This document shows positions 1 to 64,000 of a stretch of DNA of 64,000 bases, one piece after another (the first letter of the stretch is position 1; each line of letters starts with the position of its first letter). The notes below the pieces were generated by a model. The model ran no database searches and was not told where the DNA came from. It was given only the letters and a program-made list of their open reading frames with translations. The position numbers were made by a program, and so were the translations under genes. The stretch is taken from NCBI GenBank assembly GCA_026710545.1, contig JAPOQU010000045.1:1-64000 (forward strand), given 5' to 3'. This stretch comes from Gammaproteobacteria bacterium (GTDB taxonomy: Bacteria > Pseudomonadota > Gammaproteobacteria > Eutrophobiales > Eutrophobiaceae).

Positions 1-177
1 AAGGACTGCAACGCCGTATTGGCGCCGCTGTGTGGCTCCCTGCGGGCGGGCCAGGAAGCGGTCGCCCGCGGCGTTACGCCGCTTGGCAAGGACGCGCCAT
101 TCCCGGCGCGGCGTGCCTTGCGCTCAACCGCTTCCCGACCCGCTGAACATGGCAATATCAGGTTGAAAGAGTACTAG
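1..177 (+). CDS. C-terminal end of an unidentified protein, cut by window edge
   Basis: Frame 1 is open from the first base and reads 58 codons ending '...GNIRLKEY' with TAG at 175-177. The stop overlaps the stop of the convergent DUF1638 gene in the palindrome CTAG at 174-177, a compact convergent arrangement that makes both ends credible. The visible tail is rich in Arg and Ala and shows no motif I recognise, so no function is proposed. It could be chance open frame in GC-rich DNA, since only the tail is visible. Confidence 0.4.
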   Translation, partial: KDCNAVLAPLCGSLRAGQEAVARGVTPLGKDAPFPARRALRSTASRPAEHGNIRLKEY

Positions 178-839
178 GTCTCCGCCACGGGATAGGCCGT
201 CAGGCTGAAATCGTCGTGAGTCATGCTGGTGACGGGTTGTTCCCGGTTTTCCATGATGGCGACCAGCCTGCGCTCCAGGTCGCCGTAACCCACGTGCCTG
301 GTCTCGAGTTCCAGGCCGAGAGAAGCGGCGATTTCTTCGGCGCGCGCCAGCAGGGTGGTGTTGTTCTCCTCCTGTGTGAAGTAAACCATGCGCCGGTAAT
401 TGCCGAACATGAGTTGCTGCAATTCCGGGTACTTGTCCATCTTCAGGCCCTGTACGACGAATTTCTGCCAGGCATGCACCAGGTAATCGGTCAGAATGAA
501 CGTGCCGATCTCTTCCTCCATGGCCCTGGGAAATTCCTCACCACCGAACATCTCGTAACAGTGGGGGCCAAGCGGACGCACGGCGCCGTATTTGTTGAGG
601 ATCTCATCCAGGTCGAAGGCGCCGCAGTGACCGTACACGACAACTGTACGCGCATATCTGCCCTGTGCTTTCTGCAAGCGCTGTTCCACGGCCGGCCCAA
701 TCCTGGCCGGTTGCATGTGCAGCCGCGCGTCGATCGCTTCGAACTCGGCATCCCAGCCGTGTTTCCTGATAATATCCTTCACCTCCCGGCCCAGGGCGGC
801 GCAGGCGATGAACAAGGTCTTCGGGGAATTATTCGGCAT
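174..839 (-). CDS. DUF1638 family protein
   Basis: A 221-residue protein with the conserved features of DUF1638: a central 'VVVYGHCGAFDLDEIL' segment, a His-Cys pair in 'PLGPHCYEMFGGEEF', the stretch 'GTFILTDYLVHAWQKFV', and 'FGNYRRMVYF' before a C-terminal 'GYGDLERRL'. The family has no settled enzyme function; in methylotrophs and methanogens its members often neighbour corrinoid-dependent methyltransferase genes, which is known of the family rather than seen here. It is divergent from the molybdopterin oxidoreductase gene with about 180 bases between the starts. The conserved Cys and His residues suggest metal or cofactor binding, by inference only. Confidence 0.85.
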   Translation of the reverse strand: MPNNSPKTLFIACAALGREVKDIIRKHGWDAEFEAIDARLHMQPARIGPAVEQRLQKAQGRYARTVVVYGHCGAFDLDEILNKYGAVRPLGPHCYEMFGGEEFPRAMEEEIGTFILTDYLVHAWQKFVVQGLKMDKYPELQQLMFGNYRRMVYFTQEENNTTLLARAEEIAASLGLELETRHVGYGDLERRLVAIMENREQPVTSMTHDDFSLTAYPVAET

Positions 840-1016
840 TACGGGTAAAATAATAGCTCAAATTGAGTTACGTGCTTTATCCACGTATAGCAAAATAACG
901 GTCAGCTATACAAGAATCATAATCCCGTTTGTTTTATGATCTGTAAACAACCCGTGAGAGTAATACGTGGGGTGATGGCTCTTCTTTCAACATAGTGACT
1001 GTATTATGGCTATAAA

Positions 1017-3140
1017 ATGAACCTGGATACGGAAAATAAACAAAGAGTGCGCACGATCTGCCGTTCATGCGGTCATGGCGGTTGTGGCGTGTACGTGGTG
1101 GTGGAAGACGGCAAAGTGGTGAAGATCCAGCCGGACAAGGAACACCCGGTCAGTAAAGGGTATACCTGCAAGAAGGCGTACGGGTCTATCGAGTTGCAGT
1201 ACCATCCCGACCGTTTGTTATACCCGATGCGGCGGGCAGGCGCCCGCGGGGAAGGCAAGTGGGAACGGCTCAGCTGGGATGAAGCCCTGACCGAAGTAGC
1301 CGGGAAGCTGAATCAATTCAAACAGGAGTCGGGCGCGGAGTCTGTGGTTTTCGGCCACGGTACCGGGCGCGACTTCCACCGTTTCGTCTACCGTGTGGCC
1401 AACCTGTTCGGTACGCCTAACGTCCTCACCCCGGGGCATATGTGTTACTTGCCGCGGGTAGCGATCTCGAAACTGATGGGGATGGACATATCCCTCTGCG
1501 ACTATGACAGCAAGCCCGCGTGCGTGGTGGCGTGGGGCAGTAACCACCTCATTTCCAACCCGGATGAAAACAAGGGCATCAACCTGGCCAAGACCCTGAC
1601 CAACGGCGCGAAGTTCATCGTGATCGACCCGCGCCGCACAAAACTGGCCGACAAGGCTGACCTGTTCCTGCAGATCCGCCCCGCTACCGATTCGGCCCTG
1701 GCCCTGGCCATGATGCACGTGATTGTGAAGGAAGACCTCTACGACCACCACTTCGTGGAGAATTACACCACCGGTTTTGAGAAGTTTGTCGAACGTCTGG
1801 AGGAATACCCGCCGGAACGCGCCGAAAAAATAACCTGGGTGCCAAAGGAAAAGATCATCGAGGCGGCGCGGCTGTACGCCACTACCAAACCGGCGGCCAT
1901 GCAGTGGGGGGTCGGCATAGAACAGAACATCAACTGTGTCGACGCCGACCGGGCATTGATCTACCTGGTGGCGCTGACCGGCAACCTGGACGTGCCGGGC
2001 GGCAACGTGATCTTCGGCCTGCCGCCGGGCCTGCCGCGGGCGAAATTTTCCCTGTTCGATCAATTGCCGCCGGAACAGCATGCCAAAATGCTGGGCGGCG
2101 ACAGGTACCGGCTCGGCGCAACCATCAACCGCATCACGCCCCACGTCGTCTGGGATGCCATCGAAGAGGCGGACCCCTACCAGGTCAGGGCGATGGTGAT
2201 CTTCGCCAGCAATACGCTGACTGCGCGCGAGAATGCCAGGCGTGTCCATGACGTCCTGAAAAACAAGCTGGAATATTTCGTGGCCGTGGATATCTTTCCC
2301 ACCCTGACCACGGAACTGGCGGATATCGTGCTGCCGGCAGCCACCTGGCTGGAAAACGACAATATTGCCGATTACTGGAAGGTGCACGGATATGTCTTCC
2401 CGCGCAACAAGGCAGTGGAACCGGAGGGGCAAGCCCGGCCGGATCACCTGATACTCAACGAACTGGGTCAGAAACTGGGCTTTACGGAGCATTTCTGGGA
2501 GGACTATGAAGAATCCCTGGACTTCATCCTCGAACCTGCCGGGCTGACCTGGGATGAATTCAGGGAAATGCCGTATCTGCAAACGGACGTGAAATACCGC
2601 AAGTATGAAAAAGACGGTTTCAACTCGGCATCGGGCAAGCTGGATTTCTACCTGCACAAGTATGAAGAGTGGGGTTACGACCCCTTGCCCGGCTTTGTCG
2701 AACCGCCGGAAAGCCCGGCACGGGAACCGGAATTCGTGGAGAAATACCCACTGGTGTTGATCACCGGCCAGCGCATCTTCAACTTTTTCGGCTCCGAACA
2801 CCGCCAGGGAGATTATCTGCGCCGCACGCACCCTGATCCCATGGTCGAAATCCACCCCGATACGGCCGCGGCGCGCGGCATCAGCGACGGTGACTGGGTC
2901 CATATTTCATCGCCCCGCGACCAGGTCAGGTTCCGGGCCAGGATATTCGACGGTATCGACCCGAGAGTCGTCAGCGCCGAGTGGGGCTGGTGGTTCCCGG
3001 AAAAGGACCGCACCGATATCGAAGTCCAGCTGGAGTCCAATATCAACCTGCTTACCGAGGATGCAGGGGGTCTGGATCCGGGTATGGGGGCCACGAACCT
3101 GAAAGGGTTGATGTGCCAGGTGGAAAAAGCGGCAGCCTGA
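1017..3140 (+). CDS. Molybdopterin (Mo/W-bis-MGD) oxidoreductase, DMSO reductase family
   Basis: 707 residues. The N-terminus has a 4Fe-4S motif, Cys15-x2-Cys18-x4-Cys23-x27-Cys51, followed by the Mo-bis-MGD core. Cys143 in 'TPGHMCYLPR' sits where the DMSO reductase family places its metal ligand and is encoded by TGT, so it is Cys and not Sec. The C-terminal 'LVLITGQRIFNFFGSEHRQ' and 'GISDGDWVHISSPR' are typical of the dinucleotide-binding domain. No Tat signal is visible, so it is probably cytoplasmic. Nearest relatives by style are thiosulfate/polysulfide reductase-like catalytic subunits and pyrogallol transhydroxylase; no ferredoxin-like or membrane subunit gene is adjacent. The aminotransferase and MFS genes downstream are co-oriented, suggesting a shared pathway with unknown substrate. 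Confidence 0.9.
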   Translation: MNLDTENKQRVRTICRSCGHGGCGVYVVVEDGKVVKIQPDKEHPVSKGYTCKKAYGSIELQYHPDRLLYPMRRAGARGEGKWERLSWDEALTEVAGKLNQFKQESGAESVVFGHGTGRDFHRFVYRVANLFGTPNVLTPGHMCYLPRVAISKLMGMDISLCDYDSKPACVVAWGSNHLISNPDENKGINLAKTLTNGAKFIVIDPRRTKLADKADLFLQIRPATDSALALAMMHVIVKEDLYDHHFVENYTTGFEKFVERLEEYPPERAEKITWVPKEKIIEAARLYATTKPAAMQWGVGIEQNINCVDADRALIYLVALTGNLDVPGGNVIFGLPPGLPRAKFSLFDQLPPEQHAKMLGGDRYRLGATINRITPHVVWDAIEEADPYQVRAMVIFASNTLTARENARRVHDVLKNKLEYFVAVDIFPTLTTELADIVLPAATWLENDNIADYWKVHGYVFPRNKAVEPEGQARPDHLILNELGQKLGFTEHFWEDYEESLDFILEPAGLTWDEFREMPYLQTDVKYRKYEKDGFNSASGKLDFYLHKYEEWGYDPLPGFVEPPESPAREPEFVEKYPLVLITGQRIFNFFGSEHRQGDYLRRTHPDPMVEIHPDTAAARGISDGDWVHISSPRDQVRFRARIFDGIDPRVVSAEWGWWFPEKDRTDIEVQLESNINLLTEDAGGLDPGMGATNLKGLMCQVEKAAA

Positions 3141-3256
3141 CCATGGCCGGCGTACGGTCGGGCAGTTGCCGGACAGGATTTAGTTTCGCCGCTTAACGCG
3201 CTAGAATAAGCCGGGTTAACAACTGAACCACACTGAACCGGAAAGGGTAAAAAAAA

Positions 3257-4630
3257 ATGATATCAGAACAGGAACTGGCGGAACTCTCTTTTGCCGATGC
3301 ACCGAATATGATTACCGACGGCGTCCCCGGCCCGAAGGCCGGCAAGCTGCTCGCCGAAGCGCCGGAGTTTGAATCGATGACCCGTGGCGGCGGCGGTTTT
3401 CCACTGGTATTCGATGTGGGCAAGGGGGTCACAGTCAAGGACCCGGACGGCAACCTGTATATTGACGTGTCTGCCGGAGTCGGGGTCAGCAGCGTCGGGC
3501 GATCCCACCCCAGGGTTATCGAGACCATGGAGCGCCAGTCGAAGATCCTCATGCACGCGTCGGATATCAGCAATACCAAGCGCGGGGAACTGGCGAAAAA
3601 GATTGCCTCCATTGCGCCACCGGGCCTAAGAAACAACTGCATCACCTATTTCACCCAGAGTGGCAGCGGCGCGCTGGAATGCGCCATCAAGTTTGCCCGC
3701 CGGGTCACCGGGCGCAACCAGATCATGGCCTTCCACGGCGCCTACCACGGTGTCTGGGCCGCCTCCAACGCCATCACCACCGGCGACCAGTACCGTAGGG
3801 GTTACGGTCCCTTCATGGGCGGCGTCATCCATGCGCCCTATCCCTACGCCTACCGGTTTCCGCTGCCGCTCGGAGACAAGACCTGCGAGGAAGTCTGCGG
3901 CGACTACGTGGATTATCTCTTGAATACGCCTTATACGGCGGCGGACGATGTCGCAGCCGTTATCGTGGAACCGCTGCAGGGCGAAGGGGGGTACATACCG
4001 CCGGACCCCGAATTCTTCCTGCGGGTAAAGGCCGCCTGTGAAAAACACGGCGCCCTGTTTGTCGCCGACGAGGTACAGGCGGGCACCGGCCGTACCGGCA
4101 AGATGTGGTCCATCGAACATTCCGGTGTTGAACCGGACATGATTACCTTCGGCAAGGGTATGGGCGGAGACCTGCCCATGGCCGGTGTGATCATGCGCAA
4201 GGACCTGGCGCAACAACTCGACGACATGTCGCAACCCCAGACCTTTGCCGCCAACGCGGTGTCTTCCGCAGTGACCATGACCAATATCGACATCATCCAG
4301 GAAGGCGAACTGGTAGAGAGAGCGGCACAACTGGGCCGGGAGGTGCTGGACCGGTTAACAGCCGCCAGTGAGGACCTGCCCATTATAGGTGAAGTGCGTG
4401 GCCGGGGCCTGATGATCGGTATCGAACTGGTGCAGGACAGGGAGACACGGGAACCCGCCGACCAGGACATGATGATGAAGGTGGTCATGGGCCTGTTGTC
4501 CAACGGTCTTATCATGGTGCCCTGTGGCCGTAACGGCAACGTGCTGCGCCTGATGCCCTCGTTGACCATCACCCGGGACTACATGTTCAAGTCCATAGAC
4601 ATATTGCTCGATGTGCTGCGCAATGTTTGA
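3257..4630 (+). CDS. Class III PLP-dependent aminotransferase
   Basis: 457 residues of the acetylornithine / GABA aminotransferase / glutamate-1-semialdehyde mutase fold. Seen: the cofactor Asp in 'ADEVQAGTGRTG' (D271), and the Schiff-base Lys in 'ITFGKGMGGDLPMAG' (K300). 'FHGAYHGVW' (160-168) is the usual PLP phosphate and ring-stacking segment. The start follows an AAAGGG box in a purine-rich leader. It lies between the molybdopterin oxidoreductase and an MFS transporter on the same strand. The amino donor and acceptor cannot be told from sequence; an omega-aminotransferase acting on an aldehyde or ketone made by the neighbouring oxidoreductase is one inference. Confidence 0.9.
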   Translation: MISEQELAELSFADAPNMITDGVPGPKAGKLLAEAPEFESMTRGGGGFPLVFDVGKGVTVKDPDGNLYIDVSAGVGVSSVGRSHPRVIETMERQSKILMHASDISNTKRGELAKKIASIAPPGLRNNCITYFTQSGSGALECAIKFARRVTGRNQIMAFHGAYHGVWAASNAITTGDQYRRGYGPFMGGVIHAPYPYAYRFPLPLGDKTCEEVCGDYVDYLLNTPYTAADDVAAVIVEPLQGEGGYIPPDPEFFLRVKAACEKHGALFVADEVQAGTGRTGKMWSIEHSGVEPDMITFGKGMGGDLPMAGVIMRKDLAQQLDDMSQPQTFAANAVSSAVTMTNIDIIQEGELVERAAQLGREVLDRLTAASEDLPIIGEVRGRGLMIGIELVQDRETREPADQDMMMKVVMGLLSNGLIMVPCGRNGNVLRLMPSLTITRDYMFKSIDILLDVLRNV

Positions 4631-4690
4631 GCCTGTTTCGTAAACCGGTTCAGTCACCGAGTACAACGACTGCCATAAGGAGGGACGCCA

Positions 4691-5860
4691 ATGCAATGGC
4701 TGTTGGGGGATAATGTGAATCCGGTGGATGTGAATACGCGCACGTCGATTATCGCGATCGTTTATATCGCGGTAATCGCCCCCTGTGTCTTCATACTCCA
4801 GCCGGGTTATGTGCAGGGCCTGGTTGAATACCTGGCATTCAGCGAACAGCAGGCAGGATATATTGCTTCGGCGGAGATGTTCGGCATCGCCTTCACGACC
4901 ATCCTGCTCGTATTCATCGAGGCGCGCATCGACTGGCGCAAAATGACAGTGCTGTGCCTCATCGTCGCCGCTGCAGGCAATCTTCTTTCCATGTCACTGG
5001 CGGATTTCGAAGCGCTGGCGGCGGCGCGCTTCCTCACCGGCATGGGCTCAGGCGGACTGATATCGCTGACCTTCGCCATGATGGGCCTCACCGCTAAATC
5101 CGACAGGAATTTCGGTTACATCATCACCTGGGTGCTGATCTACGGCGCCCTCGGCATACTGGTTATGCCCACTGCGTTTGCGACTATCGGCATGAACGGT
5201 GTACTGGTGTTCTTTGCCCTGTTCAATATCTCCGGCCTGTATTTCACCCGCTCCCTGCCGCGCTCCGGCGACCAGCACCTGGATCTGTCGGCGCCGGAGA
5301 GAGTCGGCTATTCATGGCGGGTGAAAGGGGTCTCCTTGTTCGCCATCCTGGTATACAACACCTCCATCGGCATTGTCTGGGCCTACCTGTTCCTGCTCGG
5401 ACTGGAAGCCGGGGTAGCCGAGCAGACCGTGGCCAACGTCCTCACCGTCTCCCAGTTCCTGGGTATCGCCGGCGCCTTTGTCGCCGTGGTCCTGCAGTTG
5501 CGCATCGGCCGTATCATTCCCCTGCAGGTGAGTATCATCGGTACCGCCATCGGCATCTACCTGCTTGTGGGCGAGATCGCCCTGTTCCATTTTGCCCTGG
5601 GCGTCTGCCTGTTCAATTTCCTCTGGAACGTGAGCATGCCGTACCTGCTGGCGACAATGGCCTCGTTCGACCGCCGGGGCAAGGTGGTGATCTACGGCAT
5701 CTGCATGCAGACGCTCGGTTATGCCATCGGCCCCTTCATCGCTGCGACCATCCTCGGCAGGAGCAGTTATGACCACGTCTACACCGTGGCGACATTACTG
5801 TTTCTCGCCAGCGCCGCCGTCCTGCTCCCGGGGTTGATTGCACAGAAAAAGCATCTCTGA
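4691..5860 (+). CDS. MFS family transporter
   Basis: 389 residues, hydrophobic throughout, with about 12 predicted membrane segments in two sets of six. The loop after TM2 reads 'IEARIDWRKMTVL', a degenerate version of the MFS loop 2-3 motif. A strong TAAGGAGG lies about 7 bases before the ATG, better than those of the two genes upstream. It is 60 bases after the aminotransferase, so probably the last gene of the operon beginning at 1017. The inner-membrane substrate is unknown; an amine or acid used by the upstream enzymes is inferred. Confidence 0.88.
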   Translation: MQWLLGDNVNPVDVNTRTSIIAIVYIAVIAPCVFILQPGYVQGLVEYLAFSEQQAGYIASAEMFGIAFTTILLVFIEARIDWRKMTVLCLIVAAAGNLLSMSLADFEALAAARFLTGMGSGGLISLTFAMMGLTAKSDRNFGYIITWVLIYGALGILVMPTAFATIGMNGVLVFFALFNISGLYFTRSLPRSGDQHLDLSAPERVGYSWRVKGVSLFAILVYNTSIGIVWAYLFLLGLEAGVAEQTVANVLTVSQFLGIAGAFVAVVLQLRIGRIIPLQVSIIGTAIGIYLLVGEIALFHFALGVCLFNFLWNVSMPYLLATMASFDRRGKVVIYGICMQTLGYAIGPFIAATILGRSSYDHVYTVATLLFLASAAVLLPGLIAQKKHL

Positions 5861-5979
5861 CGATAAGCCGGGACTCATCGGCTGCTTCGGAACTGACCTG
5901 GATCTACATGGTATCGCCCACGCGGCGTCAGGCGTGAGGGCAACCAGGATTTCCCGCGTGTATGCCGAGGTATGATCAT

Positions 5980-6960
5980 TCAGTCAGCATGGACCATACC
6001 GGCAGCGATGCCGATTTCAGGGGCTACGCTGTAAAAATCCAGCACCGGCGCATTACCGCCCGCCGCTTTATGCGCCGCCGCGGCGGCTATCCAGGTCTGC
6101 AGCTCCATGGATCCTATGCCGCCTTCCTCCACCAACCTGTCCTGGTCCCATTGGTCATATTCCTCCAGCCTGTTCCCGGTGATGACATCCAGGAAGCGCC
6201 GGTCGGACTCCGCATTCAGGCGCATGTCTGCGGCCGTACGCTCACCCCTGGCAATCATCTGCGCGCCTTCGTGATGCATGACATCCAGACGTTCCAGCCA
6301 CTGCGCCGGCGTCAGGGATGCGGGATCGGCGCCGCCGGAGAGTTGCCATGCCTCGACCGCCTGTTCCCCCTGGCCCGGTTCGGGATAGTAACGGGTAGGG
6401 TGGTGCGACATGCCGCCCGACGCGAGGAACAGGACACGCCTGTTCAAACTCCCGGCAAAACGGCCGATGACCTCTCCCAGCATGCGGGTGCGCCGGAACG
6501 GTACAAACGGCTTCGTAATACAGTTTATGAAGATCGGGATGGTGGGGTGCACCGTCAGGCTGCCGGACAGGTTATTGATGGTCTGGGAAAATGCGTGATC
6601 GATGGTCATCCTGTAGGAAACGGCCGCATCGATGTCGTTGGCGCGCAGGTACTCCGAACAGGCCAGGGCCGTGTCTTCCGGTACGTTCACCGGGCCCGCA
6701 AAACCACCGATATCCCCTGCGGCCTCGGCGTTCAGCCCGACGCAGAACGCTGGCATGTTGTTCAGGAAAAAACCGTTGAAATGGTCCGAACCGAATGCAA
6801 AGATCAGTTCCGGGTCAAACTCCGCGATCGCATTGGCCCGCGCCGCGAACGCATGCTGCAGGGCATCCCAGTCTTTCGGTTCCTTCGCATAACAGTACAG
6901 CAACGGCGAGTGTGAGGCGCAGACAAGCATTGCCGGTTTTCCGCCTAGCCCAGACGCCAT
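5980..6960 (-). CDS. Class III extradiol ring-cleavage dioxygenase (MhpB-like)
   Basis: 326 residues resembling 2,3-dihydroxyphenylpropionate 1,2-dioxygenase MhpB along the whole length: 'LVCASHSPLL' near the N-terminus (H17), 'FAFGSDHFNGFF' (H60), 'SYRMTIDHAFSQ' (H122, equivalent of the MhpB acid/base His115), 'PFRRTRMLGEVIGRF', and 'LASGGMSHHP' (H186, equivalent of His179). These residues bind Fe(II) or act in acid/base catalysis, so the enzyme is expected to cleave a catechol at the meta position. It overlaps the upstream FAH-family gene by 16 bases, so the two are translationally coupled, ring cleavage with downstream hydrolysis or decarboxylation. The exact catechol is not determinable. 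Confidence 0.92.
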   Translation of the reverse strand: MASGLGGKPAMLVCASHSPLLYCYAKEPKDWDALQHAFAARANAIAEFDPELIFAFGSDHFNGFFLNNMPAFCVGLNAEAAGDIGGFAGPVNVPEDTALACSEYLRANDIDAAVSYRMTIDHAFSQTINNLSGSLTVHPTIPIFINCITKPFVPFRRTRMLGEVIGRFAGSLNRRVLFLASGGMSHHPTRYYPEPGQGEQAVEAWQLSGGADPASLTPAQWLERLDVMHHEGAQMIARGERTAADMRLNAESDRRFLDVITGNRLEEYDQWDQDRLVEEGGIGSMELQTWIAAAAAHKAAGGNAPVLDFYSVAPEIGIAAGMVHAD

Positions 6961-7952
6961 TGACCTATCTCCTTCTGCTCAACGACAACCGGGTTTACCA
7001 GTGTTCCCAGGCCGTCGATGCTGACTTCCACCGGGCCGTCAACGGTCTGAAAATTCGCACCGTGAATGGATTTCCGGTTTGCGGACGGTTTGAATGCGGT
7101 CCCGCAGGATATGATGTCTCCCGGGTGCAGGGTATGGAACTGGCTGATGAAGCTGACGATTTCCGCCACCTTGTAATTGTAGTAGCGGGTGCTGTCCCCG
7201 GCGATCACTTCGCCGCCCATCCGGCAGTACACGTCCAGGTCGTCAGGATCTGTAATTTCATCTTTCGTCACCAGCCACGGCCCCAGGCAGCCGAATGTAT
7301 CGCAACCCTTGTAGCGCCCGGCGTAGGACAAGTGCTGCTCGACACGTTCCGTCTCACCCGGGTTGTCTTCTTTTGCATAGAGGGCCTGGTAGTGAAATAG
7401 GTCCTCGGCGCGCATGCCGTTGCCGGTAATATCGTTGAAAATACTGTAACCGAATACGGCATCAAGCGCATCAACTGCCGCAATGTCCCGGGTCTCCCTG
7501 CCGATGATGATGCATAATTCCGGTTCGGGATGAACGCTGCCGTAGTAGGGCCTGATTTTAATGGCTTGCAGGTGTCCTGCCAGGCAGGAGGCCGGTTTAA
7601 GAAAGAAAGCAGGATGATCCGGGGCGCTGATCTTGCGTTCGTTACTGGCGGAGTTGTTCATCGCTATGCCGCAGATCTTCCCCGGGTTCCGCACCGGCGG
7701 ATACCAGGTCACGCCAGCGATGGGTATCAATTTTGTGCGGTCAGGCTGTGCCTTGAACCTTTTCAGGGATGTATTGATGTTATTCAGAAATATCCGCCCT
7801 GCCTGGATAACAGCCGATAACTCCTCAAAGGCCAGTCCCGCGTATTTCGACCCGGTTGAAACCAGCAGCGTATCCAGGCTGACCAGGTGAGCGTCATCGA
7901 AGTGGACGGCTACGCTGTCTTTATCATCGTATCTGACGTGGGCAAATTTCAT
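6945..7952 (-). CDS. Fumarylacetoacetate hydrolase (FAH) family protein
   Basis: 335 residues. The catalytic metal site of the family is visible: 'HPEPELCIIIGRETRD' carries the ExE pair (E143, E145) and 'GYSIFNDITGNGM' the Asp ligand (D174), with the conserved lysines and 'FFLKP' before them. FAH-superfamily enzymes hydrolyse, hydrate or decarboxylate beta-diketo or oxo-enoate intermediates of aromatic meta pathways. Here it is the first gene of a two-gene minus-strand operon with the MhpB-like dioxygenase, so a meta-cleavage product (acylpyruvate or 2-oxo-4-enoate) is the likely substrate by context. The N-terminal 80 residues form the usual smaller FAH-associated domain. Confidence 0.9.
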   Translation of the reverse strand: MKFAHVRYDDKDSVAVHFDDAHLVSLDTLLVSTGSKYAGLAFEELSAVIQAGRIFLNNINTSLKRFKAQPDRTKLIPIAGVTWYPPVRNPGKICGIAMNNSASNERKISAPDHPAFFLKPASCLAGHLQAIKIRPYYGSVHPEPELCIIIGRETRDIAAVDALDAVFGYSIFNDITGNGMRAEDLFHYQALYAKEDNPGETERVEQHLSYAGRYKGCDTFGCLGPWLVTKDEITDPDDLDVYCRMGGEVIAGDSTRYYNYKVAEIVSFISQFHTLHPGDIISCGTAFKPSANRKSIHGANFQTVDGPVEVSIDGLGTLVNPVVVEQKEIGQWRLG

Positions 7953-7996
7953 TTACGCACCAGGTGTGCCCGCATCGCTTGCCTCCGACGTCATGC

Positions 7997-8410
7997 TCAA
8001 TCCTTGTAATGCACCACGGCTACTCCGATTGTCTCCGCTGCCTTCCGCAATCTATCATCCAATGTCGCCAGGGGCAGACTTCGCCTGAGGGCTACTTCCA
8101 GGTATGCTGAGTCGTATACAGTCAACTCAAATCGACGTGCAAGATCAAGGACCTGTACCTCATCATGTCCATCATCAAATGAAATACCCAAGGCCTGGCT
8201 GTCGGCCAGCGTATCCGCTACTTGTTGGTGGGAAATCCGTCCACGGCGCTCATTCATCAGTAACGCGTTACGCAATTCGTACCACCATATACGCGGCACA
8301 ACCCCACCCTCCTCAATAACGTGCAGCATGGTATTGTTTGCCGTGGGGTCATCCTCATCACCCATACACCATGCCATGAATACGGAGTTATCTATGACAA
8401 CAGGCATCAA
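7997..8410 (-). CDS. vapC: PIN-domain toxin, VapC type
   Basis: 137 residues with the PIN nuclease acid cluster: D7 in 'VVIDNSVFMAW', E45 in 'WWYELRNALL', D101 in 'LTVYDSAYLEVA', and D119/D120 in 'LATLDDRLRKAA'. These coordinate Mg for RNA cleavage; VapC toxins usually cut tRNA or rRNA. The gene overlaps its antitoxin by four bases (ATGA), the standard coupling for such pairs. It lies immediately left of the tRNA-Sec insertion and outside its direct repeats. No residue of the active site is missing, so the toxin should be functional. Confidence 0.92.
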   Translation of the reverse strand: MMPVVIDNSVFMAWCMGDEDDPTANNTMLHVIEEGGVVPRIWWYELRNALLMNERRGRISHQQVADTLADSQALGISFDDGHDEVQVLDLARRFELTVYDSAYLEVALRRSLPLATLDDRLRKAAETIGVAVVHYKD

Positions 8411-8649
8411 TATCGGTGCCCTTCATGAGTTGTGGCCATGAGTTCAGCCAACGGTGTTTGCTTGACGTGCCGGCGGCGTTCGACAATGCGCGCGGCCGCC
8501 TCTTTTGCCTGTTTCCTGTCGGTGTTGACGGGAACCAGATAGGCAACCGGTTTACCATGTCGGGTAATGGTAAGCGTTTCTCCGTGCGCCACGCGATCGA
8601 GCAAGCGTGGCAAGTGTGTTTTGGCTTCAAACGCCCCAATCTTTTCCAT
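8407..8649 (-). CDS. Antitoxin, Phd/YefM type (VapB partner)
   Basis: 80 residues: 'MEKIGAFEAKTHLPRLLDRV' is the typical Phd/YefM dimerisation and DNA-binding start, followed by 'TITRHGKPVAYLVPV'. The frame is open further upstream, but the ATG at 8649 is preferred: a GGGAG at 8656-8660 lies six bases before it, while the ATG six bases earlier would abut the same box. The C-terminal tail is basic and short, as in antitoxins that wrap the PIN toxin. It is expected to repress its own promoter; a dyad overlapping a promoter is visible at 8671-8710. Confidence 0.9.
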   Translation of the reverse strand: MEKIGAFEAKTHLPRLLDRVAHGETLTITRHGKPVAYLVPVNTDRKQAKEAAARIVERRRHVKQTPLAELMATTHEGHRY

Positions 8650-8670
8650 CGTCATCTCCCGTTGGGAAAA

Positions 8671-8710
8671 TATCAGACTAGATGATACAACCAGACTGAA
8701 TAATTCGCAA
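8671..8710 (-). promoter_or_regulatory. Promoter and operator-like dyad of the toxin-antitoxin operon
   Basis: On the minus strand, TTGCGA (8710-8705), a 17-base spacer and TATCAT (8687-8682) make a plausible sigma-70 promoter. The perfect dyad TATCA-N7-TGATA at 8671-8687 overlaps the -10 box, where a Phd-type antitoxin would autorepress. The transcript would start near 8675, leaving a short leader with the GGGAG box. Confidence 0.5.
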
Positions 8711-8736
8711 TACTGAACAACATGAGTTATCAAATT

Positions 8737-8755
8737 ACATCGGCGGAGGTGGATG
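8737..8755. repeat. Distal attachment-site-like direct repeat
   Basis: ACATCGGCGGAGGTGGATG, identical over 19 bases to 10906-10924. On the minus strand it reads as the last 12 bases of tRNA-Sec plus 7 bases beyond, without the rest of a tRNA, as expected for the duplicated end left by site-specific integration. Confidence 0.75.
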
Positions 8756-8808
8756 TCCGCCATTGAACCGCCCCGGATTTGCCGGAGACTCCATTGACGG
8801 AGAGCAAA

Positions 8809-8828
8809 GCGTTCCGCTCCACGGGGGA
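8809..8828 (+). repeat. Left inner inverted repeat of the mini-island
   Basis: GCGTTCCGCTCCACGGGGGA; its reverse complement occurs at 10807-10826 with one mismatch (19 of 20). The pair brackets the fic gene and lies about 55 to 100 bases inside the direct repeats. They could be recombinase arm sites or the ends of a smaller transposed unit. Confidence 0.6.
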
Positions 8829-8890
8829 AAAATGGTTGGCTATGTGAGCCCCACCCCGGAACCAGACGCTCGTAAATTCAAGATTTCCGG

Positions 8891-10318
8891 TCAGGGCGAA
8901 TTGGTGGATGTGTCAGCAGGCGAAGACGCCGCTTTATGCTGCTCCCATGCGTTGAACTCTTCCAGACTTATGCCGTTTCGTAGCAGGAGTCCCATATGCA
9001 GATTCTGCAATTCGGTGTTGACCAGATCAGCGAATTGGTGGATGTCGTTGGCCGGGACCTGTCCCTGCGCCAGCCCCGCTATGCATGCATCCGTGGGTTC
9101 CAGCTGCTCTTTAACGATACGCCCAACCACTGCGGCGAGCGCTATCTCGTACCTGAGCCTGAATGGGTCTGGGTCGCCGGCACGATCTTTTTCCTGTAAC
9201 ACGTTATATCGTCGGCAGGACCGTTCGTACGCCCACACGTACACATCCTGTAACAGGCTGGTGTCGTTCAGTTCGTACACGCCCAGGTTTCCTTCAATAT
9301 AGTCCCTGTCGGGCACGTCTATAAATGACAGGGGGCATAGCCTGTTCTTGATCAGCGGGATATTGGCGCCCAGCCTTGCCGAGCGCTTGTTGACGTCGGT
9401 GAACGGCTGCAGGTACGGCAGATGCACCATGGTGAAGAACGACTGCTCATACGGGTCTTCTATGTCCCTCGCCTTGGCCAGGAACATCCTGAAGCATTCT
9501 TCAACCACTTGTGGGACACCCTTCGGGGAGTAGACAGAGCCGCCTATCTCGACAATCTTCTTCCGCAGTCGCCCGCTGTCTGCCGGGTCGCCCATCAGGT
9601 TTGATGACAGCAGCCCGTGCAAACCCATAAACGTGTACATGTTGTAGTCTATGTGCTCTGCATTATTCAGCAACATCTCAATAGCACGTTTGTGATTCAG
9701 GATCATCGTAGCTTCAACCCTGTCTTTCCCCGCGGCATAAATCCCTTTCTCAACCAGGTTCTCGGTGTCAATTCGCGAGTAGGTATTGCCTTCCAGACGG
9801 CTGGATGCCCAGGACAGGTCGACCAGCAACCGGTTGACTGTTTCCGGCTGGTACGTGCTACCTGCCGGCAGGGCCGTTGGCCTTATTTCGCCGATGCTGT
9901 ACAGGTCCTGTCTGATCCTGTCCGGCAGGTAGTAGGTGTGGTTCGGTATGTAGCTTTCCAGGAAGGTGCGCTTGTAATCGGCAGGCTCCCGTTCCTGAAT
10001 TGGACGGCGTACATAGTCCTGGATCGCTTTGCTCTCATCAGAGATGGGGACCGACTGCTTGGCATCATAAACGGTATTGAGCACAGGTGTTTCGGCGGGG
10101 CGCCGGTATTTTACTGCTCTGGCCTTCCCTGAACGAACGATTTCTCCCTCTTTAACCAGTGCCAGCAATTTTCTCCCCACCGTTCTGTAAACGGGGGCCT
10201 TGTCAGGAGATATCTGTTTTAATTGCGCATAGATATCGGCGCTGCTGAGTCCATCCTCAGCAGAGTCAACGATCTCAACGATGAGTTCTGATACGTCTTT
10301 GTTAACGGCGTCTGTCAT
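8891..10318 (-). CDS. Fic/DOC-family protein with N-terminal winged helix and altered active site
   Basis: 475 residues. Residues about 10-72 look like a winged helix-turn-helix ('SADIYAQL' through 'KARAVKYRR'). An inhibitory-helix motif of the (S/T)xxxE(G/N) type is at 172-177 ('SSRLEG'). The Fic core motif, normally HPFxDGNGR, reads 'QPFTDVNKR' (304-312): the catalytic His is Gln304, and Gly is Val309. Canonical AMP transfer needs that His, so the protein is probably not a standard AMPylase; it may bind nucleotide or act as a regulator. Five copies of a 10-bp sequence directly upstream suggest control by its own DNA-binding domain. It is the main cargo of the tRNA-Sec mini-island. Confidence 0.88.
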   Translation of the reverse strand: MTDAVNKDVSELIVEIVDSAEDGLSSADIYAQLKQISPDKAPVYRTVGRKLLALVKEGEIVRSGKARAVKYRRPAETPVLNTVYDAKQSVPISDESKAIQDYVRRPIQEREPADYKRTFLESYIPNHTYYLPDRIRQDLYSIGEIRPTALPAGSTYQPETVNRLLVDLSWASSRLEGNTYSRIDTENLVEKGIYAAGKDRVEATMILNHKRAIEMLLNNAEHIDYNMYTFMGLHGLLSSNLMGDPADSGRLRKKIVEIGGSVYSPKGVPQVVEECFRMFLAKARDIEDPYEQSFFTMVHLPYLQPFTDVNKRSARLGANIPLIKNRLCPLSFIDVPDRDYIEGNLGVYELNDTSLLQDVYVWAYERSCRRYNVLQEKDRAGDPDPFRLRYEIALAAVVGRIVKEQLEPTDACIAGLAQGQVPANDIHQFADLVNTELQNLHMGLLLRNGISLEEFNAWEQHKAASSPADTSTNSP

Positions 10319-10349
10319 GTTCTGTGCCTTGCATCATATTATACGGGAT

Positions 10350-10404
10350 TGTCCAGATACTGTCCAGATAGATGTCCAGATACTGTCCAGATACTGTCCA
10401 GATA
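10350..10404 (-). promoter_or_regulatory. Five phased direct repeats upstream of fic (operator-like)
   Basis: TGTCCAGATA (minus strand TATCTGGACA) begins at 10350, 10361, 10373, 10384 and 10395, that is at steps of 11, 12, 11 and 11 bases, placing each copy on the same face of the helix. The array ends 32 bases before the fic start codon. The pattern fits cooperative binding by a multimeric regulator, most simply the Fic protein's own winged helix. Confidence 0.65.
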
Positions 10405-10431
10405 TTGCCAACCGTTATCATTGTCAAAATC

Positions 10432-10737
10432 TCAGAAAGGAGCTGAAACAATGCTTAACATATAATGAACAAGCATGCTGACCAGATCGATGTCGGCGAT
10501 GTTGAGGAGTTGATTATGGGCGACACCTGCCCTCAGAGACAAGTCTGCCTTGCGGTCACCCGGGACGCCCTCCAGCGGTGTCAGTGAGCAGACCGCCTTG
10601 TGCGGTTCGTTCATGGCAGGCAGGGAATGGTCATACCAGACGTCCTTCCATTTGCCGGATACCGTGCCGTGATCGAACTGGGCCTGCATCATGGCCCGGG
10701 AGACGGCCTGCGGGTCGCGGCGGAGCTCCTCGGGCAA
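10432..10737 (-). CDS. Doubtful small ORF or gene remnant in the mini-island
   Basis: A 101-codon frame beginning at TTG ('MPEELRRDPQAVSRAM'), and open about 20 codons further upstream without any ATG before an in-frame stop. The amino-acid mix looks protein-like (for example 'GTVSGKWKDVWYDHSLP'), but there is no good ribosome site and no family I recognise. It lies upstream of the fic operators on the same strand. It could be the tail of a gene truncated when the island formed. Low confidence that it is expressed. Confidence 0.3.
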   Translation of the reverse strand: MPEELRRDPQAVSRAMMQAQFDHGTVSGKWKDVWYDHSLPAMNEPHKAVCSLTPLEGVPGDRKADLSLRAGVAHNQLLNIADIDLVSMLVHYMLSIVSAPF

Positions 10738-10806
10738 GGTCTTTTTGAATGCGGCCCGCCGGCGGCTCTCTTCCTTGTTAATGTATTCAGTCAGTTACAA
10801 CTGTTA

Positions 10807-10826
10807 TCCCCCGTAGAGCGGAACGC
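10807..10826 (-). repeat. Right inner inverted repeat of the mini-island
   Basis: Reverse complement of 8809-8828 with one mismatch. It lies in AT-rich DNA between the doubtful small ORF and tRNA-Sec. Confidence 0.6.
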
Positions 10827-10905
10827 CTTTAAAATATCACAAACAGAAACACACATATCGTGACATAATATCAGTTTTGTAATGTTTTCAATTAGTTATA
10901 TAAAC

Positions 10906-10924
10906 ACATCGGCGGAGGTGGATG
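10906..10924. repeat. tRNA-proximal attachment-site-like direct repeat
   Basis: Second copy of ACATCGGCGGAGGTGGATG. Bases 10913-10924 are the 3'-terminal 12 bases of the tRNA-Sec gene, so the tRNA stays intact after insertion. Confidence 0.75.
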
Positions 10925-11002
10925 GGAATCGAACCCACCACTCGCGTTGGGCAAGTCACTGGTTTTGAAGACCAGGGAAGTCACCAGACTTCATTCACCT
11001 CC
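10913..11002 (-). tRNA. selC: tRNA-Sec (anticodon TCA)
   Basis: Read on the minus strand, the 90-base body begins GGAGGTGA and ends ...CCACCTCC followed by G. The anticodon arm 'CTGGTCTTCAAAACCAG' presents TCA (complement of 10966-10968), the T arm 'TGGGTTCGATTCCCA' is canonical, and the long extra arm accounts for the length. One A-C mismatch sits at the eighth acceptor pair. The genome encodes CCG rather than CCA after the discriminator, so CCA would be added enzymatically. It lies just downstream of selB, as in Pseudomonas. Together they indicate the cell decodes UGA as selenocysteine. Confidence 0.95.
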
Positions 11003-11030
11003 AGTCAGTCCATCTGTGGGGTCAGCTATA

Positions 11031-11062
11031 TTTGGGGTCAGAGCTATTGCTCTGACCCCAAA
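11031..11062. repeat. Palindromic repeat, family A (GGGGTCAGAGC), copy 1
   Basis: A perfect 14-bp stem (11031-11044 with 11049-11062) and 4-base loop, with an extra half copy GGGGTCAGC at 11019-11027. The same palindrome recurs at 62424-62463. On the minus strand it encodes the last residues and stop of SelB ('NLGSEQ' then TAG). Confidence 0.9.
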
Positions 11063-12975
11063 TTTTTGTTCCCCGGGTTCAGTTTGCGTTTGTCGCCGAT
11101 ACGGATGGTCACGCGCCGGCTGTCCAGGTATTCCAGCAAGGGTATCGCGTACTTTCTTGAAGTATCCACCAGTTTACGCGCGTCCGCCACGCTGAATGCG
11201 GTGGAACCGGGGTAGGCCTGTTCCAGCATGGTCACCATGCCCTCGATGCTGCGGCGGTGGAAAACCAGCACGCGGTTTGTGTCCCTGTTGTGTACCGGCA
11301 CAAGTTCGCCCGTATCGGCCAGGAGGCGGTACAGGCGTTTCCTCTGCGGGTTGCCCTGCAGGACTTCGCCGGGTTCGGGCGGTTTCAGGCCACCCGCGGC
11401 AAATGCCGAGGCGATATCCTCAGCTATCTTTTTCTCCTGTGGATTGAGCGCGCCCAGGGGATCGAAATCCCGCAGCCGGATAATGCTCTTGTCCGTCTGG
11501 AGCAGGCCTTGATCCACCAGGTGTTCAACCAGGAACCTGAAAACCGGTTCGTCCACGCCTGCTTCCAGGCCTGAACGGAACTCCGTCAGGGGTTGTCCTT
11601 GCCGGCCCGGGTTTGCCTCGTGAAACCGGCCGACCCCGGCCAGCGCCTGTTCGCACAGGCTGTCGAATGCCGATCTGGACAACAAGCGCTGCGGTCCTGC
11701 GAAAACAACTTCTGTCTTGTCCAGTCCCTGCAGCAAATCGTCCGCTGCCAGGTTCATGGAACGGGACAGCTCAGCCATATCCATCCCCCGTACTCCTGTT
11801 GCCCGTATCAACTCATCGACGACTTCCGCCGTGTCGCCGCTGGCCAGGTTGGCCAGGCGGGACACGGCGCTGTTGTCCGAGCGGCGGTGTTTTGCCGGGG
11901 AATTGTCCAGGATGCGGCCGCCGCCGATGGTTGTCACCGGCGACATGCTGCGCAGGATAAAATGTTCGCCCACGGGCACCGCCACGTCGCGCCGGCAGGC
12001 AAGCTGCGCCACGCATAATGAACCCGGCTTTGGTTGCCGCTCTCCCAGGATGCGCAGCGCCGCCGGTTCTTCACAGGTTCCGAACAGCACCCGGGCCATC
12101 TCGCCGTACCTGGGTTGCGGGCGTACCCGCTCCAGCAACTGCAACTCCACGTCCAGCAACCGGGTCGGTTCCAGGTATCCCGGGGAGGCCAGCGCATCGC
12201 CTCTTGCAACCTGTTCCCTGTCGATGTTACGCAGGTTGACCGCGACCCGCTGTCCGGGGTACGCAATCTCTTCGACCTTGTTATGGACCTGCAGTTGACG
12301 GATACGTGCGCGGCTGCCGCGCGGCATGATCTCGACCTCCTGGCCGTTTGCCAGGGTACCGTACCGCAGGGTGCCGGTGGCGACGGTGCCGAAGCCGGAC
12401 ATGGTGAATACACGGTCCAGCGGCAGGTAGCACTGGCCGCTATCCGCTCTTGCGGCGGGGTTGTGCAACTGCTTTTCCAGCAGGACCCGTAAATTGTTCA
12501 GGCTGCGTGCATCGTTCACGGATACCGCGATCACCGGCGCAGCTTCCATGAACGTGCCTGCCGTGAAACTGCTTATCTCGTCCCTGACCCGGTCGCAGCC
12601 GGCGTCATCGACCAGGTCGGACTTGGTAATCACTACCAGGCCTTTGACCAGGCCCAGGAAACCTGCAATGTTGAAATGTTCTTCCGTTTGCGGCTTGATC
12701 CCTTCGTTCGCGGCCACCGCCAGCAGCAGGAAGTCTATACCGGTGGCGCCGGATATCATCATGCGGATGAAATCCTCGTGACCGGGGACGTCAATGAAGT
12801 CGATGACGCCGCGTTCGGATTCAAGAAAGGCGAATCCGGGCACAATCGACAACCCTCTTTCCTTTTCTTCCCTGAGACGATCAGTTTCCATGCCCGTAAG
12901 CGCCCTGACCAGGCTGGTTTTGCCGTGGTCAACGTGCCCGAGTACGCCTACCGTGATGTGCGCGGGTCTATCCAT
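11044..12975 (-). CDS. selB: Selenocysteine-specific translation elongation factor SelB
   Basis: 643 residues. GTPase motifs are visible: G1 'GHVDHGKT' (13-20), G3 'DVPGHEDF', and G4 'TKSD'. Translation-factor beta-barrel domains follow ('LDRVFTMSGFGTVATGTL'), then the C-terminal winged helices that bind SECIS RNA in mRNA. SelB carries Sec-tRNA to the ribosome at UGA codons. The gene ends inside a palindromic repeat that contributes its last codons, so the natural C-terminus may have been slightly altered. selA, which precedes selB in Pseudomonas, is absent here: the next upstream gene belongs to an EthD/Rieske operon. Confidence 0.96.
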   Translation of the reverse strand: MDRPAHITVGVLGHVDHGKTSLVRALTGMETDRLREEKERGLSIVPGFAFLESERGVIDFIDVPGHEDFIRMMISGATGIDFLLLAVAANEGIKPQTEEHFNIAGFLGLVKGLVVITKSDLVDDAGCDRVRDEISSFTAGTFMEAAPVIAVSVNDARSLNNLRVLLEKQLHNPAARADSGQCYLPLDRVFTMSGFGTVATGTLRYGTLANGQEVEIMPRGSRARIRQLQVHNKVEEIAYPGQRVAVNLRNIDREQVARGDALASPGYLEPTRLLDVELQLLERVRPQPRYGEMARVLFGTCEEPAALRILGERQPKPGSLCVAQLACRRDVAVPVGEHFILRSMSPVTTIGGGRILDNSPAKHRRSDNSAVSRLANLASGDTAEVVDELIRATGVRGMDMAELSRSMNLAADDLLQGLDKTEVVFAGPQRLLSRSAFDSLCEQALAGVGRFHEANPGRQGQPLTEFRSGLEAGVDEPVFRFLVEHLVDQGLLQTDKSIIRLRDFDPLGALNPQEKKIAEDIASAFAAGGLKPPEPGEVLQGNPQRKRLYRLLADTGELVPVHNRDTNRVLVFHRRSIEGMVTMLEQAYPGSTAFSVADARKLVDTSRKYAIPLLEYLDSRRVTIRIGDKRKLNPGNKNLGSEQ

Positions 12976-13103
12976 TCAACATCAGTGGGTTAACATGGAT
13001 GAACAGGATATACAGGATAAGGTTGGGAAAGGGGGGCTGTCCTGTTTTTTACGTCATCACGGGCCGGGTCCGTGACTGATGAAGGGTAACAAGCCTCTTT
13101 TTC

Positions 13104-13466
13104 TCAGCGTTTACCCGTCAGCGGGTCGGCTGTCACAATCTCCCCGACCATCAGTTCCGGGTCGGTCTCGGTGTATTTCGGCCAGTCCTCGGCAAGTTGC
13201 CGGCGCGCCTCTTCGATGCCGAACAGACCCGTCATGGCATCCACTTCCTCCCGGCTGTTGAAATACAGGGTGCAGATGCAGTGATAGGGGGCATCACCAT
13301 CTTTCCCGTCCGGGGTAATGTGCTGGTCGACCTCGATTTTCTGTGAGGAGATACCGCAATACTCCCGCAACAAGCCAACGCCCAGGGGTAGATGCACGTC
13401 ATAATAATGCTGCCAGTCAAACGTCGACCCGGGTTTGTTGGGGTATACAATTCTCACGCTGTACAT
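13104..13466 (-). CDS. EthD domain (ferredoxin-like fold) protein
   Basis: 120 residues beginning 'MYSVRIVYPNKPGSTFDW' with the family pattern 'YYDVHLPLGVGLL' and later 'YHCICTLYFNSREEVDAM'. EthD-type proteins are small alpha-beta barrels found next to oxygenases and cytochromes; some are accessory, others bind intermediates, and catalysis is unproven for most. It is the last gene of a minus-strand operon, two bases after the Rieske oxygenase stop, so it probably serves the same catabolic reaction. Confidence 0.85.
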   Translation of the reverse strand: MYSVRIVYPNKPGSTFDWQHYYDVHLPLGVGLLREYCGISSQKIEVDQHITPDGKDGDAPYHCICTLYFNSREEVDAMTGLFGIEEARRQLAEDWPKYTETDPELMVGEIVTADPLTGKR

Positions 13467-13468
13467 AA

Positions 13469-14677
13469 TTATTCTCCTTTGTCCTGTGCTGCCGCCAGGC
13501 AGGCATCGACGGCGTGGTGGAAATTCCTCAATGCCAGCTCCTCGTCCTGGAAATGAAAGTGCTCCTTGGCGCCGGACTTGAGTACCTGCTGCACCTTTTC
13601 ATGGGTGGCCGTGTCTTCCATCAGGGTGTCGCGTAAACCGACCTTGTTGTATTCCTGACAGAACAACTCCCCGGCGTTGCGCGGCGGGACCGTATTCACC
13701 CCGATCTCCCAGACGCTGCGGTCAACGTCGATCGGCCACACGTTATACATCCAGTAGCTGTCGCGCATCAAGCCCATGATAACGTTGGGGAAGATGAAAT
13801 ACAGGTTCATGGCGCCGCGCAGGTGGTATTTTTTCGCATCCGTCCGGCGCGGTTCGGTAAAGGCAAACGCATCGTAGGCGCCGATACCGTATTTCAGGCT
13901 TACCTGGCCCGTGGGGGTAGGATTAAACACCGGCGGAGGTTCCGTACCCACCAGTCCGTGGGGTCCCAGGGCTTCCAGAACACTGTGCCGCAGCAACATG
14001 CCGGCCGCGGAGGTAGAGCGGGCCAGGCTGTCCCGGTGCAGGAACGGCACATGCCAGCCTTCCAGTTGCGCGTCCAGCAGCACCTTCCAGTTGACTTTTT
14101 CATCCACGCTGTACCATTCGCGCCGGGTCAGTTCCGCAAACGGGTAGTCCTTGAGGGACGTGGAAACCGGTTCCAGGTACTCCTCCAGCGTTTGCTCATC
14201 CTGTGGCTTAAGCCGGATGAATATGAAACCGTTCCAGACGTCAGCCTGGATTTCCGTCATGTCCAGGTTGGCATCGGGTCCGGTGAAGAAGTTTTCCTTG
14301 TCGGTCATGTTGATCAGCTTGCCGCGGGTATCGAAGGCCCAGCCGTGGAACGGGCAGACGAAGGCGCCCCGGCACTTGCCGCGATTTTTCCAGACCACCT
14401 GGTTGGCCCGGTGCGAACACATGTTGTGGAAGGCCCGGATGACGTTGTCGCGCCCGCGCACCACCAGCACCGAGGTGTAGCAGACTTCGATATTCCTGAC
14501 GAAGTAGTCGCCTGCCTCAGGGATCAGTTCAACCCGTCCCACGTTCAGCCAGGATCGGCGGAATACCGCCTCCCGTTCAGCCTTGAATACGTCAGGGTCT
14601 ATGCAGGGCCGGATGGGGAGCGGGTCTGTTCCCAGTTCGGGGTATTTCGCCGTGCGGGTCTTATGAGTCAGTTCCAT
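13469..14677 (-). CDS. Rieske non-heme iron aromatic ring-hydroxylating oxygenase, alpha subunit
   Basis: The Rieske 2Fe-2S site is 'CSHRANQ' plus 'FVCPFHGWAFD' (C92/H94 and C113/H116 in the longer frame). The catalytic mononuclear iron site is 'LDAQLEGWHVPFLHRDS', with two His five residues apart. It should hydroxylate or demethylate an aromatic acid using electrons from a separate reductase; no reductase or beta-subunit gene is adjacent. The frame opens at a TTG (14692) five codons earlier; the ATG at 14677 is chosen, though neither has a clear ribosome site. Neighbours are a small associated protein upstream and EthD downstream, all co-oriented. Confidence 0.92.
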   Translation of the reverse strand: MELTHKTRTAKYPELGTDPLPIRPCIDPDVFKAEREAVFRRSWLNVGRVELIPEAGDYFVRNIEVCYTSVLVVRGRDNVIRAFHNMCSHRANQVVWKNRGKCRGAFVCPFHGWAFDTRGKLINMTDKENFFTGPDANLDMTEIQADVWNGFIFIRLKPQDEQTLEEYLEPVSTSLKDYPFAELTRREWYSVDEKVNWKVLLDAQLEGWHVPFLHRDSLARSTSAAGMLLRHSVLEALGPHGLVGTEPPPVFNPTPTGQVSLKYGIGAYDAFAFTEPRRTDAKKYHLRGAMNLYFIFPNVIMGLMRDSYWMYNVWPIDVDRSVWEIGVNTVPPRNAGELFCQEYNKVGLRDTLMEDTATHEKVQQVLKSGAKEHFHFQDEELALRNFHHAVDACLAAAQDKGE

Positions 14678-14716
14678 GGGCTGGTGTCTCAATCACCGGC
14701 AAAAGGTCATTCCCGG

Positions 14717-15061
14717 TCATACCGGGGGAATGGAGTTCGCCTCGCCCGGCACGAAACGGCGCATGTCCAGGCCGAAGGGGTGGTCCGGCCGCTTGTACAG
14801 TTCAACGGCAACCCAGACCTCGGCCAGGGCCAGGGTCATGTTCATAAGGCGTTGCTCGGCTTCGGGCAACTGGTCCAGGGGAAATCCGTTCAGGTAATCC
14901 AGCGCCTCTTCGATGCGCCCCAGCATGGCGGAGTAAAACGCCTGGATTTCCTCCATGGATGAAGCGAGACGTTTTTCCAGGCGACCGGATTCGCTGTCCA
15001 GAGCCCAGTCGGCAAACGGTTCCAGTTCAGCAAAGGCGGAGGGTAATAATTGCTGGTTCAT
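14717..15061 (-). CDS. Small protein of a Rieske-oxygenase operon, function unknown
   Basis: 114 residues, acidic and helical, containing 'EPFADWALDSESGRLEKRL' and 'SSMEEIQAFYSAMLGRIEEAL', with a Pro/Leu-rich middle and 'AVELYKRP' near the end. I recall similar small proteins next to ring-hydroxylating oxygenases but know no assigned function. It is the first gene of the minus-strand operon, about 40 bases before the oxygenase start. It could be a folding or subunit-like partner of the oxygenase, by context alone. Confidence 0.7.
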   Translation of the reverse strand: MNQQLLPSAFAELEPFADWALDSESGRLEKRLASSMEEIQAFYSAMLGRIEEALDYLNGFPLDQLPEAEQRLMNMTLALAEVWVAVELYKRPDHPFGLDMRRFVPGEANSIPPV

Positions 15062-15220
15062 ATTGTTATCAATTCCTCTGACACCCAGGCAACGTCATCC
15101 TGAATACAGACCCCGGAATTCTAGCATATTACCCGTAAAAGCAGCAGCTTCGAAATTCCTCCCCTGTTTGCCATCCTCATACTTTATACTGTGCGCGGTT
15201 TCAGAGAAGAACTCGAATAA

Positions 15221-17287
15221 ATGGGATACCAAATCGGCATTGACGTGGGCGGTACCTTCACCGACCTGCTGGTCTGTGATGAAGCAGGCAATACCCGTAT
15301 CTGTAAATCGCCTACCACGCCCGCCGACCCCAGCCTGGGTGTATTTTCTGCGCTGGAACAGGCCGCGCAGGATAGCGGGGACGAACTGGGGGATTTCCTC
15401 TCCCGGGTAGATGCCATTGTTCACGGTACCACGATCACCACCAATGCCGTGCTGACCCGTACCGGGGCCAATACCGGTTTCATCACCACCCGGGGCTTCC
15501 GCGACCTGCTGGCAATGCGGCGCGGCATGAAGACGGGAGAACGCTATGACCTGGAACTGGAACCGCCGCCTGTCCTGGTCGAGCGGGCGCTGACCCTGAC
15601 GGTAACGGAACGGATTGACGCCAACGGCCGCATCATCACCCCCCTGGCGGAACAGGACGTGTTCACAGCCGCGACAGTATTACGCGACGCCGGGGTGGAA
15701 GCCGTTGCCGTTTCCTACCTGTGGTCGTTTCTCAACCCGGCCCATGAACTGCGCACCAGGGAAATCCTGCAGGAAACCCTGCCCGGGGTGTACATCTCGC
15801 TGTCTTGTGAAGTCCTGCCGCAGATACGGGTGTACGAGCGGCACAGCACGACGGCGCTGAATTCCTACACCGGACCGCCGCTGGCCCGTTACCTGGAAAG
15901 CCTGGAGGCCCGGTTGAGTGACAACGGGTTCCCGGGAGTGCTGAACATCATGCAGTCCAATGGCGGTTGCATGTCGCCGAAGGTGACCAGCCGGTTTGCC
16001 GTGAATACGCTGTTGTCCGGGCCCGCCGGCGGACCGGGCGCCGGGATTCATTACGGCCGTACCCATGACTATAAAAATATCATCAGCGTGGACATGGGCG
16101 GCACCAGTTTCGACGTCGCCCTGGTACAGGATGAGCGGGCGGTGGTCACATCGGAAAATGAAGTAGCCGGTTTCCACGTGGCAGTGCCCATGCTGGACAT
16201 CCACACCGTTGGGGCCGGCGGCGGCTCCATCGCAGGTGTCGATGACGGTGGGATGTTGCACGTGGGTCCGGCCAGCGCCGGGGCTGACCCCGGCCCCGCC
16301 TGTTACGGCCATGGCGGCGCAGAGCCGACGGTCACCGATGCTGACCTGGTGCTGGGTTACCTGGATGAAAATTACTTCCACGGCGGCGCCATGAAACTGG
16401 ACCGGGATGCGGCCGTCGCAGCCATCGAGACCAGGGTTGCCAACCCATTGGGCCTGTCCGTTACCGACGCCGCCTACGGGATCTACCGGGTGGCGAACTC
16501 AATCATGAGCAACGCGGTCACCGTGGTCACGGTACAGCGCGGCCTGGACCCGCGCGGGTTTGCCATGATCGTGGCCGGCGGCGCCGGACCGATACACGCG
16601 GTGCCTATCGCCCGGGAACTGGGTATCAATACCTTGCTGGTGCCGCGCGAATCCTCGGTATTCTGCGCTGCCGGCATGTTGTTGTCGGACCTGAAGCACA
16701 CCTATATCCGTACCTGCGCCATGGTCGGGTCGCTGGTGGATTTCGAGGTCATCAATGAAGCCATCCAGGCCATGCGGGAGATGGCGCTTACCACGTTCAG
16801 GGAAGAACAGGTACGCGACGCCGACGTTACCCTGGACTTCTCCGCCGACCTGCGCTATGCGGGCCAGTTCAACGAGGTCGAGGTGCCCGGTTTCGAAACC
16901 GGTGAGGCGGACACTGCAGCCTGGGAAAAGCTGGTCAGCCGTTTCCACCGGCTGCACGACGACCGCTTCGGCTACAGTATGCCCCATGCGGAAGTGGAAC
17001 TTATCAACCTGCGCCTCAGCGCCACGGGCGCCACCAGGAAACCGAAAACACAGAAACACGAACCCGGCGGCAGCGCCGCCGATCATGCCCGCAAGGGAGA
17101 ACGTCCCGCCTGGTTCGACAACAGCATGAAGACCGTGCCCGTCTACGACGGCCTCGCCCTGCAGCCGGGCAACCGCCTGACGGGCCCGGCCATCGTTGAA
17201 CAACCGACGACGACCATCGTGTTGCCCGGCGCTACCCGGCTCAGTTGCGATGAGTGGGGGAACTACGAATTGGGAATTACGAATTAG
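15221..17287 (+). CDS. hyuA: Hydantoinase/oxoprolinase subunit A
   Basis: 688 residues. The N-terminus 'GIDVGGTFTDLLVCD' and later 'ISVDMGGTSFDVALV' are the two phosphate-binding loops of the ASKHA ATPase fold in HyuA/acetone carboxylase-beta proteins. 'TVGAGGGSIAGVD' and 'AGADPGPACYGHGG' are family signatures. With HyuB it would catalyse ATP-dependent opening of a hydantoin, 5-oxoproline or similar cyclic amide. Length is typical. Its last residues 'ELGITN' and stop are encoded in an AATTACGAATT-type repeat that continues into the intergenic space, so the C-terminus is repeat-derived. Confidence 0.93.
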   Translation: MGYQIGIDVGGTFTDLLVCDEAGNTRICKSPTTPADPSLGVFSALEQAAQDSGDELGDFLSRVDAIVHGTTITTNAVLTRTGANTGFITTRGFRDLLAMRRGMKTGERYDLELEPPPVLVERALTLTVTERIDANGRIITPLAEQDVFTAATVLRDAGVEAVAVSYLWSFLNPAHELRTREILQETLPGVYISLSCEVLPQIRVYERHSTTALNSYTGPPLARYLESLEARLSDNGFPGVLNIMQSNGGCMSPKVTSRFAVNTLLSGPAGGPGAGIHYGRTHDYKNIISVDMGGTSFDVALVQDERAVVTSENEVAGFHVAVPMLDIHTVGAGGGSIAGVDDGGMLHVGPASAGADPGPACYGHGGAEPTVTDADLVLGYLDENYFHGGAMKLDRDAAVAAIETRVANPLGLSVTDAAYGIYRVANSIMSNAVTVVTVQRGLDPRGFAMIVAGGAGPIHAVPIARELGINTLLVPRESSVFCAAGMLLSDLKHTYIRTCAMVGSLVDFEVINEAIQAMREMALTTFREEQVRDADVTLDFSADLRYAGQFNEVEVPGFETGEADTAAWEKLVSRFHRLHDDRFGYSMPHAEVELINLRLSATGATRKPKTQKHEPGGSAADHARKGERPAWFDNSMKTVPVYDGLALQPGNRLTGPAIVEQPTTTIVLPGATRLSCDEWGNYELGITN

Positions 17288-17387
17288 GAATTACGAATTG
17301 GGAATTGGGCATTGGGGTTTTCACATTATACAGCCGCCGCAGGCGGCACATTCATTCCTAATTCCTAATTTTTAATTCTTAATTGGA
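17261..17387. repeat. AATTACGAATTAGGAATT repeat, family D, between hyuA and hyuB
   Basis: Tandem variants of GAATT(A/G)GGAATTACGAATT run from 17261 to about 17315. Inverted variants (CATTCCTAATTCCTAATTTTTAATTC) run from about 17352 to 17385, so the whole can fold back. A perfect hairpin GCCGCC-GCA-GGCGGC lies in the middle at 17333-17347. The left arm encodes the end of hyuA. Confidence 0.75.
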
Positions 17388-17413
17388 ATCAGGTGAGGGA
17401 GTATAATGAAGTT

Positions 17414-19180
17414 ATGAGTCAGATAGACCCTGTCGACGTCGCCATCATCAGCGCACGGCTGTCATCCATCTGCAAGGAAATGGGTGAGACCATGCTGCGC
17501 ACGTCCCGGTCGCCGATTTTTTCGGAGGCGCGTGATTTCACTACCGCGATCTTCGACAACAACACGGAACTGGTGGCGCAGACCATTTATATCCCCGACA
17601 TTGCCGCTTCCACCCCGTTTACCGCCAGGGCCATTGCAGAGCGTTTTGCCGGCGATATCCACGAAGGCGACCTGTTCGTGCTGAATGACCCCTATCGCGG
17701 CAACAATCACCCGCCCGACCTGAACGTGATGAAGCCGGTATTCAGCGACGGGCAGTTGCGTTACTGGCTGCTGTCCAAGGGCCACCATGCCGACATGGGC
17801 GGCGGCGGCGTGGTCGGCTACAACCCCCGGGCCCGGGACGCCTGGGAGGATGCCCTGCGCATACCCTGCCTGCGTCTTGCCGATAAAGGCGTGCTGCGGG
17901 AGGACGTACTGGATTTCATCCTGCTCAACGTGCGCGCGCGGGAACTGGTGGAGGGGGACATACAGTGTCAGATCGGCGCGGTCAACCTGGGAGAGAGGAG
18001 GCTGGCGGCATTGCTTGACCAGTACGGTGCGGTAACCTTGTCCTCCGCCACCGCGGAAATACTGGACGCTACGGAACGCCGGGTACGGGCCGATATTGCC
18101 GCGATACCGGACGGTGAATATTATGCGGAGCGGGCAATTGATCATGACGGCATAGAGTTTGATAAAAGTTATGTAGTCCGGCTCAACCTGAAGATCAAGG
18201 GTGATAACGTCACCTTCGACTACACCGGCAGCGACCCGCAGGCCGTTGGTTATATCAACAGCACCCTGCCGAATACCAATGCCATGAGCCACCTGGCCCT
18301 GTTCGCCACCGGCGCCATCAGCAACGATATCGACTTCAACGACGGAGCGGTACGGCCCCTGCACGTCGTCGCCCCGCCGGGGACGGTCGTCAACGCAACG
18401 GAGCCGGCGCCTACTTCATGCTGTACCCTGTGCGTAGGCGAGGCGATGATCGAGGCGACCTGGCTGGCCCTGGCGCAGGTCATACCGGACCAGGTCCCGG
18501 CGCTATGGGGCCGCTGGTGTGCGCCGGCCACCATGGGAATTCACCCCGGCAACGGCCGCTTTTTTGCGGATATCCATTTCATGAGCAAGGGCGGCGGCGG
18601 CGCGGTAAACGGTTACGACGGCTGGGACCACGTAGGTACGCCCGTGACCCTGGGCGGCCTGCGCGCGCCGGATCCGGAACTGCATGAACTGGTGACGCCC
18701 TACAAGTTAATCGAATATGAGATCGAACCGGACAGCGCCGGCGCCGGCCGCTGGCGCGGGGGTTTCGGGGTGCGCTACACCTTCGCCGTTGAGGGAGACA
18801 ATATCGCCTGCGCCAATTTCGGCAGCGGCGCCCGTGATTTTACCGCTCCGCTGGGTATCCACGACGGGCAGGGCGCGGTGCCGCACCGGATGACGCTGGA
18901 CCACGCGGACGGCAGCCGGGAGGAGATAGACGGCAACAGCATGTATACCCTGAGGCAGGGAGACACCATGACCATCGTCTCCAGTGGCGGCGGCGGTTTC
19001 GGCAACCCCCGGCAGCGCAGCCCGGAGGCCGTACTGCGCGACGTGCGCAACGGCCTGGTTTCAATCGCCACGGCCCGGCAGGAATACGCGGTAGCCATAC
19101 ATCACGACGGCACCGCCCTGGGCTACAGTATTGCGCAGGATGAAACCGCGCAACTGCGCGACGCCCGCAGCGGAATTTGA
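17414..19180 (+). CDS. hyuB: Hydantoinase/oxoprolinase subunit B
   Basis: About 588 residues starting 'MSQIDPVDVAIISARL', which matches the normal HyuB N-terminus; the frame also opens at a GTG at 17393, less likely. Signatures are 'NDPYRGNNHPPDLNVMKPVF', 'KGHHADMGG', and late 'GAGRWRGGFGVRY'. HyuB is the partner of HyuA in ATP-dependent cyclic amide hydrolysis. The AGGTGAGGGAG before it is a ribosome site, somewhat far (12 bases) from this ATG. The gene is separated from hyuA by the repeat at 17261-17387. The aminotransferase follows 21 bases downstream. Confidence 0.92.
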   Translation: MSQIDPVDVAIISARLSSICKEMGETMLRTSRSPIFSEARDFTTAIFDNNTELVAQTIYIPDIAASTPFTARAIAERFAGDIHEGDLFVLNDPYRGNNHPPDLNVMKPVFSDGQLRYWLLSKGHHADMGGGGVVGYNPRARDAWEDALRIPCLRLADKGVLREDVLDFILLNVRARELVEGDIQCQIGAVNLGERRLAALLDQYGAVTLSSATAEILDATERRVRADIAAIPDGEYYAERAIDHDGIEFDKSYVVRLNLKIKGDNVTFDYTGSDPQAVGYINSTLPNTNAMSHLALFATGAISNDIDFNDGAVRPLHVVAPPGTVVNATEPAPTSCCTLCVGEAMIEATWLALAQVIPDQVPALWGRWCAPATMGIHPGNGRFFADIHFMSKGGGGAVNGYDGWDHVGTPVTLGGLRAPDPELHELVTPYKLIEYEIEPDSAGAGRWRGGFGVRYTFAVEGDNIACANFGSGARDFTAPLGIHDGQGAVPHRMTLDHADGSREEIDGNSMYTLRQGDTMTIVSSGGGGFGNPRQRSPEAVLRDVRNGLVSIATARQEYAVAIHHDGTALGYSIAQDETAQLRDARSGI

Positions 19181-19201
19181 AATTACCTGGAGCAAATCTT
19201 T

Positions 19202-20389
19202 ATGAAATGGCCGGCAAAACGGATAACCGAATCCTCGACCAAATCCTTCGGCATGTACGAAAAGGCGATACCGATGATGGAACAGGGTATCGATGTCATC
19301 CACCTGGAAGTCGGCATGCCCAGTTTCGATACGCCGGCCCACATCAAGGAAGCCGCCAAGCAGGCCCTGGATGACGGCGAGGTCCATTACAGCGACTTTC
19401 GCGGGGTGCAGAAGTTCCGGGAGGCCCTGGCAGAGAAGGTGGCGGAGCGAAACCACATTCCTGTCGATGCCGATGAGATCCTGGTCTGCAGCGGACTGAC
19501 CCATGCGGCATACGCTATCTGCATGGCGGCGATTGACGCCGGGGATGAAGTTATCGTGCTGGATCCCTATTATCCGCAACACGTAAACAAGATCGAACTG
19601 CCGGGCGGCAAGGTAGTGCCCGTACCGCTCGACAAGGCAACCAACTTCAGCATCGATGCGCAGGCCATAGAAAGGGCAATTACGCCCAACACCAGGATGA
19701 TAGCCCTGGTCAATCCGGCCAATCCCACCGGGAGGGTATTCACGTACAGGGAACTCGAAGCCCTGGCGAACGTTGCGATAAAGCATGACCTGCTGGTCAT
19801 GGCGGACGAGGTGTACGAACAGATCACCTACGACGGCAGCATGCACATCAGTATCGCTTCCCTGCCCGGCATGAAGGAGCGTACCTTCACCATGTTTGCC
19901 TTTACCAAGGCCTATGCCATGGACGGGTGGCGCATGGGGTATATCGCGGCAGACAAGAAATTCATGCCCGCCATCCTGAAAATCACCATGAACGATATCG
20001 CCCATCTCAACACGTTCATACAGGAAGGAGGGTATGCCGCGATCAAGGGTTCACAGAATTGCGTGCGCGAGATGGTGAATGAAGACAAGCGCCGCGGCGA
20101 CCTCGTCGTCAGGAGAATGAACGCCATGCCCGGGGTAAGCTGCAACGCGCCTGAAGGCACCATCTATGCCTTCCCCGATGTCTCCGCCACCGGATTGCCG
20201 TCACAGCAGATCGCCGATGAACTCCTGGAACAGGCACACGTGGTCGTGGAGGCCGGCACGTTTTATGGTGACAACGGAGAAGGGCACCTGCGTATCTGCT
20301 TCGGCGCCGAACCCATCGAACGCATCGAAGAAGCGATGGACAGGCTGGAAAACTACTTTGTAAAAAACAATCGGGCCCAGCCTCGATAA
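19202..20389 (+). CDS. Class I/II PLP-dependent aminotransferase
   Basis: 395 residues of fold-type I: 'NPANPTGRVFTY' (171-182), the cofactor Asp in 'VMADEVYEQI' (D202), the Schiff-base Lys in 'FAFTKAYAMDGWRMGY' (K236), and the carboxylate-binding Arg in 'HLRICFG'. Such enzymes transfer amino groups from aspartate or aromatic amino acids to 2-oxo acids. GGAG stands in front of the ATG. It directly follows hyuB on the same strand, suggesting that an amino acid released by the hydantoinase is transaminated. Confidence 0.92.
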   Translation: MKWPAKRITESSTKSFGMYEKAIPMMEQGIDVIHLEVGMPSFDTPAHIKEAAKQALDDGEVHYSDFRGVQKFREALAEKVAERNHIPVDADEILVCSGLTHAAYAICMAAIDAGDEVIVLDPYYPQHVNKIELPGGKVVPVPLDKATNFSIDAQAIERAITPNTRMIALVNPANPTGRVFTYRELEALANVAIKHDLLVMADEVYEQITYDGSMHISIASLPGMKERTFTMFAFTKAYAMDGWRMGYIAADKKFMPAILKITMNDIAHLNTFIQEGGYAAIKGSQNCVREMVNEDKRRGDLVVRRMNAMPGVSCNAPEGTIYAFPDVSATGLPSQQIADELLEQAHVVVEAGTFYGDNGEGHLRICFGAEPIERIEEAMDRLENYFVKNNRAQPR

Positions 20390-20392
20390 ACC

Positions 20393-20483
20393 TAATTTGG
20401 GACACCCATGAATTAACAAAAAACCCTAATTTGGGACACCCATAAATTAATAATTTTTATAAATTCATGGGTGTCCCAAATTT
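20393..20483. repeat. Palindromic repeat, family C (AATTTGGGACACCCAT), cluster 1
   Basis: Two direct copies of TAATTTGGGACACCCAT(G/A)AATTA at 20393-20415 and 20427-20449, and an inverted copy ending TGGGTGTCCCAAATTTACT at about 20460-20485. Copies two and three can form a long hairpin. The cluster sits right after the aminotransferase stop and before the kinase; the same family is at 43838-43915. Confidence 0.85.
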
Positions 20484-20495
20484 ACTATTAACGCT

Positions 20496-21407
20496 ATGAA
20501 CGCAAAAGTCGCTGTGGTGGGAAGCACCAACTGGGACATGTCCATGCGCTTGCCGTCGTTACCGGCTGCGGGGGAAACCGTGCTGGGCGGCGCCTGTTAT
20601 TTCTGCCTGGGTGGAAAAGGTGCGAACCAGGCAATTGCCGCGGCGCGTGCCGGGGGAGACGTTTTCTTTCTTTCCTGTGTGGGGAAAGACGCGATTGCCA
20701 CCGAGGTGCGCAAGGAATTGTCTGACAATGGCCTGGACCTGTCCGGCCTGACGGCTGTTGAAGATGCGGAGACCGGTAGCGCCATGATTTTTGTTGACGA
20801 AAAGGGAGAGAATTGTATCGGTGTTGCCGACGGCGCCAATGCCCGGCTTACACCGGATATAGTGGCAACCCATGCAGGCGCCATAAAATCTGCAGATATC
20901 CTGTTGTTGCAGATGGAAATCCCTCCGGCAACCGTCGAGGCTGCCGCGCGCTGCCATGACAGGGTCATATTGAACCCGGCCCCGGCCCAGGAATTAAGCC
21001 GCGCCTTGTTGAGCAATATCACCATGCTTACTCCGAACAGGATAGAGTTGTCCCAGGTTACCGGCACAACTTCTGGCGCTGAAAATGATCTTGAAACAGC
21101 CGCACAGTCCATCCTGGATCAAGGGCCTGAAGCAGTCCTGGTTACCCTGGGTAAAGAGGGTGTTTTGATTGTTACACCAGGCGCAACACTCAGGCTGCAG
21201 GCCTTCAGGGTGGAAGCGGTCGACACTACCGCTGCCGGAGATGTATTCAACGGCGCCCTGGCGGTCGCGCTGGCAGAAGGCGCGGGATTGCGTGAAGCGG
21301 CGGAATTCGGCATGGCCGCGGCCGCCTTGTCCGTACAAAAGAGCGGGGCTATACCCTCTATTCCCTACAAGGCTGAAATTGAAAACCTGCTGAACCTGCG
21401 CACTTGA
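20496..21407 (+). CDS. PfkB-family sugar kinase, ribokinase-like
   Basis: 303 residues. The N-terminal substrate motif 'CLGGKGANQAIAAARAGG' (37-54) and the C-terminal 'VDTTAAGDVFNGALA' with catalytic Asp249 are those of ribokinases; 'VTLGKEGVL' precedes the anion hole. It should phosphorylate a pentose or nucleoside-like sugar with ATP. There is no obvious ribosome site; the upstream sequence is the family C repeat. Its TGA is immediately followed by the stop of the convergent repressor gene, with no base between. Confidence 0.9.
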   Translation: MNAKVAVVGSTNWDMSMRLPSLPAAGETVLGGACYFCLGGKGANQAIAAARAGGDVFFLSCVGKDAIATEVRKELSDNGLDLSGLTAVEDAETGSAMIFVDEKGENCIGVADGANARLTPDIVATHAGAIKSADILLLQMEIPPATVEAAARCHDRVILNPAPAQELSRALLSNITMLTPNRIELSQVTGTTSGAENDLETAAQSILDQGPEAVLVTLGKEGVLIVTPGATLRLQAFRVEAVDTTAAGDVFNGALAVALAEGAGLREAAEFGMAAAALSVQKSGAIPSIPYKAEIENLLNLRT

Positions 21408-22187
21408 TTAACCCAGATTTCTTGCCATCCAGCGCACTTCTCCAATTGTTTCACAGGCTTCCGTCCAGGGCACCGGTGACCAGGACGGATGGTCGCTGTG
21501 GAGGCGCCAAGCGCCGTCTTCGCCTTTAGTCAGCCGCTTGACTACTACCCCATCGTCCGTGCGCAGTACATAGATGTGTCCGGTCCGGCGTTGGTGGTGG
21601 GCACGGTTTACGAGGATGGAGCAACCGTCCGGGAGTGTCGGTTCCATCGATTTACCTTGCACGTGTATGACAATACATCGCGCCGGATCGAGCCCGCGGC
21701 GATCCAGCCAGTTACGGCTGAACGCTACATGGCCTGTGACGGTTTCATCCAGGTCGGTTGTTCTGCAGCCGGCAGCGGCGGCCAGTTCTACCACCTCGAC
21801 CTGGCGGGTCATGCTTTCCGGCCGGGTCACGGAATACTCAATAGTCTCGGCAGCTTTACTGAGCACTTCCGCTGCGCTGCGTAATTCATCCGTGACGCGG
21901 GACGTTGCGTAGTCTGAACGTTCTTCATCTATCTGCAAAGGGGGTTCCTTGCCGTCAGCAACCCCATATCCCTTGTTGCCGTCAAGCCGGCGTGGCGGAC
22001 CTATGTAGAATTCGAGGCCGAGAGCTTCAGCGATTTTTTTTGCTCTCTCAACCGATGGTGGGTGCCCGCGTAATACGCTGCGAATTGCGTCTCTGGGCAG
22101 TCCATTTTCCAGGGCTAATTTTATCGGGGACTTGCCCAGCTCCCGCAACCGTTCATCAACGATGCCGTGAAAATGGAAATGATACAT
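21408..22187 (-). CDS. HTH/S24-peptidase repressor (LexA/CI-like)
   Basis: 259 residues. Residues 15-60 form a helix-turn-helix ('KLALENGLPRDAIRSVLRG'). The C-terminal S24 domain has the Ser-Lys dyad: S180 in 'VQGKSMEPTLPDGCSIL' and K217 in 'GVVVKRL'. An Ala-Gly pair (139-140, 'LAAAAGCRT') lies about 40 residues before the Ser, where LexA-type repressors cut themselves. This is a phage-style or stress-responsive self-cleaving regulator. It is divergent from a small DNA-binding-like gene with a shared 97-base control region, resembling a cI/cro switch. Confidence 0.9.
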   Translation of the reverse strand: MYHFHFHGIVDERLRELGKSPIKLALENGLPRDAIRSVLRGHPPSVERAKKIAEALGLEFYIGPPRRLDGNKGYGVADGKEPPLQIDEERSDYATSRVTDELRSAAEVLSKAAETIEYSVTRPESMTRQVEVVELAAAAGCRTTDLDETVTGHVAFSRNWLDRRGLDPARCIVIHVQGKSMEPTLPDGCSILVNRAHHQRRTGHIYVLRTDDGVVVKRLTKGEDGAWRLHSDHPSWSPVPWTEACETIGEVRWMARNLG

Positions 22188-22249
22188 GGTGGAAAATTTA
22201 CCACGATTTAACGGAATAACGCAAGCAGCGGCATATACTCCAAAAAAAG

Positions 22250-22278
22250 TTGACTAGTGGAATTTGTGCCATTATATT
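22250..22278 (+). promoter_or_regulatory. Sigma-70 promoter of the divergent small gene
   Basis: TTGACT (22250-22255), an exact 17-base spacer, and TATATT (22273-22278). The transcript would begin near 22285, at the A of the ATG, so the mRNA may be leaderless or nearly so, as lambda cI from PRM is. Confidence 0.6.
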
Positions 22279-22284
22279 GGTGGT

Positions 22285-22566
22285 ATGTATTCCGCAAGAG
22301 AGGACAATGTAGTCATACTGTCCAAGCTGTATGCAGATACAACTGGAAGACAGATTACTACCGTAGGGCGCCTGTGCTGTGGCGATTCCAGGCTTGTGAA
22401 ACGGCTTAAATGCCATGGTTCCCTGTCACGACGCGTATATTTACGGATTACGCAATGGTTCAGTAACAATTGGCCGCACAACCTTCCCTGGCCGGATGAC
22501 ATTCCCCGGCCTGCGCCATCCCCGGACTCCCCTGCAGGACAGGCCGCTGCAGCAGCATCTTCGTGA
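22285..22566 (+). CDS. Small Cro-like protein opposite the S24 repressor
   Basis: 93 residues: 'LSKLYADTTGRQITTVGRL' looks like the first helices of a small DNA-binding domain, followed by 'LVKRLKCHGSLSRRVYLRI' and 'QWFSNNWPHNLPWPDDIPRP', then a Pro/Ala-rich tail. I recall similar short proteins paired with S24 repressors in gammaproteobacterial prophage remnants. A near-consensus promoter lies directly before the ATG. It is probably the second regulator of a small genetic switch; this is inference from arrangement. No phage structural genes follow. Confidence 0.65.
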   Translation: MYSAREDNVVILSKLYADTTGRQITTVGRLCCGDSRLVKRLKCHGSLSRRVYLRITQWFSNNWPHNLPWPDDIPRPAPSPDSPAGQAAAAASS

Positions 22567-22692
22567 CACAAATCAGAGTGCCGGCTACCGGCCCTTCTTC
22601 TATTGCGACCCGCCGGCTATCTGGTCGGAGATATAAGGAATGTAGAAAACACTATCTCAACCCGCAACAGCTTAACCCGGAGGATAATATCC

Positions 22693-22941
22693 ATGACAAA
22701 TCCTGACTTTGAAAACTGCATCCTGGGCTCGGACGAAGTGATCAGTCTGGCCCTGTCTATCCTGGACGCATTTCATGGCGTTCGCATCGCCGAGGCAAAA
22801 GCTGCACTGGAAATTGCCGGCCAGCTTATCGAAACGAATACCATATTTGACGCCCAGTCAGCGGAAATTGACGCTGCCCGGACAGCATTCGCCGAACATC
22901 TCATCTCGAATAATGAACAAACCCGGCCGCATCCGGCCTGA
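22693..22941 (+). CDS. Small hypothetical protein downstream of the switch
   Basis: 82 residues, acidic and helical, 'LGSDEVISLALSILDAFHG' then 'IAEAKAALEIAGQLIET', with no recognised domain. The start is well supported by GGAGG at 22679-22683, nine bases before the ATG. It is on the same strand as the Cro-like gene, 127 bases further on, and may be co-transcribed. Confidence 0.65.
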   Translation: MTNPDFENCILGSDEVISLALSILDAFHGVRIAEAKAALEIAGQLIETNTIFDAQSAEIDAARTAFAEHLISNNEQTRPHPA

Positions 22942-22970
22942 AGCCGCCGTCACTGCGTTACACTGGCAGG

Positions 22971-24596
22971 TCAGATAAACGGCAATACGTCGCGCAGGTT
23001 TGACAGGGTCAGTTGTTGCCGCTGGTCCTCGTCCAGGTAGGGGATGCCGATGCCGTATTCGTCCCAGCGGGCGCGGATCTTCTGCTCCAGTTCCGGTTCC
23101 AGCTTGCCCACCGGCGGGAAACTCTGTCCGTCCCAGTCCTCGTTTTCGGCCAGGTCCCAGTTGCGGGTGGCGTCGACCAGAACCCGGGTCCATTTACCGG
23201 TGCGGAAGCGCGGCATGTCCAGGACGTCATGGGAGGTGGACGGATCCAGCGGGGAACCGAAGGTCGGGCCAAATGTCATGACCTGGTCCATGCCGGCGTT
23301 GACGCGGAATGCGACGGCCCACTCCAGCGCCAGGGGGTCGCGGATGTCGATATCCTCTTCCACCACCAGTACGTGCTTGAAGAACCACTGGGCCGCGCTG
23401 GTTCCCCATAAGGCCATGGCCACCTGTTGTGCGTGGCCGCGGTATTGCTTGCGGATCTGTACCACGATGTGCGTGCCGGTCGAGACATGGGGGCACCAGA
23501 CGTCGGTGACGCCCACGACCCCGGCCGCTTCCAGCATATTCCAGAAGATTGCCGACCAGCTGTAGGAACAGAGGATGGAATCCTCGGACGGGAAGCCCGG
23601 GCGGCAGCCTTCCAGGGTGCCGCGCATGATCGGATCATTCCGGTGGGTAATGCAGGTAACTTCCAGTACCGGTTTGGGCGACGGCGTGCCGCCTGCGTAA
23701 CCGGGATACTCGCCGAACGGGCCTTCCATGCGGTAGGTAGCGGGATCCGGGTCCAGGTAACCCTCTACAATGACCTCGGCGCCGGCCGGCGCGACCAGGT
23801 CGACGGTTTCGCACCTGACCAGTTCGACGGGTTTGCCCAGTATGGCGCCCATCATGTCCCATTCGCATACGTGGCGCGGGAACGGACTGCCGGCGCAGAA
23901 CGGCACCACGTCGTGGGCGCCGTAGGCAATGGCTACGGGCATTTTTTCCCGGTTCTGACGGTAGCCGGTGAGGTGTCCGCCTCCCCCCTGGGTCGGGAGC
24001 ATGACCATGGCAATGTGGTTCCTGTCGACGAATTGCCCGCGGTACAGGCCGATATTCTCCCTGCCGGTATTCCGGTCCTTGGTTACGATGCCGCAAAAGG
24101 TATTCAGGTAACGCCCGCCGTCCAGTTCCTGCCAGATGGGCGCGGGGAACTGGTTCAGGTCGATGGCAGCGCCGGTCAGGATGTTCTGTTTAACCGGGGA
24201 GTGGTCGGCAATGACCGGTTCCACCGGGTTGGAGTAGGTATCTTTGAGGTGGCGGACGATGTCTTTATCAGTGGTTTCCGGCGCCAGGTCCAGCAATGCG
24301 CACAGTTGCCGTTTGTTGCCCAGTCCACAGGTCACAAAACGGGTCGAGAGGGTATTCCGGTAATCCTTTAAATTCTCGAACAGCAGGGCAGGTCCGGCCA
24401 GGCCCAGGTTGATGCGGGTAATCGCCCCCAGTTCCAGGTTGGAATCCACCTCGCACCGGAGTTGCCTGAGTTGATCCGCCTCATGCAACCGGCGCAGCCA
24501 GGAACGCAGGCTGACTTCACCGTCCTCAAGAGGGCCCAGGCTCGCATCGAGATCGTCTGAATCCGGCATCAGCATTGCCGGGCTGGGTGTTGCCAT
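22971..24596 (-). CDS. UbiD-family decarboxylase (prenyl-FMN dependent)
   Basis: 541 residues. The conserved UbiD segment 'MEGPFGEYPGYAGG' is present, with 'YRGQFVDRNHIAMVM' and the C-terminal 'VLVVEEDIDIRDP'. UbiD enzymes decarboxylate (or carboxylate) aromatic or alpha,beta-unsaturated acids with prenylated FMN made by UbiX; ubiX is not in the window. The frame is open 43 codons upstream, but that extension reads through a family B palindrome and is not genuine; the ATG at 24596, preceded by a GGGGGGAGAG stretch, is chosen. It may supply a catechol or phenol to nearby oxygenases, by inference. Confidence 0.9.
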   Translation of the reverse strand: MATPSPAMLMPDSDDLDASLGPLEDGEVSLRSWLRRLHEADQLRQLRCEVDSNLELGAITRINLGLAGPALLFENLKDYRNTLSTRFVTCGLGNKRQLCALLDLAPETTDKDIVRHLKDTYSNPVEPVIADHSPVKQNILTGAAIDLNQFPAPIWQELDGGRYLNTFCGIVTKDRNTGRENIGLYRGQFVDRNHIAMVMLPTQGGGGHLTGYRQNREKMPVAIAYGAHDVVPFCAGSPFPRHVCEWDMMGAILGKPVELVRCETVDLVAPAGAEVIVEGYLDPDPATYRMEGPFGEYPGYAGGTPSPKPVLEVTCITHRNDPIMRGTLEGCRPGFPSEDSILCSYSWSAIFWNMLEAAGVVGVTDVWCPHVSTGTHIVVQIRKQYRGHAQQVAMALWGTSAAQWFFKHVLVVEEDIDIRDPLALEWAVAFRVNAGMDQVMTFGPTFGSPLDPSTSHDVLDMPRFRTGKWTRVLVDATRNWDLAENEDWDGQSFPPVGKLEPELEQKIRARWDEYGIGIPYLDEDQRQQLTLSNLRDVLPFI

Positions 24597-24698
24597 TGTT
24601 TCTCTCCCCCCTTTATCCGAAAGAAAGGTTTTGACCCTGTTTATGACATGTTTATCATACCAGCATGCTGACTTATTTGTTACCTGACACGCAGGAAC

Positions 24699-24723
24699 GG
24701 GGACAGATTTAAAATCTGTCCCC
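24699..24723. repeat. Palindromic repeat, family B (GGGGACAGATTT), copy 1
   Basis: GGGGACAGATTT-A-AAATCTGTCCCC, perfect 12-bp arms, between the divergent UbiD-like and quinone oxidoreductase genes. Other copies are at 46515-46550 and 57955-57978. Confidence 0.9.
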
Positions 24724-24744
24724 AATTATCACGGGAGAGCCAGG

Positions 24745-25779
24745 GTGAAAGCATTGATCTATGAACAGCATGGCGGGCCGGAGGTGCTCCGCTACCGGGA
24801 TGTCGCCGACCCCGAACCGGGGCCGCGGGACGCGGTGGTCAAGGTCGCGGCAACGACGGTAAACCGCCTTGACGTCGCGCAGCGTAACGGCTGGTTCACC
24901 ATCCCCGGGTTCAGTCTGCCGCACATCTCCGGGATGGACGTTGCCGGTACGGTGATCGAGACCGGTTCGGACGTGACCGGCGTCAGACCGGGCGACCGGG
25001 TGCTGGTAAACCCGTCCATGTCCGAGGTGCCCGAAGGTTCAAAACTGGCGGGCCTGGACGACCTGTACGGTCTTCTCGGGGTCATCGGCGCTACCGTTGC
25101 AGGCGGTTACGCGGAGAAATGCCTGGCGCCGGACACCCACCTGTACCCGGTTCCCGACAGCATGCCGTGGCGCCATGCCGTCGTCTTCCCCACCTGCTGG
25201 ATGACGGCGCACCACGCCCTGTTCGATACAGGCGGACTCAGGGCCGGGGAGACGGTGCTTGTCCATGCTGCCGGCAGCGGCGTGTCCGTTGCCGCCATTC
25301 AATTGGCCGTTCAGGCGGGAGCGACCGTGCTGGCAACTGCCGGCAGCGGGGAAAAATGCGCGAAAGCCATGGAACTGGGCGCTGAAGATACCTGCAATAA
25401 CCGCACGGTCGACGTGGCGGCCTGGGCCCGGGACATGACCGGCGGCGCCGGTGTCGACCTGGTGTTCGACCACGTGGGCGAGGCGTTGTGGGAAGCTTCA
25501 CTGATGGCGCTCAAGCCGCGCGGGCGGCTGGTGACCTGCGGCAACACCTCGGGAAATACAGCGCCTATCCCGAACCTCGGTTACCTGTACAGCATGGGCC
25601 TGAAAATCCTGGGGTCCGACCCGTATCGTTACGGGGAATTCGGGCCGGCCTGGGAGCAGTATTGTGCAGGCGACTTCCGGGCGGTCGAGGACAGCGTATT
25701 TCCCCTGTCCGAGGGAGCGCAGGCGCAGGAGAAAATGCTGAGCGGCGAGTTTATCGGGAAGATCCTGCTGGAGCCGTGA
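24745..25779 (+). CDS. Quinone oxidoreductase-like medium-chain dehydrogenase
   Basis: 344 residues starting at GTG after GGGAG. The N-terminal 'MKALIYEQHGGPEVLRYRD' and the NADPH-binding 'VLVHAAGSGVSVAAIQLA' (a GxGxxG-like AAGSGV loop) are typical of zinc-independent quinone oxidoreductases and related enoyl reductases. The structural zinc Cys cluster is absent. Substrate unknown. The 3' end overlaps the stop of the convergent metallopeptidase gene by 29 bases, marking the left edge of the defence island. Confidence 0.9.
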   Translation: MKALIYEQHGGPEVLRYRDVADPEPGPRDAVVKVAATTVNRLDVAQRNGWFTIPGFSLPHISGMDVAGTVIETGSDVTGVRPGDRVLVNPSMSEVPEGSKLAGLDDLYGLLGVIGATVAGGYAEKCLAPDTHLYPVPDSMPWRHAVVFPTCWMTAHHALFDTGGLRAGETVLVHAAGSGVSVAAIQLAVQAGATVLATAGSGEKCAKAMELGAEDTCNNRTVDVAAWARDMTGGAGVDLVFDHVGEALWEASLMALKPRGRLVTCGNTSGNTAPIPNLGYLYSMGLKILGSDPYRYGEFGPAWEQYCAGDFRAVEDSVFPLSEGAQAQEKMLSGEFIGKILLEP

Positions 25780-26107
25780 ACAGGTGGTTAAGGGTTTTAC
25801 TGACGCGCTGCTTGTCCGTTGAATACTTCTTCCAGTCAGGCAAATGAACGGTCATCAACGCCTTGAACAGTTTCCCATGGTTGGGGACTCGCAGGTGCAA
25901 CAGTTCATGCGCAATGACAAAGTCCTGAAAACCCCGCTCCTGCTCAGCCAGGTCGACGGCGAAAGTAACTATCCCGTTTGTTGAGCAGGAACCCCACTTC
26001 CTGGTCATAGACTGGACGCGTATTATCCGGGGACAGATGTCCAGCCGTAGTGACCAATAATCGACACGATCGCGAATGAGTCGACGCTTTTCCTCACGAA
26101 TACGCAT
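25751..26107 (-). CDS. YgjP/SprT-like (DUF45) zinc metallopeptidase
   Basis: 118 residues. '[21 protein letters not shown]' shows the HExxH zinc site (here HELLH) and the downstream His of the YgjP-like group. 'MTRKWGSCS' is the conserved segment before it. The frame runs further upstream inside hsdR, but the ATG at 26107 overlaps the hsdR stop by 14 bases, indicating translational coupling. Such genes are often the last gene of type I restriction operons; their role there is not established. Confidence 0.85.
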
Positions 26108-29057
26108 CGGCTTCGTTATCAAGCATGATTTTGAGCATGGTCTCGACAATTCGAAGGCGTTCCGTTCCTTCAACGGCAAGAAGAGGATGATAAAGAGCAG
26201 CCCGCAACCTCCGCTGTTCGTCGGCATTTAAGGCCGCGTTCGGAAAGCGTTCCAAAAGCGCCTCCGCCTCCTGAGCCAGTGAGATCGCTTCAACACCAGC
26301 CACCTTGAGCGTCTCGTCATTCCTGAGCGTCCAGTACAGGCCGAATGCACGGGTTGTCAGGTCACTGTTTCTCGCAGCTTCAATCGCTTCCTGTTTCTCC
26401 TTTGCCAGTTCCGCCAGGCGGTCCAGCGCGGCAAGGCTGGTCGTTTTGTGGTTCTCGAGTGCCTCAATGATCTGTTCAGCACGCTCTTTGAGCGATTGCA
26501 GCACGGGCGCCAGGTCCGGGTTGGCATCCATCTCGGCCTTAAGGCCCCGCACCAGGTTGAAGACCTTGGCCTCGTTCGACCCCGGTTCGCGCTGAAGCGC
26601 TTCGAGGGTACGCACGTCAAATGTCACCGTCCTGAGCAAGTCTCCAAGACCTTCCTGGGTGAGGCTGTCCTGCACCATTTCCCGCGTCTTATTGGCCAGG
26701 TCTATATCGGGTTTCGCCTTGAAATCGTAGTTATTCCTCACCGCGGCATAGAGTTGGGCAAGCCACTTGTAGGTTTCAATATGATCGCGGAGTTCCGGTG
26801 AAGGGGATAGAATCTCCCATAATGCCTCGATCTCCTTGTAGGCTTCAAAAAACGCCTTGCGAGGCCCCGGTTCCAGGAACCTTCCATAGATAATGTTTTC
26901 GAGGCGCTCGTCCGCACTTCCACTTCCCTCGCTGCCTTCAAGATAGTCAGATTTCGTTCTGGCAAGTTTATCGAGGAGATTCTCCAGAAGGAGATCAAGG
27001 TCTTCGACCACACCGCTTACGTCCAAAGAGTCGAACTGTAGCGCCTTCTTCATCTCCCGCAGGACGCCCACAAAGTCGATGACGAGACCGACGCGTTTGC
27101 GCCTGCCTTCTGCGTCCACGTAGGGACGGTTCACGCGCGCAATCGCCTGGAGCAGAACGTGATCGCGCATCGGTTTGTCCAGATACATGCTGTAAAGCAG
27201 CGGCGCGTCGAAGCCTGTCAGCAGCTTATCGGTAACGATGAGAATCTTCGGGTCCTCGTTCGGCTTCTTGAACATCAGGCGTATGTCCGCTTCACGTTGA
27301 GGAGATAGCTGAAGCTCGGCAACGAGCGGCCTTTTGACGACATCTTCGACATTCTCCGTATATACCGGCGCGGTCCATTCCGGCGGCAACAGCTTGTCGA
27401 GCGCGCGTTTGTACCTGGCGCAGGCCTCACGGTTGACCGCTACCAGGAACGCCTTGTAGCCGAGCGGCGCTACGTTCTCCCTGAAATGCTCGGCGACGAA
27501 TGCTGCAACCTTTTCTATCCGGTCGTCGGCGGTGAGGAACGTTCGCAGTCCCACGGCTCTCTCCAGGACGCGGTTCAACTCTTCCACATCGGTGATGCCT
27601 TCCATGTCAGCCAGGGCGAAAAACTCCCTGTCGAGTTGCTCCGCCGGCACCGTCATCTCGCTCGGCGCCATGGTATGGCGGATCGGCAACGTCGTCTCAT
27701 CCTCTATCGACTCTGCTATCGAGTACTTGTCCAGGTAGCCCTGGTCGTCATCAGTTCCGAAGATCTTGAAGGTTCCTTCTCCATGTGCGGTGCGTGCGAT
27801 CGGCGTTCCGGTGAACCCGATGATGGTCGCATTCGGCAGCGCGGCCATGAGATACATGCCCAGGTCCCTGGCCACCGAACGGTGCGCCTCGTCGATGAAC
27901 ACGTAGATATTGTCGCGGAGGTTGGCGTCCTTCTCGATGCCCTCGAACTTGTGGATCATCGAGAGGATCAATCCTCTTTTGTCAGTCGTGAGCAGGTCCC
28001 GCAAGTCCGCCCTGGAGTTGGCCTGCCAGACGGCGATGTCCTGCTGCTGCATCTCACCCAGCAGTCGTTCGACCCAGCCCGCAAGCTGGCCTTCCAGTTC
28101 CAGGCGATCCACGACGACAACTACAGTCGGCGTGTGAAACTCGTCCCTGGCCTCCAGGATCAGGCGGGCGGCGGTGAGCAGCGCGAAGGTCTTGCCGGAC
28201 CCCTGGGTATGCCAGACGAGACCGCGCCGTTTCACAGGCTCGGCGCAGCGTTCGATGATACGCTGCACCGCGCGGCGCTGGTGCTGGCGCAATACCGACT
28301 TCCGCGTCTCGCCGTCTTCGACGTAGAAGAGAATCCAGTCGCGCAGCGTGCGCAGGAAGTCGGTCGGTTCGAAGAACGATTGAACTGTAAACCGGTAGCT
28401 GTCCTCGGGTTGTTCCTTCCAGCGCGCCATGAAGCGCCGCGATAAATTCCAGGTGACGCCGTACCAGTAATCAAGCAGGTGGGTTACGTTGAAGATCTGC
28501 ACCGCTCCCACCAGTTCGGGAGTCTCGTGCTCATAGCGCCGTAACTGCGTAATGCCCCGCTCTATGGCGTTGGTGTCCGTCGGGTTCTTGTGCTCGACGA
28601 TGGTGATCGGCACGCCGTTGACCACGAACATCACGTCCGCGCGATTGCCCTTGCGAGCGGGCGGCTTGAGCCGCCACTCCCAGGTCACGTGCAGGGCGTT
28701 CGCCGACGGGTCGTCGAAGTCAACCAGGCGCACCGGCCGGTGGCGCTGCTCGACCTCGTCATACCACTGCCGCTCGCCACGTAACCAGGCCAGCATCTTG
28801 CGATTGCCTTCTATGGTCGGCGGCAGCGCCTGGAGGTTTTCTATCACCGAACGGATGGCGTTGTCTGTCATCCAGGGATTGAAGCGGCGCAACGCACCTT
28901 CGATCTCGTTTTGAAACAGCAGCCCGGCTTCGCCCCCTCTCATGGCAAGGGCATCCTGTGGAGACAGGGGGGTCCAGCCGACTTCCGCGGCGTGGCGGAC
29001 CATGGGGAACTGGACGGTAACGGCTTCAGTGATACTGATATCAATCACAGGAGGCAC
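26094..29057 (-). CDS. hsdR: Type I restriction enzyme, R (motor/nuclease) subunit
   Basis: 987 residues, normal for HsdR. The N-terminal nuclease has D141 and 'ITIVEHKNP' (E155-x-K157) of the PD-(D/E)xK fold. The SF2 motor shows Walker A '[12 protein letters not shown]' (283-294), 'FIDEAHRS', and 'GFTGTPI'. The start is GTG with no clear ribosome site; expression probably relies on the upstream operon. HsdR translocates DNA and cuts when bound with HsdM2-HsdS at unmethylated sites. All motifs are intact. The AlbA-type gene lies about 185 bases upstream and the metallopeptidase overlaps the 3' end. Confidence 0.96.
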
Positions 29058-29205
29058 TCACTGATTTTCAGTGTGGCCGATAAATCAGCTTGACACACAT
29101 CTTCATTCGGTATCATAATCCGCCTCGTTTAAAGTCCTCTTCTGGTGACGGCAGCCTAAAGGGCTGCTCCCGGGTGACCAAGGAGAGGCGACCGATAGAA
29201 TAAGA

Positions 29206-29249
29206 CCCCTATCTCGCCCCTATCTCGCCCCTATCTCGCCCCTATCTCG
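29206..29249. repeat. 11-bp tandem repeat, four units
   Basis: CCCCTATCTCG repeated four times without interruption (29206, 29217, 29228, 29239). The last unit provides the stop (TAG on the minus strand) of the AlbA-domain gene. Such an array could vary in copy number by slippage. Confidence 0.9.
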
Positions 29250-30651
29250 CCCCGCCCGGCCTGCGCATCCAGCGCGTCAACGGTCCGCGATCTGTGGACA
29301 CGATCAGCCCCCTGTCTCTCAACTCCTCCAGTGCCCTTCGCACTTGTCGGTCACTGACGCCAGGCCCCAAATGGGCGCCAATTTCACGGCGGGTCATTCC
29401 ATCCTCAGCCTGCTCCAACAGGGCAAGAATCGCCTTTTGCCGTCCGGCTGGCCTGTCCCAGGCATGCTGTTGCGGCACGAATTGGCCGTGTCTGAAGCGT
29501 ACCGCGACCCAACTGCCGGCATCTTCGATTTCAAGGGGAGGAAGCCCCGCTTCGTCCACCAGTTCCACCATCTTGAGGGTCCCGCCACCCCACACCTCAA
29601 TGATCCCGCGCCGGTAGAAAGTGTGGGCAATCAAGGGATTCCATGGCTTGGACTCGTGCGGTTCGAACAGGTCCTCAGGAGTCATCCCGAAATGCAACGA
29701 ACCGGGGGAAGTCACTTCCAAGCGGTCGGCGTAGATGGCCACCCCTATCGACCCGCCATGAATCGTGTAATCGCGGTGGCACAGGGCATTAGCCAGCGCT
29801 TCCCGCGTCGCAGGAGGCGGATAGAGCGGTTCGTCTATCCGCTGGATGCGATCAGGCTCGAACCGGGCAGCTATGGGAAGGCTGTCCCGCAGGAATCGCC
29901 CGGCGTGGGACAGCAGTGAGAAAGCATTACCATGGAATTGCCGATTATCCAGGAATTCCATCTTGTCGATGCCCCGAAAACGGGCGACGCGCAACTTACA
30001 CTGCGGCATCTCAAACCCAAGACGTTCCTCCTTGCCGAACAGCACCGCCGCCGCCCGAAGCAATACACCGTCTTGCAAGAGTCCAAGCCCGCGCAACAAA
30101 TCAACCGGTTCCCGACTCGGCGGCTCATCCAGACGACCGATCCTTACAGCCTCGGCAACTGTATTTCGAATTTCCGCCACGTCCAGGTCATCCACCGACC
30201 ACCCGTCAGCGGGCTGGTTCTCCCAGCGGTGTTCCTTGTGCATGCGCTCCATGAGCATCTGCTCGTACTCATAAGCCGACATTTTAACTGTTGTGTTACC
30301 GACACGGCGGTAGGCAGCGCCGTGGTAAGTATATGGTCTCGATGTCCCGTGGTCCGTACTGACCGCGATAACTTCACGATCACCCTCTACAGGTATTCGT
30401 TCGACCGTCGGAAAAGCCGGAGGGTCGATTTGCCGAAGCTCGGCGCTCAACTCCTCGATGGTGCGCTCGCTGACCTGTTGCCCGACCATGACCCCGGTCG
30501 GCGTCACACCGAACAGTACCTGCCCGCCTTGCTGGTTCAGGAAGGCGCAGACTGTCCTGGCTGCCTCGCGGCGCGTCCCGGTCGTCTCTTTGAACTCCAG
30601 CCTTTCAGACTCGCCGCCGACAGCGAGGGCTGCGATGCCACTGATGTTCAT
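29242..30651 (-). CDS. AlbA (Schlafen-type) ATP-binding domain protein in the hsd operon
   Basis: 469 residues. The N-terminal AlbA_2 domain has 'ESERLEFKETTGTRREAARTV' style opening, 'AFLNQQGGQVLFGVTPTG' and a later RecG/HATPase-like region ('ATREALANALCHRDYTIHGG', 'VTSPGSLHFGM', 'WNPLIAHTFYRRGIIEVWGGG'). The C-terminus is a winged helix ('GMTRREIGAHLGPGVSDRQVRRALEEL' region). This family is common inside type I restriction loci and may be regulatory. Start chosen at the ATG 30651, preceded by AAGGG; the frame is open 12 codons further. Confidence 0.85.
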   Translation of the reverse strand: MNISGIAALAVGGESERLEFKETTGTRREAARTVCAFLNQQGGQVLFGVTPTGVMVGQQVSERTIEELSAELRQIDPPAFPTVERIPVEGDREVIAVSTDHGTSRPYTYHGAAYRRVGNTTVKMSAYEYEQMLMERMHKEHRWENQPADGWSVDDLDVAEIRNTVAEAVRIGRLDEPPSREPVDLLRGLGLLQDGVLLRAAAVLFGKEERLGFEMPQCKLRVARFRGIDKMEFLDNRQFHGNAFSLLSHAGRFLRDSLPIAARFEPDRIQRIDEPLYPPPATREALANALCHRDYTIHGGSIGVAIYADRLEVTSPGSLHFGMTPEDLFEPHESKPWNPLIAHTFYRRGIIEVWGGGTLKMVELVDEAGLPPLEIEDAGSWVAVRFRHGQFVPQQHAWDRPAGRQKAILALLEQAEDGMTRREIGAHLGPGVSDRQVRRALEELRDRGLIVSTDRGPLTRWMRRPGGAR

Positions 30652-30697
30652 CAACGAACCCTTCTCCCAGTTTCTTGGATACGCCAAGTGGAATAGC

Positions 30698-31447
30698 TCA
30701 TGGTGTTTTCCCCAGTATCAGTTCATTCCAGTTGGGTTCTTCGCTCTCATTCATCCGTTTCATGATCCCTTTACGGCACAGGTCTTGAGCCATCAGCGAG
30801 TAACTGAGGAACGTCGTTTCATATTCGAGCGATAGTTTGGCTTTGCCCAGGTACATCACGTCGCTGTAATGAAATCGCACGGAGGAGGGAACATGGAGGG
30901 GAATCTGGTCTGACGAACTAGGTAGACTCGCAATACGCACTGATGGATTCAGATCCAAAGGTTGTTCAACAGATATACCGTCAAGTAGAATGTGCCGCCA
31001 GTATCGAATAGGTTTATCTTCTGCCCACTCCAAAAGCATTTGCGCTGCACGGAATGGCCCAAGAATAGCTGCTGCAAGTATGAGTAGCTGAACGAATCTG
31101 GATACTTCCAACTTGGTCACACCACCCATCAGTGGGGTTAACTTGTTCGGTATAGAATCTTCATCAGAGATCAGATAGGCGCTCAATATGGACCGCACGC
31201 CTTCAGCCAGCGCGGACAGCAACTGGTCGTTTACCAGTGATTTGGCGGAGTGTACTGCGGTAATGCTCATATCGTTACCGGAAAAGTATAGTTGCTGAAT
31301 TTGTGCTGGCGTGTACTTACCCCACTTGCCCGCATCGAATGTAGCAGCCTGCAGGATGTTGTTCAGAAGATCAGCGAACTCCTGATGTGAATTCTTGATT
31401 TCAGTCGCTATTGCAGCCACCTGTCCCGATAGGCTGTTTCGCGGCAA
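30698..31447 (-). CDS. Unknown protein of the restriction operon
   Basis: 249 residues, overlapping the 3' end of hsdS by 47 bases on the same strand. The N-terminal half is helical and the middle ('VQLLILAAAILGPFRAAQML') is hydrophobic enough for one membrane or buried helix. No family recognised. Its position between hsdS and the AlbA gene, with tight coupling, implies a role in or protected by the restriction system, such as a regulator or an added defence component. Confidence 0.7.
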   Translation of the reverse strand: MPRNSLSGQVAAIATEIKNSHQEFADLLNNILQAATFDAGKWGKYTPAQIQQLYFSGNDMSITAVHSAKSLVNDQLLSALAEGVRSILSAYLISDEDSIPNKLTPLMGGVTKLEVSRFVQLLILAAAILGPFRAAQMLLEWAEDKPIRYWRHILLDGISVEQPLDLNPSVRIASLPSSSDQIPLHVPSSVRFHYSDVMYLGKAKLSLEYETTFLSYSLMAQDLCRKGIMKRMNESEEPNWNELILGKTP

Positions 31448-32718
31448 TCGCCGCTAAGTCCAACTCATCCACACTAATCTCCCCCGTCATCAGCTTGTGC
31501 AACAGCGCCTTGAACAGAGCCTCTAGCACGGCGTGTTTGCGACGGTGCAATTCAATCTTGTGGTCTATGGTGTCGAGAACCGCGACAATCTCTCGTTGCT
31601 CACTGAGTGTGGGGGGTAGCGGGAGTTGGAGGCTGTCGATTGCTGCTGTATTCAGGTTGAACTTGCCATCTGAAGCCGAAATGGCTCTAGCAGACACGAT
31701 GCTGGTTCCCACTTCAGAGCCAAAGAAAGCTGCGGCGAAGTGGGGAGTGACGTATTCTTGCTTTACCCTGGCACGAATCAGATACGATGCGAATAAGGCT
31801 TTAGCAGGATTTCCATCGTAGACGGCGCAAGATCCAAGACGATCCAGTACTCCATTCGTTCGAATGAAGATCAGATCACCGACTTCAAGCTGATACTTCG
31901 CGGCATCATTGCCTGTGAGCGTACAGTACTTAAGATCATCTGCGGTAACACGTTGCGGTTCAATGTTCGGGATACGAAGCACTGGATGTCCAGATACGTC
32001 ATATGTGCACCGGACCGACGTACCATATTGAAGCTTCTCCCGCACGGATGCAAAGGTGACGAAATTCCAGCTCTCCGGTATTGGCCCGATCTCTGTCTCT
32101 CTCTGCGTCTCGCCACGTAAGCCGCAAGTGAACAGTGTCCGCATTGCGGAGCGTTTGAGATTGTTGGCCGCCTGTATGGATTGCATCTCAACGGCCTTAA
32201 GACACTGGATCATCTCCAAAGAGTCTGCAATCGCAGCCTGTTCTTCCTGTTTGAACTTTGGGAACGGTAGCTCAATGAGTACATCCTGAGGTACGCGCTG
32301 TCGCCCGGTCGCTCCTTCCATGCGCCCGGCTATATGATGGCGGACATCGGGGTGTAGCAAATAGAAGAACAATAATCGCTTGTCTTGCCCTTCTTTACAT
32401 GGTCGAAGTGGGATGACCTCTGTTGTTGCGAAGCCGAAATGTGTAGGGAGATCGGTCACGAGGGCCTGCTTTCCGTTCTCGAACGATGGCGTAATCTTGG
32501 CAATGAGGGCGTCTCCGCGCTCAAAGTAGGTTCCGCTCCTGATCTCGCCTGGGGGCCTCATTGTGTAACCGGGCGCATACGCGCCGCCTGACGGAATGGC
32601 ATCCATTGGTACGAACGGAACCTCGGGCAATGAAGCTACATCAAGCCCGCGAGGCTTTTTCGTAACCTCGTAGGCATCACCCAACCGGAACCACTGGCGA
32701 CCTTCAGGGAGTTGAGCT

Positions 32719-32732
<14 letters not shown>
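31401..32732 (-). CDS. hsdS: Type I restriction enzyme, S (specificity) subunit
   Basis: 443 residues with the two-repeat HsdS layout: a first target-recognition domain, a conserved helical spacer ('[20 protein letters not shown]'), a second recognition domain, and a second spacer ('[20 protein letters not shown]'). The ATG at 32732 is preferred over an upstream one in the same frame: AGGAG lies six bases before it and it overlaps the hsdM stop by 14 bases. The target sequence cannot be predicted by eye. Confidence 0.94.
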
Positions 32733-34566
<1,834 letters not shown>

Positions 34567-34570
34567 GTTT

Positions 34571-34602
34571 GCAATATAGCATATTTGTATTGCTCATGTC
34601 TA
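34571..34602 (-). promoter_or_regulatory. hsdM promoter with imperfect operator dyad
   Basis: On the minus strand TAGACA (34602-34597), an 18-base spacer, and TATATT (34578-34573); the predicted start falls on the hsdM ATG. The dyad GCAATA-N11-TATTGC (34571-34593) overlaps the -10 and spacer. Related ATATTTGTAATATAT sequence continues into the first codons. Fits autorepression by the HTH domain of HsdM. Confidence 0.5.
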
Positions 34603-34751
34603 CAATTTTTTACGATAAAGGCAAGGTGAGTTCACTTAGTCGGATTTCTCACCAGGCGGTGCGATCTTCGCATCAATTGGTATGAGATATTCGGGTTAGC
34701 GGGAGCCGCTGGATCTCAGGCCCGCCGTTCCCGTCGGCAGGCCCGCCGTTA

Positions 34752-35297
34752 TCAGACTTCCGGGGCGTCGGCGGGGCCGGCAGCCGTACCCAGGTGGGTT
34801 TCTATGCGTATGACGCGTTCGCGCACGTCAATGACGGCATCTCTCAAGGTGTCTGTCTCAGCCCGTATCTCAGCGTGCTCCGCCTGCATCTCAGCCCGTA
34901 TCTCAGCGTGCTCCGCCTGCATCTCAGCCCGTATGTCGGTGTGCTCCGCCTGCATCTCAGCCCGTATGTCGGTGTGCATTGCCTGCATCTCAGCCCGTAT
35001 GTCGGTGTGCATTGCCTGCATTTCGGAGCGCAGATCGTCCCGTATCGCGGCGTGCTGCGTTTCCATAGCCACCCGCAAGTCCGTGACGGCCGTGTACAGG
35101 AAGGTAAAACCGCCGAGGATGGCGGTCAGGGTAAACGCCCCCATCCACAAAGCCAGCTGAAATTCGCCCCAGCGCACCACATCATCGCCCGGACGACCGA
35201 AGCGGCGGGCGGCGGGGCGCGACACCGCGCTCTCTTGCCGAGTCTCATCGCCCAGGGTGGCAGTATCAGGGTGTATGTTACTCATTGTCGTTTCCAT
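34752..35297 (-). CDS. Membrane protein with five-fold hendecad coiled-coil repeat
   Basis: 181 residues from the ATG at about 35297, which follows GGAGGTGAACCAC; the frame is open 25 codons upstream. One membrane segment ('LALWMGAFTLTAILGGFTFLY') at about residues 48-69 is followed by an 11-residue unit M-Q-A-(M/E)-H-(T/A)-(D/E)-I-R-A-E repeated five times and a short helical tail. Eleven-residue periodicity gives a nearly straight or right-handed coiled coil. The protein probably forms an oligomeric rod anchored in the inner membrane. It lies between hsdM and the four-gene cassette; no function is known. Confidence 0.75.
   Translation of the reverse strand: METTMSNIHPDTATLGDETRQESAVSRPAARRFGRPGDDVVRWGEFQLALWMGAFTLTAILGGFTFLYTAVTDLRVAMETQHAAIRDDLRSEMQAMHTDIRAEMQAMHTDIRAEMQAEHTDIRAEMQAEHAEIRAEMQAEHAEIRAETDTLRDAVIDVRERVIRIETHLGTAAGPADAPEV
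34857..35021. repeat. 33-bp coding tandem repeat, five units
   Basis: Units start at 34857, 34890, 34923, 34956 and 34989, all exactly 33 bases, differing at a few positions. They encode the 11-residue coiled-coil units of the membrane protein; outer neighbours are most alike, indicating recent duplication. Confidence 0.95.
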
Positions 35298-35549
35298 GTG
35301 GTTCACCTCCATGGCCTTATCCGTTCTGTCCGGCGCGGCTGCGATCAGCGGTCGCAACGGCACCCCTTCCATGCCGGCGGTTCATTGACCGACGCCGCCA
35401 GCCTTATGGTGAATTATAGCCGGGCAGGCAGAAAGATCAAGCATGTCTGGGGAAGGTCAGCGGGAACTGCTGGTCCTTTATTATGTCTCTGGCAGCGGCA
35501 GATTAATCATGGTATGCTGTACTCAAACTATTCTGGAGGTGAGTGAAAA

Positions 35550-35651
35550 ATGTCAATAAACCGCCCCGCGTCTTCAGGAGTTACCTCACCGTTCGCGCAT
35601 GACGCCCGGCCACCCGCCGCCGGCAGCGTGCGCTCAGCGCATCCATCGTAA
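35550..35651 (+). CDS. 33-codon leader-like ORF before the defence cassette
   Basis: ATG at 35550 preceded by a near-perfect GGAGGTGAG, encoding 'MSINRPASSGVTSPFAHD' and 15 more residues before TAA. It overlaps the start of the next ORF in a different frame. It may be a leader peptide coupling translation, or the original start of the first cassette gene, now separated by a frameshift. The strong ribosome site contrasts with the poor one of the downstream ORF. Confidence 0.4.
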   Translation: MSINRPASSGVTSPFAHDARPPAAGSVRSAHPS

Positions 35652-36489
35652 TATCCGGGCCAGGTTGTCTCCGGCAGCGTGCGCAGTGGTCAGCTTCGAA
35701 CAAGCCTGCAGTGATACTGAAAGTGCCGCCGAGGCGGCGCGGAAGTCCGCCGGCAACGTGGTCTCGCAAGCCCGCGCGTTGGCGAAAGCCGCACAAACCG
35801 GCAACATAGCAAGCATCAAGCGCTGCCGGGAGAAGTTGAATGAAGCCTTGACGGCGCTCCGGCAAGAGGTCTCGAACGCTGGCTCCTGCTGGCCGTTCTC
35901 GGACGAGGAAGAACAACTGCTCTTCGGTGAACGGTACACCGACGCGATCAAAACCGTTGCAGAGGCAAAGGGGTTGAGTATTCAGGAGCAGGACGAACTC
36001 TTGATCTCCTATCCGTCTATTGTACGGATACTTCCGGCGGAACGTGCGGTGAGAGTGGATAAAAAAAGGGTATTCACGGCAAGGCCCTCGTATCTTGTCG
36101 ACCTGCTTCTTGCGAACCAGAAAAAATCCAGCGGCTTTCCTCCGCAACGCTTTCTTGAGTCTCTGTATGGCGTTTACACCGATATTGTGGATAGATCGTC
36201 TTCGGACACTTTGTCGTCGAGGAGCGGGAGCGTTGTGCCCCTCGCCAGGATCTATAAGCTGATGACGGCTCTCCCGGGCGCCGCTCGCGACTATGATCGC
36301 AATGACTTCGCCCGCGACCTGTACATACTGGATTCGAACGGGCCGCAACGCACCAGGAATGGCGCCACAGTCTCTTTCCCCTCATCTACCGGAACCCGGA
36401 GGCGTTCGCGCGACCTGTTCTCCTTCATCGGGCCGGAGGGCGATAACGCCGAGTATTATGGAATCCGATTCAGCGAGAGCGACGGATGA
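35599..36489 (+). CDS. Defence cassette gene 1, unknown protein
   Basis: 296 residues as an open frame from the ATG at 35599; the true start may lie downstream, since the first 30 residues are low-complexity Ala/Pro/Arg and there is no ribosome site. The middle is helical ('ARKSAGNVVSQARALAKAA', 'REKLNEALTALRQEV'), followed by 'RPSYLVDLLLANQKKSSGF', and the end is polar ('RSRDLFSFIGPEGDNAEYYG'). No domain is recognised; a TerB-like fold is not evident to me. It overlaps gene 2 by four bases (ATGA), so it belongs to the operon. Confidence 0.65.
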   Translation: MTPGHPPPAACAQRIHRNIRARLSPAACAVVSFEQACSDTESAAEAARKSAGNVVSQARALAKAAQTGNIASIKRCREKLNEALTALRQEVSNAGSCWPFSDEEEQLLFGERYTDAIKTVAEAKGLSIQEQDELLISYPSIVRILPAERAVRVDKKRVFTARPSYLVDLLLANQKKSSGFPPQRFLESLYGVYTDIVDRSSSDTLSSRSGSVVPLARIYKLMTALPGAARDYDRNDFARDLYILDSNGPQRTRNGATVSFPSSTGTRRRSRDLFSFIGPEGDNAEYYGIRFSESDG

Positions 36490-37445
36490 CCAAAGCTATC
36501 CCGGTAACCGACTGGGTGCGCCATATAGACCGCGAGTACCTGTCGACGTTCACCAGGGACGGCGGCGGCGCCGTCAAGTTCGCGGTAACCGCCGGGGAAC
36601 GAATGCCGGGTCTTATCGAGGAGTTGCAAGCCCGTTGCGCAGAGCGGGAACACCTGTTTGTGGCGTTGGATGCGCTCACGAGTCGCGTCCACATGCCGCA
36701 GGACCTCTTTTTCGGACTGGCGTCACAACTCGAATGGCAGCTCCTTGCGCGCCGCGTGGTCCTGCGTCTGTTATCAAAGCAAGCCTACCTGGTCGATGGT
36801 ATCGACCCGAACGGCAACGTCAACGTCATCGACGCTGTCGCCCGCGCCAACGGTATCGAAGCACAGTCCGTCCTCATTGAGTTGCGACCGGCCCTGGAGC
36901 GCGAGGTAACCAGGAACGCAAACATGGCCAAAGCCTTTCGTGTGGCCATGACCCATCTTTGCCTTTTCGAGAGGGAGCGCGCGGCGCCGGGGGAGTATGC
37001 CGGGCAGCCGCTGCTGGACTGGCTGACGGGCGCCAACACCCGGATAAGCAATATCAAGCCGTTCCATATCCACACGCCTATCAACCGCACGACGGCGCGC
37101 TATTTCATCGAATCGGCCCTTTATTGGGTGCGTTACGCGGGATATTCAGGCACTCTGATTCTCCTGGACAACACCCGCGTCACCCTGCCCCGCAACCCGA
37201 AGGACGGAACGCGTTACTACACACGGGCGATGACCATAGAACACTATGAGCTGCTTCGGGAATTTATCGATGACGTGGACCGGTTGCCGGGAACATTGCT
37301 GGTCGCGCTGACCGACTACACGTTCGTCGATGAGCAATCGATGAGAGGCTGGGGCATCTACCCCGCTCTTCGCACCAGGGTGATGGATGACGTTCGTGAC
37401 AGAAACATCGCCAATCCGGTGGCGGCCCTGGTGCGGCTTTCATAG
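36486..37445 (+). CDS. Defence cassette gene 2, ATPase-like protein lacking Walker motifs
   Basis: 319 residues. It appears to be a degenerate relative of the ATPase encoded by gene 3. Where gene 3 has the P-loop GDFGSGKS, gene 2 has 'FAVTAGERMPGLIEELQ' at about 32-48, with matching strand-helix order around it. Where gene 3 has 'GYRGWVVFLDEVEL', gene 2 has 'GYSGTLILLDNTRV' (219-232), so the Walker B acid pair DE is DN. The nucleotide site is therefore probably dead. It could be a structural partner forming mixed rings with gene 3. The relation is by my visual alignment, not a computed one. Confidence 0.65.
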   Translation: MTKAIPVTDWVRHIDREYLSTFTRDGGGAVKFAVTAGERMPGLIEELQARCAEREHLFVALDALTSRVHMPQDLFFGLASQLEWQLLARRVVLRLLSKQAYLVDGIDPNGNVNVIDAVARANGIEAQSVLIELRPALEREVTRNANMAKAFRVAMTHLCLFERERAAPGEYAGQPLLDWLTGANTRISNIKPFHIHTPINRTTARYFIESALYWVRYAGYSGTLILLDNTRVTLPRNPKDGTRYYTRAMTIEHYELLREFIDDVDRLPGTLLVALTDYTFVDEQSMRGWGIYPALRTRVMDDVRDRNIANPVAALVRLS

Positions 37446-37457
37446 AGGCCGGAGCCA

Positions 37458-38732
37458 ATGACTCCTGGCGCAGACGAAAAACTCGCGGCCCGGTTGGCGG
37501 TGGAAGCCTTGCGCAACGGCGTGCCGAACAGAGAGGCTGTACGCGAATTGGGCTGCAACCAGGCGCGAGCCGAAGATAATTTTATCGGCCTGCTGGATGG
37601 AGTAGCGGACAGCCGAAGCCGGGAGGCAGGTTCTCGGGGAATGCTGGTTTCCGGAGACTTCGGCTCGGGAAAGTCCCATCTCCTGGTGCACCTGGAGCAT
37701 CTTGCTCTCTCCCGAGGCTTCGTTTGCAGCAAAGTGGCAATCAGCAAGGAGACTCCTCTCTATGACCTGGGGAAGGTATTTTCGTCGGCCATGGAAAACG
37801 GTCGGATTCCCGACCGGCGTGGACGATTTATCGAAGAGATCGCGCTATCCCTGAAGCCGGAATCCGAAGAATACGCGGCCTTTTCTCAATGGGCCGACGG
37901 CGCTGCTACCGACGGCCTTCTGAACATGATCTTTCCCGCCAGCCGGATCGTACACGAGCGCTCGGGAGACCTGGAGCTTAATAGCGAGATCGAATCCTTT
38001 TGGGCGGGAGACCGGATGCTGATTTCCAGGCTTCGTAACGGACTGAGACAGGTCGACCAGTTGCAATACTATAAATTTCGTGCGCCGAAACCCGCCGACC
38101 TCCCGGTACAGCGATTGCGGTTCGCCATCGAATTGATCAAAAGCGCCGGCTATCGGGGCTGGGTTGTGTTCCTGGACGAAGTAGAGTTGATCGGTTCGTA
38201 TTCCATATTGCAGCGTGGTCGTTCTTACGCGGAAATTGCGCGCTGGATGGGACTTGCTCAAGGAGAAAGTTATCCCGGCCTGGTTGTAGTCGGCGCGGTG
38301 ACGGAGGATTTTGCCTCCGCCATCATCAGCCCGGACGGACAAAAGAAGGACGGCGACTACGTTCGGCCGAGACTCGAACAGAGCGCAAAATACGGCGTTC
38401 TCAGCGCCCGCGCCGAGAGTGGTATGCGGTTGCTGGAGCGGGACTGTCTGACCCTTGAACCGCCCAGCGACGAGACTGTGAAGACTGCCGTGGAAACATT
38501 GCGTAGTTTGTACAACAGGGCTTACGACTGGCAACCGCCGTCTTACGATGCGACGGCCGGGGGAGCGGGCTTCCAGGGACGGATGCGTTACAAGGTGCGC
38601 GCCGCCATCAACGAGTGGGACCTGCGTCGGCTGCACCCGGGCTACCGGCCCGACACCGAGTTTGAAGATTTCACCACTCCGTATGAAGAGAACGCCGACC
38701 CGGAGCGCGAAACCAGTGACGAGCCTGTGTAG
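37458..38732 (+). CDS. Defence cassette gene 3, P-loop ATPase (BrxD/DUF2791-like)
   Basis: 424 residues. The N-terminus 'AVEALRNGVPNREAVRELG' precedes Walker A 'GDFGSGKSHLL' (66-76); Walker B is 'GWVVFLDEVEL' (D240, E241), and a sensor-like 'LVVVGAVTEDF' follows. This is the layout of BrxD-type (DUF2791) ATPases of BREX and Ter-linked systems, where they pair with a helicase. It lies 12 bases after gene 2 and 35 before the helicase gene. DNA-dependent ATPase activity in phage defence is inferred from family and context. Confidence 0.85.
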   Translation: MTPGADEKLAARLAVEALRNGVPNREAVRELGCNQARAEDNFIGLLDGVADSRSREAGSRGMLVSGDFGSGKSHLLVHLEHLALSRGFVCSKVAISKETPLYDLGKVFSSAMENGRIPDRRGRFIEEIALSLKPESEEYAAFSQWADGAATDGLLNMIFPASRIVHERSGDLELNSEIESFWAGDRMLISRLRNGLRQVDQLQYYKFRAPKPADLPVQRLRFAIELIKSAGYRGWVVFLDEVELIGSYSILQRGRSYAEIARWMGLAQGESYPGLVVVGAVTEDFASAIISPDGQKKDGDYVRPRLEQSAKYGVLSARAESGMRLLERDCLTLEPPSDETVKTAVETLRSLYNRAYDWQPPSYDATAGGAGFQGRMRYKVRAAINEWDLRRLHPGYRPDTEFEDFTTPYEENADPERETSDEPV

Positions 38733-38767
38733 AGTACGCTCCCTGCGGGTTTAGGCGAGGATTTGAC

Positions 38768-40843
38768 GTGCCTGTTCCCTTCCACGACACAAGTGGATCT
38801 GGGAGTGTCGGCGCGGTCGGGTGGCTGCGGTTTGTCGGCGAACAAAACGGCCGGAGCGTTCGCGCCGCCCTGTTCGAGACTTCGGCGCGGGGAGATCCCT
38901 TGGGGTTCAGCTTCGACGGAATGGAGTATCAGGGCGCTACCAGTGAGCGCGCGTCGTTGTCCTTGGCCAAGTCATTGTTCCGATCGTCCACTGCGGCGCC
39001 TGCCTTGCTGTTCGGCCTGGCTGAGGAAATACCCTCGCGCTGCTTCGACGTCCTGAGCATCGGATTGCCCTTTTGCCGCGTTCATCCAGCATCGGTAGCG
39101 CGCAAGGACGTCGTGTCAGGCAGAGCGCCTGGTGGCCCTGGGATGCTCTGGGTGACAGGTCCCCCCGCGCCGGAATCGAGCGCCGGAATGATTCTCGCCG
39201 AGATTATGCAATGGGATGACCCGTTTGAGCCGTTGGAGCGGGCTGCCCGGGGTCTGGCGGAAGCGTTTACCGATCCCCGCGTCAGGGCGTTGACCGCAAT
39301 CCCAGGGTTGAGAACAGTGATCGCGTTGCCGCTTCGCCTGGCGAATAGCGGGATGCAGGTAGCCCGCGACGCTGCAACTCCCGCGCCCGGACCCATGGAA
39401 GCGTTGGGAGAACGCGCCGAATCCGGACTGGCCGAACGGCTGTGGGCGGCGCTGGCCGTACCGCGTCCGGTTCCGCCTCCTCCTCCGGACAAGCAGCTGG
39501 AGTGGCCTGGCGTACTCATGCCGTTCCAGCGCGACGGTGTTCAAGCGCTGGTCGGGATGGATCGGTTGTTGCTGTCGGACGACATGGGCCTGGGTAAGAC
39601 GGTGCAGGCAGTTGCGGCGCTACGGATTCTCAGGGTCAGGGGAGAAATCGAGTCGTGTCTCGTGGTAGCCCCGGCCGGTGTGCTTGACCAGTGGCGGCGG
39701 GAGCTCGCGCGCTGGGCGCCGGATCTCAGCGCAATCATCATCCGCGGCTCAGCGGATGACCGGGCATGGCAATGGAGGGCCGGAACGGACATTATACTGG
39801 TGAGCTACGACGTCATGCGTTCGGATGCGGGGTTGCTTGCGGCGTGCCGGGGCCTCAAGGGAGTATGGGACGTGGTCGTGCTTGATGAGGCCCAGAAAAT
39901 CAAGAATCGCAACGACACGAGCGAGGCCGCGAAGGGTATCCCGAGAACGCGATCGTGGGCGTTGACCGGCACTCCCATCGAGAACGATGAGGAGGAACTG
40001 GCATCCATCATGGAGTTCGTCGACCATGACCAGGGAATGCCGCGCAAACGCTATCGCCCCGGCGCGTCGCTGCTGCAGCGGCACGCTGAGTTGCAGCTGC
40101 GGCGCAAGAAGGGGGATGTGCTGGACGATCTTCCTCCGAAGCTGGAAACCAGGTTAACAATCCCCCTGCGCCGGGAACAGCGAGAAAGTTACGAAAAGGC
40201 CGAGCGCGAAGGGGTCGTCTACCTGAGGTCGCTCGGTGCGGAAGTCGGCGTCAGGCACGTGCTGGAGCTGATCACCCGGTTGAAGCAAATCTGTAACGCC
40301 GACCCCAGGACCGGCGCGTCCGGCAAGCTGGACGACATCGGGGACAGGCTGAGGACGCTGACGGCCCGGGGCCACAAGGCCCTGGTTTTCTCTCAGTACA
40401 CAAGCAGCGCCTCGGGTGTGGCGGCTGCGGCCAAGCACCTGCGGGCGTTCAATCCGCTGACCCTGACAGGGGATATGCCAGCGGAGCGCCGCTCGGTCAC
40501 TATAAATCAATTCAAGACCGGAGAGGCCCACAAGGTGCTGATCATATCATTGCGAGCGGGCGGCCTCGGTCTTAATCTGCAGGAAGCATCCTACGTATTC
40601 CACCTGGATCGTTGGTGGAACCCAGCCGTGGAGCGGCAGGCTGAAGACCGGACTCACCGCCTGGGCCAGACAGTCAAAGTGAACGTGATCAAATATACCT
40701 GTGAGGATACCATCGAAGAGCGTATCGACCGGATCCTGGAACGAAAGCAGGCATTGTTCGACCGCCTGATTGATGATGTGTCGATGGACCTTTCGACACG
40801 AATGAGCCGCAAGGAATTACTGGGGCTGTTTGGCCTGGAGTAA
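38768..40843 (+). CDS. Defence cassette gene 4, SNF2-family helicase
   Basis: 691 residues starting at GTG. An N-terminal domain of about 230 residues, without recognised motif, precedes a full SNF2 motor: 'LLSDDMGLGKTVQA' (motif I), 'VVLDEAQKIKNR' (DEAQ box, motif II), 'ALTGTPIEN' (III), 'ALVFSQYTS', 'LRAGGLGLNLQ' (V), and 'DRTHRLGQTVKVNV' (VI). SNF2 motors translocate on double-stranded DNA without unwinding. The N-terminal domain may bring the motor to its target or contact the ATPases. It is the last gene of the cassette. Confidence 0.9.
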   Translation: MPVPFHDTSGSGSVGAVGWLRFVGEQNGRSVRAALFETSARGDPLGFSFDGMEYQGATSERASLSLAKSLFRSSTAAPALLFGLAEEIPSRCFDVLSIGLPFCRVHPASVARKDVVSGRAPGGPGMLWVTGPPAPESSAGMILAEIMQWDDPFEPLERAARGLAEAFTDPRVRALTAIPGLRTVIALPLRLANSGMQVARDAATPAPGPMEALGERAESGLAERLWAALAVPRPVPPPPPDKQLEWPGVLMPFQRDGVQALVGMDRLLLSDDMGLGKTVQAVAALRILRVRGEIESCLVVAPAGVLDQWRRELARWAPDLSAIIIRGSADDRAWQWRAGTDIILVSYDVMRSDAGLLAACRGLKGVWDVVVLDEAQKIKNRNDTSEAAKGIPRTRSWALTGTPIENDEEELASIMEFVDHDQGMPRKRYRPGASLLQRHAELQLRRKKGDVLDDLPPKLETRLTIPLRREQRESYEKAEREGVVYLRSLGAEVGVRHVLELITRLKQICNADPRTGASGKLDDIGDRLRTLTARGHKALVFSQYTSSASGVAAAAKHLRAFNPLTLTGDMPAERRSVTINQFKTGEAHKVLIISLRAGGLGLNLQEASYVFHLDRWWNPAVERQAEDRTHRLGQTVKVNVIKYTCEDTIEERIDRILERKQALFDRLIDDVSMDLSTRMSRKELLGLFGLE

Positions 40844-40890
40844 GGACTTTCGCTGTTTTGCAACTGCCGCCCGATGGTTGGGCGCGGACA

Positions 40891-40938
40891 CTGGATTCCG
40901 GCTTGTGCCGGAATGACGAGAGGGGCCGGAATGACGAG
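40891..40938. repeat. REP-like palindrome (GGATTCCGGC), family E
   Basis: ATTCCGGC-TTGT-GCCGGAAT (40895-40914) followed by GACGAG and a partial second half, GGCCGGAATGACGAG (about 40924-40938). This sequence type, CTGGATTCCGGC...GCCGGAATGACG, is widespread between bacterial genes. It separates the helicase gene from the convergent VOC gene. Confidence 0.75.
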
Positions 40939-40944
40939 TATGCC

Positions 40945-41433
40945 TTATCGGTTGCTGCCCCACACCTCACGGGCCTTCTCATAGACACCCTGGTCGTAGG
41001 AGAACTCCACCATATTGCCTTCGGGGTCGCGTACAAAGCAGATGTAGCCGATGCGTTTGGGCATCTGTTGCGGGCCGAGGACCAGGCAACCGGCGTCCTT
41101 CGCCTTTGCGGCTATGTCATCAACGGTCTGTTTATCAGGCACCTCGATACCGATGTGGTTGAACGGCGCCAGGGCCGGATGCTCCACGGGGGCAAACGGA
41201 TCATGGCCGGGGAAGAACTGGCCGAGCACCAGGATGAAAGGGCTCTCGCTACGGGTCTTGTCGCCAAGCCAGGCCGAGTACCCGTCCTCGTCCTCTTCCC
41301 GGGCCAGCACACTGAGGTGGGTGAACTCCTCGTACCAGGCGATTACCTTGTCGATGTCCTTGACATGCAGGGCCAGGTGCGTCCACGTCGGGCGCGTGGG
41401 CCGAAGCTCATGTTGAGGTTGGTCAGCGCCCAT
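40945..41433 (-). CDS. VOC-fold (glyoxalase/extradiol dioxygenase-like) protein
   Basis: 162 residues in two beta-alpha-beta-beta-beta units. Likely metal ligands are His in 'WTHLALHVKD', His in 'FNHIGIEVPD', and Glu in 'DPEGNMVEFSYDQ'. The family includes glyoxalases, fosfomycin/bleomycin resistance proteins and ring-cleavage dioxygenases; the subclass is unclear. Only two bases separate it from the stop of the TonB receptor gene upstream on the same strand, so they are co-transcribed, suggesting action on an imported compound. Confidence 0.88.
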   Translation of the reverse strand: MGADQPQHELRPTRPTWTHLALHVKDIDKVIAWYEEFTHLSVLAREEDEDGYSAWLGDKTRSESPFILVLGQFFPGHDPFAPVEHPALAPFNHIGIEVPDKQTVDDIAAKAKDAGCLVLGPQQMPKRIGYICFVRDPEGNMVEFSYDQGVYEKAREVWGSNR

Positions 41434-41435
41434 GC

Positions 41436-43742
41436 CTAATTCCAGCTGTACCTGACAGAGCCGATGACCTCACGCGGCGGGATATATTCCCTGCTCGTGG
41501 TCCACAGCCCGTACGGGTTGGTGAAGACGTTGTTGACGCCGTTCTTGTCGAAAATATTGGTGAGGCTCAGGCCCAGACTTACCGGCATGTTGCCCACGTC
41601 GTAATTGAAGTACAGGTTGACGATATCGTAACTGGGCACACCGTCCACGCGGGGATGATTGAAGATACGGGCCTGGAAGTTACCCCGGTGGACATACTCC
41701 ACCCGGGAATCCAGTACGGAACCATCAGCGAAGTTATGGGTGTTCGACAGGGCGATGCGCGCCATGAGGTCCACCAGTTTCGGCGGTTCGTTGCCCCTGA
41801 GATTGTTGGCGAAATTCATCCTGATGCGTTCATCAACCGCGCCTGAGGTAAAAAGACCCAATTGGAAAAGCCTTGTCGCTGCACGAAAATCTTCCACGTC
41901 GAGCGCGAACACATCCGACTTCACCTTGCCGTCCTGCCAGGCCAGCATGCCGTCGAGTTGCCAGCCCTCGGCCAGCAGCCAGCTCATTTCGGACTCGATA
42001 CCGTACTCCTCCGTCTCCGGGATGGTCCAGGTGCCGCCGGCAAACGGCGCCGGGTCCTCGTAGGTGAACTGCAGGTGTTCGTGGTCGTAATAGAAGGCCG
42101 TGACGTTCAGGCGCACGCGCCCGTCGAGGAAGGTGTTGCGGGTGCCTATCTCGTATGCCGTTACCTCCTCGGGCTTGAAGCGGTCGGGTTTGAATATCCC
42201 GGGACTGCCGGACCCGCCGTTCTTCCAGCCGGTAGAGACCAGGCCGTAGACCAGGTTGTCCTCGGTGAGATGCACGTCTATGCCGGCCTTCCAGGTCACT
42301 TTAGAGTCGTTCGTTTCCCGGCGGCCATCCCCGAAGATGCCGAAGAACTGGGACGTCTCATCAAGCTGGTCCTCGTCCTGGTAACGCACTCCCGCGGTGA
42401 CCGCGAACATCTCGTTCATGCGGAACGTGGCCTGCCCGTAGAAGGCGTAATCTTCGCGGGTCACGGTACGGACTTCGGTAAAATTCAAATCGGACGCGAA
42501 CGGCGGCAGGGTTTGCGCGTTCAGTTGCGAGCGGGGCAGGGATGCCGGCGATGCCGAGAACGGTGACGAACCGGTGGCCTCGAGGAAGTCATTGAAGTTC
42601 TCGTGGTGCAGGTAATATCCACCGATCACCCAGTCCAGTTGCTCGCCGCTGTAGCTGATGCTGATCTCCTGGCTGACGGCATCGGAATCGTTGTCCCAGA
42701 ACGGCAGTATGTCCCAGTTGTTAAATGAGAAACCGAAATTTATAAGCGCTGTGTTCTCTTCGTTCAGGCGGTCGCCGTCCACCGACTGTTCCTTCCTGAG
42801 CACCTGCCAGCCGGTCAGCGACTTGACCGTCACGCCCATGGGGCTGTCCCACTCCATGATCAGCGATGCGCTGTAGTTCTCTAGTGCGAAGATGCCGGGA
42901 TAGTCCTGCGACAGTTCGCGCGTGTCCGGGTTGGGGTCATTCTCGTTCTTCTGCGCCGCGGCGCCGTGGTCGGCGTCATGGATGAAGACCTGGGCGTGCG
43001 CCGAGAAGTCTTCCGACGGTTGCCACAGCACCGCCAGTTTGCCGGTGAAGGAATCGGCATCATCCAGGTCGTAGCCGTCCAGTTCGCCGCCCTTGATCTC
43101 CGCGAAACCGTCCCGCTCGTACTTCTGCACCGCGGCCCGGAATGCCCACGTGTCCGAAAGCGGTACGTTTATCGAGGCGCGTCCGCGCATGTTGTCATAA
43201 GTGCCGTAACTGAGCTCTACGGAACCATCAAGTTTGTCGAAATGGGGCTTTTTCGTCACGATGTTGATGGACCCGCCGGTGGTGCCCTGGCCGAACTCCG
43301 TACCCTGCGGGCCGCGAAAGACCTCAACCCGTTCAATGTCACCGAGGTCCAGGCCCATCGCCAGCGGGTTGGCGAGGTAAATGCCGTCGATATAGGTCAG
43401 CACGCTGGGTTGCGTGGTGAGGTTCTGGGCCGTTTCCCAGCCGACGCCGCGAATGGTTACGACACGGCCGGCGCCATCGTTCTTCGCGACCACGAGCCCG
43501 GGTACGTAGCCGTTGAAGTTGTCCAGCCTCACGACATTGGATTTATCAAAATCCGCGCCGGACAGTACCGATACCGCGATCGGCGCATCTTGGAGTGACA
43601 CCTCCCGTTTGCGCGCAGACACCACGATTTCCTCAAGGACAGATTGCGCCAGGACCGGTAACGGCACAACCATGGTTGAAGTGATAATCCCGGCGACGAA
43701 AACCTTGAACATCCGATGGATGTCTTTATCGAACTTGATCAT
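41436..43742 (-). CDS. TonB-dependent outer membrane receptor
   Basis: 768 residues from the ATG at 43742, with AAGGGG seven bases before. A signal peptide (hydrophobic 'VFVAGIITSTMVVPLPVLA' then AQS) is followed by the TonB box-like 'LEEIVVSARKRE', the plug domain ('VRLDNFNGYVPGLVV', 'GPQGTEFGQGTTGGSINI') and a 22-strand-type barrel ending in Trp-Asn. It takes up an unknown ligand, energised by TonB-ExbBD. The open frame extends 31 codons upstream, but that part has no ribosome site. Neighbours (VOC protein, MFS, oxygenase) suggest an aromatic or terpenoid ligand rather than iron. Confidence 0.94.
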   Translation of the reverse strand: MIKFDKDIHRMFKVFVAGIITSTMVVPLPVLAQSVLEEIVVSARKREVSLQDAPIAVSVLSGADFDKSNVVRLDNFNGYVPGLVVAKNDGAGRVVTIRGVGWETAQNLTTQPSVLTYIDGIYLANPLAMGLDLGDIERVEVFRGPQGTEFGQGTTGGSINIVTKKPHFDKLDGSVELSYGTYDNMRGRASINVPLSDTWAFRAAVQKYERDGFAEIKGGELDGYDLDDADSFTGKLAVLWQPSEDFSAHAQVFIHDADHGAAAQKNENDPNPDTRELSQDYPGIFALENYSASLIMEWDSPMGVTVKSLTGWQVLRKEQSVDGDRLNEENTALINFGFSFNNWDILPFWDNDSDAVSQEISISYSGEQLDWVIGGYYLHHENFNDFLEATGSSPFSASPASLPRSQLNAQTLPPFASDLNFTEVRTVTREDYAFYGQATFRMNEMFAVTAGVRYQDEDQLDETSQFFGIFGDGRRETNDSKVTWKAGIDVHLTEDNLVYGLVSTGWKNGGSGSPGIFKPDRFKPEEVTAYEIGTRNTFLDGRVRLNVTAFYYDHEHLQFTYEDPAPFAGGTWTIPETEEYGIESEMSWLLAEGWQLDGMLAWQDGKVKSDVFALDVEDFRAATRLFQLGLFTSGAVDERIRMNFANNLRGNEPPKLVDLMARIALSNTHNFADGSVLDSRVEYVHRGNFQARIFNHPRVDGVPSYDIVNLYFNYDVGNMPVSLGLSLTNIFDKNGVNNVFTNPYGLWTTSREYIPPREVIGSVRYSWN

Positions 43743-43837
43743 TTCCAACCCCTTATTGTAAAAGTTGTATTTTTGTTCAATTTTGTGACAAAAACTACAA
43801 AAGGACTTGCACAAATGCGCCCTTTTATTTGACAAAA

Positions 43838-43915
43838 GCTAATTTGGGACACCCATAAATTGAAACACTCATTTAATTTATGGGTGTCCCAAATTAGCTG
43901 GGTGTCCCAAATTTA
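43838..43915. repeat. Palindromic repeat, family C, cluster 2
   Basis: Perfect 24-bp arms (43838-43861 and 43875-43898) around a 13-base loop, followed by a partial copy TGGGTGTCCCAAATTTA at 43899-43915. The last bases supply the TAA stop of the MFS gene (minus strand). Same family as 20393-20483. Confidence 0.9.
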
Positions 43916-45157
43916 CTCGTTGGTTTTGCTGAGTACCGCTTTGAATGGAAGCAGGCGGGTTATCAGTATGGCGCCAAGCACCAGGCCGATGCAGATCACT
44001 ATAATTGCAGGATCATAAGTGCCGGTAATATCGAAAACCAGGTCCATCAGGAACGGGGTCAGGCCCTGGGTCAGGACGATCACGCCGTACATGCTGCCGG
44101 ATATTGCGCCGTAATGCCTGGTGCCGAAGTACCGGGACAGGAAATAGGGCAGCACACCGTATTCCGTCCCCAGTCCCAGCCCCATCAGCACGCCGGACAA
44201 CAGCAGCAACGGGTAACTGGAGGTTGATTCCAGCAGGATCAGACCGCACAGCGCCAGCAGGTAGAACGGCGCGGCGATCCAGGGCCTCGGTATGCGGTCA
44301 AGCATGTAGCCCATACCGATCTGCCACGCGGCGGTGACCAGGGAAAACGTCGCCAGTACGGTGGTTGCCTGTCCGGCCGGCACGCCCCGGTCCAGCAACA
44401 TCGGCACCACGTGGGCGAAGATCGCGGTCATGCACCCGGCGCCCAGGGCGATGGCGGCCATGATGATCCAGAAGGTTGGGGTCTTCAACGCCTCCGCCAG
44501 CGTTAACCCCTGTGTCTTTTCAAGCGCTTCCCGCTCGCTCCGGACAGTATCCCTGGGCGGGTCCCTGAGCAGCAGGTACAGCACGGGAAAGCCGATCAGG
44601 ATGACGGCCGCGCCGATGCCCTGGAATCCGGCCCGCCAGCCATAGCTGCTGATCAGCGCAAACACGAACAGCGGCGACAGGGCCGCGCCGACGCCGTTGC
44701 CCAGGCCGCCGACAATGCCCAGGAACAACCCGCGCCGCTCATCGAACCAGCCCGCGATCACCTTGGTAAACATGACTGAACTGGGGAGGGCGGCGCTGAT
44801 GCCGATCAACGCATAAGCCGTATAAAACTGAAAACGGCTGGCTTCAACCAGGGAGACCGAGGCGACCGAGGCCGCGAATAATACATTGCCCGTCAGGATA
44901 ACCGGTCTGGCGCCGTAGCGGTCGATCAGGCGGCCGACAATGGGATAGCTGATCGCACCCGCAACGGCAATGATGAACAGGACAAACGACACTGCGGCGC
45001 GGGACCAGTCGAATTCGGTAGTAATGGGGATCAGGAACAGGCCGAAGACGGTGTACACCATGGGCGTGACACTGACCGCGTTGCCCACGGTACAGGCGAC
45101 GACAACACCCGCCGGGCGGGAAAGCGACGGTTTGCCAGGTAATGTGGATGTCCCCAT
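43913..45157 (-). CDS. MFS transporter, oxalate/formate-antiporter-like (OFA/MCT group)
   Basis: About 414 residues from the ATG at 45157, with 12 predicted membrane segments. The loop 'GRLIDRYGARPVILTG' is the MFS loop 2-3 motif, and the overall pattern ('VYTVFGLFLIPITTEFDWSRAAVSF') fits monocarboxylate-type permeases. The frame is also open from 45208; neither start has a clear ribosome site. It is upstream of the TonB receptor on the same strand, separated by the family C repeat. Together they could move one substrate across both membranes. Confidence 0.9.
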   Translation of the reverse strand: MGTSTLPGKPSLSRPAGVVVACTVGNAVSVTPMVYTVFGLFLIPITTEFDWSRAAVSFVLFIIAVAGAISYPIVGRLIDRYGARPVILTGNVLFAASVASVSLVEASRFQFYTAYALIGISAALPSSVMFTKVIAGWFDERRGLFLGIVGGLGNGVGAALSPLFVFALISSYGWRAGFQGIGAAVILIGFPVLYLLLRDPPRDTVRSEREALEKTQGLTLAEALKTPTFWIIMAAIALGAGCMTAIFAHVVPMLLDRGVPAGQATTVLATFSLVTAAWQIGMGYMLDRIPRPWIAAPFYLLALCGLILLESTSSYPLLLLSGVLMGLGLGTEYGVLPYFLSRYFGTRHYGAISGSMYGVIVLTQGLTPFLMDLVFDITGTYDPAIIVICIGLVLGAILITRLLPFKAVLSKTNE

Positions 45158-45308
45158 GACTATCGATAATATGTGGGTTGGCCGATACTTTCCAGGTTTG
45201 CCGGCCATATGGTTGCAAAGTCTGCGGGCGCATCAGTGCAAGAAAGCTTGCTAAGTCACTGCTAATTTAGCCGCAGTTTAGCGCAGATGTAAGACAGTTT
45301 TTTTAGTT

Positions 45309-45334
45309 ATCTGCGTTCATCTGCGTCATCTGCG
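45309..45334. repeat. ATCTGCG short direct repeat
   Basis: ATCTGCG occurs at 45309, 45319 and 45328 in 'ATCTGCGTTCATCTGCGTCA...', a sequence type seen in intergenic DNA of many bacteria. It lies in the divergent region before the Rieske gene at 45360. Confidence 0.4.
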
Positions 45335-45359
45335 GATAGATTTTACAGAGATAAAAAGC

Positions 45360-46358
45360 GTGCCAATCTTCCACGATAACCCGGCCCTGCGCGACTACTG
45401 GTATGCCGTGGCAACGGAAGCCGAGATCGCGGGGCAGCCCATAGCCCGGACCCTGCTGGGAGAGAAAATCGTTATCTACCGGGATTCTGCCGGCAACGCC
45501 GTCGCTGCGCCTGACAGGTGTCCCCACCGCCAGGCGCCCCTGTCCGCAGGCAGCGTGGAAAACGGGGTGCTGGACTGCTGTTATCACGGCTGGTCGTTCG
45601 GCGGCGAGGGAAAGTGTATCGCTATTCCTTCCGCTGCACCTGACTTCCCGATCCCGGACAATGCCCACCTGGCCTGTTTCAATACCAGCATCAGGTACGG
45701 CCTGGTCTGGGTCTGCCTGGGCGACTCTCCCAGGGAATTACCGGGCATCAGCCAGGAACAGGATGAGTCTTTCCGGCGTATCAACAACCCCGTTGACCTG
45801 TGGCGGGTCTGCGCCATGCGCATGACCGACAACTTCCTCGATATCGCCCACTTTCCCTGGGTCCACACCGGCACCTTCGGCAACAACCAGCGGCGTTCCG
45901 TCCCGGAGATAGAGCTGGAATTGCTGGATGGCGGGTACTACGGCTATGATTATAAGGTTGTAGCGGACAACCCGGCCAGCGCCAGCCTCAGTTCAGGCCG
46001 AACAAGTGAGGTAGTCAGTCGCCACATGACCACCGGTTTTCACCTGCCGTTTACCGTGCGCAGCACCATCTCCTATGACTCGGGACTGCAACACATCATG
46101 CTGCTGTTGACCACGCCGATTGACGACGTCACGTCGTATTTCACGTTCGTCGTCTGGCGCAACGACGATTTCAGCGTATCCGCGGAAGACGTCATCGCGT
46201 TCGACCGCATGATAGGCGAGGAAGACAAACGGATGCTGGAGAAAATCCCCGGCGTCCTGCCGTTTTCACCCAAGGCGCTGGCCAATTCCCAGTCGGACAA
46301 GCCATCAGCCGCCTGGCGTCATCAATTCGTGCGTCTGCTGGGCAAATCGGTAGAATAA
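45360..46358 (+). CDS. Rieske oxygenase, vanillate O-demethylase (VanA)-like
   Basis: 332 residues starting at GTG. Rieske site: 'DRCPHRQAPLS' (C54, H56) and 'LDCCYHGWSF' (C73, H76). Mononuclear iron site: 'MTDNFLDIAHFPWVHTGTFG', with N158, H164 and H169. This is the single-component oxygenase layout of VanA and dicamba demethylase, which remove O-methyl groups or hydroxylate aromatics; a reductase partner is not nearby. It is divergent from the MFS/TonB/VOC operon. An aryl ether substrate is an inference from the family. Confidence 0.9.
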   Translation: MPIFHDNPALRDYWYAVATEAEIAGQPIARTLLGEKIVIYRDSAGNAVAAPDRCPHRQAPLSAGSVENGVLDCCYHGWSFGGEGKCIAIPSAAPDFPIPDNAHLACFNTSIRYGLVWVCLGDSPRELPGISQEQDESFRRINNPVDLWRVCAMRMTDNFLDIAHFPWVHTGTFGNNQRRSVPEIELELLDGGYYGYDYKVVADNPASASLSSGRTSEVVSRHMTTGFHLPFTVRSTISYDSGLQHIMLLLTTPIDDVTSYFTFVVWRNDDFSVSAEDVIAFDRMIGEEDKRMLEKIPGVLPFSPKALANSQSDKPSAAWRHQFVRLLGKSVE

Positions 46359-46414
46359 ACTGTTAAAAAGTTTGCAAATAAACCTGATGAAGCTTACATA
46401 TTGAGGAAATAATC

Positions 46415-46498
46415 ATGAATAAGAGGATCCGGAATACAACTTTATATATCTTTTGCATTTTAGCCCTGTTTGGAACCTCCCAGGGAGCCTCTGAATAA
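46415..46498 (+). CDS. 27-residue ORF resembling a bare signal peptide
   Basis: ATG at 46415 follows TTGAGGAAATAATC, a good ribosome site. The product 'MNKRIRNTTLYIFCILALF' plus GTSQGASE is a textbook signal peptide (basic start, hydrophobic core, small residues) ending in a stop right after the expected cleavage site. A family B palindrome begins 17 bases later. It is most likely the beginning of an exported protein whose remainder was lost; a real micro-protein is the alternative. Confidence 0.4.
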   Translation: MNKRIRNTTLYIFCILALFGTSQGASE

Positions 46499-46514
46499 GT
46501 CCTCCCATTACAGG

Positions 46515-46550
46515 AAAAGGGGGACAGATTTAAATCTGTCCCCCTTTTCA
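46515..46550. repeat. Palindromic repeat, family B, copy 2
   Basis: A perfect 36-base palindrome, GAAAAGGGGGACAGATTT and its complement, with no loop. It lies three bases beyond the amidohydrolase stop, with T runs on both sides, and may serve as a bidirectional terminator. Confidence 0.9.
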
Positions 46551-46553
46551 TTT

Positions 46554-47933
46554 TCAGCCCGTATTAACTTTCGGGATACCTGAACGTTTGATAATCGCCT
46601 CACCCGCGCTCTGCGCGGCTGCATACAGTTCATCCTCGTCAACCAGGGTGTGCCGGTAATTCTCCACCACCCGCACCCCGTCCACCCAGACGCTGTGCAC
46701 GCTTCTGCCGTCCGCGCCCCAGACCAGTTGCTGCAGCACGTTCAGCACAGGGCGCCATTCCGGCCGGTCCGTGTCATGCAGGACAAAGTCCGCCTTCCTG
46801 CCCGCCGCGAGTGAGCCGATCTCATCCGCCATTTGCAAGGCCCTGGCGCCGTTAACGGTCGCCATTTCCAGGGCCTGGCGTGCGGGGAAGGTTTTTGTGT
46901 CCTGGCGGGCATCCTTGAACAAACCGGCGGCCAGGCCCATTTTCTGCATCAGGTCGGAACCGTAACCGTCGGTCCCCAGTGCGATATTCATCCCTGCCTC
47001 AGCCATTTCCGGGTAACGTCCCAGTGCGCTTATGCCGAAGGCGCCCTTCAGTGCGGCAAACGGGCAGATGATGGCGTTGGTGCGTGTCTCGGCCAGCAGC
47101 GCCGCCTCACTGTCATCAATATGCACCAGGTGTGTCAGGCACAGGTTGTCGCCGAGCACGCCGATCTCCCCCAGGTGCTCGATGGGCCGCCTCCCCAGGT
47201 TTTCAAGGTACCAGTCCGGGTCCGACCGGTATGGGCTCATGTGCGCGGATACGCCGAGGTTATTTGCATCGGCTATCGATTTCGCTGTTTTCCACACTTC
47301 ATCGGAGTTGGTCGAGTGGCCGATCAGGATGGGCCAGGCAGCTATTCTTTCACCGGCATCCGCAGGGTAGCGCGCCACTTCCTGCTCCAGCACGCGGACA
47401 GCCTTGCCGGTCAACTCCCTTTCATCGTCTTCAGGCGTAAAGGCGCGGCCTTCAACCCAGGCGCCGACGCGTGCGCGGATACCGGCCTGTTCCAGCCCCT
47501 CGACCACCTCATCCAGAAAGCGAATCGTGCCGGCCTCGAGAAAACAGGTGGTCCCGGCGCGCAGCATCTCGACGGCCGCAATCCGGGCGGAAAGCCGTTC
47601 GTCATCCGGCGTATGGGCCAGGTAACGGGGGATCACCCAGCGCCGCAAGGTGTCACCGAAGCCGTCGCTGATGTCATCAGGCACGTAGCCCCGGGTCAGC
47701 GGATCCCCGGTAATATGGATATGCGCATCGACAAACCCGGGCGTGATGACGAAACGCCTGCCGTCGATCACGCCGGCCGCATGCACCTTGTTCTCAATAT
47801 CGGCACGATTGCCGACGGCGGCGATCCGGTCGCCCCGGATCGCGAGGGCGCCGTCGCTGAAAATGCGCCGCTCTTCGTCCATGGTGACAATGACGCTGCC
47901 GCTGATGAGCGTATCTACGTGTTCCATCATCAT
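46554..47933 (-). CDS. Amidohydrolase (cytosine deaminase / chlorohydrolase-like)
   Basis: 459 residues. The metal site starts with 'GFVDAHIHITGD' (H71, H73); further ligands are in 'HSTNSDEVW' or 'VSAHMSPYRSD', and the catalytic Asp in 'IALGTDGYGSDL'. The C-terminal beta-sandwich 'GSLAAGRKADFVLHD' is typical of SsnA/TrzN/ATZ-type deaminases and chlorohydrolases. It should hydrolyse an amino group or halogen from a heterocycle. The gene starts within the stop of the AraC regulator (four-base overlap), so the two are co-expressed; the regulator may sense the substrate. Confidence 0.92.
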   Translation of the reverse strand: MMMEHVDTLISGSVIVTMDEERRIFSDGALAIRGDRIAAVGNRADIENKVHAAGVIDGRRFVITPGFVDAHIHITGDPLTRGYVPDDISDGFGDTLRRWVIPRYLAHTPDDERLSARIAAVEMLRAGTTCFLEAGTIRFLDEVVEGLEQAGIRARVGAWVEGRAFTPEDDERELTGKAVRVLEQEVARYPADAGERIAAWPILIGHSTNSDEVWKTAKSIADANNLGVSAHMSPYRSDPDWYLENLGRRPIEHLGEIGVLGDNLCLTHLVHIDDSEAALLAETRTNAIICPFAALKGAFGISALGRYPEMAEAGMNIALGTDGYGSDLMQKMGLAAGLFKDARQDTKTFPARQALEMATVNGARALQMADEIGSLAAGRKADFVLHDTDRPEWRPVLNVLQQLVWGADGRSVHSVWVDGVRVVENYRHTLVDEDELYAAAQSAGEAIIKRSGIPKVNTG

Positions 47934-48889
47934 TGGGCCCTTTCTTCCACCTGTTGCCGCCGGTACTCCCGGGGAGACATGCCGTATTCCTTGCGGAATG
48001 CCCGGCTGAAATGCGCGGATCCGTTAAATCCCCAGCGGAAACAGATCTCCGATATCGATAATTCATCATGCAGGGGACTGGCCAGGTCCGCACGGCAGCG
48101 TTCCAGCCGGCGCGTACGCAGGTAATGGATGAAACTGTTCCCCGCTTGCGTGAACAGGCGCTGCAGGTACCTGGTGGACACGCCCTCCGCCTGCGCCACC
48201 ATGCCGATTGTCAGCTCCGGTTCGCTCAACAGGGTTTCGATGCGCTGGCAGATCCGTTGCAGGTGATGGGCCCTGGCGCCGGATACCCCGCCGAGACCGA
48301 ATACCGACTTCTCGTCGCCCAGACCCGTGATCAGGAATTCGGTCAACGCCATTTCCACCGGGCGCAGTTGCTCGGGGGAGACGTCTTCAATCACCTCAGC
48401 CAGGGACTGCAACATGCCCGAGAAGACGTGATTGATACCGGAGCGCGCCGGCAGGTGGCCCAGATTCAGGGACAGGGGCGCAAACACCCGCGGGTTCAGA
48501 ATCAGTTCCTGCACCTTCACGAACAGCTGGCGAAAATCCCGGGTGAAGCGCAACACTGCTTTCACATAGGTGGGGCCGTAGACGATATCGCCCGGCGCCA
48601 GGTCCAGCCGCTGGTCGTCATAGCTGAGCGAGGCCTCGCCATCGAGCAGGAGGGTTAACCAGATCGCGGCGTCCTGCTTGAGGTAGCGGCCGGAAATCTC
48701 GTGGGGCTCGGCATCAACCAGGGCAAACTCCATACCCAGGGGCGAATTGATGCAGATGATCTCGCCGCGAAAGCCCGCTTTATCCGGCAGGTTGCCGACC
48801 GGAAGGCAGAGCCGGTACATGGCGTCGCACCACGCCTGGCCCTGCTCGTGTTCCTGGAATGCCGCCGTGTTAAATTTCCAGGACTTCAT
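47930..48889 (-). CDS. AraC-family transcriptional regulator
   Basis: 319 residues: an N-terminal ligand-binding-like domain of about 200 residues ('YDDQRLDLAPGDIVYGPTY'), followed by a double helix-turn-helix ('LTIGMVAQAEGVSTRYLQRL' and 'ISEICFRWGFNGSAHFSRAF', ending 'YGMSPREYR'). It is the AraC_binding_2-like type also seen in regulators of aromatic and glycine-betaine catabolism. It is the first gene of a two-gene operon with the amidohydrolase. Confidence 0.93.
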   Translation of the reverse strand: MKSWKFNTAAFQEHEQGQAWCDAMYRLCLPVGNLPDKAGFRGEIICINSPLGMEFALVDAEPHEISGRYLKQDAAIWLTLLLDGEASLSYDDQRLDLAPGDIVYGPTYVKAVLRFTRDFRQLFVKVQELILNPRVFAPLSLNLGHLPARSGINHVFSGMLQSLAEVIEDVSPEQLRPVEMALTEFLITGLGDEKSVFGLGGVSGARAHHLQRICQRIETLLSEPELTIGMVAQAEGVSTRYLQRLFTQAGNSFIHYLRTRRLERCRADLASPLHDELSISEICFRWGFNGSAHFSRAFRKEYGMSPREYRRQQVEERAQ

Positions 48890-49129
48890 GGTTACCTGCT
48901 TGCAACAGCCGGTCAGGTTTGTTCCCCTGCGTCCGCAGGGGCAGGGAGCCGGCGGTTAAAGCCGGCATGACATGCACCTTTGAATGAGATATAATGCGAT
49001 CACTTTTAGTATTATAAAGATAAAAGAAAGCATGTCACAGCGAGGGAGACCGTGACATGCGTGGCTCGATATCCGCCGGACAAGGTTGTATGTTTACCTG
49101 GTCGTCCGGTCGGCAAAAGATGGAGTCTT

Positions 49130-53702
<4,573 letters not shown>

Positions 53703-53710
<8 letters not shown>

Positions 53711-55151
53711 GATTACCGGGTTTATCGAGTTCGACAGGGAAAAACAGCCGTATCGTCCCGTCGCGGAGCGGCTCGCTGACTGGGGCCAGGTCATGGCGCC
53801 GTGGCCGGTTGAACCCCTGAAGGCGCAGGCGTCCCGCTGCATGGACTGCGGCATTCCGTTCTGCCACCAGGGCTGTCCCCTGGGCAACCTGATCCCGGAC
53901 TGGAATGACCTGGTTTACCGGGACCAATGGCTGGAAGCCATTCACCGGCTGCATGCCACCAATAATTTTCCGGAATTTACCGGCACCCTTTGCCCTGCTC
54001 CCTGTGAGGGTTCCTGTGTGCTGGGAATAAACGATGACCCGGTCACGATCAAGGCGGTGGAACTCACCATCATCGACAAGGCCTGGGAAAACGGCTGGAT
54101 TGCACCGCAACCGGCGCCGCTGAAGACCGGCAAGCAGGTTGCCGTCATCGGTTCGGGCCCGGCGGGCCTGGCCGCCGCCCAGCAACTGGCGCGGGCCGGC
54201 CACGGGGTGACCGTGTACGAACGCGCCGACCGCATCGGCGGCCTGTTACGCTACGGCATCCCGGAATTCAAGATGGAGAAGCGGGTCCTGGACCGGCGTC
54301 TTGAGCAGATGGAACAGGAAGGCGTTGTCTTCAAACCCGGTTGCGACGTCGGTGCGGACACCGACCCGCGGGACTTGTGCGCTGAGTATGACGCGGTCCT
54401 GCTTGCAGGAGGCGCAACCGCCTCCCGGGACCTGCCGGTCCCCGGGCGGGAACTGCACGGAATTTACCAGGCCATGGACTACCTGCCGTTGCAGAACAAG
54501 CGCTGCGAAGGTGACGAGATACCCGGGGAGCGGTTTATCAGCGCGCAGGGGAAACGCGTAGTCATTATCGGCGGGGGGGGTACCGGCGCAGACTGCCTGG
54601 GCACTGCCAACCGCCAGGGGGCGAAGTCCGTCCACCAGCTTGAAATCATGCCCAAGCCGCCGAATTCCCGCGCCGAAGACAACCCGTGGCCCGAATGGCC
54701 GCGCATTTACCGGGTCGCCTCGGCCCATGAGGAAGGTGTAGAGCGGGTCTACGCGGTTTCCACCAGGCGTTTCACCGACAACGGCAAGGGTCATGTAGCA
54801 GGGCTGGAACTGGTCGAGGTGGAAATGAAGCACGAAAACGGCCGGCTGAACTTCGTGGAGAGACCGGGAACGGATTCTGTTCTGCCCTGTGACCTGGTAT
54901 TGCTCGCCATGGGGTTCCTGGGACCTGAGCAGACGGGAATGCTGGAGCAACTGGGTGTCGAACTGACGCAAAGAGGCAACGTGAAAAGGGACCGGAACTG
55001 GATGACCAGCGTCGACGGCGTGTTTACCGCAGGTGATATGCAGCGGGGACAGTCACTGATCGTCTGGGCTATTGCAGAAGGCCGTTCCGCGGCCCGCGGC
55101 ATTGACCTGTTTCTGATGGGTTCGTCAGATCTGCCTGCACCACTCGAATAA
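53703..55151 (+). CDS. gltD: Glutamate synthase (NADPH) small subunit
   Basis: 482 residues. The N-terminal Fe-S region has '[17 protein letters not shown]' and '[19 protein letters not shown]'. The FAD site is '[20 protein letters not shown]', and the NADPH site '[17 protein letters not shown]'. It feeds electrons from NADPH to GltB. It overlaps gltB by eight bases. In Pseudomonas hemE follows directly; here about 6.2 kb of other genes intervene. Confidence 0.97.
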
Positions 55152-55188
55152 CGCACCGAAGTAACCACGCCCGGGCCAGGCCGCCAGC

Positions 55189-56118
55189 ATGTCCGACTCC
55201 GTTAATACTGGAACCAACGCTATGGTATTCGTCCATAGCAAGGTACCGGAGCTGGCGATGACGGCAGAAATTCTCGGTACGGAACGCAGCGGTCACGGTG
55301 TCCGGATACGCGCGGACGGCTTGATTGCGACCGCAGGCTACCTGGTGCTGGAAGCAGAACACATCTGGATCAGGTCCCAACAGGGCAAGGGTGCGCCCGG
55401 CTATATCGTAGCCCAGGATTATGATTCCGGCATCACCCTGCTGAAACCGACCCTCCCGCTCGAGGGCGATTACCTCAATCCGGGGCCGAGTGATGATTTA
55501 TCTCTTGACGAGCCGTTGCTGGTTTACCGCAGCGGCCATGAGGAGGCATTTCCATGCGAACTGTTTGCCAGGGAGGAATTTGCCGGCCGCTGGGAGTATT
55601 TACTGGATTATGCCCTGTTGACCTCGCCCGGCTGCAACGACTGGGCCGGCGCAGCGCTGGTGGACCAGTACGGGCGACTCTGCGGCGTGGGATCGCTGCT
55701 GATGGAACTTCCCGGCGAGTCCGATGAAGAACTGCTGGGTAATATGTTCATCCCCATAGACCTGGTCTCACCCTACCTGGAGGAGATGTGCGAACACGGA
55801 CAGCGGCGCGTTCCTCCCAAACCCTGGATGGGCGCATTGATCCAGGAATATGAAGGCAAGCTGGTAGTGACAAGCGTGTACCCGGGCTGCCCCGCCGACC
55901 AGGCCGGGATCAAACCGGGCAACATCGTGCTCTCGGTAGACAATGAACCCGTGTACGACCTCTCCGGCCTGTTCCGCAAGGTATGGAGCCTGGGTAGCGC
56001 AGGCGTGGAAATTCCTATGCTGATTTCTTCGGGGGGAGACCTGCGTCATTGCCGCCTGAAATCAATTGATCGATCAGTATTCTACCGGGCAGTTGCCGCA
56101 GCAGGACAGGTCAACTAA
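55189..56118 (+). CDS. HtrA-like protein with PDZ domain but no catalytic triad
   Basis: 309 residues. The first 205 residues resemble a trypsin-fold HtrA domain, but the catalytic His of 'TAGH' is Tyr51 ('ATAGYLVLEA') and the serine loop GNSGGP is 'GCNDWAGAALVD' (148-159), with no Ser. Only the Asp-like 'QDYDSGITLLKP' is preserved. A PDZ domain follows (about 213-295, 'SVYPGCPADQAGIKPGNIVL'). There is no signal peptide, so it is probably cytoplasmic, unlike normal HtrA. Likely a non-proteolytic peptide-binding or scaffold protein. It lies just after gltD on the same strand. Confidence 0.8.
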   Translation: MSDSVNTGTNAMVFVHSKVPELAMTAEILGTERSGHGVRIRADGLIATAGYLVLEAEHIWIRSQQGKGAPGYIVAQDYDSGITLLKPTLPLEGDYLNPGPSDDLSLDEPLLVYRSGHEEAFPCELFAREEFAGRWEYLLDYALLTSPGCNDWAGAALVDQYGRLCGVGSLLMELPGESDEELLGNMFIPIDLVSPYLEEMCEHGQRRVPPKPWMGALIQEYEGKLVVTSVYPGCPADQAGIKPGNIVLSVDNEPVYDLSGLFRKVWSLGSAGVEIPMLISSGGDLRHCRLKSIDRSVFYRAVAAAGQVN

Positions 56119-56215
56119 ATCCTTCTGGCAATATCGATTTGTTTTTAATATACTTGTTCGGGGTCTGGTATACTGATTTTGCGCAAATTTTAGAATAAAC
56201 AGTGAGGAGCAACAG

Positions 56216-56434
56216 ATGCGATATCTTACATTAGCGGTTTTTCTTACATTGATCATGGGATTTGCCGGATGCGGCGATGCGGGTGATGCTGGGGGAGACG
56301 CCGACGCCGGTGACGCAGCAATGGACGAGACAAGCATGGAAGAAGCACCTGCTGACGAGGCTGCCATGGACGAAGCTTCTGACGGTCCGCCACAGTGGCA
56401 GGTCCTGGAGCAGAACGTCCAACACAACGAGTAG
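56216..56434 (+). CDS. Small acidic lipoprotein
   Basis: 72 residues: a signal peptide with lipobox 'LIMGFAGC' gives a lipidated Cys19, followed by an Asp/Ala/Glu/Gly-rich low-complexity tail ('GDAGDAGGDADAGDAAMD') and a neutral C-terminus. GAGGAG lies six bases before the ATG. It should be attached to a membrane facing the periplasm; function unknown. Confidence 0.75.
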   Translation: MRYLTLAVFLTLIMGFAGCGDAGDAGGDADAGDAAMDETSMEEAPADEAAMDEASDGPPQWQVLEQNVQHNE

Positions 56435-56681
56435 CAAGATTATCAGGGTGCAGGCGGGAGGTAGCCCGTATCTCCCGCCCTGCATGGTCTGATTTGCCTG
56501 GAATTTCCCTGAACCGGCCTCGGTTCAAAGGCGGTCGTATGCCTCGCAGTTTCGTGTAGATCCGGGGCCCTTAACCAAGCGTTGAAAGCTGATAAACTCA
56601 GTTCACCGCCGTTGCCTGACGGCCGGTGGACAGGTTGCGCCGGTTTCCTTGTCAAACTGAATACAGGTGGCGGAGAAAGAA

Positions 56682-57083
56682 ATGAGCAATGAGATTCCCG
56701 AAGCATATGCCGATTTACTGACAGGCCCTGTCTATGTGCAACTGGCGTCACACATGGCTGACGGTTCGATCCAGGTGCATCCTGTCTGGTGTGGCTATGA
56801 CGGTACTCATGTTCTCGTCAATTCCGCAAAGGGGCGCATAAAAGACAGGAACATGCGCGCCAACCCGAATGTTACGGTGCTTGCCGTCGACCCGGAGAAT
56901 CCGTACCGCTGGATGGAGGTACGGGGGAAAGTCGCCGGGATAAGCGAAGCAGGTGCGGACGAGCATATAGACCGGTTATCCGAGCAGTATATACAGCAGA
57001 GTCCCTATCCGTGGCGTGAAGACGGTGAGGTTCGTGTCATGTACCGCATCGAACCGGAGCGCGTCGTAGTCTTTTCCGCCTGA
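56682..57083 (+). CDS. Pyridoxamine-phosphate-oxidase-fold (F420/FMN-binding split barrel) protein
   Basis: 133 residues from the ATG at 56682, preceded by GGAGAAAG; the frame also opens five codons earlier at GTG. The sequence 'GPVYVQLASHMADGSIQVHPVW' region, 'LVNSAKGRIKDRNMRANP' and 'PYRWMEVRGKV' are typical of PPOX-class proteins that bind FMN or F420 and reduce unsaturated substrates. The cofactor cannot be told from the sequence. Confidence 0.88.
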   Translation: MSNEIPEAYADLLTGPVYVQLASHMADGSIQVHPVWCGYDGTHVLVNSAKGRIKDRNMRANPNVTVLAVDPENPYRWMEVRGKVAGISEAGADEHIDRLSEQYIQQSPYPWREDGEVRVMYRIEPERVVVFSA

Positions 57084-57109
57084 TATCCAACCAGACCGGC
57101 CGGTTTTCA

Positions 57110-57916
57110 ATGCAGGATCACGTCAACGCCCCGATTCGCTACACCGTTAACACCGGTGTCAAGCCGGTCAGCCTGTCCCTCACCCTGGGCGGCCGCATCG
57201 AATACCGCAACTGCACGTTCGATGAACACGTTGTCAAGGTCCGCAACGGCCGCAGGGAAGTCGATGACTTCATTTTTGACAAGCACGGGTTTGTGTTTGT
57301 CAGGCACGCAACCCAAGTGAAAGATTTTTTTGACCGGCAGCAGGTCGAAGCTGATTACTATCCCGAAGCCGGCGCACTGATCAAACGCGTGACGGGCGCA
57401 TACCGGGTACATATCTTTGACTATACCGTGCGATCCGGCGACCAGGTCAAACAGGAACAGGGAACACGCGAACCGCTGAAACAGGTCCATAATGATTACA
57501 CCGACTGGTCCGGGCCGCAGCGTGTCAGGGACCTGTTGCCGGAGGAGGCGGAAGACCTGTTACGGCACAGGTTCATGATCGTGCAGGTATGGCGCCCCAT
57601 CGGAGCTGATATCGTCAGCGAACCCCTGGCGGTTTGTGATGCGCAAAGCCTTGCGCAGGCAGACCTGATCCCGACGGAACGCAGGCACCCGAACCGCGTT
57701 GGCGAAACCTATACCATTTCATATAACCCCGCGCACCGCTGGTACTACTTCCCGGAGATGCGGCGCGACGAGGCTATCGTCTTCAAGGTCTACGATTCAG
57801 CAGCCGGCGGCAACGCCCGGTTCACGGCCCACGGCTCGTTCGACGACCCCCATACCCCCGACAACGCGCCGCCCAGGGAGAGCATAGAACTCAGGGCGCT
57901 GGTATTTTTTCGCTGA
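57110..57916 (+). CDS. CmcJ/NvfI-family oxygenase-like protein
   Basis: 268 residues. Strong family signatures are 'QVHNDYTDWSGPQRVRDLLP', 'FMIVQVWRPIGADIV', 'LAVCDAQSL', 'YNPAHRWYYFPEMRRDEA', and 'FDDPHTPDNAPPRESIELR'. Members include CmcJ of cephamycin synthesis and fungal Fe(II)/2-oxoglutarate oxygenases such as NvfI. His and Asp of 'VHNDYT' are plausible iron ligands. The native substrate is unknown. It follows the PPOX-fold gene by 26 bases and is likely co-transcribed. Confidence 0.88.
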   Translation: MQDHVNAPIRYTVNTGVKPVSLSLTLGGRIEYRNCTFDEHVVKVRNGRREVDDFIFDKHGFVFVRHATQVKDFFDRQQVEADYYPEAGALIKRVTGAYRVHIFDYTVRSGDQVKQEQGTREPLKQVHNDYTDWSGPQRVRDLLPEEAEDLLRHRFMIVQVWRPIGADIVSEPLAVCDAQSLAQADLIPTERRHPNRVGETYTISYNPAHRWYYFPEMRRDEAIVFKVYDSAAGGNARFTAHGSFDDPHTPDNAPPRESIELRALVFFR

Positions 57917-57920
57917 AAAT

Positions 57921-57980
57921 CCGGGGACAGCAATTACCGGGGACAGCAATTACCGGGGACAGATTTAAATCTGTCCCCTG
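57921..57980. repeat. Palindromic repeat, family B, copy 3 with tandem half units
   Basis: Two tandem 16-base units CCGGGGACAGCAATTA (57921-57952), then the full palindrome GGGGACAGATTT/AAATCTGTCCCC at 57955-57978. It lies between the convergent oxygenase and ABM genes, where it could act as a shared terminator. Confidence 0.9.
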
Positions 57981-57993
57981 GTTCAGGTTTTTA

Positions 57994-58293
57994 TCACAGC
58001 GTTCCCGCGACCGTAGCGTCGTAGTAGTACACCTGGGGCGGTTCGGCAAAACACTCGAATAACCCCGGCACCGTCGCCTGCATGAAATCGCTTTCGAAGT
58101 GATCGTCGTGCAGTTCCTTTGTTTCCCATTCTTCAAAGAGAAAATACTGGAGCGGGTCATCCGGGTCGGGATAGAACGTATAGCGCACTATACCGGGTTC
58201 AGTCCGGCCGACTTCAACGATATTCCGCATTACCGACTCGGCCTGTTCAAGGTTTTCCTGTTTGAACAGGAAGCTGCCTGTTACCAGGTACAT
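57994..58293 (-). CDS. Antibiotic biosynthesis monooxygenase (ABM) domain protein
   Basis: 99 residues from the ATG at 58293 with GGAG upstream; the frame extends 22 codons further without support. 'MYLVTGSFLFKQENLEQ', 'EPGIVRYTFYPDPDDP' and 'YFLFEEWETKELHDDHF' fit the small dimeric ABM fold (YgiN-like), which oxidises quinols or acts as an accessory protein. It is divergent from the FMO gene. Confidence 0.85.
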   Translation of the reverse strand: MYLVTGSFLFKQENLEQAESVMRNIVEVGRTEPGIVRYTFYPDPDDPLQYFLFEEWETKELHDDHFESDFMQATVPGLFECFAEPPQVYYYDATVAGTL

Positions 58294-58358
58294 GATTTTC
58301 AATCTCCATTCAAATTCGGATAAACTGTAACGGCCATAATAAACAAATAACGAAGTCA

Positions 58359-59876
58359 ATGAAAATCGCCATTATCGGCGCCGGCATTACCGGTATTGCG
58401 GCGGCAAGTATTCTCAACAAAGCCGGCCACCAGACAATCCTGTTTGAAAAATCCGCCAGGGCGGGCGGTGTCTGGGCAGTCGGGTATCCGGGGGTGTATC
58501 TCCAGAATACCAGCCGCCAGTATACCCTGGCGGAATTTCCCTGGCCGTTCAAACCCTCGTACCATCCTACCGCCGCGGAGATACTGAACTACCTGGACCT
58601 GGCGATCGAGGGCCTGGGCCTGGACGTGCGCATGCGCACCGAGGTCACCGGGATGGATGAAAATGAGCGCGGCTGGACGCTGCGTTGCCGGGATGATTCC
58701 GGCGAGCGGGAACAGCAGTTCGATTACGTGGTCTCGGCCATCGGCCAGTACACCGAAGGCAAGCACAAGCCGGCGTTTCCCGGCCAGGAGACGTTCGCGG
58801 GCGAGGTCATCACCGAGCGGGATATCGGTTCCCCGGACCTGTTCAGGGACAAGCGCACGGTGGTGGTCGGTTTCGGTAAATCTGCAGTCGATATCGCGTC
58901 CATGGCGGGCGCCGTGGCGAGCCGGGTGCACCATGTGTTCCGGACACCGCGCTGGTTGATCCCGTTTTCCGTCTTCGGCATCCATTATACCCACCTGATG
59001 TTTTGCCGGTTGACCACATTCTTCATGCCCTGCTGGGCGCACCCGTCGCGCTTCGAGCGCTTCGCTCACCGCAGGCTGGGCTTGCTGGTGGACACGTTCT
59101 GGTCTTTCATCTCGGGCCTGATCGTCCTGTTGTGCAAACTGCTCGGGGTATTCAAGGGCAGGGCCGCGCAGCGGCGGTTGGATACCCTGATACCGCCTCA
59201 CAAGCTCACCGGCGACCTGCGTTCGGCGGCCGCGCTGACGCCGCCGGATTACTACCGCCTGGTTGCGGACGGCCGGATTGAACCCTGCCACGGAGAGATA
59301 TCCCGTTTCACCGGTGCAACCGTGCACCTGGAAGACGGCCGCAGTTTAGACTGTGACCAGGTGGTGTTATGCGTCGGCTCGGAAAAACCCAGGTTCCCTT
59401 TCCTGCCCGGCAAATACCGCACTCTGCTGGAGAGTGAGGATGACGGCGTGCAGTTGTACCGTCATGTATTGCATCCGGATATCCCGCACTTTGCCTGCGC
59501 CGGTTATAACCACGGCTTCATGCATGTGCCCGCGGCCGAAATAGGCATGATCTGGCTGTGTGCGCACCTGGACGGAGACATCACCCTGCCGGACCGTGAT
59601 GAGATGCTCAGGTGTATCGAAGCCATCCGGGAGTGGAAGCGCAAACATATCAACTACGAACCGTCGCGCTCCTGCGCCGTCAATACCCGGTTCCAGCAAT
59701 ACCTGGACATCATGCTGCAGGAACTGGGCGTTTCGCCCTACCGGAAGATGCCTAACCTGCTCGCGGAAATATTCAAGCAATACGGCGCTGAAGATTACCG
59801 CGGCGTATTCGATGAGTATCTCAGCCGGGCGAAAAAACGGAAAATGCCGTTAGTAACTTTACCGTTGGATACATAG
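58359..59876 (+). CDS. Flavin-containing monooxygenase (FMO/Baeyer-Villiger-like)
   Basis: 505 residues. FAD loop 'IAIIGAGITGIAAASIL' at the N-terminus, with a Glu-ended strand 'TILFEKS'. The NADPH loop 'TVVVGFGKSAVDIA' follows; the FMO signature in between is loosely kept. Expected to insert oxygen into N, S or carbonyl carbon using NADPH and O2. A hydrophobic mid-region ('FWSFISGLIVLLCKLLGVF') may attach it to the membrane. The SDR gene follows 50 bases downstream, a common pairing with FMOs. Confidence 0.88.
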   Translation: MKIAIIGAGITGIAAASILNKAGHQTILFEKSARAGGVWAVGYPGVYLQNTSRQYTLAEFPWPFKPSYHPTAAEILNYLDLAIEGLGLDVRMRTEVTGMDENERGWTLRCRDDSGEREQQFDYVVSAIGQYTEGKHKPAFPGQETFAGEVITERDIGSPDLFRDKRTVVVGFGKSAVDIASMAGAVASRVHHVFRTPRWLIPFSVFGIHYTHLMFCRLTTFFMPCWAHPSRFERFAHRRLGLLVDTFWSFISGLIVLLCKLLGVFKGRAAQRRLDTLIPPHKLTGDLRSAAALTPPDYYRLVADGRIEPCHGEISRFTGATVHLEDGRSLDCDQVVLCVGSEKPRFPFLPGKYRTLLESEDDGVQLYRHVLHPDIPHFACAGYNHGFMHVPAAEIGMIWLCAHLDGDITLPDRDEMLRCIEAIREWKRKHINYEPSRSCAVNTRFQQYLDIMLQELGVSPYRKMPNLLAEIFKQYGAEDYRGVFDEYLSRAKKRKMPLVTLPLDT

Positions 59877-59926
59877 GATTTAATATTCAGTCTCCAATAA
59901 CCAAAAACAGGAACAGGAAACTGACC

Positions 59927-60646
59927 ATGCAGACTGCAATCATCATAGGGGTAGGGCCGGAACACGGTCTGGGAGCACAATTGTGTAAACGCTTTGCGGG
60001 TCTGGGCCTGCATGTTTTCGTGGCGGGACGGACCCGGGCGAAACTGGACAAGGTTGTAGCGTTGATCGAGGCGGAAGGAAACACGGCGAGCGCGTACGTT
60101 GCCGACACCACCGACGAGGCGCAAGTGAACAACCTGTTCGACGAGGCCGCGCACGCCGGCCCTCTCTCCGTCGCCATCTATAACGCCGGCAACAACACGC
60201 CGGGCAAAATCATCGATATGGAGGCATCCTATTTTGAAAAGAGCTGGAAAATCTGCTGTTTCGGCGGCTTCCTGTTTGCCCGCGCCGCGCTGCAGCAGAT
60301 GCAGGGTTCCGGCGGCACCCTGCTGTTTACCGGCGCCAGCGCATCCATGCGCGGGCGGGCCGGGTTTGGCGCGTTCAACTCATCCAAGGCCGCGTTGCGT
60401 GTCCTGGCGCAGGCCCTGGCAAAGGAATACGGCCCGGAAAAAATCCATGTGGGCCACGTGGTCGTCGACGGCGCGATCAACGGTGAAAAAATCAAGACGA
60501 GGTGGCCCGAGTATGCGGAAAAACTGGGCGATGAGGGGATGATCAGTATCGACGGGATCGTCGACGCCTACGAATATCTCTACAGACAACCCGAAACCGC
60601 ATGGACGTTCGAGGTGGACCTGCGCACCGCAATAGAAAACTGGTAG
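59927..60646 (+). CDS. Short-chain dehydrogenase (SDR) with Phe in place of catalytic Tyr
   Basis: 239 residues. Cofactor loop 'IIIGVGPEHGLGAQL', with 'VAGRTRAKL' favouring NADP; 'IYNAGNN' is the NNAG motif. The catalytic region reads 'FTGASASMRG' then 'GFGAFNSSKAALRVLAQAL': the YxxxK motif is F150-x3-K154, so the Tyr that donates the proton is missing. I recall this variant in a divergent SDR subgroup. Its activity is therefore uncertain. It probably forms an operon with the FMO. Confidence 0.88.
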   Translation: MQTAIIIGVGPEHGLGAQLCKRFAGLGLHVFVAGRTRAKLDKVVALIEAEGNTASAYVADTTDEAQVNNLFDEAAHAGPLSVAIYNAGNNTPGKIIDMEASYFEKSWKICCFGGFLFARAALQQMQGSGGTLLFTGASASMRGRAGFGAFNSSKAALRVLAQALAKEYGPEKIHVGHVVVDGAINGEKIKTRWPEYAEKLGDEGMISIDGIVDAYEYLYRQPETAWTFEVDLRTAIENW

Positions 60647-60688
60647 CCTGGACCACTCCGGGTAGCCGGCGCCGGACTGTTCCCTTTC

Positions 60689-61171
60689 CTATTCGCCCAG
60701 TCTTACGTAAGCGTCGGTGTCCTTCAGGGTTTCGTTGTCCTTGATATAGTCCCAGGCCAGTTTTCCGGCATCCCGCAGGGTGAGGTCGGCGCCGGAGTCC
60801 AGTAAGGTAAGGATAATCTCGGGGTTATTGCTCTGGTCCGCTGCCGCATGCAGCGGGGTGCTCTCCCTGGCATCCCTGGAATTCGGGTCTGCTCCACCGT
60901 CCAGCAATGCGATGATGATACCGGGATTGTCATTGGACCAGGCTGCCCAGTGCAGCGGTGTAGCGCCCCATTCCTTGTCCTGCGCGTTCAGGTTCGCGCC
61001 GGCGTCCACCAGGGCGGAAACAATGTCGGGGTCATCATTGAACGCAGCGGCAAAATGCAGCGGGGTGAATCCCCACTCATCCTTTGCGTTCGGGTCGGCG
61101 CCCGCCCGGAGTTGTTCCAGCACCGATTTCAATGTGGCCTTTTCAAAAAAAGCCATCGTATTCCAGTTCAT
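60689..61171 (-). CDS. Ankyrin-repeat protein
   Basis: 160 residues made of about four ankyrin units: '[21 protein letters not shown]', '[21 protein letters not shown]', and '[21 protein letters not shown]' are three well-formed ones (each quoted only in part). There is no signal peptide, so it is probably cytoplasmic. Ankyrin stacks bind proteins; the partner is unknown. It is convergent with the SDR gene and divergent from hemE. Confidence 0.9.
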
Positions 61172-61347
61172 GCCTTTCTGTATCCTGCGAGAATCAGGTC
61201 GCCATTGTATTCCTGAACGAGTCAGCAGGTCAACATGATAGTAACCGGACCCGTAAAATAGAGGCCGCTTCGGCTTTTCCCCTTGTTTTTGCCGGGATGA
61301 GGGCTTATTGTTTAGCCTTGCCCACCACGTATGGAAGTGTTTTGCCA

Positions 61348-62421
61348 GTGCCTGAAAAATTGCTTAACGATCGTCTGTTAAGAGCGCTTCGGCGCCAACC
61401 GGTCGACATGACGCCGCTCTGGATCATGCGCCAGGCAGGGCGTTACCTGCCTGAATACCGCGCCACCCGGCAGCGTGCGGGCGGTTTCATGACCCTGTGC
61501 AAGACTCCCGAGCTTGCCTGCGAGGTCACACTGCAACCCCTGGATCGCTTTGACCTTGATGCGGCAATACTGTTTTCCGACATTCTTACCATACCCGACG
61601 CCATGGGCCTGGGGCTGAGTGTGGTGGAGAACAAGGGTCCGCAGTTTGCCAGGCCGGTCCGGACCGGGAGTGACATCCGCAACCTGGGAGTGCCCGATGT
61701 TGAAACCAGCCTGCGTTACGTCATGGATGCGGTCAGGCTCATCAAACGGGAATTGCAGGGCAAGGTCCCGCTCATCGGCTTTGCCGGGAGTCCCTGGACC
61801 ATTGCCACTTACATGATTGAAGGCGAGTCGAGCAAGAATTTCAGCCGGGCCAAGGGCATGTTGTACGGGCAGTCGGACCTGATGCATATGCTGCTGGACG
61901 TGTTGAGCCGCTCAATCACAGACTACCTGAACGGCCAGATTGCGGCGGGGGGCGATGTGGTCATGGTCTTTGACACCTGGGGTGGCATATTGTCGCGGGA
62001 TGCTTACCAGGAGTTCTCACTGGGGTACATGAAACGGATTGTCCAGGGCATCAAGGCTGAAGGCCGGAGCGAATCGGTGCCGGTCATCCTGTTTACCAAG
62101 GGTGGAGGCCTGTGGCTCGAGGACATTGCCGGGTCCGGTTGTGACGCCATCGGGGTCGACTGGACCGTAGACATCGACGCCGCGCGCAGGAGAACCGGTG
62201 GGAAGGTGGCGTTGCAGGGCAACCTGGATACGGCCGTGCTGTATTCCTCCCCGGCATCCATCCGCAGGCAGGTGGCGGAGATACTGGCTGCCTACGGGCC
62301 GGCAGACGGCCACGTCTTCAACCTGGGGCACGGCATCCATCCCGACATCGACCCGGATAAAGTAGCGGTACTTGTGGACGCCGTACACGAACTCAGCAGA
62401 CCATTCCATGCACGGAAATAG
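61348..62421 (+). CDS. hemE: Uroporphyrinogen decarboxylase
   Basis: 357 residues from the GTG at 61348, which follows GGAAG and gives the normal HemE length; the frame is open much further upstream without similarity. Signatures are '[19 protein letters not shown]' (substrate-binding Arg), '[15 protein letters not shown]', and '[16 protein letters not shown]'. It decarboxylates uroporphyrinogen III to coproporphyrinogen III in haem synthesis. In Pseudomonas it directly follows gltBD. Confidence 0.96.
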
Positions 62422-62423
62422 GG

Positions 62424-62463
62424 GATATTTGGGGTCAGAGCAATAGCTCTGACCCCAAATATC
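62424..62463. repeat. Palindromic repeat, family A, copy 2
   Basis: 18-bp perfect arms GATATTTGGGGTCAGAGC (62424-62441) and complement (62446-62463) with loop AATA, three bases after the hemE stop. The right half TGACCCCAAATA recurs at 62491-62502 within the first codons of the next gene. Confidence 0.92.
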
Positions 62464-62476
62464 TGACAGGCCGAAT

Positions 62477-63415
62477 ATGAGTTTTTACACTGACCCCAAA
62501 TACCTGAAGGAACGGATCATCCTGGCCGCGAAGGGTTTCTGTATCGGGACCGCGGACATCATTCCCGGGGTGAGCGGCGGCACCATGGCGTTTATCCTGG
62601 GGATTTACCGCGAATTCATCGCCGCAATCAAATCCTTTGACCTTGCCGCGCTCACGGCCCTGCTCAGGCTGGATTTCAGGGAAGCCGCGGCAAGGCCGCA
62701 TTTCGGCTTTATCGTGCCGCTGGCCATCGGCATTGTCGCCGCCCTGCTGTTTTTTACCCGGGTTGTGCAACTGCCGCAGTTGCTGCTGGATTATCCCGAA
62801 CAGATCTACGGCCTGTTTTTCGGCCTCATCGGCGGTTCCATCCTGGTCCTGCTCAGGGACCTCGACGGCATTGCCGGCGCGGAAATCTTCACGCTGGTTG
62901 CGGGTGCGGTTATCGGTTACATCGTGTTCAACATGGTGCCCATACAAACTCCCGATGCCGGCTGGTTCATATTCATCGCCGGCGTGCTGGCAATCTGCGC
63001 AATGATGTTGCCGGGCATATCGGGATCATTCGTGTTGCTGCTCCTGAACAAATACACGTATGTATTCACGGCAATCGGGTATTTCAAATTGGCCGTGTTG
63101 CTCCCGTTTGCCGGCGGGGCGCTGGCCGGGCTGGTTTTTTTCAGCCGCCTGTTGTCGTACATACTCGAACGCTGGTATCGCCTGACCGTGGTTTTCATCA
63201 CCGGCCTGCTGCTTGCTTCGTTGACGGTCATCTGGCCTTTCCAGCAACGTGTCTATGAAAGCGCCGGGGATGATTCGCTGCTGGTGGATACACATCCGGT
63301 TTTCCCCACGGAATTGTCCCGGCCGGCCCTGACCTCATTTATACTTATCATCTGCGGTATCATAGTCGTACTGGGTATCAGGCGCCTTCACAAAGCGGAA
63401 GCGCCGGAAAACTGA
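62477..63415 (+). CDS. DUF368 membrane protein
   Basis: 312 residues with about eight membrane segments. The family motif 'CIGTADIIPGVSGGTMAFIL' near the N-terminus and a second 'MMLPGISGSFVLLLLNKY' in the middle are diagnostic of DUF368, an internally duplicated membrane family; members have been linked to undecaprenyl-phosphate recycling. The first codons ('YTDPKYL') contain a stretch identical to the right half of the family A repeat. Confidence 0.9.
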   Translation: MSFYTDPKYLKERIILAAKGFCIGTADIIPGVSGGTMAFILGIYREFIAAIKSFDLAALTALLRLDFREAAARPHFGFIVPLAIGIVAALLFFTRVVQLPQLLLDYPEQIYGLFFGLIGGSILVLLRDLDGIAGAEIFTLVAGAVIGYIVFNMVPIQTPDAGWFIFIAGVLAICAMMLPGISGSFVLLLLNKYTYVFTAIGYFKLAVLLPFAGGALAGLVFFSRLLSYILERWYRLTVVFITGLLLASLTVIWPFQQRVYESAGDDSLLVDTHPVFPTELSRPALTSFILIICGIIVVLGIRRLHKAEAPEN

Positions 63416-63440
63416 GTGGTATGTCTGCTACGGGGAGTCT

Positions 63441-64000
63441 TTGATAAAGTCGATCACAGTGCTGCTCTGTTGTGCCGCCGCCAGCACCGGCATTACCGGT
63501 GCTGAAGAAACCAACGCGGTTCCCGGTAGCACACAGATCGAGGAGATAGTCGTTACCGGCAGCCACCTGAAGCGTGAGGCCGGGGGCCTGGCATCACCCC
63601 TGACGGTGCTCGACCGGGATGACCTGGACGTTGCCGGTGCCACCGACGTCAAGGAAATCATCCGCACCATGAGCTTCAACTCAGGGTCGCTGGGGGTCTC
63701 CGCCACCAACTGGGCGGGTGATGACAGTTCCACCGGCAATGCCAGCGTCAACCTGCGCAATCTCGGTAACGGCGCGACGCTGGTATTGATTAACGGCAGG
63801 CGCACCGTCAGTACCAGTTTCGACAACAGCGGCAGCAGCTACGTGGATGTCCAGGGACTGGTGCCCAACATCGCGCTGGAACGGATCGAAGTCGTCAAGG
63901 ACGGCGCCTCCGCGTTGTACGGTTCCGATGCCGTTGCCGGGGTGGTGAACTTCATCACCCGGCGCGAGTTCACCGGGGTCGAATTACAGGTCGATTTCAG
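63441..64000 (+). CDS. TonB-dependent receptor, N-terminal part, cut by right edge
   Basis: 186 codons visible, starting at TTG (63441) after GGGGAG. A short signal peptide ('VLLCCAAASTGITGAEE') is followed by the TonB box 'QIEEIVVTGSHLKREAG' and the plug domain: 'SVNLRNLGNGATLVLINGRR' and 'RIEVVKDGASALYGSDAVAG'. It resembles receptors of the colicin-I/oligosaccharide type. The open frame on the opposite strand at 63428-63826 is its shadow. The barrel lies beyond the window. Confidence 0.9.
   Translation, partial: MIKSITVLLCCAAASTGITGAEETNAVPGSTQIEEIVVTGSHLKREAGGLASPLTVLDRDDLDVAGATDVKEIIRTMSFNSGSLGVSATNWAGDDSSTGNASVNLRNLGNGATLVLINGRRTVSTSFDNSGSSYVDVQGLVPNIALERIEVVKDGASALYGSDAVAGVVNFITRREFTGVELQVDF

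Follow-up and report, generated by a model that had tools for sequence, protein, structure and literature searches.

A fic gene between att-like repeats at the 3' end of tRNA-Sec: a likely remnant of an integrative element in an uncultured gammaproteobacterium

What placed a single fic gene between two copies of the end of a tRNA-Sec gene, and can the gene still leave? One locus raises this question in the window, the whole stretch of 64,000 nucleotides that was analysed (positions 1 to 64,000 of contig JAPOQU010000045.1, assembly GCA_026710545.1). The initial annotation had recognised an integrase-less insertion that att-like repeats frame at the 3' end of tRNA-Sec, and had left two options for its origin: a minimal, helper-dependent island or a deletion remnant. 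The insertion itself is borne out. Of the two options the deletion remnant is favoured, as insertion-sequence scars make up a mosaic interior that speaks against a helper-dependent island. We think it likely that an integrative element at tRNA-Sec decayed by deletion into this CIME-like remnant, and that at least two inserts are stacked here, of which it is probably the youngest.

The two 19-bp direct repeats (ACATCGGCGGAGGTGGATG) are identical and were given with the right coordinates and sequence in the initial annotation (Table 1). They occupy the only 2 sites of this 19-mer in the 4.43-Mb assembly when up to 2 mismatches are allowed, and the chance expectation for a 19-bp repeat in the window, from base composition, is ~9e-7. 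Since ARAGORN places tRNA-Sec across the proximal copy, that copy consists of the final 14 nt of the tRNA and 5 nt downstream; downstream, the copies stay alike up to 34 nt (85%). The repeats may act as att sites, with CATCCACCTCCGCC as the putative att core. Between them lie ~2.17 kb (GC: 53% in the unit, 24% in the 76 bp adjoining the tRNA, and 59% in the window), in which fic is, as first annotated, the only clear intact gene. The 3' end of tRNA-Sec reads into GCCG here (10906-10912) and into GCCA in most sister genomes, so the CCA end is apparently not encoded. Both repeats hold GCCGATGT against GCCA in the sisters, which counts against reading the unit as an integrative remnant, as that reading then requires a lineage-specific tRNA end or conversion. 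A hairpin (ATTTGGGGTCAGAGC/GCTCTGACCCCAAAT, 11030-11063) between selB and tRNA-Sec resembles a repetitive extragenic palindrome.

Table 1. Features of the tRNA-Sec locus (positions in the window)
Feature	Position	Strand	Remark
DUF1638 gene	174..839	-	conserved neighbour past the variable interval
BKACE gene relic	5885..5957	-	eroded; marks the old chromosomal side of the interval
PIN-domain toxin	7997..8410	-	vapBC-type pair in the neighbouring, probably older insert
Phd/YefM antitoxin	8407..8655	-	vapBC-type pair; start codon approximate
Distal 19-bp repeat	8737..8755	-	copy of the tRNA-Sec 3' end, att-like
Solo insertion-sequence end	8764..8795	+	presumed IS3-family type
Inverted repeat, left arm	8806..8831	+	26 nt (88%), terminal-repeat-like
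fic	8891..10318	-	475 aa, noncanonical class II-like Fic protein
11-bp repeats (about five)	10350..10404	.	upstream of fic; putative operator
IS-transposase-like fragment	10471..10788	-	truncated at both ends
Inverted repeat, right arm	10804..10829	-	26 nt
Proximal 19-bp repeat	10906..10924	-	att-like
tRNA-Sec gene	10911..11002	-	anticodon tca; ARAGORN
selB	11044..12975	-	conserved neighbour, tRNA side

Six other genomes of the genus were available, of which five have a tRNA-Sec adjoining selB and were compared; the remaining one, G005, was left out, having no tRNA-Sec match and a SelB match only at elongation-factor level. The selB side of tRNA-Sec is conserved in the compared genomes and the opposite side is variable: tRNA-Sec leads directly into BKACE with nothing inserted in G006, and to DUF1638 with essentially nothing inserted in G004; G003 carries a 1.0-kb insert with a TacA-type antitoxin and a GNAT acetyltransferase; G001 carries a 4.3-kb insert (RloB, AAA ATPase, HigB with an HTH partner, and others) followed by BKACE and then DUF1638; and G002 has different genes again downstream of tRNA-Sec. 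In the window, the positions of DUF1638 and of the BKACE relic point to ~5 kb of inserted DNA next to tRNA-Sec, comprising the fic unit, the PhdYefM/PIN pair, FAH, and LigB, with the BKACE relic beyond. Inserts start at the tRNA end in three species. The interval from tRNA-Sec to BKACE/DUF1638 is a repeatedly used insertion site, often with toxin-antitoxin or defence-type cargo.

Constant presence of fic at this locus, with no empty site, would have told against the initial annotation; fic stands there in 0 of the 5 other genomes. The empty-site comparison came out in part: essentially nothing is inserted in G006 and G004. A strict empty site would have tRNA-Sec and the vapBC side linked by a single 19-mer, and none of the sisters shows one, because the vapBC-side left flank is absent at the tRNA-Sec locus in every one of them. 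The absence of a strict empty site in the sisters counts against the integrative-remnant reading, as does the outcome of a search for a distal tRNA-end copy, which returned none at the BKACE relic or within the inserts of G001 and G003.

Over the 24 nt past the tRNA end, the two copies here share 15 matches (p = 0.0008), and the proximal copy shares 17 with G003 (0 of 5000 shuffles); most other pairs of such flanks are not alike, and there is a weak resemblance to G013. Read as arms of related elements, the like flanks suggest that the vapBC side is an older insert and the fic unit a younger one; alternatively, they may be ancestral tRNA flank. The former order agrees with the rule that the most decayed elements stand furthest from the target gene (PMC7563491).

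Inside the repeats, the unit is scarred. Next to the distal repeat is a solo end, which we take from general knowledge of such ends to be of the IS3 family; it recurs at other places in the genome and on plasmids from several, mainly rhizobial, genera. A separate 73-bp element (L072 1062-1134) consists of two IS3-type ends that face each other across almost no intervening DNA. The 26-nt inverted-repeat pair is absent elsewhere in the genome, and its motif gave 0 matches in the genome-collection scan. The transposase-like fragment derives from a family of 520-610 aa proteins, called "insertion element protein" in one record and IS-like in character; a zinc-ribbon match falls below cut-off, and three relatives, weak or broken, were found among 369 genomes of the class. 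Scans of the viral collection were empty for the inverted-repeat motif, the tRNA-Sec 3' end, the transposase fragment, and fic; the sole viral match, 18 nt of the repeat, is on a phage contig that has no tRNA; we take it as a chance hit.

The fic product passes the Pfam Fic domain (PF02661: 25.3 bits, cut-off 24). The Fic family core motif is HPFx(D/E)GN(G/K)R with a catalytic His (PMC5651007); the core here is LQPFTDVNKR, in which Gln replaces that His and which does not match the motif of AMPylating Fic proteins. As in class II Fic proteins (FICD-like; PDB 5jj6), the Fic domain is joined by an N-terminal inhibitory-type SxxxEGN motif (SSRLEGN, matching the class II pattern (S/T)xxxE(G/N)), and it is the Gln in the core that sets this protein apart from them. 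Because all fic relatives read (L034-L047, L162-L172) have Gln for His, with a subfamily core of LQPFxDVNKR, and nearly all keep SSxLEGN, we take the gene to belong to a conserved noncanonical subfamily and not to be broken. Toxicity persists in a Campylobacter fetus Fic whose core is degenerate (PMC5651007); that protein retains the His, so activity of the Gln-core Fic cannot be assumed. An AlphaFold model built on two sequences had a mean pLDDT of 38.7 and was set aside as poor.

The gene is preceded by 11-bp repeats (TGTCCAGATAC). Period-11-bp repeats upstream of fic are significant in 6 of the 7 copies tested in the genus, by a lenient test in which 13% of random control stretches reach p 0.05 and which the genus copies pass with far better scores; in the seventh (G001 C73) repeat copies are visible and the test was not passed. 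Among distant plasmid relatives only 2 of 11 pass. The unit differs between groups of copies (TGTCCAGATAC here, TATTGGCCATC-like in G003, and ATTGGGCCAGT-like in G000 C16), which would fit a separate operator for each Fic protein, and a regulatory or toxin-like role for fic under autoregulation may be proposed. Such arrays precede fic in L059, L060, L062, L063, and L064. The conserved His-to-Gln subfamily, with an upstream repeat that differs per copy, may merit separate study.

Beyond this locus, the genome-collection scan found fic in the G001 genome only. That genome (JAJDUB01, a gammaproteobacterial MAG) has a copy 93.6% identical over 8882-10329, which, together with its upstream repeats, sits between polysaccharide genes and has neither the tRNA-end repeats nor the 26-nt inverted repeats. 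The same polysaccharide locus is continuous, without fic, in the present genome and in G006, and other genes compared between this genome and G001 are mostly 75-88% identical. Given the higher identity of fic and the empty polysaccharide locus here, fic has moved recently. Among the plasmid relatives of fic, 4 of 11 have a complete or partial tyrosine integrase next to them, 1 of 11 lies beside another recombinase, and some adjoin HipA or ParDE.

We propose that site-specific recombination would have brought an integrative element into the tRNA-Sec 3' end, with the tRNA end copied at the far border, and that the element would then have lost its integrase and other mobility genes through deletions and insertion-sequence activity. 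The outcome would be the 2.17-kb remnant, with fic as the sole intact gene between two att-like sites; it would be the tRNA-proximal insert, and the vapBC-FAH-LigB stretch, towards BKACE/DUF1638, the older one. In favour of this proposal are the unique repeats, the variably filled interval with inserts that start at the tRNA end, the like flanks, the scars, the lack of an integrase on the contig, the high identity of fic to its G001 copy, and the plasmid relatives beside integrases. Inside the unit, a search for relics of integrase, relaxase, or phage genes found only IS-type scars, a result that counts against the proposal and leaves an ICE, IME, or prophage ancestor putative.

This origin was weighed against others that make different use of the same repeats. 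If fic were a transposon passenger between the 26-nt inverted repeats (8806-10829), in the manner of a mobile insertion cassette, it could have moved into an older tRNA-Sec island or scar, and the 19-bp repeats would stem from that older event. The inverted pair is unique in the genome and inward-pointing, the transposase-like fragment stands beside one arm, and three full-length members of the transposase-like family bear terminal repeats of ~27-34 nt; but the arms match those terminal repeats no better than background, no target-site duplication was found beside them, and the G001 fic copy has no such arms, and we regard this history as unlikely. It is rather improbable that no integrase took part at all and that local duplication or ectopic recombination copied the end of the tRNA together with its flank, with unrelated DNA coming between the copies. 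The likeness that continues past the 19 bp into the downstream flank would fit such a duplication, as would the resemblance of the flank to G003 and weakly to G013, from which it could be ancestral tRNA flank; however, the flank is absent in G001, G002, G004, and G006, inserts begin at the tRNA end in three species, and the duplicated piece ends within the tRNA, as att cores do.

Whether the unit is still live bears on a further alternative, a minimal island excised by a helper integrase in trans. Both repeats are intact, and the genome has seven tyrosine recombinases besides two Xer-like ones; yet no third copy of the att core was found, beside these or elsewhere in the genome, the integrase type that accompanies fic on plasmids is without a relative here (in the genus, the search returned only one Xer-like protein per genome), and the interior is scarred. 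We therefore hold a live island to be very unlikely, and the suggestion in the initial annotation that the unit may still be excisable finds no support: neither a matching integrase nor a circle junction was found. The lack of an integrase noted initially applies both inside the unit and to the 123-kb contig, on which no tyrosine-recombinase (Phage_integrase) domain was found. A more specific form, in which fic and two att sites make up a live passenger that borrows an outside integrase and carries, as stabilising or defence cargo, the His-to-Gln Fic governed by an 11-bp-repeat operator of its own, has an even slimmer chance of being right. As a deletion remnant, the unit is probably no longer self-mobile, and excision at present would require a recombinase from elsewhere, or the integration of a new element at either att site.

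Most likely this is a known kind of thing and not a new self-moving element. Genomic islands at selC/tRNA-Sec are known in enterobacteria and share insertion at the tRNA-Sec 3' end; the unit here is much smaller, has no integrase or virulence genes, and lies in another tRNA sequence context. A mobile insertion cassette is a passenger gene between IS-type inverted repeats without a transposase, and the unit resembles one in that its gene lies between inverted repeats and a transposase fragment is all that accompanies it; the differences are the lack of a target duplication, arms unmatched to known IS, and nesting within tRNA-end repeats. The closest parallel is with CIMEs, decayed ICE/IME remnants that retain attL and attR (PMC5704250, PMC7563491) and have reported sizes of 1.2-13 kb (PMC7563491), a range that includes the 2.17-kb unit. 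Shared with them are attL/attR-like borders at a tRNA 3' end (putative att sites), a cargo gene only, no integration or transfer genes, and apparent stacking beside another insert. The unit differs in having no traceable ICE/IME parent and no functional element in tandem, in its place at tRNA-Sec of an uncultured gammaproteobacterium, and in an excision that is only putative.

If the deletion-remnant reading is right, fic is a case of one cargo gene outliving the machinery that delivered it, in an uncultured gammaproteobacterial genus whose tRNA-Sec site gathers and erodes small inserts. Cargo at this site is often of toxin-antitoxin or defence type (fic, vapBC-type, TacA/GNAT, HigB, and RloB/AAA). 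At the edge of the window (1-178; also L058 10861-11125) is a MITE-like palindromic repeat of ~265 bp, matched dozens of times across this genome and its sisters; it occurs at both ends of contig C45 and splits the fic upstream region in G001.

What the first reader, a model, noticed from the sequence alone, without database searches (positions are those of the whole stretch)
35550..40843. Four-gene cassette: unknown protein, dead-ATPase-like protein, P-loop ATPase and SNF2 helicase beside a restriction operon
The genes are co-oriented with tight spacing (4-base overlap, then 12 and 35 bases). An active BrxD/DUF2791-like ATPase and a dsDNA translocase are paired, as in BREX subtypes and in Shango-like systems, but no BREX methylase, PglZ or BrxC and no recognisable TerB protein is present. 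Two proteins have no family I can name. The location next to a type I restriction system supports defence. The module may be a distinct system.
Basis: partly seen in the sequence, partly recalled or inferred. Interest (0 to 1): 0.82.

Follow-up and report, generated by a model that had tools for sequence, protein, structure and literature searches.

The report
Paired-ATPase SNF2 helicase defence cassette
A conserved, horizontally moving four-gene cassette pairs an active and a dead version of a BREX-type ATPase with a DNA-translocating motor and a protein of unknown family; it often sits among restriction systems and is most likely an undescribed bacterial immune system against invading DNA.

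Summary
In detail: four co-oriented genes with the stated spacing (4-base overlap, 12 and 35 bases), except that gene 1 starts at about 35686, not 35550. The cassette is a conserved unit. Intact or partial copies in the same order occur in about 15 other genomes (Gammaproteobacteria, Rhodobacteraceae, Caldilineaceae, Entotheonella, Dehalococcoidia), apparently mostly sponge symbionts, and more divergent ones in about 4% of 400 sampled Chloroflexota. Genes 2 and 3 are paralogous BrxC/D-family, ORC/Cdc6-like ATPases. Gene 3 keeps Walker A and B. Gene 2 has lost Walker A in every clade member except one early-branching relative, yet is under purifying selection. Divergent relatives carry an Mrr nuclease domain on the SNF2 protein, or have McrBC in its place. 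Many copies lie beside restriction enzymes. In the window's genus the cassette is a discrete insertion in a defence hotspot: one relative has the restriction operon without it, another has neither. It is not BREX, Shango or Zorya: defining genes are absent, and a true Shango lies elsewhere in the genome. Best explanation: an undescribed DNA-targeting defence module in which the ATPase pair loads or licenses a translocase-nuclease. No experimental test exists.

The parts
35686..36489 (+). G1: 267-aa protein of unknown family; predicted N-terminal helical hairpin, small beta region and a C-terminal helix/strand domain that may be a winged helix
   Evidence: Conserved in 14 close copies and at 13-20% identity in tandem-ATPase cassettes elsewhere; no Pfam/PADLOC/NCBIfam/PDB match; AlphaFold2 pLDDT 87, pTM 0.71
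36486..37445 (+). G2: 319-aa degenerate BrxC/D-family AAA+ protein (pseudo-ATPase); orthologous to 'ATPase A' of other cassettes, without its C-terminal region
   Evidence: PF10923 1.4e-9; Walker A and B patterns absent in 16 of 16 close copies; ORC/Cdc6-like fold Z 10.8, rmsd 3.2, 167 aligned; dN/dS 0.14
37458..38732 (+). G3: 424-aa BrxC/D-family AAA+ ATPase with intact Walker A (GDFGSGKS) and Walker B (FLDE); orthologous to 'ATPase B'
   Evidence: PF10923 4.4e-19, PADLOC BrxD 5e-15, SngB 2e-7; motifs in 16 of 17 close copies, the exception being a fragment
38768..40843 (+). G4: 691-aa SNF2-family translocase; residues ~1-175 are a separate small protein in many Chloroflexota members; no nuclease domain here
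   Evidence: PF00176 8.7e-43, Helicase_C 5e-20; SNF2 motifs conserved; split form and Mrr fusion in relatives
26094..34566 (-). Neighbouring type I restriction-modification operon (HsdM, HsdS, unknown 249-aa protein, Schlafen-AlbA/HATPase protein, HsdR); not part of the cassette
   Evidence: present without the cassette in G001 at the same site
34611..40925 (.). Stretch present here but absent from relative G001, i.e. the cassette plus gene 34752-35372(-); the whole island 25777-40925 is absent from relative G003
   Evidence: blastn of L113 and L112 against the window; no target-site duplication found

Best explanation
The cassette is an undescribed anti-mobile-element (probably anti-phage) defence module. 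G2 and G3 form a hetero-oligomeric ORC/Cdc6-like AAA+ assembly in which only G3 hydrolyses ATP and G2 is a structural or sensing pseudo-ATPase. G1 serves as an adaptor or DNA-recognition subunit. Upon recognising foreign double-stranded DNA the assembly loads or licenses the SNF2 translocase G4, whose ATP-driven movement attacks the invader: through the fused Mrr nuclease in divergent relatives, through McrBC in one member, and in the window's type through blockage or a neighbouring restriction nuclease. Shown here: gene order, conservation, loss and retention of ATPase motifs, effector exchange, island insertion. Inferred: complex formation, loading, the DNA target, the defence phenotype.
For: Conserved four-gene order across phyla, with correlated divergence of all four genes (rho 0.71-0.85), so the unit moves and evolves together. 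All four are under purifying selection. G2 lacks Walker A/B in 16/16 while the orthologous ATPase A of 31 distant cassettes keeps both and G3/ATPase B keeps both. The Chloroflexota G2 copies also lack Walker A; L143, which branches below the G2 clade (SH-aLRT 98), still has it. G2 fold is ORC/Cdc6-, TnsC- and BrxC-like. Effector slot: SNF2 in most; SNF2 plus Mrr nuclease with intact GG(V/I)DL...QCK motif in L130, L132, L135; McrB+McrC in L056; BrxHI/SngC-like helicase in L006 and L036; ~1900-2200-aa dual helicases in Desulfobacterota and others. Neighbours: type I RM (window), HNH_2 endonuclease (L045; similar ORFs in L046, L047), AspBHI-like enzyme (L048), GmrSD (L130), NgoFVII/PLD nuclease (L129), BREX-2-like PglZ/BrxD/helicase (L006). 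Discrete insertion in a variable hotspot. A BrxD-loads-BrxHI model has been proposed for BREX-2 (PMC12839542).
Against: No phage-challenge data. Several copies (L043, L044, L049, L050, L055) have no recognised defence gene nearby, and no matched control was run for neighbourhood enrichment. The window's form carries no nuclease of its own. A few copies (L114, L134, L137) show no helicase directly downstream. Interaction of the four proteins and loading of G4 are untested; the nearest BrxD function is itself only proposed. G1 has no fold match from which to infer DNA binding. Most copies are in metagenome-assembled genomes.
Confidence: 0.62

Rival explanations
1. A DNA-repair, replication-restart or nucleoid-remodelling module: the AAA+ pair loads a SNF2 remodeller at damaged or stalled sites on the cell's own DNA.
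For: SNF2 proteins and ORC/Cdc6-like loaders act in repair and replication (the nearest solved SNF2 structures of G4 are largely chromatin remodellers); several copies lack defence neighbours.
Against: Patchy presence (3 of 7 genomes of the genus), occurrence across phyla, insertion in a defence hotspot, fusion to or exchange with restriction nucleases Mrr and McrBC.
Confidence: 0.15
2. An accessory of the neighbouring restriction system: the cassette delivers DNA to, or regulates, the adjacent type I (or HNH/AspBHI/GmrSD) nuclease and has no independent activity.
For: Restriction enzymes adjoin many copies; the window's form lacks a nuclease of its own.
Against: The neighbour differs each time (type I, HNH, AspBHI, GmrSD, McrBC, none); in genus relative G001 the type I operon lies at the same site without the cassette; Mrr-bearing relatives need no partner nuclease.
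Confidence: 0.15
3. A divergent subtype of Shango or of the BrxD-BrxHI part of BREX-2 rather than a separate system.
For: Same PF10923 ATPase family plus a superfamily-2 motor; the related L006 and L036 cassettes use BrxHI/SngC-like helicases.
Against: No TerB, PglZ or BrxC with it; two ATPases, one dead; SNF2 not Ski2-type motor; the quick tree separates G2 and G3 from the BrxD (100) and SngB (100) clades; a real Shango exists separately in the same genome.
Confidence: 0.08

Closest known systems
Shango (SngA-SngB-SngC)
   Same: A PF10923-family ATPase encoded beside a helicase in a compact operon; a canonical copy lies on contig C13 of the same genome (PADLOC SngA 5.9e-95, SngB 7.5e-178, SngC 1.4e-270).
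   Different: The cassette has no TerB protein, has two ATPases (one catalytically dead) instead of one, and a SNF2 instead of a Ski2/BrxHI-like motor; G3 matches SngB only at 2e-7.
BREX type 2 BrxD-BrxHI dyad
   Same: BrxD-family ORC/Cdc6-like AAA+ ATPase tightly linked to a helicase, for which a helicase-loading role was proposed (PMC12839542).
   Different: No PglZ (genome-wide), no BrxC and no BREX methylase in the cassette; G2 and G3 score 33 and 55 bits against an NCBIfam BrxD cut-off of 350.
Zorya ZorD (SNF2 helicase with Mrr-like nuclease)
   Same: The G4 SNF2 core aligns to ZorD (3.8e-71), and relatives L130, L132, L135 have the same SNF2-Mrr layout.
   Different: No ZorA/ZorB motor proteins in the cassette; ATPase pair and G1 instead; the window's G4 has no nuclease domain.
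Tandem-ATPase cassettes with dual helicases (Desulfobacterota, Latescibacterota, Gemmatimonadota; L058-L092)
   Same: Same order G1 - ATPase A - ATPase B - motor; G3 is orthologous to ATPase B (103 against 41 bits) and G2 to ATPase A.
   Different: Both ATPases keep Walker motifs; the motor is a ~1900-2200-aa Ski2-like plus SF1 protein. Found as a named system neither in PADLOC 2.0 nor in the papers searched.

Membership tests
BREX (any type) | PglZ phosphatase-superfamily protein | tested here: not met
   PF08665 search of the whole assembly: 0 matches
BREX (any type) | BrxC large ATPase | tested here: not met
   PF10923 in own genome at E<=1e-5: only G2, G3 and the SngB locus on C13
BREX (any type) | BrxX/PglX methyltransferase in the operon | tested here: not met
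   Only G1-G4 in the cassette; the adjacent methylase is HsdM of a type I operon
BREX type 2 BrxD | Score above the curated BrxD cut-off | tested here: not met
   G2 32.7 and G3 55.4 bits against 350
Shango | TerB-domain SngA | tested here: not met
   No TerB or SngA match in G1-G4; TerB matches in the genome are on C13, C76 and C80
Shango | SngB ATPase | tested here: inconclusive
   G3 matches SngB over 57 residues, 2e-7, weaker than BrxD; the quick tree separates it
Shango | SngC Ski2/BrxHI-like helicase | tested here: not met
   G4 is SNF2; SngC is not among its 25 best PADLOC matches
Zorya | ZorA and ZorB motor proteins | tested here: not met
   No ZorA/ZorB match among G1-G4; 0.022 for the coiled-coil neighbour is chance level
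Zorya | ZorD SNF2 plus Mrr nuclease protein | tested here: inconclusive
   SNF2 core matches ZorD 3.8e-71 but far under the NCBIfam cut-off (142 against 1500 bits); Mrr only in relatives
BrxC/D (PF10923) ATPase family | Pfam gathering score 22.2 bits | tested here: met
   G2 37.8, G3 69.1 bits
SNF2 family | SNF2 ATPase and Helicase_C domains with conserved motifs | tested here: met
   8.7e-43 and 5.1e-20; DDMGLGKT, DEAQ, ALTGTP, DRTHRLGQ
Functional anti-phage system | Protection against phage or plasmid | not testable with these tools
   Needs an experiment

The most novel reading that the evidence does not exclude
A distinct, widespread immune system in which an active/dead pair of ORC-like AAA+ proteins acts as a foreign-DNA sensor and loader for an exchangeable effector (SNF2, SNF2-Mrr, McrBC or Ski2-type helicase), with the dead ATPase kept as the sensing or scaffolding subunit.
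Probability: 0.4. Interest if true: 0.8.

Novelty: new variant of a known kind. Interest (0 to 1): 0.66.

Why it matters
BrxD/SngB-type ATPases recur beside helicases in BREX and Shango, but what they do is unknown. A stripped-down, four-gene cassette with one live and one dead copy and a naturally exchanged effector makes the proposed 'loader' role directly testable. It would also add a system that current detection tools miss to the defence repertoire of Chloroflexota and of sponge symbionts, in which restriction and CRISPR genes are reported to be enriched (PMC8163846).

Tried and rejected
Viral contigs: no relative of G3 by single protein or by profile. Plasmids: only the distant Aulosira cassette and BREX/Shango-type proteins; none for the G4 N-terminal region or G2. 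G1: no family, PDB or fold match; VIA-align rows cover mainly the N-terminal helical hairpin and lie in the range expected for helical pairs, so neither a known nor a new fold is claimed; a weak condensin row over residues 148-265 (Z 6.7) is not used. G2 by Foldseek alone was inconclusive. SWIM/DUF6880 protein as a fifth component: follows G4 in two relatives but has no match in the window's genome, and a copy is also found in G005, where no G3 was found, so treated as an optional neighbour. Transposon ends or target-site duplication at the insertion: none found. sigma-70 promoters and terminators: not above shuffled expectation. The careful tree did not finish; only the quick tree is quoted, and several of its rows were fragments. 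Literature: no paper found describing the cassette; most subscription papers and bioRxiv were not searchable.

Full report
WHAT IS THERE. Alignment with homologues moves the G1 start to GTG 35686. Upstream and divergent are a small coiled-coil gene (34752-35372, minus strand) and a type I restriction operon.

FAMILIES. G1: nothing significant in Pfam, PADLOC, NCBIfam or the PDB sequences. G2: PF10923 BrxC/D at 1.4e-9, residues 128-318 only. G3: PF10923 at 4.4e-19; PADLOC BrxD 5e-15, SngB 2e-7. G4: SNF2 at 8.7e-43, with the closest defence models ZorD and DpdE over the helicase core only. All BrxD matches lie far below the curated BrxD cut-off.

CONSERVATION. Whole-genome and contig searches followed by six-frame profile searches found the same cassette in L042-L056: Gammaproteobacteria, a Rhodobacteraceae MAG, several Caldilineaceae, an Entotheonella and a Dehalococcoidia genome, at roughly 42-94% identity. 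L052-L055 are partial or degraded, L049 has its G4 split, and L057 holds only a fragment of G3. Intergenic distances are nearly constant, pairwise identities of the four genes correlate (Spearman 0.71-0.85), and dN/dS against L042 is 0.11-0.19 for all four, the pseudo-ATPase included. A profile of G2 found it in 27 of 400 sampled genomes of the phylum of L044 (Chloroflexota by its record title), 16 of them strong, nearly full-length matches. There too the order is G1-G2-G3, and where the contig continues G4 is usually split into a ~160-200-aa protein and a SNF2 helicase (L130-L133, L135, L136, L140).

TWO ATPASES, ONE DEAD. Walker A and B patterns are absent from all 16 close G2 sequences and present in 16 of 17 G3 sequences, the exception being a fragment. 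G2 scores against ATPase A, not B, of the distant cassettes; G3 scores best against ATPase B. In those distant cassettes (31 pairs) both ATPases keep both motifs. In the Chloroflexota set Walker A is missing from every G2, except in L143, which joins the base of the G2 clade and retains GRPGSGKT. So an active ATPase A seems to have decayed once and been kept. The predicted G2 structure (pLDDT 88) resembles ORC/Cdc6 (Z 10.8), TnsC and BrxC.

THE EFFECTOR SLOT VARIES. The position of G4 is filled by SNF2 in most copies; by SNF2 with a C-terminal Mrr nuclease carrying RDGG(V/I)DL...QCK in L130, L132 and L135; by McrB plus McrC in L056; by BrxHI/SngC-like helicases in L006 and L036; and by ~1900-2200-aa proteins with an N-terminal Ski2-like and a C-terminal SF1 helicase in Desulfobacterota, Latescibacterota and others. 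In L051 an extra 344-aa protein without a Pfam match lies between G3 and G4.

NEIGHBOURS. Restriction or defence genes adjoin the window's copy (type I RM), L045 (HNH_2, with similar ORFs in L046 and L047), L048 (AspBHI-like), L129 (NgoFVII-type PLD nuclease), L130 (GmrSD) and L006 (PglZ, BrxD and helicase of a BREX-2-like operon). Others have ordinary neighbours. No matched control was run, so this is a description, not a test.

MOBILITY. In the window's genus, relative G003 joins window position 25776 directly to 40926 (no restriction operon, no cassette), and relative G001 has the restriction operon but joins 34610 to 40953 through a short unrelated stretch (no cassette); the window's genome has both. 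G003 carries a frameshifted cassette elsewhere. The site between the alcohol dehydrogenase and the glyoxalase/TonB genes is thus a defence hotspot and the cassette an independent unit. No duplications or recombinase genes were found at the ends.

MECHANISM. From the anatomy, G1, G2 and G3 form the constant core and the motor or nuclease the variable output. ORC/Cdc6-like AAA+ proteins commonly load or position other machines on DNA (ORC/Cdc6 for MCM, TnsC for transposases: established knowledge), and a loader role for BrxD towards BrxHI has been proposed (PMC12839542). I therefore favour a foreign-DNA-sensing loader (G3 active, G2 dead partner, G1 adaptor) that activates a translocase to attack invading DNA. 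In the window's form the nuclease step is missing from the cassette: either translocation alone blocks the invader or a neighbouring nuclease is used. Complex formation, substrate and phenotype are unproven.

WHAT IT IS NOT. Not BREX (no PglZ, no BrxC), not Shango (no TerB with it, SNF2 motor; the genome has a real Shango on C13), not Zorya (no ZorA/B in the cassette). No paper in the searched library describes it. I classify it as a new variant of a known kind: the PF10923 ATPase-plus-helicase defence modules.

Noticed in passing
L037 5949-12360 (G000 contig C13, 27948-34359): A complete canonical Shango system (SngA, SngB, SngC) elsewhere in the window's genome.
   Followed up: yes
window 25777-40925; L112; L113: Defence hotspot between an alcohol dehydrogenase and a glyoxalase/TonB pair: empty in G003, type I RM with different HsdS and extra genes in G001, RM plus cassette here.
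   Followed up: yes
window 29242-31447: Inside the type I RM operon: a Schlafen-AlbA/RecG-like HATPase protein and a 249-aa protein with no family match.
   Followed up: no
window 34752-35372 (-): Membrane/coiled-coil protein with a 33-base tandem repeat (AEIRAEMQAEH units); short proteins of similar build (TM plus coiled coil) lie near the degraded cassette in L008.
   Followed up: no
L058-L092: A second, larger family of cassettes (G1, two active BrxC/D ATPases, ~1900-2200-aa Ski2-like plus SF1 dual helicase) in Desulfobacterota, Latescibacterota, Gemmatimonadota and gammaproteobacterial symbionts, not found as a named system in PADLOC 2.0.
   Followed up: partly
L042 6785-8557; L054 13147-15045: A SWIM zinc-finger/DUF6880 protein follows the helicase in two genus relatives, but has no match in the window's genome.
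   Followed up: yes
L047 3904-4236: Fragment of a second SNF2 (G4-like) gene upstream of an intact helicase, suggesting repeated cassette turnover.
   Followed up: no
window 40907-40938: Two copies of the extragenic repeat GCCGGAATGACGAG at the right edge of the insertion.
   Followed up: partly
window 10911-11002 (-): Selenocysteine tRNA gene predicted by ARAGORN.
   Followed up: no
L051 10302-11336: 344-aa protein inserted between G3 and G4 in a gammaproteobacterial copy; reads like a degenerate HsdR-N-type domain by eye, no Pfam match.
   Followed up: partly
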